A stretch of DNA of 34,835 nucleotides from Solirubrobacterales bacterium (GTDB taxonomy: Bacteria > Actinomycetota > Thermoleophilia > Solirubrobacterales > Solirubrobacteraceae): NCBI GenBank assembly GCA_025964115.1, contig JAOPZM010000037.1, positions 1 to 34,835 on the forward strand. Reading direction: 5' to 3'. This document shows positions 1 through 34,835 of the stretch, one piece after another; position 1 is the first letter of the stretch, and every line of letters starts with the position of its first letter. The notes under the pieces are model-generated. The model saw only the letters and a program-made list of their open reading frames with translations, searched no databases and was not told where the DNA came from. The position numbers and the translations under genes are program-made.

Positions 1-1
1 A

Positions 2-697
2 AGGCTCTCGCGGCTCGTCGACAACCTGCTCGATCTCTCGCGGCTGCAGGCGGGTGCGGCCGAGCCGCGCCGGGACTGGGCTTCCGTCGAGGAGATGATC
101 CGCGCTGCGATGAGCGAGCTCGCCGCCGGCGAGGACGAGTTCGCCCTATCGATCGACCGCGACCTGCCGCTCGTGAGCGTCGACGCGGTGCAGATGGAGC
201 GGGCCTTCGCGAACGTCCTGGAGAACGCGCGGCGGTACTCCGGCGGTCATCCGGTCTCGGTGCGCGCCCGCGCCGTGCACAGCCTGACGGGCGCGCGCCG
301 AGCCTCGGTGCCGGCCGACGGCGGGGAGCGGACAGGTGGCGAGCACCCGCCCGGAGGCGACCGCGTGATCGTGCGCATCGTCGACCGCGGTCCGGGGATT
401 CCGCCGGCACAGCTGGAACGTGTCTTCGAGCCGTTCTACCGCGCCGGGACGACCGGAGGCGGGCACAGGGGCTCAGGGCTCGGCCTGGCTATCGCCCGCG
501 GCTTCACCGAGGCCAACGCCGGCTCCCTGCACGTCGAGTCGCTTCCCGGGCAGGGTGCGACGTTCGTCTTCGAGCTGCCGCTGCCGCAGGACACCGCGGG
601 CCCCGAGGATGGGGCGGCGCCCGCCGAGACGCTCGGGATCGGGATCGGGCGTGCCGAGCAGGTCTCCCCGTCCAACCCGGCGGCGCCGGCCACATGA
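2..697 (+). CDS. Sensor histidine kinase, C-terminal part (KdpD-type, partner of KdpE)
   Basis: The reading frame is already open at the left edge, so only the end of the gene is present. The first visible residues (RLSRLVDNLLDLSRLQAG) are the second helix of a HisKA dimerisation domain; the phosphorylated histidine lies outside the window. A complete HATPase_c domain follows, with an N-box (NVLENARRYS), G1 box (DRGPGIP), F-box (VFEPFYR) and G2 box (GSGLGLAIARG). A Pro/Ala-rich tail of about 35 residues ends the protein. The stop overlaps the start of kdpE by 4 bp, so the two are probably cotranslated as a two-component pair for potassium control. Whether this protein has its own KdpD N-terminal or DUF4118 membrane region cannot be seen. 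Because KdpD N-terminal modules are encoded separately downstream, it may be the kinase half of a split KdpD; that is inference. Confidence 0.85.
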   Translation, partial: RLSRLVDNLLDLSRLQAGAAEPRRDWASVEEMIRAAMSELAAGEDEFALSIDRDLPLVSVDAVQMERAFANVLENARRYSGGHPVSVRARAVHSLTGARRASVPADGGERTGGEHPPGGDRVIVRIVDRGPGIPPAQLERVFEPFYRAGTTGGGHRGSGLGLAIARGFTEANAGSLHVESLPGQGATFVFELPLPQDTAGPEDGAAPAETLGIGIGRAEQVSPSNPAAPAT

Positions 698-1404
698 GCG
701 CGAGGGCGCCGGATGCGCCGGCCAAGCGGCCGCGCGTGCTCGTCGTCGACGACGAGCCGCAGATCGTCCGCGCGCTGAAAGTCGTGCTGCGCGAGGCGGG
801 CTTCGACGCGCTGGCCGCCGAAACCGCCGCGCAGGCGCTGGACCTGGCGGCGGTGCACGTTCCCGAGGCGGCGATCGTGGATCTCGTGCTTCCCGACGGC
901 GACGGAGTCGATGTCACGCGCACGCTACGCGAATGGAGCGAGATGCCGATCCTCGTGCTGTCCGCCGTTGGTGAGGAGGACCAGAAGGTCCGGGCGCTCG
1001 AGGCCGGCGCCGACGACTACATCACCAAGCCGTTCGGGACGCGCGAGCTCGTGGCTCGCCTGCAGGCGGCGCTGCGCCGCACGGCTCAGCCGGGCGAGGA
1101 GCCCGGGGTAACAGTGAACGGGCTCGAGATAGACCTCGCCGCGCGGATCGTGCGCCGCGACTCGGAGCCGATCCACCTCACCCCGATCGAGTTCGACCTG
1201 CTGCGCGTGCTCGTCCGCAATCGCGGCCGGCTGATGACGCACAGGGCGCTGCTCGCAGAGGTGTGGGGCCCGCAGTACGTCGATGACATCCAGCCGCTGC
1301 GCACGCACATCGCCCGCCTGCGAGCGAAGATCGAGCCGCAGGGTGCGGCGGCGCCGCGCTACATCGTCACCGATCCCGGGGTGGGCTACCGATTTCAGGG
1401 GTGA
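694..1404 (+). CDS. kdpE: KdpE-type response regulator (OmpR family)
   Basis: This 236-residue protein has a receiver domain (about residues 13-128) and an OmpR/PhoB winged-helix DNA-binding domain (about 138-235). The receiver shows the acidic pair D19/D20, phospho-acceptor D63 in IVDLVLPDGDG, switch S90 and conserved K112 in the ITKPFG motif. The C-terminal domain carries the usual LTPIEFDLLRVLVRNRGRL recognition-helix region and ends in GVGYRF, typical of the family. It starts inside the kinase gene (ATGA overlap) and lies directly upstream of the Kdp potassium pump genes, so it is most likely KdpE, which activates kdp expression when phosphorylated. The family assignment is firm; the KdpE name rests on sequence type plus context. 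Confidence 0.93.
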   Translation: MSARAPDAPAKRPRVLVVDDEPQIVRALKVVLREAGFDALAAETAAQALDLAAVHVPEAAIVDLVLPDGDGVDVTRTLREWSEMPILVLSAVGEEDQKVRALEAGADDYITKPFGTRELVARLQAALRRTAQPGEEPGVTVNGLEIDLAARIVRRDSEPIHLTPIEFDLLRVLVRNRGRLMTHRALLAEVWGPQYVDDIQPLRTHIARLRAKIEPQGAAAPRYIVTDPGVGYRFQG

Positions 1405-1415
1405 GCTGGGCACCG

Positions 1416-1452
1416 TAACGAAATCGTTATGGCCAGCCGGCGAATCGTCATG
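1416..1452. promoter_or_regulatory. Candidate KdpE operator: palindrome plus 21-bp-spaced direct repeat
   Basis: The gap between kdpE and the next gene holds a perfect inverted repeat, TAACGA-AA-TCGTTA (1416-1429). Overlapping it is a direct repeat: AATCGTTATG at 1422-1431 and AATCGTCATG at 1443-1452, spaced exactly 21 bp (two helical turns). The octamer CGTAACGA also occurs twice (1414-1421 and 1457-1464). OmpR-family regulators typically bind tandem direct repeats on one DNA face upstream of a weak -35 region. With a start site near 1486, the two repeats fall at about -64/-55 and -43/-34. Binding by KdpE is inference. Confidence 0.45.
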
Positions 1453-1473
1453 CGGGCGTAACGAGCGGCGCTC

Positions 1474-1479
1474 CATATT
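1474..1479 (+). promoter_or_regulatory. Possible -10 element for a leaderless kdp structural operon transcript
   Basis: CATATT matches the -10 consensus at four of six positions and ends six bases before the ATG at 1486. No Shine-Dalgarno precedes that ATG. The spacing fits transcription starting at or next to the start codon. No good -35 is visible, as expected for a promoter driven by an activator bound at the upstream repeats. Confidence 0.35.
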
Positions 1480-1485
1480 GGTCGC

Positions 1486-1566
1486 ATGGACATCGTCGCC
1501 GTGGTTCTCGGGATCGTCTCCTTCGCGATCCTGCTGTTGCTGATCGAGGGCATCGACCGGGTATGA
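1486..1566 (+). CDS. 26-residue single-pass membrane peptide upstream of KdpF
   Basis: The short frame encodes MDIVAVVLGIVSFAILLLLI followed by EGIDRV. It is almost entirely one hydrophobic helix (about residues 3-20) with an acidic/basic C-terminal tip. Its stop overlaps the next start by 4 bp (ATGA), so it appears translationally coupled to kdpF, and it is the first gene after the candidate kdp promoter. I do not recognise a named family. I have an impression that short one-helix peptides with a similar charged end occur before kdpF in other bacteria, but I cannot verify that here. It could be an extra small subunit or regulator of the KdpFABC pump. There is no independent evidence of translation beyond the overlap, the membrane-helix composition and its position. 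Confidence 0.5.
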   Translation: MDIVAVVLGIVSFAILLLLIEGIDRV

Positions 1567-1691
1567 ATGGGCCACTCCCGTTGGGCTCGTTCATCGCGCA
1601 CATGAGCGGCGCCGACTTCTTCGGCCTCGTCGTCTCCGTCCTCGTGATCGCCTATCTCTTCTACGCGCTGATTCGCGGGGACAAGCTTTGA
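1563..1691 (+). CDS. kdpF: KdpF-like small subunit of the potassium pump
   Basis: This 42-residue frame has one membrane helix (about residues 19-37) and ends in AYLFYALIRGDKL, which matches the usual KdpF C-terminus (one helix, then -YALxRPERF-like). KdpF stabilises the KdpFABC complex in the membrane. Canonical KdpF is about 29-30 residues; initiation at the internal ATG at 1602 would give exactly 29 residues. The longer start at 1563 is preferred because it overlaps the preceding stop (ATGA) and has a GAGGG about 13 bases upstream, whereas 1602 has no ribosome site. Its TGA overlaps the TTG start of kdpA. Confidence 0.8.
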   Translation: MNGPLPLGSFIAHMSGADFFGLVVSVLVIAYLFYALIRGDKL

Positions 1692-3460
1692 CCGTCACCG
1701 GCTGGCTCACGATCGCCCTATTCGCGGTCCTCCTGACCGCGCTCGCGATCCCCTTCGGCAGCTACCTCGCGAACGTCTACAGCGGCAAGCGTGTGTTCCT
1801 CACGCCGATCTTCGGAGGGCCCGAGCGCTTTCTCTACAAAGTCCTCCGCGTCGATCCGAACCGCGAGCAGGACTGGAAGTCCTACGCGAAGAGCCTGATC
1901 GTCTTCTCGCTCGCCGGCTGGCTGCTGCTGTATCTGATTCTGCGCACGCAGGACGCCTTCTTCGTGCCGCACGTCCTGAACCCGCTGGGTTTCGAGTCGG
2001 CGCCGTGGAACGTCACCTTCAACACGGCCTCGTCGTTCATGACGAACACCAACTGGCAGTACTACAGCGGCGAGACGACGATGAGCTACCTCAGCCAGAT
2101 GATCGGGCTGACGGTCCAGAACTGGTTGTCGGCCGGCGTCGGGATCGTCGTCGCGATCGCGCTGATCCGCGGGATCATCGGGCGCACCGGCAAGAGCCTC
2201 GGAAACTTCTGGCAGGACCTCGTTCGCACGATTCTCTACGTGCTCGCGCCGCTGTCGGTGCTCGCGGCGATCGTGCTCGTCTCCCAGGGCGTGATCGCGA
2301 ACTTCTCCCACTACCTGACGGTCCACACCGTCACGGGGCTCACCCAGACCATCGCGATGGGGCCGGTCGCCTCGCAGGAGGCGATCAAGATGGTGGGGAC
2401 GAACGGCGGCGGCTTCTTCAACACGAACTCGGCGCACCCGTTCGAGAACCCGACCGCCTTCACCAACTTCTTCGAGATGCTCCTCGTGCTGATCATCCCG
2501 GCAGCGCTCGTGTTCGCCTACGGGCGCATGACAGGCAACCGCCGTCAGGGCTACGCCATCTACGCGACGATGATCCTGATGTTCCTCGGCGCGGCAGCGG
2601 TCGCCTACATCGCCGAGGCGCACGGCTCGCCGGCACAGCACGCGGCCGGCCTGCACACGCACGTGATCGCAGGCTCATCCGGGGGGAACCTCGAAGGCAA
2701 GGAGCAGCGCTTCGGGATCGCGGGATCGGCGCTCTTCGACGTCGTCACGACGGTCACCTCGTGCGGTGCCGTCAACAGTGCGATCGAGTCATTCACGGGC
2801 ATCGGCGGAGCCGTCCCGTTCGCCAACCTGTCGGCCAGCGAGGTGATCTTCGGAGGCGTGGGCACGGGCCTCTACTCGATCCTCCTGTACGTCCTGCTGG
2901 CGGTGTTCATCGGCGGGTTGATGGTGGGCCGGACACCCGAGTGGCTGGGCAAGAAGCTCGAGGCGAGGGAGATAAAGCTCGCGGGCCTCGGCATTCTCAT
3001 CACCCCGCTTGCCGCGCTGCTCGCCACGGCGCTCGCGACCGCGAGCCATGCCGGACGCGAATCGATCTCCAAAGCAGCCACCGGGCCGCAGGGCTTCTCG
3101 GAGAGCTTCTACGCCTACCTCTCCCAGGCCAACAACAACGGCTCGGCCTTCGCGGGCTACACCGGCTTCATCCAGCCCAACGCAGGCAACGTCGGCTCGC
3201 ACGGCGTCACGTTCGCCGACCTGCTCGGGGGCTTCGACATGCTCCTCGCCCGCTACGTGCCGATCCTGTTCGCGCTTGCCGTGGCCGGCGCGCTGGCGGG
3301 CAAGCGGGTCACGCCCGCGGGCCTCGGAACGATGCGCACCGACAACGGGACGTTCGTGGTCCTGCTGATCGGCGTGATCGTCCTCGTGGGCGCGCTGACC
3401 TTCTTCCCCGCCCTGCTGCTCGGCCCGGTCGTCCAGGGGCTGACGAGCCATCTCTACTGA
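1688..3460 (+). CDS. kdpA: Potassium-transporting ATPase subunit A (K+ channel subunit)
   Basis: KdpA is the potassium-selective channel-like subunit of the high-affinity Kdp pump. The 590-residue protein is slightly longer than the usual ~560 and has about ten membrane helices. All four selectivity-filter loops are recognisable: TNTNW near residues 119-123, TNGGGFFNTN near 238-247, SCGAVNSAIESFTG from 358, and ANNNGSAFAG from 481. The start is a TTG that overlaps the kdpF stop. The resulting N-terminus, MTVTGWL, is a normal KdpA beginning, and no better ATG exists. kdpC follows one base after the stop. Nothing suggests damage. Confidence 0.96.
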   Translation: MTVTGWLTIALFAVLLTALAIPFGSYLANVYSGKRVFLTPIFGGPERFLYKVLRVDPNREQDWKSYAKSLIVFSLAGWLLLYLILRTQDAFFVPHVLNPLGFESAPWNVTFNTASSFMTNTNWQYYSGETTMSYLSQMIGLTVQNWLSAGVGIVVAIALIRGIIGRTGKSLGNFWQDLVRTILYVLAPLSVLAAIVLVSQGVIANFSHYLTVHTVTGLTQTIAMGPVASQEAIKMVGTNGGGFFNTNSAHPFENPTAFTNFFEMLLVLIIPAALVFAYGRMTGNRRQGYAIYATMILMFLGAAAVAYIAEAHGSPAQHAAGLHTHVIAGSSGGNLEGKEQRFGIAGSALFDVVTTVTSCGAVNSAIESFTGIGGAVPFANLSASEVIFGGVGTGLYSILLYVLLAVFIGGLMVGRTPEWLGKKLEAREIKLAGLGILITPLAALLATALATASHAGRESISKAATGPQGFSESFYAYLSQANNNGSAFAGYTGFIQPNAGNVGSHGVTFADLLGGFDMLLARYVPILFALAVAGALAGKRVTPAGLGTMRTDNGTFVVLLIGVIVLVGALTFFPALLLGPVVQGLTSHLY

Positions 3461-3461
3461 C

Positions 3462-4120
3462 ATGCGCCGCGACATCGTCACCTCCACCATCGCCGCCCTC
3501 GTGTTCACGGTCCTCCTGGGGCTCGTCTACCCGCTGGTGATCACCGGCGTGAGCCAGGTCGCCTTCCCAGGCAACGCCAACGGCCAGCAGATCCACGTGA
3601 ACGGCAAGCTCGTCGGCTCGAAGATCATCGGCCAGTCGTTCGCCGACCCAAAGGTCAAGAACGGCAAGGTCCTCGAAGAAAAGGGCGTCGTCGTCACCGA
3701 ACCCGACGAGCGCTACTTCCAGACCCGCCCGTCCGTGACCGAAGGTGGCGCCTACAACGCGGCCGCGAGCACCTTCTCGAACCTCGGCCCGAACAGCAGG
3801 GCGACCGAGGAAGCGATCGCCGAACACATCAAGGGCTACATCGAACTCGAGGGGCCCTACAACCCCGGCCTCGATGCGGCTCATGTTCCAGTCGACGCAG
3901 CCAACAGCTCCGGCTCCAACCTCGACCCTGAAATCTCACAGGCCAACGCGCGGATCCAGGCTCACCGTGTCGCGGCCGTGCGTCACCTGTCGCTCGCGGT
4001 CGTCGGCGCGCTCGTCTCCAAGTACACCGACGCGCGCGGCATCGGCTTCTCCGGTGAGCCCGGAGTGAACGTGCTCGAGCTCAACCTCGCGCTCGATCGC
4101 CTCACGGGTGGGGCGCGCTG

Positions 4121-4121
<1 letters not shown>
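3462..4121 (+). CDS. kdpC: Potassium-transporting ATPase subunit C
   Basis: KdpC is the single-pass accessory subunit that assists potassium handling in the Kdp complex. The 219-residue product has one N-terminal membrane helix (about residues 8-30) and a soluble extracytoplasmic domain. The domain contains the family signatures [27 protein letters not shown] and [15 protein letters not shown]. The start lies one base after the kdpA stop, without a clear ribosome site, which suggests coupling. The stop overlaps the kdpB start (TGATG). Its position between kdpA and kdpB, rather than after kdpB, is unusual compared with the textbook kdpFABC order. Confidence 0.95.
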
Positions 4122-6237
<2,116 letters not shown>

Positions 6238-6241
<4 letters not shown>

Positions 6242-7413
6242 GCGAGGCGATCACCGCGGCCGAGCTAGCGCCCCCCAAGTCGGTATCCGGTGGCACCCGC
6301 CGTGGTCGTCTGAAGGTCTTCCTCGGCATGGCCGCGGGCGTCGGAAAGACCTTCCGCATGCTGGTCGAGGGCCGCGTCGAGCTCGAGGCGGGACGCGATG
6401 TGGTCATCGGGCTGCTCGAGACCCACGGTCGCGCCGAGACGGCCCAGCTGGCCGACGGCCTGGCGATCCTGCCGCGCATGCGCATGAGCTACCGGCAGAC
6501 GGTGCTCGAGGAGATGGACCTTCGCGCGGTCCTGCTCCGGGCACCGGAGGCCTGCCTGATCGACGAGCTCGCGCACACCAACGCTCCGGGCAGCGAACAC
6601 GCCAAGCGCTATGAAGACGTCGAGGAGATCCTCTCCGCCGGGATCGACGTGCTGTCCACGCTCAACGTCCAGCACCTCGAGTCGCTCAACGACCACATCA
6701 CCGAGCTCAGCGGGATCCGCGTGCGGGAGACGATCCCCGATGCGATCCTCGGGCGCGCGGACGAAGTCGTGCTCATCGACCTCACTCCGGAGGCGCTGCT
6801 CGATCGTCTTCGCGAAGGCAAGATCTATCCCTCCGAGCGGATCGATGCCGCGCTCAACAACTTCTTCCGGATCGAGAACCTCGCCGCCCTGCGCGAGGTG
6901 GCGCTGCGCCAGGTGGCCGAGGAGGTCGGCGCCAAGCGCCTGACCTCCGAGCTCGTCGGCTCGCGCGAGGAGAGCCTCGCCGCGGACGCCCCGCAGGCCG
7001 TGGGCGAGCGCCTGCTCGCGCTCGTCGAGCCCTACCCGGGAGCGCAGCGCCTGGTGCGCCGCGCCTGGCGATCCGCCCAGCGCCTCGGCGGGGAGCTAGA
7101 TCTCCTCTGGGTGCGCAAGCCCGGCCAGCAGCTCACGGAGGACAACGAGCGCTCCCTCGCAGCGCTTCGACAGCTCGCCTCGGTGCTCGGCGCGAGGATG
7201 CTCGAGGAGGAATCCGACGACGTGGCGACGGCCGTCGCCGACGTCGCCGCACGACGCGGCACGACCTACATCCTGATCGGCCGCTCCCGTCCGGCGCGGG
7301 GCCTTGCCCGCCTGCGCGTGCCACTGCCGCAGCGACTGATGCAGCGGCTTCCGGGTGTCGACGTGCGGATAGTCGCCGACCGCTCCGGGCGAGCGAGCGT
7401 GGAGCCGCAATGA
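6238..7413 (+). CDS. kdpD: Stand-alone KdpD N-terminal sensor module (KdpD + USP domains, no kinase)
   Basis: The 391-residue protein matches only the N-terminal half of KdpD. It has the KdpD domain (about residues 22-230) with Walker [10 protein letters not shown] at 30-38 and the family signature [16 protein letters not shown], then a universal-stress-like domain (about 245-380). The membrane helices, HisKA and HATPase_c domains of full KdpD (~900 residues) are absent, and the gene ends cleanly. Short KdpD proteins of this type are known in cyanobacteria such as Anabaena. In other bacteria the USP domain senses potassium or c-di-AMP. It overlaps kdpB by 4 bp and the next gene by 4 bp, so it belongs to the operon. 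It may supply the input domain for the kinase encoded at the start of the window (inference). Confidence 0.92.
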
Positions 7414-7976
7414 CCGTGCTCGCGATCGTCATCGTCGCCGCGGGCATCCTGCTGGGGATAGCCGGGGGCTACTGGCTGCCACCCAACGGACGCCTTCCCA
7501 GGCGCGAGCGTCCGCGGCCGGTCCGCCGCATCCTGCTCCCGTTCACCGGGCAGGCGATCTCCCGCCGGTCCTTCGAGGCGGCCGTCCGGCTCGCCAAGGC
7601 GGAGAACGCGACCGTGATGCCCGCCTTCCTCGCGACCGTGCCGATGAACCTGCCTCTTCAGACGCCACTGCCCGTGCAGTGCGCCCGGGGGATGCCGGTG
7701 CTCGAGGCGATCGAGCAGCGTCTGATCTCACAGGGTGTATCGGTCGACTCCCGTGTGGGCCGCGGGCGCACCGCCCGCGACGCGCTTCGCAAGCTCCTCG
7801 AGCAGGAGCACTTCGACCGGATCATCGTCTCCGCCGACGAAGATCAGCATTCGGGGCTCGGCTACGAGGACCTGCGATGGCTGCTCGAGCGCGTCCCGGC
7901 CGAGATCCTGATCCTCCGGACCGCGCCCCAGGACACACGTCAGATCTCGAGCGACGCGGTCGGCGGCCATTTGTGA
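7410..7976 (+). CDS. Membrane-anchored universal-stress-domain protein
   Basis: The 188-residue product begins with one strong hydrophobic helix (about residues 3-22) followed by a basic stretch (RLPRRERPRPVRR), giving an N-terminal anchor with the rest in the cytoplasm. Residues about 38-172 look like a USP fold: ILLPFTGQAISRRSFEAAVRLA at the start, and a RIIVSADED strand near the end. The glycine-rich nucleotide motif found in ATP-binding USP proteins is not visible, so it may be a non-ATP-binding type. It overlaps the KdpD module by 4 bp and is the last gene of the kdp run, suggesting a role in signalling or assembly with the pump. Specific function is unknown. Confidence 0.75.
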   Translation: MTVLAIVIVAAGILLGIAGGYWLPPNGRLPRRERPRPVRRILLPFTGQAISRRSFEAAVRLAKAENATVMPAFLATVPMNLPLQTPLPVQCARGMPVLEAIEQRLISQGVSVDSRVGRGRTARDALRKLLEQEHFDRIIVSADEDQHSGLGYEDLRWLLERVPAEILILRTAPQDTRQISSDAVGGHL

Positions 7977-7983
7977 GCCACCC

Positions 7984-9267
7984 TCACGCGCGGCTGGCGG
8001 GACCGATCGCCTCCTCGCCCATGGCAGGCTCCCCAGAGCCGTCCCGCGGCTGACGCCGCGCGATCCACCTGACGCCCGGAGTATCGGTAAGCCCGTGCGC
8101 GAGGATCGACGCGAACACGGCGAGCGCGGCGATGTTGAAGATTCGCTGTGCGCCTGAGACGTGGCGCTCGAGTATCAGCAGCGAGAAGGCCATCGTGGCG
8201 ACGCCCTTGGGCCCGAACCACGCCATGAAGGCCTTCGTCGCTCCTCCCACCCGCGTGCCGGCGAGGGCGACCCAGACCGCGACGGGTCGGGCGAGTAGGA
8301 AGGTGCCGAACACGACGCCGACCGCCGCCCAGCCGTCGCCGAAGAGGCCGTGGAGGGTCAGCAGCGAGCCGAACACGGTGAAGATCGCGAGCTTGACGAC
8401 CTCCACGACCTCCTCGCTGCGCTCGGCGAAGTATCGGCGCAGGTCAGGGCGGCGAACGCCGATCACGATGGCCGCGACGAAAACGGCGATGAAGCCGTTT
8501 CCGTGTGGGGGCAGGACGGCCACGCCATAGGTGGCGAACGCCAGGCCCAGTCCGTAGAGCGCCTTCTGGTGAGCCGGGATCGGCCGGCTGAGGGGCTCCC
8601 GCTTGGGGTCGGGCATCAGCAGCGAGCCGACGAACCCGCAGACCAGCCCGAACCCCAGCCCGAGCCCGACGTCCTGCAGCAGGTAGTGCCACCAGACGAA
8701 GTGCGAGCTGCCCGGGGCGAGCGCGGCGGCGAACGCGAGCACAGCCGGGAGGGCCAGGCCGTCGTTGAGGCCCGACTCGAGATTGAGCGAATGGCGCACC
8801 ACTCGCGGGACTCGCGGATCGGTGACGACGCTCGAGGAGAGCACCGGGTCGGTCGGCGAGAGCAGCGCGCCGAGCAGGAACGACTCGGTCCAGCCGAGGC
8901 CGACGAGCGCATGCGCGAGCGCGGCGACGATGGCAGCGGTGATCGGCATTGCGATCACCAGCTTGCGCAAGGGCAGATGCCACTCGCGCTGAAGGAGCTC
9001 GGCGTCGACCTCCAGGCCATCCCGGAAGAGGATCACGATGAGCGCGACCGTGGCCAGGTCTCGCACGAACCCGGAGCTCGCGTTGAACTGCAGGACGCCT
9101 GTGGCACCTTCGCCGAGGATGAAGCCCGCGAGCACGAAGAGCGCCGCGAGCGAGAGCATGCTGCGGCGCGCGAGACCCGAGAGCAGGGCGCCGAGCACGA
9201 GCAAGCCGCCGAGCACGGCAGCCGCCGTCTCAAAGGAGGTCACTTCGGTAGCGTCCCACAAGGTCAT
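7984..9267 (-). CDS. CPA1-family cation/proton antiporter (NhaP-type)
   Basis: The 427-residue polytopic protein (about 12-13 membrane helices) carries the CPA1 signatures SPTDPVLSSSV near residues 137-147 and NLESGLNDG near 162-170. The N168-D169 pair is the ND motif typical of electroneutral NhaP-like exchangers. It would exchange Na+ or K+ for H+ across the membrane; the ion cannot be decided from sequence. There is no C-terminal RCK/TrkA domain; it ends in a short polar tail. The start codon is separated from the start of the second KdpD-like gene by only 2 bp on the opposite strand, and its 3' end faces the kdp operon 7 bp away. No good ribosome site precedes the chosen ATG. The setting suggests a potassium-balance role (inference). 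Confidence 0.9.
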   Translation of the reverse strand: MTLWDATEVTSFETAAAVLGGLLVLGALLSGLARRSMLSLAALFVLAGFILGEGATGVLQFNASSGFVRDLATVALIVILFRDGLEVDAELLQREWHLPLRKLVIAMPITAAIVAALAHALVGLGWTESFLLGALLSPTDPVLSSSVVTDPRVPRVVRHSLNLESGLNDGLALPAVLAFAAALAPGSSHFVWWHYLLQDVGLGLGFGLVCGFVGSLLMPDPKREPLSRPIPAHQKALYGLGLAFATYGVAVLPPHGNGFIAVFVAAIVIGVRRPDLRRYFAERSEEVVEVVKLAIFTVFGSLLTLHGLFGDGWAAVGVVFGTFLLARPVAVWVALAGTRVGGATKAFMAWFGPKGVATMAFSLLILERHVSGAQRIFNIAALAVFASILAHGLTDTPGVRWIARRQPRDGSGEPAMGEEAIGPASRA

Positions 9268-9269
9268 CC

Positions 9270-10448
9270 ATGGCCGACGAACGGGGACACCTCAAGGTCT
9301 TCATCGGTATGGCCCCCGGCGTGGGCAAGACCTACCGCATGCTGCAGGAGGGCCGCGCGGAAGCCGAGCGCGTGCGGGACGTCGTCATCGGCTACCTCGA
9401 GCCGCACGGCCGCGCCGAGACGCTCGCGCAGGCAGGCAGCCTCGAGGTCGTGCCGCGCCGGACCCTCCTCTACCGCGGCACGCCCCTGCAGGAGATGGAC
9501 CTGCCGGCCGTGCTGGCGCGCAGACCCGAGCTGTGCCTGATCGACGAGCTCGCCCACACCAATGCGCCGGGCGCCGAGCACGAGAAGCGCTACGAGGACG
9601 TTCGCGACGTGCTCGACGCCGGGATCAACATCTACTCGACCGTCAACGTTCAGCATCTGGAGAGCCTCAAAGACCAGGTCGGCCAGCTCACCGGTGCGCG
9701 TGTGCGCGAGACGATCCCGGACGCGGTGCTCTCGTCCGCGGACGAGCTGGTCCTCGTCGACCTGACACCGCAGGCGCTGATCGCTCGGCTACGCGCGGGC
9801 AAGGTCTACGCACCCGAGCGAGTGCTTGCGGCGCTCAACAACTTCTTCAAGATCGAGAATCTCGAGGCTCTGCGCGAGACGGCTCTGCGCCTCCTCGCCG
9901 AGGATGTCGAGGTCAAGCGCCTGGAGCGCGAGCCCACCCCGATCGTGCGCCGCGATGAGCATGGGAGGGCCGCGCCACCGGAGCCCGGCCCGGCGCCGAT
10001 CGCCGAGCGCCTGCTCGTGCTCGCCACGCTGGCCCCCCGCTCCGAGCACGTGATCCGGCGTGCGTGGCGCTCGGCGCAGCGCCTGGACGCCGAGCTTGAC
10101 GTGCTCCTGGTGCGCCCGCCGGGCCGCCCGCCCACTGCCGAGGACCGCACGCGGCTGGAGGAGCTCCGGCGTCTGGTCGCGATGCTCGGAGCGCGCCTGC
10201 ATGTCGAGGAGGCAGAGGATGTCGCCGAGGCCGCGATCGCGACCGCTCGCTCGCTGCGGAGCACCTACGTGCTGATGGGCACGCCGGCCGCTCGCCGTGG
10301 CATCGGGCGCCTGGCCGACGGGCGCTCGTTGCTCGCGCGTCTGCTCGAGGGGCTGCCCGGCGTCGATGTTCGCATCATCGCCGACCCGGCCCTGCGCGGA
10401 TCGGCCGCGACTCTCGAGGAGCGCTCCTCGGAGAGCGATCGGACGTAG
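9270..10448 (+). CDS. Second stand-alone KdpD N-terminal sensor module
   Basis: The 392-residue protein is a paralogue of the module at 6238-7413. The two align without gaps from the RGxLKVF start through the AALNNFF region. Walker A is GMAPGVGKT at residues 13-21, followed by [16 protein letters not shown], then a USP-like domain from about residue 245. No membrane helices or kinase domains are present. A Shine-Dalgarno AAGG (9260-9263) lies 6 bp before the ATG, inside the first codons of the divergent antiporter gene. Differences from copy 1 concentrate in the linker after residue 215 and in the USP domain, which suggests a different ligand or partner. It stands outside the kdp operon and next to an antiporter, so it may regulate cation export; this is inference. 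Confidence 0.9.
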   Translation: MADERGHLKVFIGMAPGVGKTYRMLQEGRAEAERVRDVVIGYLEPHGRAETLAQAGSLEVVPRRTLLYRGTPLQEMDLPAVLARRPELCLIDELAHTNAPGAEHEKRYEDVRDVLDAGINIYSTVNVQHLESLKDQVGQLTGARVRETIPDAVLSSADELVLVDLTPQALIARLRAGKVYAPERVLAALNNFFKIENLEALRETALRLLAEDVEVKRLEREPTPIVRRDEHGRAAPPEPGPAPIAERLLVLATLAPRSEHVIRRAWRSAQRLDAELDVLLVRPPGRPPTAEDRTRLEELRRLVAMLGARLHVEEAEDVAEAAIATARSLRSTYVLMGTPAARRGIGRLADGRSLLARLLEGLPGVDVRIIADPALRGSAATLEERSSESDRT

Positions 10449-10452
10449 GGCC

Positions 10453-12195
10453 TCAGGTAGACAGCGCCGCTCGGGGCGCGGACCCGGGCTCCTGTTCTCG
10501 CGGCGGCCGCGGCGGATCCGGCTCGCTCCGGAGCAGAGCCATCGCGCCAAGCGCCAGGAAGCCGCAGGCGGCGGCTATCGGGGCGAGCGTCCTCAGCGGA
10601 TAGCGGGTGCCCTCGTGGAGCGTGAGGTTGAGCGCCGTATGGTCGCCGGCTTTGACGATGCTCTGGAGCCCCTGGTGGTCGATCCCGAGAAGCGTGGGGG
10701 CGAGCGCTGCGAACAGCACCCATGCTGCCAGCACGAGCAGCCCGGTGCCCAGCTCCAGGCCGGGCAGCCGCAGCCGCGGGGTCGCCCTGACGGCCATCAG
10801 CACCGCGGCGGCGGCAGCGAGCAGGAACGGCCAGATGGCCGCCCAGCTGCGCCCCAGGCCGACGGCTGAGGCGATCGTCGGCTGGAAGGAGCCTTTGCCG
10901 AGCAGCCGCATCCAGATCACCGTCTCGTTCTCATAGCCGACGAGCGGGTGCGTGATCGTGGCGATCACCGTCGTCGTGATCGAGACGCCGGCCAGGGCCA
11001 GCGTGGGCCCGGGGAAGCGCCGAAGGGAGATGGCGATCGGGAACGCCAGGAATGGGAGCATCGTGATCAGGAAGCGCGGACCCGGCGCGCCGCCTCCGAA
11101 CGGGAGGTAGTAGCCGGAGTTGTAGCCCAGGTAGAGGAGGCAGATTCCGCCGATCGTGAGCGCCTCGGCGCGGTGGCCGCGTTTGTAGAGAAGCGCCGTG
11201 CCGATCGCCCCCATCACCAGCACCGGAGAGAGCGTGAGCAGGCCGCGCGAGTCGAACAGCAGCGTCGCGAGCACGCGCAGGCTGGGCGCCGAGATGCCGA
11301 AGAAGCCCTGGTGCTGCTGAGGGATGTTCGAGTACGCGAGATGCGTCCACGAATGGAACGCGGCATGGTTGTAGAGCAGTAGCGGCACGATTCCCACGAG
11401 GCCCCCGAGCACGTAGGCGCCGGCGCGCGTGGCGAGCGTCCTGGGCGCCAGCGCGCCGGGCCGCGAGAGCAGGTAGAGCCCGAGCACCCCCGCCACCAAC
11501 GCCAACGGGTACTCCGAGGCGATCGCGTAGCCCATCAGCACGCCGGCCGCAGCCAGCAGCGGCGGCCGCGGCGGGCCTGCGCGCTCGCGCATCATGATCG
11601 CGAACGCCGCGAAGCCCAGCGTCGCCGCGAAGACGTGCGAGAACAGCAGCGTCGAGAAGGGGAGCACCATCGTGCCGAGGCCGAGCACCACCGCGGCCGG
11701 CCCGCCGTAGCCCGGCTCGAAGCGCTCGGCGACACGCCACACGAGCAGCAGCATCGCGAGCCCAGGTAGCACGCTGCCCCAGAGGCCGACGAAGTAGATC
11801 ATCTCGTCTTCGCCGCGCAGCGCCTCAGAGGCGCGCGCGTTCGCAGGGGCGTAGTCCGCGTTGTTCAGCTCGTAGAAGGGCAGCGAGTTGATCGCCTGGC
11901 CTGGTGCCCGCGCCGAGTACCAGTGACCTTTGTAGTAGGCCTTGTCTTTGGTGCGATAGGGGCCGGCGTCGATCGTCGTTCGGCCCGCGTCGAGCGCACG
12001 GATCAGGTCGTAATGGGAGCTCTGGTTGTCCGACCAGTTCTGGATCACCGACGCGAAGGCCAGTCCCACGAGCAGCACGGCCCACAGCGCGGTGCGCCGG
12101 CGCCGGGGGGCGCCCGCCGCGCCCGTGTGCGGTGTCGCAGGTGGACCGGGCGTCCCGGCCGTGTGCGTCGGCGATCCGCCCCCCGCAGCGGACAT
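10453..12195 (-). CDS. Polytopic GT-C-like membrane protein, substrate unknown
   Basis: The 580-residue protein has a Pro/Gly-rich cytoplasmic N-terminus (about 35 residues) and roughly a dozen membrane helices. Between helix 1 and 2 lies a long extracytoplasmic loop containing SHYDLIRALDAG and WYSARAPGQAI, the layout of GT-C glycosyltransferases of the PMT/GT39 kind, in which an early acidic residue is catalytic. I do not recognise a named family, and lipid-linked sugar transfer is only a structural analogy. Its ATG overlaps the stop of the upstream gene (ATGA), so both are cotranslated. The 3' end converges on the second KdpD module with a 4-bp gap and no room for a separate terminator. Confidence 0.7.
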   Translation of the reverse strand: MSAAGGGSPTHTAGTPGPPATPHTGAAGAPRRRRTALWAVLLVGLAFASVIQNWSDNQSSHYDLIRALDAGRTTIDAGPYRTKDKAYYKGHWYSARAPGQAINSLPFYELNNADYAPANARASEALRGEDEMIYFVGLWGSVLPGLAMLLLVWRVAERFEPGYGGPAAVVLGLGTMVLPFSTLLFSHVFAATLGFAAFAIMMRERAGPPRPPLLAAAGVLMGYAIASEYPLALVAGVLGLYLLSRPGALAPRTLATRAGAYVLGGLVGIVPLLLYNHAAFHSWTHLAYSNIPQQHQGFFGISAPSLRVLATLLFDSRGLLTLSPVLVMGAIGTALLYKRGHRAEALTIGGICLLYLGYNSGYYLPFGGGAPGPRFLITMLPFLAFPIAISLRRFPGPTLALAGVSITTTVIATITHPLVGYENETVIWMRLLGKGSFQPTIASAVGLGRSWAAIWPFLLAAAAAVLMAVRATPRLRLPGLELGTGLLVLAAWVLFAALAPTLLGIDHQGLQSIVKAGDHTALNLTLHEGTRYPLRTLAPIAAACGFLALGAMALLRSEPDPPRPPREQEPGSAPRAALST

Positions 12196-14135
12196 CAGCG
12201 CGGGTGCAAAGCCTTCGGCCCGGGGCCGATCTCGTAGATCACGACGGATCCGACCTGACGCCGGGTCATGCCAAGTCCGGCGACCGGCTTCGCCGCCGCG
12301 GCCGCGGCGTTCGGAGGCTCGGCGTGGGCGTAGCCGACGACGCCGGGCAGTCGCGGCATGCGCAGATGCAGCACGACCGTCTTTATCCCGTAGTAGCGCA
12401 GCTTCTCCACGCTCGCCTTGTCCGGGAAGCCGTCGACGCCACCACGCAGGTCATCGACGCTGTAGATGTCGAAGGTGCTGTTGCCCTGCGGGATCTTGTA
12501 GAAGCCGTCGGTCGAGAAGTACTGCCAGAGACGGTCGGCCGGCCCGTCGGTCGGCAGGTCCATGACCGGCCCGGCCAGGCCTATCTCGGCGCGCGCCGGC
12601 TGGGGCACGACGGGATGCGCGAGGTGGCCCGCGCCTTCGCCGACGATCCCCACCGCCAGAGCCACCCCGAGGAGCGCCGGCAGCGCGTCGAGCGAGCGGC
12701 GCTTGGCCCAAGGGGCAACCCGCCCCACGACCAGCTGGACACCGGCCCCGGCCAGCAGCGCGTAGAACAGCGTTCCCAGCGTGAACACCCGCCCCGGGAC
12801 GCGCACGCCGTCCCAGCCGGGCGCATAATCGTGCAGCAGACGGAACGGATATCCGGCCCCGCCGAGGCCGAGGCCGAGCGCCAGGAGCGAACACGTCAGC
12901 ACGCCGAGCACGAGCCCGAGGCGCAATCGCCGTGTGAGCATCGGCGCGGCCAGCCCGATCGCTGCGAGCAGCAGTATCAGCCCGCCCGGGAAGAACACGC
13001 TCTCGTTCTTGGAGTGGACTTTCGCCCGCATCCCCGAGGTCAGACCTCCCCAGACGCGGTTCTCAGAGGAGGCGGACAGCCAGGCGGCGGGGCCGGAGGA
13101 GTAGTTGCGGACTTCCTTCAGCGTGCGTTTGGCCGTCGGATAGTCGTGGGCGATCTTCAGGTATGGGAGCGACTCGTAGACGCCAATCACCCCGACGATC
13201 GCGATGCCCGCGAGCGTGACGGCCAGCAGGTGGCGCGGGATCAGCGGCCCGCGGGCCGCGGGTGCGCTCGCGCCCGGCGGGTCATCGGGCCTACCCTCGC
13301 CGACTCCCGGATTCGCGCCGGCGCCGCGAGCGGGGATCCGCAGGGCGCCTCGCCACCAGTAGACGGCCGCGATCACGGCGAGCACCGCGAGCAGGTAGCA
13401 GAACTGCAGGCCGAGCGTGAAGCCGAGGCTCACCTGCCACGCCGCCACGAGCCAGCCCGCGAGCACCAGCCCATGGGAGCCGCGGCGGTATCCGCGAAGC
13501 AGGAGGAAGAGGGCGAGGGGAATCCCTCCGGAGGAGATCACGTGCAGGTGCCCGGCCTCGGTGACCCGGTAGGGGGCGTAGGCGAAGGCGGCGCCCGCAG
13601 CGCTCGCGCCGAGCCGGCCGAGGCCGAGCTCGCGCGCCAGCAGGTAGGCGCCGACGAAGCACAGCGACCAGGCGAAGAGGAACAGCAGGTTGTAGCGGAC
13701 AAGCGCCGCGACGGTGCCCGACCCGAACAGGCCCGCGGGCCCGTAGCCGAGCAGCGAGTCCGAGAAGGCGAGGCTGAGCTGGTGCGGATAGAAGACGTTG
13801 GCGTTGAACAGGTGAAGCGGCTGATGCAGGATCGCGTGGCCGACCCAGGCGACCTCCCAGGCGGTACGCACCGGATCGCCGAGATCGGGCGCGATCCGGC
13901 TCGGCATGTGCAGGACCAGCGGCCACGTCGTGATCACCGCGAGCGCGATCCCCGCCACGACGACCCACAGGACCTCCGCACGGCCGAGGGCCGGCGAGCG
14001 CGCCCAGCGGGCTGGACCTGCAGCCGAGCGCCCGGCGGAACGTGTCAGGGCATCCTCGTGCGCCGGCGGCTCGGCGCCCGCTGTGTCGGGCGATCCGGTG
14101 GGCGTACGCGGGGGGCTGGGGACGCCGGTGCTCAT
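12195..14135 (-). CDS. Large polytopic GT-C-like membrane protein
   Basis: The product is about 646 residues: a disordered Pro/Ser/Ala-rich start, about a dozen helices, and a soluble C-terminal region of about 150 residues. The first loop holds DLGDPVRTAWEVAWVGHAIL and a following NVFYPHQLSLAFSDSLLG stretch, resembling the GT-C/YfhO-like membrane proteins common in actinobacteria. The donor and acceptor are not deducible. The ATG at 14135 was preferred to one 20 codons upstream because a TATGCT -10-like element (14176-14171) would lie inside the longer form. Translation is coupled to the next GT-C gene by a 4-bp overlap, so the two likely act on the same cell-envelope polymer or lipid (inference). 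Confidence 0.7.
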   Translation of the reverse strand: MSTGVPSPPRTPTGSPDTAGAEPPAHEDALTRSAGRSAAGPARWARSPALGRAEVLWVVVAGIALAVITTWPLVLHMPSRIAPDLGDPVRTAWEVAWVGHAILHQPLHLFNANVFYPHQLSLAFSDSLLGYGPAGLFGSGTVAALVRYNLLFLFAWSLCFVGAYLLARELGLGRLGASAAGAAFAYAPYRVTEAGHLHVISSGGIPLALFLLLRGYRRGSHGLVLAGWLVAAWQVSLGFTLGLQFCYLLAVLAVIAAVYWWRGALRIPARGAGANPGVGEGRPDDPPGASAPAARGPLIPRHLLAVTLAGIAIVGVIGVYESLPYLKIAHDYPTAKRTLKEVRNYSSGPAAWLSASSENRVWGGLTSGMRAKVHSKNESVFFPGGLILLLAAIGLAAPMLTRRLRLGLVLGVLTCSLLALGLGLGGAGYPFRLLHDYAPGWDGVRVPGRVFTLGTLFYALLAGAGVQLVVGRVAPWAKRRSLDALPALLGVALAVGIVGEGAGHLAHPVVPQPARAEIGLAGPVMDLPTDGPADRLWQYFSTDGFYKIPQGNSTFDIYSVDDLRGGVDGFPDKASVEKLRYYGIKTVVLHLRMPRLPGVVGYAHAEPPNAAAAAAKPVAGLGMTRRQVGSVVIYEIGPGPKALHPR

Positions 14136-14170
14136 CGTCTGCTGGTGTTCTCGACCACGCGGATCGGCGC

Positions 14171-14176
14171 AGCATA
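14171..14176 (-). promoter_or_regulatory. Possible -10 element of the GT-C operon
   Basis: On the minus strand TATGCT matches the -10 consensus at four positions and lies about 36 bp before the ATG at 14135. No convincing -35 is seen. The divergent gap 14136-14260 otherwise holds no gene. No clear promoter is visible for the plus-strand gene at 14261. Confidence 0.3.
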
Positions 14177-14260
14177 CGGGAGGCGCCCGCGACATCGCGG
14201 CGCATCGGCCCGCTCAGCTTGTGCCATCCGGACCTCGCCAATTGCGTCACACTGCCGCTG

Positions 14261-15493
14261 ATGAGGGTGCTGGTCGTTGGAGCGGGCGGGGTGGGTGCGG
14301 CGTTCGCGGCGATCGCCCAGCGCCGTCCGGCGTTCGAGCACGTCATCCTCGCCGACATCGCCCTGGAGCGCGCGCAGGCCGTCGCAGATGGGCTTGCAGA
14401 GCCGGACCGCTTCTCGGCGGAGCGCGTCGACGCATCCAAACCGCAGGAGCTGGTGGAGCTGATCGCCCGCGTGCGGGCCGACGCAGTGCTCAACGCGACC
14501 GATCCCCGTTTCAACGAGCCGATCTTCGGCGCCGCGTTCGAGGGCGGGGTGACGTATCTCGACATGGCGATGACCCTGTCCCACCCTCATCCCGAACGTC
14601 CCTATGAACTGCCCGGCGAGCTGCTCGGCGAACGCCAGCTGTCCAGGCACGAGGAGTGGGAGAGCGCCGGCCTGCTGGCGCTCGTCGGGATCGGGGTGGA
14701 GCCCGGGATGTCGGACGTCTTCGCCAGGTACGCCGCGGACGAGCTGTTCTCGAGCATCGACGAAGCCGGCGTTCGCGACGGCGCGGACCTGAAGGTCCAG
14801 GGCTATGACTTCGCCCCGACGTTCTCCATCTGGACGACGATCGAGGAGTGCCTGAACCCGCCGCTCATCTGGGAGCGCGGGCGCGGCCACTACACGACCG
14901 AGCCGTTCTCAGAGCCGGAGGTGTTCGACTTCCCCGAGGGGATCGGCCCGCTCGAATGCGTGAATGTCGAGCACGAGGAGGTTGTGCTGATCCCGCGCTG
15001 GGTGCAATGCGAGCGGGTGACTTTCAAGTACGCGCTCGGCGACGAGTTCATCCAGGTACTGCGCACGCTTCACAAGCTCGGCCTGGACTCGACCGCGCCG
15101 GTCGCTGTGCGCGGAATGCAGGTCTCGCCCCGCGACGTCGTGGCCGCCGTCCTGCCCGACCCAGCGACGCTCGGCGAGCGGATGACCGGCCGCACCTGCG
15201 CCGGGACCTGGGTCCGGGGCACCGGCAAGGACGGAACCCCGCGCTCGACCTACCTCTATCACGTGGTCGACAACGAGCAGACGATGCGCGAGTACGCCTC
15301 GCAGGCTGTCGTCTGGCAGACGGCGATCAACCCGATCGTCGCGCTGGAGCTGCTCGATCGCGGCGCCTGGAAGGGCGCCGGCGTGCTCGGCCCCGAGGCC
15401 TTCCCGCCGACGCCGTTCCTGGAACTGCTGGCCGAGCTCGGGTCGCCCACGGGCCGGCAGGAGCTCGAGGCCCCCGCCGGCGCGCGGCCCTAG
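14261..15493 (+). CDS. Saccharopine-dehydrogenase-family oxidoreductase
   Basis: The 410-residue enzyme begins with a Rossmann motif, GAGGVG at residues 7-12, and an acidic residue ending the second strand (ILADI), then the catalytic fold of the saccharopine dehydrogenase family. The C-terminal part has LPDPATL, CAGTWVRG and NPIVALELL, as in the branch containing L-lysine dehydrogenases and carboxynorspermidine dehydrogenase. Those enzymes reduce or oxidise imines of lysine or diamines with NAD(P). The length matches either. The open frame extends upstream, but the start was placed at the ATG directly before the Rossmann strand. It faces the amine/amino-acid permease with a 2-bp gap and lies near aminotransferase, alanine and aldehyde dehydrogenases. 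An amine or lysine substrate is likely; the exact one is undetermined. Confidence 0.8.
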   Translation: MRVLVVGAGGVGAAFAAIAQRRPAFEHVILADIALERAQAVADGLAEPDRFSAERVDASKPQELVELIARVRADAVLNATDPRFNEPIFGAAFEGGVTYLDMAMTLSHPHPERPYELPGELLGERQLSRHEEWESAGLLALVGIGVEPGMSDVFARYAADELFSSIDEAGVRDGADLKVQGYDFAPTFSIWTTIEECLNPPLIWERGRGHYTTEPFSEPEVFDFPEGIGPLECVNVEHEEVVLIPRWVQCERVTFKYALGDEFIQVLRTLHKLGLDSTAPVAVRGMQVSPRDVVAAVLPDPATLGERMTGRTCAGTWVRGTGKDGTPRSTYLYHVVDNEQTMREYASQAVVWQTAINPIVALELLDRGAWKGAGVLGPEAFPPTPFLELLAELGSPTGRQELEAPAGARP

Positions 15494-15495
15494 GT

Positions 15496-17178
15496 CTACG
15501 GGTTGCGCGTGTCCGTCGGATCGCCGTCCGGGGCGGTCGGCCCGTCGGCGCCCCCGTCCGCCTCCGGCGTCAGCAGGTGCACGCCGTGGGTGACGTGCCC
15601 GCGGCCCATCAGGTGTGCCGGGGCGCGCTCGACTGGAGCGTCGAGCAGGCCGAGTGGCGCTGTTTCGGTCTTGCGTGAGAAGAACGGGCGGAAGTAGAAC
15701 CGCGAGATCGCCATCAGAACAACGCCGACGATCATGCCGATCCCGCCGAACCAGAGCGGCAGCGTGAGGCCCAGGTACTCTTTGCCTTCGGCGTTCGCCT
15801 TGTGACCGTAGTATTTGATCGCGTAGATGCCGATCCCGTAGAAGATCAGCCCGCCGATCACCGGGAGAAGGCCAACGAGCACGAACTTCCGGACGCTCGT
15901 GAACAGCTCTCGCCTGTAGTACACGGCGCTCGCGAAGCCGGTGGTTCCGTAGTAGAAGCAGACCGGGATTCCGAGTGCGACGACGGCGAGTTCGAGCACC
16001 TGGCTCGAGATCAGGATCAGCGGAACCGCCACCAGAATCGAGACCAGGCCGAAGCCCCACGTCGACACGGTCGGCGTGAGGAAGCGCTTGTGCACCTTTC
16101 CGATCACCGACGGGAGCGCTCCCCACTTGGCCATCGAGAGGGTCGTGCGGGCGGTCGGCAGGATAGTCGTCTGCGTCGAGGCGGCGGCGGAGGTGAGCAC
16201 GGCGATGATCAGGAACTTCACGCCCACAGATCCGAGCACGCCCTTGCCGAGCGCGTTCAAGACGTCTTCCCGATGGCCTTCGTTGCTTTCGCCGATGAAG
16301 AAGTCAGCCCCGTGGTAGGACTGCGCGCCGGCCGAGACGAGCAGGTAGATCAGGACGAGCAGGACCGTCGAGACGACCGCAGCCCGGCCCGGGCCCTCAT
16401 TTGAGTCCTCGGACTCCTCGTTGACCGACACGCCCGAGTCCCAGCCCCAGTAGATGAAGATCCCCAGCAGCAGCGCCACGACCAGGTCGTGGAAGGGCAT
16501 CGCGAACGGGTTGAACCACGAGGCGTGCGGTTCGATCGCGCCGACCCCCGCGTTGCCGCTGTACACGTCGACGATCGCCACCACCGAGAAGATCACCAGC
16601 ATCACGACCTCGAAGCTCAGCAGCACCTGCTGGATGCGTGCCGAGAGCTCGATCCCGCGATGGCAGATCCAGGTCATCAGCAGGATCCAGAGGACGCAGC
16701 CGCCCAGAGCCGCTCCCTTGTGCGTTTCCGCCCAGTGCCAGCCGAAGAGCTTGAACGTGTAGATGGCGGCGACGGAGCCAAGCGACGCCATCACGAGGAC
16801 GTCGGCGAGGACGATCGCCCAGCCATTGACCCATCCGGCCCCGGGCCCGAACGCGCGCGTCGTCCAAGCGAACGTCGTGCCAGCATCGGGATCCGCCTTG
16901 TTCAGGTAGCGGTAGGCGAGCGAGACGAGCAACATCGGCACGAACGCCGCCAACAGCACGCCCGGGGCGTGGGAGGCGACTCCGGGGTCGGCGACGATGA
17001 AGCCGAGGGTTGCCGCGATCGAGTACGCCGGCGCGACCGATGCCGTCGAGATGACGACGTTCGAGATGTAGCCGATCGCGTTGCCCTTGAGCCCCTTGCT
17101 CTCGACGCGTCCGGTTGCGGGTGCTCCGGCGAGTGGTGCCCGTCCCGATGCCCCAGCGGCGACGCTCTCAGTGGCCAT
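15496..17178 (-). CDS. APC-superfamily amino acid/polyamine permease
   Basis: The 560-residue protein has about 12 membrane helices and starts with the APC pattern: GNAIGYISNVVISTASVAPA in the first helix, ADPDAGTTFAWTTRAFGPGAGW around helices 2-3, and WGWDSGVSVNEESED at the helix 6 region. Between residues 330 and 360 is a second conserved piece, TSAAASTQTTILPTARTTL. A polar tail of about 50 residues follows the last helix. A strong ribosome site (AGGAGAGGAG) precedes the ATG. It is divergent from the class III aminotransferase and convergent with the saccharopine-dehydrogenase-like gene, so it probably imports the amine or amino acid that the cluster degrades. The specific substrate cannot be read from sequence. 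Confidence 0.9.
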   Translation of the reverse strand: MATESVAAGASGRAPLAGAPATGRVESKGLKGNAIGYISNVVISTASVAPAYSIAATLGFIVADPGVASHAPGVLLAAFVPMLLVSLAYRYLNKADPDAGTTFAWTTRAFGPGAGWVNGWAIVLADVLVMASLGSVAAIYTFKLFGWHWAETHKGAALGGCVLWILLMTWICHRGIELSARIQQVLLSFEVVMLVIFSVVAIVDVYSGNAGVGAIEPHASWFNPFAMPFHDLVVALLLGIFIYWGWDSGVSVNEESEDSNEGPGRAAVVSTVLLVLIYLLVSAGAQSYHGADFFIGESNEGHREDVLNALGKGVLGSVGVKFLIIAVLTSAAASTQTTILPTARTTLSMAKWGALPSVIGKVHKRFLTPTVSTWGFGLVSILVAVPLILISSQVLELAVVALGIPVCFYYGTTGFASAVYYRRELFTSVRKFVLVGLLPVIGGLIFYGIGIYAIKYYGHKANAEGKEYLGLTLPLWFGGIGMIVGVVLMAISRFYFRPFFSRKTETAPLGLLDAPVERAPAHLMGRGHVTHGVHLLTPEADGGADGPTAPDGDPTDTRNP

Positions 17179-17250
17179 GTCTCCTCTCCTATCTCTGGCT
17201 GCTGCCGTGTTCTTCTACGTGGACGACTCGGCTCCCCCGACCGCCACAAG

Positions 17251-17318
17251 AGTTTCGGCCCTTCCGGCGAAACTGACAAGTGGCAACTGTCCCAAAGATC
17301 CAGCGATGATTTGTACAA
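17251..17318. promoter_or_regulatory. Cluster of inverted repeats, candidate operators for the PucR-type regulator
   Basis: The 269-bp divergent gap (17179-17447) contains three adjacent dyad symmetries. AGTTTCG (17251-17257) and CGAAACT (17268-17274) form a perfect 7-bp inverted repeat. Directly next to it, GACAAGTG-G-CAACTGTC (17275-17291) is imperfect (6 of 8). TTGTACAA (17311-17318) is a perfect 8-bp palindrome. They lie between the permease and aminotransferase genes, where a local regulator would be expected to bind. Which protein binds is inference. Confidence 0.45.
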
Positions 17319-17358
17319 TCCGGCCAATGACAGACCGGGATCTTGACCAGCGGAGTGC

Positions 17359-17387
17359 TTGTCGGGCGAAAGGGGCGGGGCTATCTT
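17359..17387 (+). promoter_or_regulatory. Putative promoter of the aminotransferase operon
   Basis: TTGTCG (17359-17364) and TATCTT (17382-17387) each match the -35 and -10 consensus at four of six positions and are 17 bp apart. A start site near 17393 would give a leader of about 55 bases before the ATG at 17448. The inverted repeats lie just upstream, so an activator or repressor bound there could act on this promoter. Confidence 0.4.
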
Positions 17388-17447
17388 TATCCTGAGTGTC
17401 TAGCCTGTGCGATTGGCTGCAGGGAATGTCCCCGGAGAGGAGATGCC

Positions 17448-18932
17448 ATGGCTGCATCTGCAAATCTGAACGGTCCGCTTGACGCGGACCCTGTGCCCAC
17501 CGGATCGACTGCCGGTTCCGGCGCGCCGGAACCGTCGGGCCCCGCGGTCAACAAGGGCACCGAGAGCCGGCTGCAGAAGCTGGCCAAGCGAAATCTCTGG
17601 ATGCACTTCACGCGGATGGGCTCCTACGAGGACCATGAGGTCCCGGTGATCGTCCGCGGCGAGGGTTGTTACGTGTACGACGAGCACGGCAGGCGCTATC
17701 TCGACGGCCTCTCGGCGCTCTACTGCGTCAACGTCGGCCACGGTCGCGCCGAGCTCGCCGATGCGGCCGCCGCACAGGCCAGGGAGCTCGGCTTCTACAC
17801 GAACTGGAGCTACGCGCACCCGAAGGCGATCGAGCTGGCAGCACGCGTGGCGGATCTCGCACCCGGGAACCTGAACCGCGTGTTCTTCACCTCCGGCGGC
17901 TCGGAGGCGGTCGAGTCGGCCTGGAAGCTGGCCAAGGCCTACCACGCCGAGCGTGGGGAGCCGCGACGCCACAAGATCGTCTCCCGCAATCTCGCCTACC
18001 ACGGCACCTCGATGGGCGCGCTCACCGCTACGGCGCTGACGCCCCTGCGCGTGCCCTTCGAACCGCTCACGCCGGGCGGCGTGCAGGTTCCCAACACGAA
18101 CTCCTACCGCTGGCAGGAAGATCGTGACGAGCTGTGGGCGGCCGACGCGATCGAGGAGGCGATCGAATTCCAGGGCCCCGAGACAGTCGCCGCGGTGATC
18201 CTCGAGCCCGTGCAGAACGGCGGCGGATGTTTCGTGCCGCAGGACGGGTACTTCCAGCGCGTGCGGGAGATCTGCGACCGCCACGGCGTGCTGCTGATCT
18301 CCGACGAGGTGATCTGCTCGTGGGGCCGGCTCGGATACTGGTTCGGGTCAGAGCGCTACGACTATCTGCCCGACATCATCACCACGGCGAAGGGCATCAG
18401 CTCGGCGTACGTGCCCCTCGGCGCGATGATCGCAGGCGATCACATCGCCGAGCCGTTCCTGCACGGCAAGGTGGCCTTCAACCACGGCTTCACCTTCGGC
18501 GGACACCCAGTCGCGTGCGCCGTGGCGCTCGCGAACATCGATGTGATCGAGCGCGAGAGGCTGTGCGCGAACGTGCTCGCGAACGAGGGCGCGCTCCGGG
18601 GGATGCTGGAGAGCCTGCGCGATCTGCCGATCGTCGGCGACGTGCGCGGAGCCGGCTACTTCCACGCGATCGAGCTCGTCAAGGACAAAGACGGCAAGGA
18701 GACCTTCAACGCCGAGGAATCAGAGGACCTGTTGCGCGGATTCCTCTCGGGCGAGCTCTACCGGCGAGGTCTCATCTGCCGGACCGACGACCGCGGCGAC
18801 CCGATCGTGCAGCTCTCCCCGCCGTTGATCGCGGGCCCGGAGCAGTTCGAGGAGATCGAGGCGATCCTACGCCCCGTGCTGAGCGAGGCCTCAGAGCGGA
18901 TGGAGCGGTGGAGCTCACTGTCGAGAGCCTGA
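17448..18932 (+). CDS. Class III PLP-dependent aminotransferase (diamine/omega-amino acid:pyruvate type)
   Basis: The 494-residue enzyme has the class III fold. SGGSEAVESAWKLA binds the cofactor phosphate, LEPVQNGGG precedes the cofactor region, SDEVICSWGR contains the ring-contacting Asp, and the Schiff-base lysine is K315 in TTAKGISSAY. Relatives include putrescine-pyruvate, taurine-pyruvate and beta-alanine-pyruvate aminotransferases. The first ~45 residues are a low-complexity extension. The ATG at 17448 has a strong ribosome site (GAGAGGAG, 5-bp spacing); an in-frame extension 35 codons upstream is rejected. The PucR gene starts inside its 3' end. With alanine dehydrogenase downstream to recycle alanine, pyruvate is a plausible amino acceptor. 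Confidence 0.88.
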   Translation: MAASANLNGPLDADPVPTGSTAGSGAPEPSGPAVNKGTESRLQKLAKRNLWMHFTRMGSYEDHEVPVIVRGEGCYVYDEHGRRYLDGLSALYCVNVGHGRAELADAAAAQARELGFYTNWSYAHPKAIELAARVADLAPGNLNRVFFTSGGSEAVESAWKLAKAYHAERGEPRRHKIVSRNLAYHGTSMGALTATALTPLRVPFEPLTPGGVQVPNTNSYRWQEDRDELWAADAIEEAIEFQGPETVAAVILEPVQNGGGCFVPQDGYFQRVREICDRHGVLLISDEVICSWGRLGYWFGSERYDYLPDIITTAKGISSAYVPLGAMIAGDHIAEPFLHGKVAFNHGFTFGGHPVACAVALANIDVIERERLCANVLANEGALRGMLESLRDLPIVGDVRGAGYFHAIELVKDKDGKETFNAEESEDLLRGFLSGELYRRGLICRTDDRGDPIVQLSPPLIAGPEQFEEIEAILRPVLSEASERMERWSSLSRA

Positions 18933-20032
18933 CCGACGAGCTCGGACTCGAGCTCGTCAGCGGCCGCGAGTCCGCAGGGGCGCACGTCCGTTGGGTGCAC
19001 AGCACCGAGCTGCTCGACCCGACCCCGTGGCTGAAGGGCGGCGAGCTGCTGCTGACGACCGGAATCCAGCTCGATGGCCCGAAGGCGCAGCGCGAGTTCA
19101 TCGCGCGGCTCGCCGACCACGAGATCGTGGGGCTCGGCCTGGGCACCGGCTTTACGCACAAGCGGCTGCCCGCCGCGCTCGTGACCGCGGCGCGCAAGCG
19201 CCTGTTCCCACTGTTCGAGGTCCCCTACAGCCTGCCGTTCATCGCGATCACCGAGCGGAGCTTCACTCAGCTGGTCAACGAGCGCTACGAAATGCTCCAG
19301 CGCAGCATGGCCGGGGATGTCCTCGCAGAGGCCCTCACCGGCCACCTCTACCCCGAGGAGGTGCAGGCGCGGCTGAGCCCCTTCGGGATCGGTGAGCAGC
19401 TCGCCGTGCTCGCCTTCGGCCTTGCGGATCCGAGCGCGGCGGCCGGTCCGCTCGAACGGATCCTCGAGCGCGAGAAGGTCCCCGGGCTGGTCGCGATCCG
19501 CGCGGGACTGCTGTGCGCCGTCGTCAACGCCGAGAGGCTCGAACCCGTCGAGCTGACGCGCAAGGTCCGCGGCGAGCTGGCCGTGCGCTTCGGCGAGGTG
19601 CGCGCCGCCGCGAGCCGCCCGTCGGCGACCCACTCGCTGAGGCTCAGCTTCCACGAGGCGCGCTGCGCGCTTGAGGCCGTGCGCCTGCGCAACGGGGACG
19701 CGCCCGAGGTCGCCTCCTACCGCGACCTCGGCTCCTTCCAGCTGCTGCTGGCGCTGCAGGACGACGACGCGCTCAGCTCCTACTGTCGCGGCGTGCTCGG
19801 CCCGATCGAAGAGGCGGAGGGCGACTACGGCGAGGAGCTGGTCCGCTCGCTCGACGTCTTCATCGAGCACAACGGGCACTGGGAGAAGGCGGCAAACGCG
19901 CTCTACTGCCACCGGCACACGCTCCGCTACCGAATCCGACGGGTTGAGCAGCTCACGGGCCGGGACTTCTCGAGCGCCCGGGATCGCATCGAGTTCTGGC
20001 TGGCGCTTCGCGGCAGGGAGCTCGCCCGATGA
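18908..20032 (+). CDS. PucR-family transcriptional regulator
   Basis: The 374-residue protein has an N-terminal PucR ligand domain (about residues 2-120, with VHSTELLDPTPWLKGGELLL), a middle GGDEF-like region, and a C-terminal PucR-type helix-turn-helix (about 314-374, NALYCHRHTLRYRIRRVEQL). PucR proteins control purine, amine or amino-acid catabolic genes in response to a metabolite. The chosen GTG overlaps the end of the aminotransferase by 25 bp. The resulting start (ELTVESLTDELGLELVSG) matches the usual beginning of the PucR domain. It is cotranscribed with the aminotransferase and probably controls the divergent permease/aminotransferase promoters. Confidence 0.88.
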   Translation: MELTVESLTDELGLELVSGRESAGAHVRWVHSTELLDPTPWLKGGELLLTTGIQLDGPKAQREFIARLADHEIVGLGLGTGFTHKRLPAALVTAARKRLFPLFEVPYSLPFIAITERSFTQLVNERYEMLQRSMAGDVLAEALTGHLYPEEVQARLSPFGIGEQLAVLAFGLADPSAAAGPLERILEREKVPGLVAIRAGLLCAVVNAERLEPVELTRKVRGELAVRFGEVRAAASRPSATHSLRLSFHEARCALEAVRLRNGDAPEVASYRDLGSFQLLLALQDDDALSSYCRGVLGPIEEAEGDYGEELVRSLDVFIEHNGHWEKAANALYCHRHTLRYRIRRVEQLTGRDFSSARDRIEFWLALRGRELAR

Positions 20033-20105
20033 GCACGCGCCGTGAGTCAGGCGCCCTCGGCGAGTTGCCTCCCTGCGGAACGTCACCGAAAGGATCCCGC
20101 CGCCG

Positions 20106-21206
20106 ATGCGCATAGGGGTGCCGACCGAGATCAAGGCGGACGAGTACCGCGTCGCGATCACGCCCGCCGGGGTCAGGGAGCTCAGCGTGGGGGGGCACGA
20201 GGTGCTGGTGCAGGCTGGCGCCGGCGTGGGCAGCGCCATGGCGGACGAGCAGTTCCTCGCGCAGGGCGCGCGCATAGTCGAGGACGCCGACGCCGTCTTC
20301 GCCGAGGCCGAGCTGGTGCTCAAGGTCAAGGAGCCCCAGCCGGAGGAGGCAACGAGGCTGCGCGAGGGTCAGACCCTGTTCACCTACCTGCACCTTGCGG
20401 CCGAGCCCGAGCTGGCCCGGGCACTGCAGGAATCGGGGGCCACCTGCATCGCGTACGAGACGGTCGAGGACGCGGATCGGCGCCTGCCGCTGCTCGCGCC
20501 GATGAGCGAGGTGGCGGGCAAGATCGCGACTCAGGCCGGCGCCTTCATGCTCGAGAAGCCCCTCGGAGGACGTGGCATCCTGCTCGGCGGCGTGCCCGGC
20601 GTCGCGGCAGCCACGGTGCTGGTCATCGGAGGGGGCGTCGTCGGCATGAACGCGGCGATCATCGCGATCGGGATGCAGGCGGACGTGTTCGTGTTCGACC
20701 GCTCGATCGACCGCCTGCGCGAGCTCGAAGTGGCGTTCGCCGGCCGAGCCTCGACCGTGTACTCCTCGACGCTGGCGATCGAGGAGATGCTGCCTGCCGC
20801 GGACCTCGTGATCGGAGCGGTGCTGATCCACGGCGCTCGCGCGCCGCGGGTGGTGACCCGCGAGCAGCTGAAAGTGATGAAGCGCAACGCGGTCCTCGTC
20901 GACGTCTCCATCGACCAGGGCGGCTGCTTCGAGACCTCGCGGCCGACGACGCACTCCCATCCGACCTACGAGGTCGACGGGATCACGCACTACTGCGTCA
21001 CGAACATGCCCGGAGCCGTGCCGATCACCTCGACGTATGCGCTCACCAACGCGACGCTGCCCTACGTGATCGAACTCGCCGACTTCGGCGTCGACGAGGC
21101 CCTCCAGCGCAATGAAGCGCTGCGCCGCGGCTTGAACGTTCGCGACGGCCGGATCACCCACCCGGCGGTGGCCGAGGCCCTCGGCGTGCCGGCGGTCCCC
21201 GTATAA
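20106..21206 (+). CDS. ald: Alanine dehydrogenase
   Basis: This NAD-dependent enzyme interconverts L-alanine with pyruvate and ammonia. The 366-residue length is normal. Catalytic K75 (VLKVKEP), H96 (TYLHLA) and D270 (VSIDQGG) fall at the family's canonical numbers, and the nucleotide motif GGGVVG is at 175-180. The N-terminus [10 protein letters not shown] is typical. A GAAAGGAT ribosome site lies about 10 bp upstream of the ATG. It stands 73 bp after the PucR gene and 57 bp before an aldehyde dehydrogenase. In this setting its likely job is to regenerate pyruvate from the alanine made by the aminotransferase, releasing ammonium and NADH. Confidence 0.96.
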
Positions 21207-21263
21207 CCAGCAGAGAAGGCTCAACCTCCACAACACGCACCCCACAGGAGGGGAAGATCGAAG

Positions 21264-22700
21264 ATGGCGACCACAACAGAGACCCTCAAGAACTTCATCG
21301 ACGGCGAGCTGGTCTCCTCCGACGGCGAGAGCGAACCGGTGCTGAACCCAGCCACCGGCGAGGAGCTGGCCCGCGCCCCGCGCTCGACCCCAGAGGATGT
21401 CGACCGCGCCGTCAGGGCGGCACGCCGCGCCTTCGACGGCTGGACCCGCACGACCCCCGCGCAGCGTTCGGAGGCTCTGCTCGCGATCGCCAACGTGATC
21501 GAGGAGAACGGCGATGAGATCGCGCGCCTGGAGGCGCTGAACGCCGGCAAGCCGATCGAAGCCGTCAAGAGCGACGAGATACCGGTGATGGTCGACAACC
21601 TGCGCTTCTTCGCCGGGGCTGCGCGCAGCCTCGAGGGACGTGCCGCGGGCGAGTACATGGAGGGCTACACCTCGTTCACGCGCCGCGAAGCGGTCGGCGT
21701 GGTCGGGCAGATCACCCCGTGGAACTACCCGCTGATGATGGCCATCTGGAAATTCGGCCCAGCGCTCGCGGCCGGGAACACGGTCGTGCTGAAGCCCGCG
21801 GAGACGACCCCGATCACGACCCTGAGGCTGGCCGAGCTCGTCGCCGAGATCCTGCCGAAGGGCGTGCTCAACGTCGTGACGGGCCCGGGCCAGCCGACCG
21901 GCGAGGCGCTGATCAACCACCCCGAGGTGGACATGCTGGCGCTCACCGGCTCCGTGGACACCGGCAAGCACATCGCGCGCACCGCGGCCGACACGCTCAA
22001 GCGCGTGCACCTCGAGCTCGGCGGCAAGGCGCCCGTCGTGGTCTTCGACGACGTCAGCCTCGAGAGCGCGCTCGAGACGATCGCCGGCACCGGCTACTAC
22101 AACGCCGGACAGGACTGCACCGCCGCGACCCGGGTGCTGGCCGCCGGCGGTGTCTACGACGACGTGGTCTCAGGGCTCGCCGAGCAGGCAAGCGGCCTGG
22201 TGATCGGCGACACGCTCTCTCCCGAGACCACCCTCGGGCCGATCAACTCGGCCCGTCAGCGCGAGCGCGTGGAGGGCTTTCTGGAGCGGCGCCCGGAGCG
22301 TGCCGAGATCGTCACGGGGGGCCGCGAGCCGGACCGGCCGGGCTTCTATCTCGAGCCGACGGTCGTGGCGGGACTCGAGCAGGACGACGAGATGATCCAG
22401 CGAGAGATCTTCGGACCCGTGATCACCGTGCAGCGGTTCACCGACGAGCAACAGGCGATCGACTGGGCGAACGCGACCCGATACGGGCTCGCCTCTTCGG
22501 TATGGACACGCGACGTCGGCCGGGCGCTGCGGGTCTCGAGGGCCCTTCGCTTCGGCTGCGTGTGGATCAACGACCACATCCCGCTCGTCTCCGAGATGCC
22601 ACACGGCGGATTCAAAGAGTCCGGCTACGGCAAGGACCTGAGCATCTACTCGATCGAGGACTACACCGTCATCAAGCACGTGATGGCCAACATCCAGTAG
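21264..22700 (+). CDS. NAD(P)-dependent aldehyde dehydrogenase (gamma-aminobutyraldehyde type)
   Basis: The 478-residue enzyme shows the ALDH catalytic set: N154 in PWNYP, K177 in VVLKPAE, general base E251 in LELGGK, and nucleophile C285 in [11 protein letters not shown]. The GQDC context and the C-terminal [20 protein letters not shown] and [10 protein letters not shown] stretches resemble gamma-aminobutyraldehyde dehydrogenases (E. coli PatD/YdcW), which oxidise 4-aminobutanal from putrescine to GABA. An excellent ribosome site (AGGAGGGG) precedes the ATG. It is the last gene of the aminotransferase, PucR, alanine dehydrogenase run, and a hairpin follows it. Betaine-aldehyde or other aminoaldehydes remain possible substrates. 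Confidence 0.9.
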
Positions 22701-22716
22701 CCCGTTCGGGCGTCCA

Positions 22717-22733
22717 GGGCCGCGAGACGGCCC
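22717..22733 (+). terminator. GC-rich hairpin after the aldehyde dehydrogenase gene
   Basis: GGGCCG-CGAGA-CGGCCC is a perfect 6-bp stem with a 5-base loop, extendable by two more pairs across one mismatch. It lies 17 bp after the stop codon. There is no T-run, so it would be a weak or factor-assisted terminator, or just an mRNA 3'-end stabiliser. Confidence 0.45.
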
Positions 22734-22743
22734 GGGTGTGCGC

Positions 22744-22774
22744 TTGCAGCGGCCCCCGAGGCGCCTGCTACGGT
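22744..22774 (+). promoter_or_regulatory. Weak promoter candidate for the DEAD-box helicase
   Basis: TTGCAG (22744-22749) and TACGGT (22769-22774) are separated by 19 bp, slightly long. A start near 22781 would leave a leader of about 120 bases before the ATG at 22902. The 201-bp gap holds no gene. Confidence 0.3.
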
Positions 22775-22867
22775 GACCCTACGGGCGGCGAAGTCGTCCT
22801 TGAGGTTCTTTGTCTTTGTTGGCGCTTCAGACGCGCGGATGGGGTCAGTCGAATCTCCATCTGCAGC

Positions 22868-22884
22868 GGCGGCCACAGGCCGCC
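22868..22884 (+). promoter_or_regulatory. mRNA hairpin immediately upstream of the helicase ribosome site
   Basis: GGCGGCC-ACA-GGCCGCC is a perfect 7-bp stem of only G/C pairs with a 3-base loop. Two bases later comes the Shine-Dalgarno AAGGAG (22887-22892), 9 bp before the ATG. A stable stem abutting the ribosome site could affect translation initiation or protect the mRNA. Cold-inducible helicase genes often have structured leaders. Confidence 0.4.
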
Positions 22885-22901
22885 AGAAGGAGCACCACAA
22901 C

Positions 22902-24143
22902 ATGAAGCATGAAACGTTCGCCGACCTCGGCGTGTCCGAGGCCGTCGTAAGAGAGCTTGCAGGGCGCGGGATAGCCGCGCCATTCGCGGTTCAGCAACTG
23001 GTCATCCCCGACGTGCTGGCAGGCCACGACGTGCTCGCGCAGTCGCCGACAGGCTCGGGCAAGACGCTCGCGTTCGGGATACCCCTCGTCGAGCGCCTGA
23101 AGGACTCCGACGCGCGGCCCTCCGCGCTGGTCCTCGCGCCGACACGCGAGCTGGCCCTCCAGATCGTCGAAGAGCTCCGCCCGACCGCCCACGCGCGGGC
23201 ACTCGGCATCGCTGCCGTCTACGGGGGAGCCGGAATCGTCAAGCAGGCACGACTGGCGGCGCGCGCACACATCCTCGTCGCGACGCCCGGACGTCTGCTC
23301 GACCTGATCGAGCGCAGGGAGATAACGCTTGAGCGCATCCGGATGCTCGTGCTCGACGAGGCCGACAGGATGCTCGACATGGGCTTCCGGCCGGTCGTCG
23401 ACCGGATCGTCAAGATGACCTCCGGCGAGCGCCAGACGATGCTCTTCTCGGCCACTCTCGAGGGTGAGGTCGGGCGCATCGCGAAGGCCTACACGCAGAA
23501 CCCCCGCCGGCACGAGCACAGCCATCCCGCCGAGCGCAAGGGCGACGTCGAGCACCGGTTCGTGACGGTCGCGCACGAGCGCAAGGTCGCGCACCTGGTC
23601 TCCGAGCTGAACGACGCCGAGCGCGGGCGTACGCTCGTGTTCGTCCGCACCAAGCGCGGCGCCGACCGGCTGGTGAAGCGGTTGGCATCGAGCAGCGTTC
23701 AGGCGGTTGCCATGCACGGCGACAAGTCGCAGGGGCAGCGCGAGCGCGCGCTGGCGAACTTCGAGGCCGGGGTGGTGGACACGCTGGTGGCGACCGACGT
23801 CGCAGCCCGCGGCATCGACGTGGCCGGGATCACGCACGTGATCAACTACGACATTCCCGCTACGCGGGACGACTACGTCCACCGCATCGGACGCACCGCG
23901 CGTGCGGGAGCCAGCGGTGTCGGCGTCACCCTCGTCACGCATGACCAGACGCGTGAGCTGAGCGGCATGGTCGGCGATCTCGGACTGCACCGGGAGCTGG
24001 AGCTGGCCGGGATGAGCCCCGGCGCATCGCAGACCCGCGGACGGGGACCGAGCCGCGGGCGGGGCGGCGGCCAGCCGCGCTCGGGTGGCGGCGCTCGCAC
24101 AGGTGGCGGCCGGCGCGGGAGGGCCTCTCAGAGGTCGAGGTAG
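22902..24143 (+). CDS. DEAD-box ATP-dependent RNA helicase (RhlE-like)
   Basis: The 413-residue protein has the full DEAD-box motif set. The Q-motif region includes F6 and Q31. Motif I is PTGSGKT at 49-55, followed by PTREL, TPGR, the DEAD Walker B in VLDEADRMLD, SAT in FSATL, and motif VI HRIGRTARAG. It unwinds structured RNA, commonly in ribosome assembly or cold adaptation. After the two RecA-like domains there is a basic Gly/Arg-rich tail of about 45 residues (RGRGPSRGRGGGQPRSGGG...), which generally adds non-specific RNA binding. The ATG is placed by the AAGGAG ribosome site; the open frame continues 43 codons upstream without family similarity. Confidence 0.95.
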   Translation: MKHETFADLGVSEAVVRELAGRGIAAPFAVQQLVIPDVLAGHDVLAQSPTGSGKTLAFGIPLVERLKDSDARPSALVLAPTRELALQIVEELRPTAHARALGIAAVYGGAGIVKQARLAARAHILVATPGRLLDLIERREITLERIRMLVLDEADRMLDMGFRPVVDRIVKMTSGERQTMLFSATLEGEVGRIAKAYTQNPRRHEHSHPAERKGDVEHRFVTVAHERKVAHLVSELNDAERGRTLVFVRTKRGADRLVKRLASSSVQAVAMHGDKSQGQRERALANFEAGVVDTLVATDVAARGIDVAGITHVINYDIPATRDDYVHRIGRTARAGASGVGVTLVTHDQTRELSGMVGDLGLHRELELAGMSPGASQTRGRGPSRGRGGGQPRSGGGARTGGGRRGRASQRSR

Positions 24144-24166
24144 CCGATTGGAGGGCTCACGCCGCG

Positions 24167-25051
24167 ATGTCAGCTAACGTCGCCGGGATGAGCCCTTCGC
24201 CTTCACGCGGAGCAGGCGGCGAGGAAGCCGGCCTCACCTTCGAGGCCGGCTCCACAGAGGCCGGATCGGCTGCGCGGCTGCTGCGCGACTACGACGTCCT
24301 CTGGCTGCGGGCCGCCAATCCCGGGCCGGTGACGCTCTCGGGCACCAACACCTGGGTGGTGGGCCGCGAGCCCGCCTGGGTGGTCGACCCGGGTCCACGG
24401 CTCGACCCGCACCTCGAGGCCCTGTTCGAGGCGATCGAGGCTCGCGGCGGGCTCGGTGGCGTGGCGCTCACCCACGACCACCAGGATCACTGTGAGGCGG
24501 TGCCCGCCCTGCTCGCACGCTATCCGGCGCCCGTCGCGGCCGGGCGCGGCGAGGTCGAGGTCCTGCTCAAGGAAGGCGCTCGCGTGGGCCCCTTCGAGGC
24601 GGTCGCCACGCCCGGCCATGCGGCAGGTCACTTCGCGCTGATCGCCGAGGGGGCCTGCTTCACCGGCGATGCCGTCCTCGGCGAAGGCAGCGTGTTCATC
24701 AGCCCCTACCGTGGCGCCATGGCCGGCTACCTGCGGGCGCTCACACGCCTGAGCCTGCGCCGGGACTTCAGCGTCCTCTGCCCCGGCCACGGTCCGCCCG
24801 TGTGGGATCCGCACGCGAAGCTGGAGGAATACGTCGATCATCGGCTCGACCGCGAGAACAAGCTGATCGCAGCGCTCGGTCGCGGCTGCCGCACCGTTCA
24901 GGAGCTGCTCGACGCCGTCTGGTCGGACGTGCCGCAGGCGCTTCGCGGGCTGGCCACCGTCACGCTGGCTGCGCACCTGGACAAGCTCGCCGACGAGCAC
25001 GTCCTGCCGGCCGGCGTCGAGCGCCCGAGGTTCGAGGGCACCGAATGGTGA
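24167..25051 (+). CDS. Metallo-beta-lactamase-fold hydrolase (LACTB2-like)
   Basis: The 294-residue protein carries the MBL metal motif HxHxDH (H103, H105, D107, H108 in THDHQDHC), the third histidine H151 in ATPGHAAGH, D168 in FTGDAVLGEG and H208 in CPGHGP. A C-terminal segment after residue 225 (AALGRGCRTVQELLDAVW...) resembles the small winged-helix domain of LACTB2-type proteins, some of which are RNA endonucleases. The substrate is unknown. The first ~35 residues are low-complexity, and a second ATG at 24188 is possible. The GGAGGG 12 bp upstream of 24167 slightly favours the longer form. Its stop overlaps the glycosidase start by 7 bp, so they are cotranslated, with no obvious functional link. 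Confidence 0.85.
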   Translation: MSANVAGMSPSPSRGAGGEEAGLTFEAGSTEAGSAARLLRDYDVLWLRAANPGPVTLSGTNTWVVGREPAWVVDPGPRLDPHLEALFEAIEARGGLGGVALTHDHQDHCEAVPALLARYPAPVAAGRGEVEVLLKEGARVGPFEAVATPGHAAGHFALIAEGACFTGDAVLGEGSVFISPYRGAMAGYLRALTRLSLRRDFSVLCPGHGPPVWDPHAKLEEYVDHRLDRENKLIAALGRGCRTVQELLDAVWSDVPQALRGLATVTLAAHLDKLADEHVLPAGVERPRFEGTEW

Positions 25052-26985
25052 GCCGCCCCGAAGCCGTCGGTGGGTTGAAGCCGAATGCCGGCATGCCGAT
25101 GCCCACTGCCGCCGGCTCGCTGTTCACGTCGATCGACTCGCCGTTCCCCCCGATCGCCGAGTACGGCTTCCTCTCCGACTGCCATACGGGCGCGCTCGTC
25201 GCCTCCGACGGATCGATCGAGTGGCTGTGCCTGCCGCATTTCGACTCGCCATCGGTGTTCGGGGCGATCCTCGATCGCGGAGCCGGCAGCTGGCGGGTCG
25301 GTCCCTATGGCGTTTACGTCCCGGCCGGCCGGCGCTACCTCCCTGGGACGAACCTGATCGAGACGACCTGGATGACCCCGCAGGGATGGATGCGCGTGAT
25401 CGACGGGCTCAGCATCGGCGACTGGCACGACAACGAGCACGGCTCGAGTCATACGCGGCCGCCCACCGACTTCGATGCGGATCACCTGCTGGTGCGCATC
25501 ATCGAATGCATTCAGGGGCAGGTCTCGGTCGAGATCGTCTGCGAGCCGATGCTCGACTACGGTGCGACGCCGGCGGACTGGGCCGTCGCCGACGAGGGCC
25601 GGGACGGCGGCACCTGCCAGATGGACGCGGTTCATGAAACCGCGGGGTTCAGGCTCTACAGCGACATCCGGATGGGGATCGAGGGCAACCGGGCACACGG
25701 GCGTCACACGATGAGCGAGGGCGAGAGCCGCTTCTGTGCGATGTCGTGGACGGAGGCACGGGGCGGTCCGCTGACGGTCGACGCGGCCGCCGAGCACATC
25801 TCCCGCACCAGCCACTTCTGGCGCACCTGGCTTGCCGAAGGCACCTATCCCGACCATCCCTGGCGCATCCACCTCGAGCGCTCCGCTCTGGCCCTGAAGG
25901 GCCTGACATTCATGCCGACCGGCGCGCTCGTCGCGGCGCCGACGACCTCCCTGCCGGAGACGCCCGGCGGAGAACGCAACTGGGACTACCGCTACTGCTG
26001 GATGCGCGACGCCGCCTTCACGCTCTGGGCGCTGCACGCGCTGGGGCTCGACTGGGAGGCCGACGACTTCATCCAGTACGTGGCCGACGTTCCGCGCAAC
26101 GAGGACGGCTCGCTGCAGATCATGTACGGCATCAAGGGCGACAAGGACCTCGAGGAGGTCACGCTGGATCACCTCAAGGGCTACGAGGGCGCGCGGCCGG
26201 TACGCATCGGCAACGCTGCCTACAAGCAGCGCCAGAACGACGTGTTCGGCGCCGTGCTCGACTCGGTCTACCTGCACTCCAAGCGGCGCGACCACATACC
26301 CGAGCGGCTGTGGCCCGTTCTGGTCGACCAGGTCAAGTGCGCCGCGAGGGCCTGGACGGAACCCGACCAGGGGATCTGGGAGGCGCGCGGCGAGCCTCAC
26401 CACTACGTCTCCTCGAAGCTGATGTGCTGGGTGGCGATGGACAGGGGCGCGCGCCTGGCCGAACGGCGCGGACATCTCGACCACGCCGAGGAGTGGCAGG
26501 CGCTCGCCGATCAGATCCGCGCGGACATCCTCGAGCGGGGCGTCGACGAGCGCGGCGTCTTCCGCCAGCACTACGAAACCGACGCGCTCGACGCCTCGAC
26601 GCTGCTCGTGCCGCTCGTGCGGTTCCTGCCCCCCGAGGACGAGCGCGTGCGAGCCACCGTGCGCGCGATCCGCGAGGAGCTGACCGAGGGCGGCCTCGTG
26701 CTGCGCTACCGGCCCGAGGAGACCGACGACGGCCTGGAAGGGGAGGAGGGCACGTTCCTGATCTGCTCCTTCTGGATGGTCTCGGCGCTGTCGGAGATCG
26801 GCGAGTACTGCGAGGCCGAGCACCTGTGCGAGCGGCTGCTCTCCTACGCATCCCCGCTGGGGCTCTACGCCGAGGAGCTCGAGGCATCCTCAGGCCGTCA
26901 CCTCGGAAACTACCCGCAGGCCTTCACCCACCTGGCGCTGATCAACGCGGTCACTCACGTGGTCAACGCCCAGCGCCCGGCCTGA
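25045..26985 (+). CDS. Glycoside hydrolase family 15 (glucoamylase/trehalase type)
   Basis: The 646-residue protein has the N-terminal GH15 beta-domain (IAEYGFLSDCHTGALVASDG, WLCLPHFDSPSVFGAILD) and the catalytic (alpha/alpha)6 barrel, with the signature GGERNWDYRYCWMRDAAFTL. By family comparison the general acid is E446 in GIWEARGEPHH and the general base E568 in EEGTFLICSFWM. In actinobacteria such proteins can be trehalases rather than starch-degrading glucoamylases; sequence alone does not decide. No signal peptide is visible, so it is probably cytoplasmic. The ATG at 25045 lies in the end of the MBL gene, and a GAGGG ribosome site precedes it. Confidence 0.92.
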   Translation: MVSRPEAVGGLKPNAGMPMPTAAGSLFTSIDSPFPPIAEYGFLSDCHTGALVASDGSIEWLCLPHFDSPSVFGAILDRGAGSWRVGPYGVYVPAGRRYLPGTNLIETTWMTPQGWMRVIDGLSIGDWHDNEHGSSHTRPPTDFDADHLLVRIIECIQGQVSVEIVCEPMLDYGATPADWAVADEGRDGGTCQMDAVHETAGFRLYSDIRMGIEGNRAHGRHTMSEGESRFCAMSWTEARGGPLTVDAAAEHISRTSHFWRTWLAEGTYPDHPWRIHLERSALALKGLTFMPTGALVAAPTTSLPETPGGERNWDYRYCWMRDAAFTLWALHALGLDWEADDFIQYVADVPRNEDGSLQIMYGIKGDKDLEEVTLDHLKGYEGARPVRIGNAAYKQRQNDVFGAVLDSVYLHSKRRDHIPERLWPVLVDQVKCAARAWTEPDQGIWEARGEPHHYVSSKLMCWVAMDRGARLAERRGHLDHAEEWQALADQIRADILERGVDERGVFRQHYETDALDASTLLVPLVRFLPPEDERVRATVRAIREELTEGGLVLRYRPEETDDGLEGEEGTFLICSFWMVSALSEIGEYCEAEHLCERLLSYASPLGLYAEELEASSGRHLGNYPQAFTHLALINAVTHVVNAQRPA

Positions 26986-27006
26986 CGGGGCGCCGCGATG
27001 CGTCAG
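26982..27006. terminator. Inverted repeat spanning two convergent stop codons
   Basis: CTGACG (26982-26987) and CGTCAG (27001-27006) form a perfect 6-bp stem with a 13-base loop. Each arm contains the TGA stop of one of the two converging genes (GH15 plus strand, Nudix minus strand). It may work as a short two-way terminator, but there is no T-run and the stem is modest. Confidence 0.3.
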
Positions 27007-27632
27007 TAACCGGGCTCGCCGGGCAGCAGGATGCGGGCCACCTCGCCCTCGAGCACGACCTTCGGCTCCACCGGCTGCACCTCGCGTCGGCGGGCGTAGG
27101 CGAGCAGCTCCTGCACCGAGTCGAAGCCACCCAGCTGTTCGAGGTGCTTGATCGTCGGAAACACCAACGAGATCTCGCCCGCCTGGTAGGCACGGAGGGC
27201 GTCCAGGGGACGGAACCAGCCGAGGTCGACGCACTCCTCGCCGTCGATCCGCGGCTCCTGTCCGTCGGGCAGGCAGGCGAGGAAGAAGTGCGTGTCGAAG
27301 CGGATCTGGACCGCGGCCGGCGTGATCCAGCGTGAGAACTTGACGAGCTCGGCTGGGTCGCCGAGCTCGATTGCCGCCTCCTCGTGCAGCTCGCGGACGG
27401 CCGCGGCGCGGTGGGCATCGTCGCCGTCGCCCTCGTCGGCGTCGACGGCGCCTCCGGGGAACACCCACACGCCGCCCATGAATCGGGCCTGCGGCGTGCG
27501 CCTGACGAGCAGCACCTCGAGGTCCTTCTCGCCGCCTCGCAGCAGGATCACCGTGGCGGCCTGACGGGGGCGCGTGGGCGGCCCCGGGTTGTAATCCTCA
27601 CCGGGGCCCGGGCGTTCGCTCTCCTCGCGCAT
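27003..27632 (-). CDS. Nudix hydrolase
   Basis: The 209-residue protein is a Nudix-fold pyrophosphohydrolase, a family that hydrolyses nucleoside diphosphates linked to another group. The Nudix box runs from G61 (GGAVDADE) to REL-HEE (R80, E81, E84, E85). It departs from the consensus Gx5Ex7REUxEExGU by about five extra residues between E67 and R80 and by Ala in place of the final Gly. WVFPGGAV and the later WITP and FDTHFFLA stretches resemble NUDT19/CoA-diphosphatase-like members. The ATG at 27632 is chosen because AAAGGA lies 5 bp upstream; for the ATG two codons earlier the same sequence would touch the start codon. It is divergent from rubredoxin with a 39-bp gap. Confidence 0.85.
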
Positions 27633-27658
27633 GCTCATCCTTTGACCCTACAGGCAGG

Positions 27659-27664
27659 TAATCT
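27659..27664 (+). promoter_or_regulatory. Possible -10 element giving a leaderless rubredoxin mRNA
   Basis: TAATCT matches the -10 consensus at four of six positions and ends 7 bp before the ATG at 27672, which lacks a proper Shine-Dalgarno. This is the typical spacing for leaderless actinobacterial transcripts. A TTGACC at 27642-27647 is too close (11 bp) to serve as its -35. Confidence 0.35.
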
Positions 27665-27671
27665 TCTCCGT

Positions 27672-27857
27672 ATGAGCGCCACCACCAAGACCCTGCAACG
27701 CTGGATCTGCGAGTCCTGCGGCTATATCTACGACCCCGATGACGGCGACCCGGACGGCGGCATTCCGACGGGTACCGCGTTCGAGGACATCCCCGACACC
27801 TGGTTCTGCCCGGTGTGCGGAGCGCGCAAGCGCGATTTCGTCCCGTACGAAGACTGA
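27672..27857 (+). CDS. Rubredoxin
   Basis: The 61-residue protein has the two rubredoxin cysteine knuckles, CESCGY at residues 13-18 and CPVCGA near 46-51, which hold a single iron. [20 protein letters not shown] between them is the usual loop. It is a small cytoplasmic electron carrier, typically serving alkane or fatty-acid hydroxylases or oxygen/peroxide defence. No hydroxylase or rubredoxin reductase is visible nearby. The start at 27672 gives a standard rubredoxin length. No strong ribosome site is present, and the -10-like TAATCT suggests a leaderless message. bioA begins 26 bp after the stop. Confidence 0.95.
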
Positions 27858-27883
27858 GCGCCCGTGCGCGCCTCCGCGCTCGC

Positions 27884-29179
27884 TTGAATCCCGATCCCGT
27901 CTGGGAGGCGCTGCTCGCGCTCGACCGTGGGCGGGTCTGGCATCCCTATGGGGCGCTGCCGGCGCCGGTTCCGCCGCTGCCCGTCGTCTCCGCCGAGGGC
28001 GTACGGCTGAGGCTGGCCGACGGGCGCGAGCTGATCGACGGCATGGCCTCGTGGTGGTGCGCCATCCACGGCTACCGCCATCCGGCGCTCGACCGCGCGG
28101 TGACGGAGCAGCTGCAGAGCATGGCCCATGTGATGTTCGGCGGGCTGACCCACGAGCCGGGCATCCGCCTCGCCGAGCGGCTCACGGAGCTCGCTCCGCG
28201 TCGCCTCGAGAAGGTGTTCTTCGCCGACTCGGGATCGGTGTCGGTCGAGGTCGCGATCAAGATGTGCCTGCAGTTCCAGCGGGCCGCGGGTAGGCGAGAT
28301 CGCCGGCGGCTGCTGACCGTTCGGGGCGGTTACCACGGCGACACGTTCGGGGCGATGGCGGTGTGCGATCCCGTCGGCGGGATGCACAGCCTGTTCACCG
28401 GGGTGCTCCCTGAGCACGTCTTCGCCGAGCGGCCTCCCGACGGCTTCGAGGCACCGCTGGACGAGGGCTGGGCCGCGCGGCTGAGCGCGCTGGTCGCCGA
28501 GCACGCGCACGAACTGGCCGCGGTGATCGTCGAGCCGGTCGTGCAGGGCGCGGGAGGGATGCGCTTTCACTCTCCCGAGTGCGTCGCCCTGCTCAGGGCG
28601 CTGTGCGACGAGCACGGCCTGCTCCTGGTGCTTGACGAGATCGCCACCGGCTTCGGACGCACCGGCCAGATGTTCGCCTGCGAGCACGCCGGCGTCACAC
28701 CCGACGTCATGTGCGTGGGCAAGGCGCTGACCGGCGGGTACATGACGCTTGCCGCGACGCTCTGCACCGCGGAGGTGGCCGAGACGATCTCGCGCGGCGA
28801 GGGCGGGGGCCTGATGCACGGCCCGACGTTCATGGCCAACCCGCTCGCGTGCTCGGTCGCGCTCGCCTCGCTCGATCTGCTCGACGGCCTCGGGTGGCGC
28901 GTCCGCGTGGCCGAGATCGAGGCGGGACTGCGTACGGGCCTCGAGCCGGCGCGGGCGCTCGCCGGCGTTTCCGACGTCCGCGTGCTAGGCGCGATCGGCG
29001 TCGTGCAGCTGGAGCGCGAGGTCGACATGGCCGCTGCCACGACGATCGCCGTCGAGCACGGGGTGTGGCTTCGCCCCTTCCGCGACCTGGTCTACACGAT
29101 GCCGCCCTATGTCATCGACGCAGGCGATCTCGCGCGCGTGACCGAGGCCATCGTCGATGTCGCGCGCATGTCAGGCTGA
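27884..29179 (+). CDS. bioA: Adenosylmethionine-8-amino-7-oxononanoate aminotransferase
   Basis: BioA makes 7,8-diaminononanoate in biotin synthesis, using S-adenosylmethionine as amino donor. The protein (about 431 residues from the TTG start) has the BioA hallmarks RVWHPYG near the start, [18 protein letters not shown], and [13 protein letters not shown]. The [16 protein letters not shown] segment and the PLP lysine K280 in [12 protein letters not shown] are also present; WWCAIHGY and [12 protein letters not shown] distinguish it from other class III aminotransferases. The start is uncertain. TTG at 27884 follows the rubredoxin stop and puts the first conserved residues at the right distance, but has no ribosome site. 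A GTG at 27815, inside rubredoxin, would add 23 basic residues. It converges on the minus-strand bioD/F/B genes. Confidence 0.93.
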
Positions 29180-29196
29180 ATCGCCTCATCACCCAG

Positions 29197-29382
29197 ATGG
29201 CCCCGGGCTCACTGCAGGGCCTGCAGCTCGTCGTCGGCGACATCGAGGCGGCCCGAGATGAGCTGCTCGAGCGTGGTGTGGAGGTCGGCGACGTCCAGAT
29301 CTTCCCCTGGGGCTCCTTCGTCTTCTTCAGCGACCCCGATGGCAACGGCTGGGCCGTCCAGCAGGTGCCGGCTCGCGACTAA
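29197..29382 (+). pseudogene. C-terminal fragment of a glyoxalase-fold (VOC) protein
   Basis: The frame encodes 61 residues beginning MAPGSLQGLQLVVGDIEAAR and ending FFSDPDGNGWAVQQVPARD. This is the second half of a VOC/glyoxalase-like domain: the second repeat with its metal-ligand region FSDPDGNGW. Full members are about 120-130 residues and begin with another beta-alpha-beta-beta-beta repeat, which is missing here; bioA occupies the space upstream. There is no clear ribosome site. It is probably a decayed gene left by rearrangement, though a short translated single-repeat protein cannot be excluded. Its stop overlaps the stop of the convergent bioD by 4 bp. Confidence 0.6.
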
Positions 29383-30074
29383 CCGACCGCCGTCTCCAGC
29401 CAGCGGTGCCAGGGCAGCGCCCGGCCGGCACGCGCGAGCGCGCTCGGGTCAGGGCCGGCGACTGCCGGGAGCCCGGCGACCTCGACCCCGCCCATGCGCG
29501 CGATCGCCTCGCGGTTCGATGCCTCGAGGTCCGACGGCTCCGACGGCTCCGACGGCCATGGCGTCATCACAACCGCAAGTACCTGCAGGCCGGCGGCACG
29601 CGCAGCGAGCAGCGTCAGCAGCGAGTGGTTGATCGTCCCGAGGCCGGGTCTGGCGGCGATCAGCACGGGCAGCCCGAGCGCGACGGCGAGATCGCACACG
29701 GTGTAGTCGCGCGCAAGGGGCGAGAGCAGCCCGCCGGCACCCTCCACGATCACAAGGCCCTGCTCGCCCGCGGCGCGGGCGGCCCGCTCGAGCGCCTCGG
29801 GCTCGACGTGCTCGCCCGCCAGCTCGGCCGCGAGCTGCGGAGACACGGCCGGCCCGTAGCGCAGCGGCGCGACCTGCTCGGGGCTCAGGCCGCTCACCGT
29901 GGCGAGCAGCTCATGGTCCGGCGGCCATCGTCCCCGCGGCTCGTCGAGCCCCGTCACGGCGGGCTTGTGCGCCCTCACCGGCTCGCCGGCCTCGGCCACC
30001 GCGGCGATCAGCGCCACCGCAACGACGGTCTTGCCGGCGCCCGTATCCGTGCCGGTTACGAACAGTCCTCGCAT
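29379..30074 (-). CDS. bioD: Dethiobiotin synthase
   Basis: BioD closes the ureido ring of dethiobiotin from diaminononanoate, CO2 and ATP. The 231-residue protein has the P-loop GTDTGAGKT at residues 8-16, the KPAVTG substrate motif from K37, and EGAGGLLSPL for metal/ATP binding, followed by VLIAARPGLGTINHSLLT. The ATG has no evident ribosome site and lies 42 bp after the bioF stop. A Ser-Glu-Pro repeat (PSEPSEPSD) encoded by three exact copies of a 9-bp unit sits in the surface loop after VVMTPW. It is the last gene of the minus-strand bio operon and converges with the VOC fragment. Confidence 0.94.
   Translation of the reverse strand: MRGLFVTGTDTGAGKTVVAVALIAAVAEAGEPVRAHKPAVTGLDEPRGRWPPDHELLATVSGLSPEQVAPLRYGPAVSPQLAAELAGEHVEPEALERAARAAGEQGLVIVEGAGGLLSPLARDYTVCDLAVALGLPVLIAARPGLGTINHSLLTLLAARAAGLQVLAVVMTPWPSEPSEPSDLEASNREAIARMGGVEVAGLPAVAGPDPSALARAGRALPWHRWLETAVG
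29530..29556. repeat. Three tandem copies of a 9-bp unit inside bioD
   Basis: TCCGACGGC occurs three times in a row. On the coding strand it gives the in-frame peptide repeat Pro-Ser-Glu in BioD. The unit keeps the frame, so copy-number changes would be tolerated. Confidence 0.8.
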
Positions 30075-30116
30075 GATCGCCCGGAGTGGCGGCTGGCCTG
30101 AGCGGAGGGCGGCCGT

Positions 30117-31544
30117 CTAGGCCGCGCGGGCCGCGGCGTGGTCGCGCTCGAAGTCGAACGGCGCCTCGGCTCCCTCGGGCCGCAGCGAGCCGCCCGCAGG
30201 GGGCTGCTCCTCCCGAGCGCCGCCTTCGAGCTCTCCATCGAACGGAGCGCCCGCCGAAACCCGCTCGGCTGCTGCCATGACGCCGCGCGCCTCTGACATC
30301 GAAGGCTCCGCAGGCATCGGGGCGGTCGGCGACTGCACAGACTCGACGATTGGAGGACCCATGTCAGCCGGCTCCAACCCGAGTGCCCGTGCGGCCTCCC
30401 CGAAGACGCGCGCCGCGGAGCGCAGCTCGGCGGGGGTGTGCGACGCCATCGCTGTCAGGCGCAGCCGCGACGTGCCCGCCGGAACCGTGGGGGGGCGAAT
30501 GCCCTGCGCGAACACGCCTCCTTCGAGTGCCTTCTGGCAGAGGCTCATCGCCTCGCGCTCCTCGCCGACAACCAACGGGACGATCTGCATCTCGAGCTCG
30601 GCCACGGGAAAGCCCTCCTCGGCAAGCGCTTGACGCAGCACGCGGGAGTTGGAGCGCAGGCGCTCCACTCGATGGGGACGTTCCTGTAGGAGCTCGAGCG
30701 CGGCAAGTGCTCCCGCGACGGCCGGCGGTCCGGGCGCCGTCGAGAAGATCAGCGAGCGGGCCGTGTTGATCAGGTAGCGGATCATCTCCGCGCTGCCACA
30801 GGCATACGCGCCGTAGGAGCCGAGCGACTTGCCGAGCGTGCCGACGATCACGTCGACCTCACCCTCCAGGCCCGCCTCGGCGAGCGCTCCGCGGCCGTCG
30901 GGGCCGAGGCACCCGATCGCATGCGCCTCGTCAACGACGACCTGCGCCCCGGCCGCGCCCGCGAGTTCGACGATCTCCTCCAGCGGAGCGACATCGCCGT
31001 CCATCGAGAACACCGAGTCGGTGACGACCAGCTGGCGACCCTGCCCGTCGCGGCGCCCGCGGTGGTAGAGGCACCAATGCAGGTGCTCGACGTCACGGTG
31101 ACGGTAGACGACGACCTCGGCGCGAGACAGGCGGCAGCCGTCGACGATCGAGGCGTGGTTGAGCTCGTCGGAGAAGACCGTGTCGCCGCGTCCTGCGAGC
31201 GCGCCGATCACGCCGATGTTCGCCAGGTAGCCCGAGCCGAACAGCAGGCAGGCCTCGCTGCGCTGAAATGCCGCCAGCCGCTCCTCGAGCCGGCGATGGA
31301 TCGTCATCGTCCCCGACACCAGCCTGGAGGCCCCCGCGCCGACACCCCAGCGCATCGCCGCGTCCGCCGCCGCCTCCCGCACGCGTGGATGGTCGGCGAG
31401 GCCCAGGTAGTTGTTCGAGCACATCAGCATCACCGGCTTGCCCTCGAGCAGCACCGTCGGGCCCTGCGGTCCGCTGAGCAGGCGCAGCCGGCGCCCGAGA
31501 CCGAGTCGCTCCAGCTCTGCCAGGCGCGCTTCGATCTCGCTCAC
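30117..31544 (-). CDS. bioF: 8-amino-7-oxononanoate synthase with a C-terminal extension
   Basis: BioF condenses pimeloyl thioester with alanine. The 475-residue protein shows NNYLGLADHPRV, GASRLVSGTMTIHRRLE, H130 in DELNHASIVDG, D205 and H208 in VVDEAHAIG, and PLP lysine K239 in GTLGKSLGSYG, all at normal spacing. The catalytic domain ends near residue 390. The last ~85 residues are an unusual Pro/Glu/Ala-rich tail that repeats the motif APFD (GAPFDGELEGG and EAPFDFERDHA). The GTG start has a GGGGGA ribosome site 5 bp away. It lies 12 bp after bioB and 42 bp before bioD, so it is an operon member. A Kbl-type ligase is less likely given the bio context. Confidence 0.93.
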   Translation of the reverse strand: MSEIEARLAELERLGLGRRLRLLSGPQGPTVLLEGKPVMLMCSNNYLGLADHPRVREAAADAAMRWGVGAGASRLVSGTMTIHRRLEERLAAFQRSEACLLFGSGYLANIGVIGALAGRGDTVFSDELNHASIVDGCRLSRAEVVVYRHRDVEHLHWCLYHRGRRDGQGRQLVVTDSVFSMDGDVAPLEEIVELAGAAGAQVVVDEAHAIGCLGPDGRGALAEAGLEGEVDVIVGTLGKSLGSYGAYACGSAEMIRYLINTARSLIFSTAPGPPAVAGALAALELLQERPHRVERLRSNSRVLRQALAEEGFPVAELEMQIVPLVVGEEREAMSLCQKALEGGVFAQGIRPPTVPAGTSRLRLTAMASHTPAELRSAARVFGEAARALGLEPADMGPPIVESVQSPTAPMPAEPSMSEARGVMAAAERVSAGAPFDGELEGGAREEQPPAGGSLRPEGAEAPFDFERDHAAARAA

Positions 31545-31556
31545 GTGGTCCCCCTG

Positions 31557-32729
31557 CTACCCGACCGGGGTTGGGCGGGTGGTCTTGTTGACGGCGCCGT
31601 CGGGGCGTGGCGGCACCGAGCTCTTGGCCCGGTAGCGCAGCTGCGTCGAGGGGTCCCACAACCGTACGTTCAGATCGACGCCCTCCGACGGCGGGGGCCC
31701 CGTGAGGTGCTCCTGGACCACATCGGGCGTCTCACCCTCGAGCCAGCCGGAGCGATTGTCAGGCCGGGGGTTCTCGGCATTGTCCGGCTGGCGGGCAACG
31801 TTCAGCCCGAGCTCTTCGAACATGGCCCTGTCCGCCTCGGGCTCGTTGCCGAGCGTGGTCAGGAAGTTCCCCATCATCACGCCGTTGATGCCGGCCTTCA
31901 CCGCGAGCTGCTGGAGCTCGCCGAGGTTCTCCACGCGTCCGCCGCAGAGCCGGAAGAGCGCGCCGGGGAGGATCAGGCGGAAGATCGCGATCCACTTGAC
32001 CGCCTCCCACGGATCCATGTATTCGCGGTCGCCGAACTTGGTTCCCGGGCGCGGGTTGAGCATGTTGATCGGCACGCTCGTCGGGTCGATGGCGGCCAGC
32101 TCGAAGGCCATCTCGACTCGCTGCTCCCGCGTCTCCCCGAGGTTGAGTATTCCCCCGACGCAAGTCTCGAGCCCGGACTCGCGCACCGCCTGGATGGTGC
32201 GCAGCCGCCCCTGATAGCGGACGGTGCTGGTGACCTCGTCGTAGTAGCTCTCGGCGGTCTCGACGTTGTGGTGCACTCGCTGGATCCCGGCCTCCCTGAG
32301 CGCGGCGGCTCGCTCGGCCGACATGTGGCCGATCGACGCGCAGCGCTTCAGGTTGGTCTGCTCGGAGACCAGCCGCACGCCTTCGAGGTACTTCTCGAAG
32401 TCGCGCTTGGACAGACCCTGTCCCTGGGTGACCATGCAGAACCGGTGCGCGCCCGCGGCCTCGGCGGCTCGTGCATGCTCGAGGATCTGATCCGGCTCCA
32501 TCATCGCGTGCATCGGCGTCTCGGCGTCGGCGAAGCGCGACTGGGCGCAGAAGCCGCAGTCCTCGGCACAGCCGCCGGACTTGGCGTTCACCAGCGAGCA
32601 CATGTCGGTCGAGTCGGCGAACCGCTCGACCCGTGCTCGCCACGCACGCTGAATGAGAGCTTCGATCTGGGCGTGGTCCTCGATCTCGCCCAGCTCGAGC
32701 GCCTCCTCGCGTGTGATCAGCGGCTCCAT
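31557..32729 (-). CDS. bioB: Biotin synthase
   Basis: BioB is the radical-SAM enzyme that inserts sulphur into dethiobiotin. The 390-residue protein has the [4Fe-4S] motif CAEDCGFC (C54, C58, C61) and the [2Fe-2S] ligands C98, C130, C190 and R260, in the expected order. Conserved HHNVETAESYYDEV and NMLNPRPGT are present. The core ends near residue 311, and an extra C-terminal region of about 79 residues follows, containing SEGVDLNVRLWDPSTQLRYR. The ATG at 32729 gives numbering close to E. coli BioB; a GTG three codons upstream (32738) is an alternative. Neither has a clear ribosome site. It is first of the bioB-bioF-bioD series and lies 55 bp after the crotonase gene. Confidence 0.95.
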   Translation of the reverse strand: MEPLITREEALELGEIEDHAQIEALIQRAWRARVERFADSTDMCSLVNAKSGGCAEDCGFCAQSRFADAETPMHAMMEPDQILEHARAAEAAGAHRFCMVTQGQGLSKRDFEKYLEGVRLVSEQTNLKRCASIGHMSAERAAALREAGIQRVHHNVETAESYYDEVTSTVRYQGRLRTIQAVRESGLETCVGGILNLGETREQRVEMAFELAAIDPTSVPINMLNPRPGTKFGDREYMDPWEAVKWIAIFRLILPGALFRLCGGRVENLGELQQLAVKAGINGVMMGNFLTTLGNEPEADRAMFEELGLNVARQPDNAENPRPDNRSGWLEGETPDVVQEHLTGPPPSEGVDLNVRLWDPSTQLRYRAKSSVPPRPDGAVNKTTRPTPVG

Positions 32730-32784
32730 GTCCGGCACGTTAGGCGGCGGGCCGGACGGCTGGATGCGGCGCGATGGACGGTCG

Positions 32785-33612
32785 CTAACGTCCCCGCCAC
32801 CTGGGCGGGCGTTTCTCGGCGAAGGCGCGCATGCCCTCGCGCATGTCCTCCGAGGCGAATGAATCCCGACGCAGCTTGATTAGCTCCTCCTCGACCTTTT
32901 CCCGGAGTGTCCCCTCCGCCCGCAGCAGCTCCGCGATCACGCGCTTGTTCCCGGCCTGCGAGAGCGGAGCGTTCCCGGCGAGCTCGGCGGCCAGCTCGAG
33001 CGTTAGCCCCTCGAGCTCCGTGGCGCTCGCGACGCGGTTGACCAGGCCCCACGAGAGGGCCGTCTGTGCATCCACATAGCGCCCGAGCAGGAACAGCTCG
33101 CGGGTGCGCGATGCGCCGATCGCATCGAGGAAGCGCCGGAGACCGGTGTGGGAGTAGACGAGCCCAAGCTTCGCCGGGGGCATGCCGAGCTTGATCTGAT
33201 CCTGGGCGATGCGCAGGTCGCAGGCAAGCGCGAGCTCGAGCCCTCCGCCGATCGTATGGCCAGGAAGCGTGGCGAGCGTGGGATAGGGAAACGCCTCGAG
33301 CGCGTCGATCGCTTCGGTGAAGGGATGTGCGACAAGCTGCTCGGCACGCTCCTCGAACTCCGCTTCGGGAATCTCGCCGATGTCGTAGCCCGCGGAGAAC
33401 ATCCCGTGGGCTCCGGTGACGACCAGGCAACGCGTCTTGGACTGCGCGGAGGACAGCTCGTCGAGCGTGGCGGTGATCGCGTCGAGGATCGGGTGGTCGA
33501 GCGCGTTGCGCTTGGCCGGGTTCGAGATCGTCAGCCGGACGACGCTCGGGGCGGGCTCGTCGACAAGCAGCTTGCCGTCGGCTAGCTCACGGGTTGCAGC
33601 GCTGGAGGACAC
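32785..33612 (-). CDS. Crotonase-family enzyme, methylmalonyl-CoA decarboxylase-like
   Basis: The 275-residue protein has the crotonase fold: NPAKRNALD near residue 31, the CoA/oxyanion segment FSAGYDIGEIP (72-82), and GHTIGGGLELALACDLRI (118-135). In true enoyl-CoA hydratases two glutamates catalyse hydration. Here the first is replaced by P146 (GMPPAKLGLVYS) and the second is kept as E172. The pattern KLGLVY with Y153, and the C-terminal SEDMREGMRAFAEKRPP, resemble E. coli methylmalonyl-CoA decarboxylase (YgfG), whose active site has a tyrosine at this position. So decarboxylation of a malonyl-type CoA thioester is more likely than hydration. The start is GTG without a ribosome site. It sits between a biotin carrier protein and bioB on the same strand. 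Confidence 0.8.
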   Translation of the reverse strand: MSSSAATRELADGKLLVDEPAPSVVRLTISNPAKRNALDHPILDAITATLDELSSAQSKTRCLVVTGAHGMFSAGYDIGEIPEAEFEERAEQLVAHPFTEAIDALEAFPYPTLATLPGHTIGGGLELALACDLRIAQDQIKLGMPPAKLGLVYSHTGLRRFLDAIGASRTRELFLLGRYVDAQTALSWGLVNRVASATELEGLTLELAAELAGNAPLSQAGNKRVIAELLRAEGTLREKVEEELIKLRRDSFASEDMREGMRAFAEKRPPRWRGR

Positions 33613-33658
33613 GCGCGGACAGGCTAGCCGAGCGCCGCCCGGCGCGCCCGCGGCCGGC

Positions 33659-33871
33659 TTACTCCAGCACGACGAGCGGGTCGCCCTCGCTGACCGCCTG
33701 GCCCTCGGTGCAGACGATCTCCGTGACCGTGCCCCCGTCCTCGGCCTCGACCGGCATCTCCATCTTCATCGACTCGAGGATCGCCACCGTGTCGCCCTCC
33801 TCGATGGCATCGCCCACCGCGCACTCGATTTTCCATACCGTGCCCGTGATATGGGCCTCCACCACAGCCAT
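33659..33871 (-). CDS. Stand-alone biotinylated carrier mini-protein (TB7.3-like)
   Basis: The 70-residue protein is a single biotinyl domain with the attachment sequence ESMKMEM; K36 is the biotinylated lysine. It closely resembles the ~71-residue mycobacterial biotinylated protein TB7.3 (LESMKMEIPV followed by AGTVSKV). It is too short to be the C-terminus of a broken carboxylase. The ATG at 33871 is fixed by a very good ribosome site (GGAGG, 5-bp spacing); a longer in-frame start upstream is rejected. It would carry carboxybiotin for an acyl-CoA carboxylase, though no carboxylase subunits are in view. It is the first gene of the minus-strand run leading into the biotin synthesis genes. Confidence 0.92.
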   Translation of the reverse strand: MAVVEAHITGTVWKIECAVGDAIEEGDTVAILESMKMEMPVEAEDGGTVTEIVCTEGQAVSEGDPLVVLE

Positions 33872-33933
33872 CTCAGCCTCCAAACGCCGATCGCCGGACG
33901 CCCGGGACAATAGCCGCCGGCCCCGACCGATCC

Positions 33934-34677
33934 ATGACGGCGGACACGCTCATCATCGTCGCTGCCTACAACGAGGCGCAGCGCATCGGAGAGACCCTGG
34001 ATGGCCTGGCCGGGGCCTTTCCGGGCGCGCCGGTATGGGTCGCCGACGACGGCTCCACCGATCGCACGCCCCAGATCGCGCGGGCGGCAGGGGCGCGGGT
34101 CGTGCGCAGCGAGCGGGTGATCGGCAAGGGAGGCGCCGTGACTGACGCCGCCCGGGACGCTATGCGGCACGCCCTCGGGGACCCCCGCGAGGCCGGGGGC
34201 CAGGATCGCGCGATCGGCGACGGCCCGGTGTTCCTTCTCTGTGACGGCGACCTCGGCTCCTCGGCGGGGCGGCTCCTGCCGCTCGTGGCGGCGGTTCGCA
34301 GTGGTGAGACGGACCTCGCGGTCGCCGCCTTCGCGCGGCGCGTGGGAGGCGGGCTGGGGGTGGCGGTCGGCTTCGCCCGCTGGGCGATCCGCCGGCGCTG
34401 CGGCCTGAGAACCACGGCGCCGATCTCCGGGCAGAGGGCGCTCACCACGCGCGTGCTGCGGGACGTACTGCCGTTCGCGCCCGACTTCGGGATGGAGGTT
34501 GGCATGACGATCGACGCCGTGCGAGCAGGGCATCGCGTGAGCGAGATCGAGCTGGACCTCGAGCACCGCGCGACGGGACGCACGCCCGCGGGCTTCATCC
34601 ATCGAGCCCGGCAGCTGCTCGATTTCTTACGGGTCTACGGTGCGCGGGGTGCCGCGTTAGGCTCGCGCTCCAGATGA
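33934..34677 (+). CDS. Family 2 glycosyltransferase
   Basis: The 247-residue GT-A enzyme has [13 protein letters not shown] (9-21), the nucleotide-binding [10 protein letters not shown], then VIGKGGAV, and the metal motif DGDLGS near residue 104. No membrane helices are evident, so it is a soluble or peripheral enzyme that uses a nucleotide-sugar donor. It resembles dolichyl-phosphate-type and glucosyl-3-phosphoglycerate-like transferases, but the acceptor is unknown. It overlaps glpK by 4 bp (ATGA), which hints at a glycerol-derived acceptor, though that is weak evidence. There is no clear ribosome site before the ATG; the divergent gap to the biotin carrier gene is 62 bp. Confidence 0.85.
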
Positions 34678-34835
34678 TCCTCGCGATCGACCAAGGGACC
34701 ACGGCGACCACCTGCTTCGTCTTCGATGAGCAGGCAGAGCCGATCGCCCGCGCGACGCGCGAGATAACCCCGTCCTTCCCGAGGCCCGGATGGGTCGAGC
34801 ACGACGCGCGTGAGATCTGGGAGGTGACGCACGCG
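34674..34835 (+). CDS. glpK: Glycerol kinase, N-terminal part
   Basis: The gene runs off the right edge; 54 codons are visible. The first residues [20 protein letters not shown] contain the FGGY-kinase phosphate-binding motif DQGTT, and [12 protein letters not shown] is the characteristic glycerol-kinase segment. Glycerol kinase makes sn-glycerol 3-phosphate from glycerol and ATP. TTCFVF replaces the more common SSRAIVF, a tolerated difference. Its ATG overlaps the glycosyltransferase stop by 4 bp, so it is translationally coupled. The kinase family is certain; other FGGY substrates cannot be excluded from the fragment. Confidence 0.88.

Follow-up and report, generated by a model that had tools for sequence, protein, structure and literature searches.

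A stand-alone biotin carboxyl carrier protein in a Solirubrobacterales biotin locus and its candidate partner carboxyltransferase

The window analyzed here is a stretch of 34,835 nt, to whose full length all positions refer unless contig C237 is named; it is contig C88 in a draft genome that totals 3.0 Mb and is 84.6% complete. It carries a minus-strand row of five genes, encoding a stand-alone biotin carboxyl carrier protein (BCCP), a crotonase-family protein, BioB, BioF, and BioD in this order, with intergenic gaps of 46, 46, 12, and 42 nt (Table 1). The first-pass annotation had described five same-strand genes with short gaps, headed by a 70-residue biotinylated protein and followed by a crotonase and bioB-bioF-bioD. 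The row is indeed found at that place, and the family models agree with these identities. In bioF, the TIGR00858 match spans residues 18 to 380 of 475, and a C-terminal extension follows past residue 380. No promoter- or terminator-like site was found between positions 29100 and 34200 (shuffle means 0.1 and 0.9). Since these means are low and actinobacterial promoters are poorly covered, the scan is weakly informative. At the other end of the window, the glycerol kinase frame continues across both contig ends into C237 of the same genome, the two contigs having 6 bases in common.

Table 1. Features of the window (contig C88) and of contig C237, which apparently continues it
Feature	Contig	Position	Strand	Support or remark
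bioA	C88	27815..29179	+	TIGR00508, 570 bits (cut-off 405); convergent with bioD; start codon uncertain
bioD, dethiobiotin synthase	C88	29379..30074	-	TIGR00347, 121 bits (cut-off 83)
bioF, 8-amino-7-oxononanoate synthase	C88	30117..31544	-	TIGR00858, 449 bits (cut-off 426)
bioB, biotin synthase	C88	31557..32738	-	TIGR00433, 351 bits (cut-off 225)
Crotonase-family protein, 275 aa	C88	32785..33612	-	Pfam ECH_1, 2.7e-45
Stand-alone BCCP, 70 aa, motif ESMKMEMP	C88	33659..33871	-	Pfam Biotin_lipoyl, 2.9e-19
Glycerol kinase, 5′ end	C88	34674..34835	+	frame appears to run on into C237
Crotonase-2	C237	8067-8843		same genome as window
CT2, carboxyltransferase	C237	8948-10405		PF01039, 5.7e-168; same genome as window
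BKACE (beta-keto acid cleavage enzyme)	C237	10433-11314		same genome as window

BCCP narrowly passed the cut-off of the NCBIfam model PRK05889 (75.3 bits against 75), the family to which TB7.3 of Mycobacterium tuberculosis presumably belongs. It scored higher on PRK08225 (86.1 bits), yet below the cut-off of that model (95). The biotin attachment motif ESMKM with its target lysine is present in all 46 aligned BCCPs of the window's order, and the closest solved structure is 1z6h, Biotin/Lipoyl Attachment Protein (BLAP).

The crotonase missed the cut-offs of both of its best NCBIfam models, the enoyl-CoA hydratase PRK06127 (200 bits; cut-off 291) and, in second place, the methylmalonyl-CoA decarboxylase PRK11423 (180 bits; cut-off 257). 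The earlier label "malonyl-CoA-type decarboxylase-like" is thus upheld by the rank of PRK11423 but not by its score. Residues were counted in an alignment of Escherichia coli ScpB/YgfG with 43 distinct crotonases of the window's order. We take Tyr140 and His66 of YgfG to be positions with catalytic roles, and Glu144 and Glu164 (rat numbering) to be the catalytic glutamates of enoyl-CoA hydratase (ECH). Without exception, the 43 crotonases have Y153 at YgfG Tyr140, E126 at YgfG Glu113 (the equivalent of rat ECH Glu144), Tyr76 at the position of His66, and Pro146 at the position of rat ECH Glu164; H155 is present in 42/43. The glutamate pair of the hydratases is therefore incomplete, E126 being kept and Glu164 replaced. 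The invariant Pro146 argues against a normal hydratase, and we disfavor a plain enoyl-CoA hydratase for this reason; decarboxylase-like chemistry would fit. The Tyr140 equivalent, together with the missing second glutamate, makes decarboxylation by the window's crotonase possible, judging from its residues. Besides Tyr140 and Glu113, a Met-x-Pro stretch aligns with YgfG, from which the window's crotonase differs in having Tyr for His66 and in missing the PRK11423 cut-off. The 43-sequence alignment was used in preference to residue counts from named loci (the best 80 of 224 confirmed), since residues 90-98 and 144-152 had served as search patterns there and their counts are biased. Fold comparison was uninformative as a guide to the closest relative, since general enoyl-CoA hydratases came first and no methylmalonyl-CoA decarboxylase occurred among the top 50 Foldseek matches listed; the structure model had a pLDDT of 80 overall and below 50 at residues 149-152. 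The crotonase-2 of the same genome keeps the Glu164 equivalent as the only one of the compared catalytic positions.

Conservation of the locus was examined in 199 genomes sampled from the class, including 53 that belong to the window's order, by searches with the crotonase, BCCP, and BioB (orthologue thresholds E<=1e-70, E<=1e-26, and E<=1e-170, respectively). Within the order, the crotonase orthologue occurs in 44/53 genomes and the BCCP orthologue in 47/53. Both genes, hereafter the pair, are present in 38 genomes, BCCP alone in 9, the crotonase alone in 6, and neither in 0. In the rest of the class, matches reach at most 43% identity for the crotonase and 46% for BCCP. The two genes are directly adjacent on the same strand in 35 of the 38 pair genomes, and in the other three (G029, G103, and G118) they lie about 3 kb or less apart, also on the same strand. 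The named loci (best 80 of 224) come from Solirubrobacterales/Solirubrobacteraceae MAGs, Patulibacter, Svornostia, Paraconexibacter, and Thermoleophilaceae, with a few records labeled otherwise. Among the 75 with at least 450 nt of upstream sequence, BCCP is directly upstream of the crotonase in 62 and within 3 kb in 7; it was not found near the crotonase in 6 (4 of Patulibacter and 1 of Paraconexibacter antarcticus among them). Across the order genomes, the presence of BCCP and that of the crotonase show no positive association (Fisher p 0.57), and so neither gene strictly requires the other.

The bioB gene is a looser neighbor. Its orthologue was found in 36/53 order genomes, in 30 of which it shares a contig with BCCP or the crotonase at a distance of no more than 10 kb; it follows the crotonase within 300 nt in 7. 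It is downstream within 6 kb in 32 of the 52 named loci testable for it (from the best 80 of 224), and within 300 nt in 15. Eleven of the 53 order genomes have no bioB match at E<=1e-30, and the pair is still adjacent in five of these (G035, G053, G093, G127, and G188). The conserved linkage sought by the first-pass annotation holds for BCCP and the crotonase; bioB is often near, more as a neighbor than as a partner.

On C237, about 10 kb from BCCP, lies CT2, a PccB/MmdA-type carboxyltransferase, surrounded by crotonase-2, two acyl-CoA dehydrogenases, an SDR, and BKACE. CT2 spans the Carboxyl_trans domain end to end. Its top scores are to PccB and 12S, and its relatives include 12S and MmdA. 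Assignment to a methylcrotonyl-CoA carboxylase (MCC) of a leucine (Liu) cluster was rejected, as PccB scores far higher (473 bits) than the MCC beta subunit (at most 291 bits). A search of the 53 order genomes with the window genome's own copy returned 35 genomes: besides its own, 34 have a copy with 72-88% identity, cleanly separated from the next carboxyltransferase class, which reaches at most 50%. In one further genome (G145), a partial carboxyltransferase gene stands at the edge of a contig beside crotonase-2 and was counted as CT2 by position only, giving 36. In 23 of the 35 genomes, BCCP lies on the contig of CT2, at a distance of 6-48 kb. BKACE was found in 40/53 order genomes (2 of these copies are fragments). 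Crotonase-2, tried as an extra marker, occurs in 50/53 and is uninformative.

CT2 is present in 35 of the 38 pair genomes (34 without the G145 fragment) against 1 of the 15 others (Fisher p 3.9e-9, relatedness ignored). Conversely, of the 36 genomes in which CT2 was counted, 35 carry the pair, compared with 3 of the 17 that lack CT2. The exceptions are G029, G087, and G178, with the pair and no CT2, and G163, with CT2 and no pair; BKACE occurs without CT2 in G005, G029, G182, and G190. Among relatives with organism names, the cultured Svornostia abyssi carries the pair, and neither BCCP nor CT2 was found in a Patulibacter. Draft genomes behind these counts may lack genes. Relatedness was considered on a tree of a single protein (CT1) for 52 genomes, with 15 of 49 branches starred; G127 was left out, as no CT1 was found in it. 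In a simple random-loss null of our own design, losses were placed by branch length and clades of more than 10 tips were excluded. On the assumption that genes are only ever lost, CT2 disappeared 7 times, and every lost clade has at least one genome missing BCCP or the crotonase. CT2 and the pair agree at 48/52 tips against a null mean of 32.7 (p 0.0001), and BKACE agrees with CT2 at 48/52 (p 0.0001) and with the pair at 46/52 (p 0.0012). The bioB control agrees with CT2 at 31/52 (p 0.63) and with the pair at 35/52 (p 0.33). For bioB versus BCCP, the crotonase, and the pair, Fisher p values are 0.37, 0.44, and 0.2, and tree p values 0.40, 0.41, and 0.33, respectively. A sign test on independent pairs across supported branches had only 4 pairs, of which a mean of 2.5 went the same way and 0 the opposite way (p 0.25).

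The same partner kinds recur outside the class. Of 396 genomes sampled across the phylum, 35 gave a BCCP match at E<=1e-14; 13 of these belong to the order, and the other 22 do not belong to the class. Short loci were available for 17 of the 22, with BKACE beside BCCP in 11 and a crotonase in 13. Wider regions around BCCP, examined for 20 of the 22, contain a CT2-like gene in 13 (59-63% identity) and BKACE in 13. All three of CT2-like gene, BKACE, and BCCP occur together in 11/20 regions, from families f12, f21, f52, and f56, and lie on one strand throughout, except for a divergent CT2 in G199. A crotonase adjoins BCCP in 12/20. These BCCP-adjacent crotonases, candidate counterparts of the window's protein at 27-36% identity, have Gln at the position of E126 in 14/14 and Tyr at that of Y153 in 0/14. 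Five of the 20 regions (L410, L411, L414, L415, and L416) have neither CT2 nor BKACE; in L411, another carboxyltransferase adjoins BCCP. A biotin carboxylase (BC) match is present in four of the 20, with CT2, BKACE, and BCCP in G364 and G354 and without CT2 and BKACE in L414 and L416. The gene order in G364 is BC, crotonase-2, CT2, BKACE, BCCP, and crotonase, its BC being a 440-aa ORF in which no biotin motif was seen by eye. Since such rows hold BC, CT2, BKACE, BCCP, and crotonase together, the module appears to be split in the window's order, where BCCP and the crotonase adjoin the bio genes while CT2 and BKACE stand at some distance.

Twenty order genomes gave 1-4 BC matches and 1-7 carboxyltransferase matches each, fragments included. 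Thirty of the 33 BC matches were read: 24 encode a biotin motif in frame with the BC, which is missing from the other 6 (G000:C241, G011:C74, G071:C4, G139, G160, and G081; two of these frames hit a stretch edge). In 10 of the 20 genomes, the sole BC match carries its own biotin motif, so that the need for a small carrier is not obvious. In the genome of the window, there are BCs on C84 (a fused one), C241, and C157. The gene maps of the order, which display genes common to at least two loci, show no BC next to the pair or next to CT2. In G005 and G029, neither of which has CT2, a BC-BCCP fusion is found close to the crotonase, and the partner may therefore differ there.

The first-pass annotation had suggested a carboxylase accessory role, and co-loss together with gene order elsewhere now supplies CT2 as the candidate partner of the small carrier. 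Owing to the co-loss of CT2 with the pair and the CT2-BKACE-BCCP grouping outside the class, BCCP is most likely the carrier subunit of an uncharacterized acyl-CoA carboxylase module with CT2 as the carboxyltransferase, a reading that we hold with moderate confidence. From the observed gene content, gene order, co-loss, and residues, we infer complex formation, a BC acting in trans, the kind of substrate, and the catalytic steps as follows. BC would load CO2 onto the biotin of BCCP; in the window's order, this would probably be a BC-BCCP fusion acting in trans, and in some other families the BC of the same gene row would charge BCCP. CT2 would transfer the carboxyl group from the carrier to an acyl-CoA, and the carboxylated product would then enter a catabolic pathway through the crotonases and BKACE. 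For its part, the window's crotonase would use a carboxylated acyl-CoA as substrate and not hydrate it, possibly serving as a decarboxylase, and the bio genes would be neighbors that supply the cofactor.

A role in metabolite repair, which the first-pass annotation had also raised, is possible but on balance doubtful. Here, the crotonase would be an ECHDC1/YgfG-like decarboxylase clearing wrongly carboxylated acyl-CoAs that stem from CT2 or a housekeeping carboxylase, and BCCP would belong to an error-prone carboxylase. The residues at Tyr140 and Glu164 and the second rank of PRK11423 speak for it, and so does the role of this kind that ECHDC1 has in mammalian cells according to the excerpted text of PMC6717113. 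Moreover, the crotonase tracks CT2 (Fisher p 0.0002, relatedness ignored); however, it is retained in 9 of the 17 order genomes without CT2. His66 is replaced and the PRK11423 cut-off missed, and the BCCP-adjacent crotonases outside the order lack the Tyr140 equivalent, all of which weigh against repair. A transcarboxylase or decarboxylase working without ATP, in which CT2 and BCCP would shift a carboxyl group between acyl-CoAs (or to free CO2) without BC, as do the 12S/1.3S transcarboxylase parts, appears unlikely. The BC with its own biotin motif in the 10 single-BC genomes and the presence of 12S and MmdA among the CT2 relatives would suit it, but BC shares a gene row with CT2, BKACE, and BCCP in G364 and G354, which points to an ordinary carboxylase. 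The bolder version, in which CT2 and the carrier would move carboxyl groups between acyl-CoAs and the crotonase, with its incomplete hydratase acid pair, would remove or trap them, would make the three proteins an ATP-free shuttle, a biotin-dependent unit of a novel type with links to BKACE chemistry, present in the window's order and at least four families outside the class; we regard this as improbable.

Another reading is an accessory role in biotin synthesis, where the crotonase would make a pimelate precursor and BCCP would store or sense biotin. The frequent nearness of bioB, within 10 kb in 30/36 genomes and within 300 nt in 7, agrees with this. In contrast, bioB content is independent of BCCP, the crotonase, and CT2 in the Fisher and tree tests, and 5 of the 11 bioB-less genomes keep the pair adjacent; a functional tie to biotin synthesis, as the first-pass annotation had it, is not supported, and the accessory role is disfavored and in our judgment very unlikely. 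That the genes are unrelated neighbors held together by slow rearrangement in the order would agree with the other conserved flanks of the pair (glycerol kinase, glycosyltransferase, acyltransferase, and Nudix, some named by eye). But in families outside the class, the same partner kinds occur in another grouping, over no more than about 8 kb, and the co-loss of CT2 exceeds the null when that of the nearer gene bioB does not; chance is thus a poor candidate.

The preferred carboxylase module resembles known systems in part. Like propionyl-CoA and other acyl-CoA carboxylases, it has a full-length Carboxyl_trans domain in CT2, but its proposed carrier is a separate 70-aa protein, and BKACE and two crotonases are linked. 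BLAP (YngHB) of Bacillus subtilis is likewise a stand-alone small carrier, in its case biotinylated, beside carboxylase genes. In the excerpted text of PMC4016012, BLAP is biotinylated by BirA, and its gene neighbors carry a propionyl-CoA carboxylase annotation and may encode a methylcrotonyl-CoA carboxylase, a suggestion of the same sort as ours. The window's module differs from these neighbors in that CT2 is far nearer to PccB than to the MCC beta subunit, BKACE is linked, and a dedicated BC was not identified in the window's order. TB7.3 (Rv3221c), the best-known carrier of this sort and likewise small and stand-alone, is named only as a putative BCCP in the excerpted text of PMC3048393. 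None of the open-licence papers found, PMC3199775 among them, describes the module in its title or abstract opening, which does not establish its absence in print. A small biotin carrier of unclear use thus gains a candidate partner, CT2, and a pathway neighborhood of BKACE and two crotonases. As gene order and co-loss point to this candidate, only a few proteins would have to be purified to test the use of the carrier. Should the reading hold, the window's order, along with at least four families that share its phylum but not its class, would have an uncharacterized route of acyl-CoA carboxylation.

Searches with the NCBIfam models showed that both bioF and bioB of the window run past the end of their family-model matches, by approximately 95 and 80 residues, respectively. 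Two frames flank bioA on its own strand (see the table). The one lying 3′ of bioA, which overlaps the end of bioD, is probably a remnant. Farther away, the kdp-type region recognized by eye contains an antiporter-like gene flanked by two KdpD-like N-terminal sensor genes.

Features of the window with their positions and basis
Feature	Position	Strand	Basis
Potassium-transport region, kdp-type	1688-10448		By eye
Rubredoxin-like frame, CxxC...CxxC	27675-27857	+	By eye; immediately upstream of bioA
VOC/glyoxalase-like C-terminal part, short frame	29183-29382	+	By eye, without family result
bioF	30117-31544	-	NCBIfam search
bioB	31557-32738	-	NCBIfam search

Elsewhere in the same draft genome, contig C241 carries a biotin carboxylase (BC) without a biotin motif, a small biotin carboxyl carrier protein (BCCP) match and a weak carboxyltransferase match, all adjoining. 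No BC of this kind was found in the two congeners searched, and C241 is possibly a contamination of the draft.

Other arrangements were observed among the sampled genomes. In G394, a carboxyltransferase with 44% identity to the class CT1 (locus L411, 7530-9154) lies immediately upstream of a stand-alone BCCP match, a possible further carboxyltransferase-carrier pair. BC-BCCP fusions occur near the crotonase in G005 (L110, 9519-11399) and in G029 (L111), the latter with a carboxyltransferase-like neighbor; both genomes are without CT2, the PccB/MmdA-type class. Furthermore, crotonase-2, the second crotonase, adjoins the beta-keto acid cleavage enzyme (BKACE) with no CT2 between them in G029 (C1:480249-481956, within L296) and G182 (C51:21420-23068, within L297), a layout that looks as if CT2 alone had been lost.
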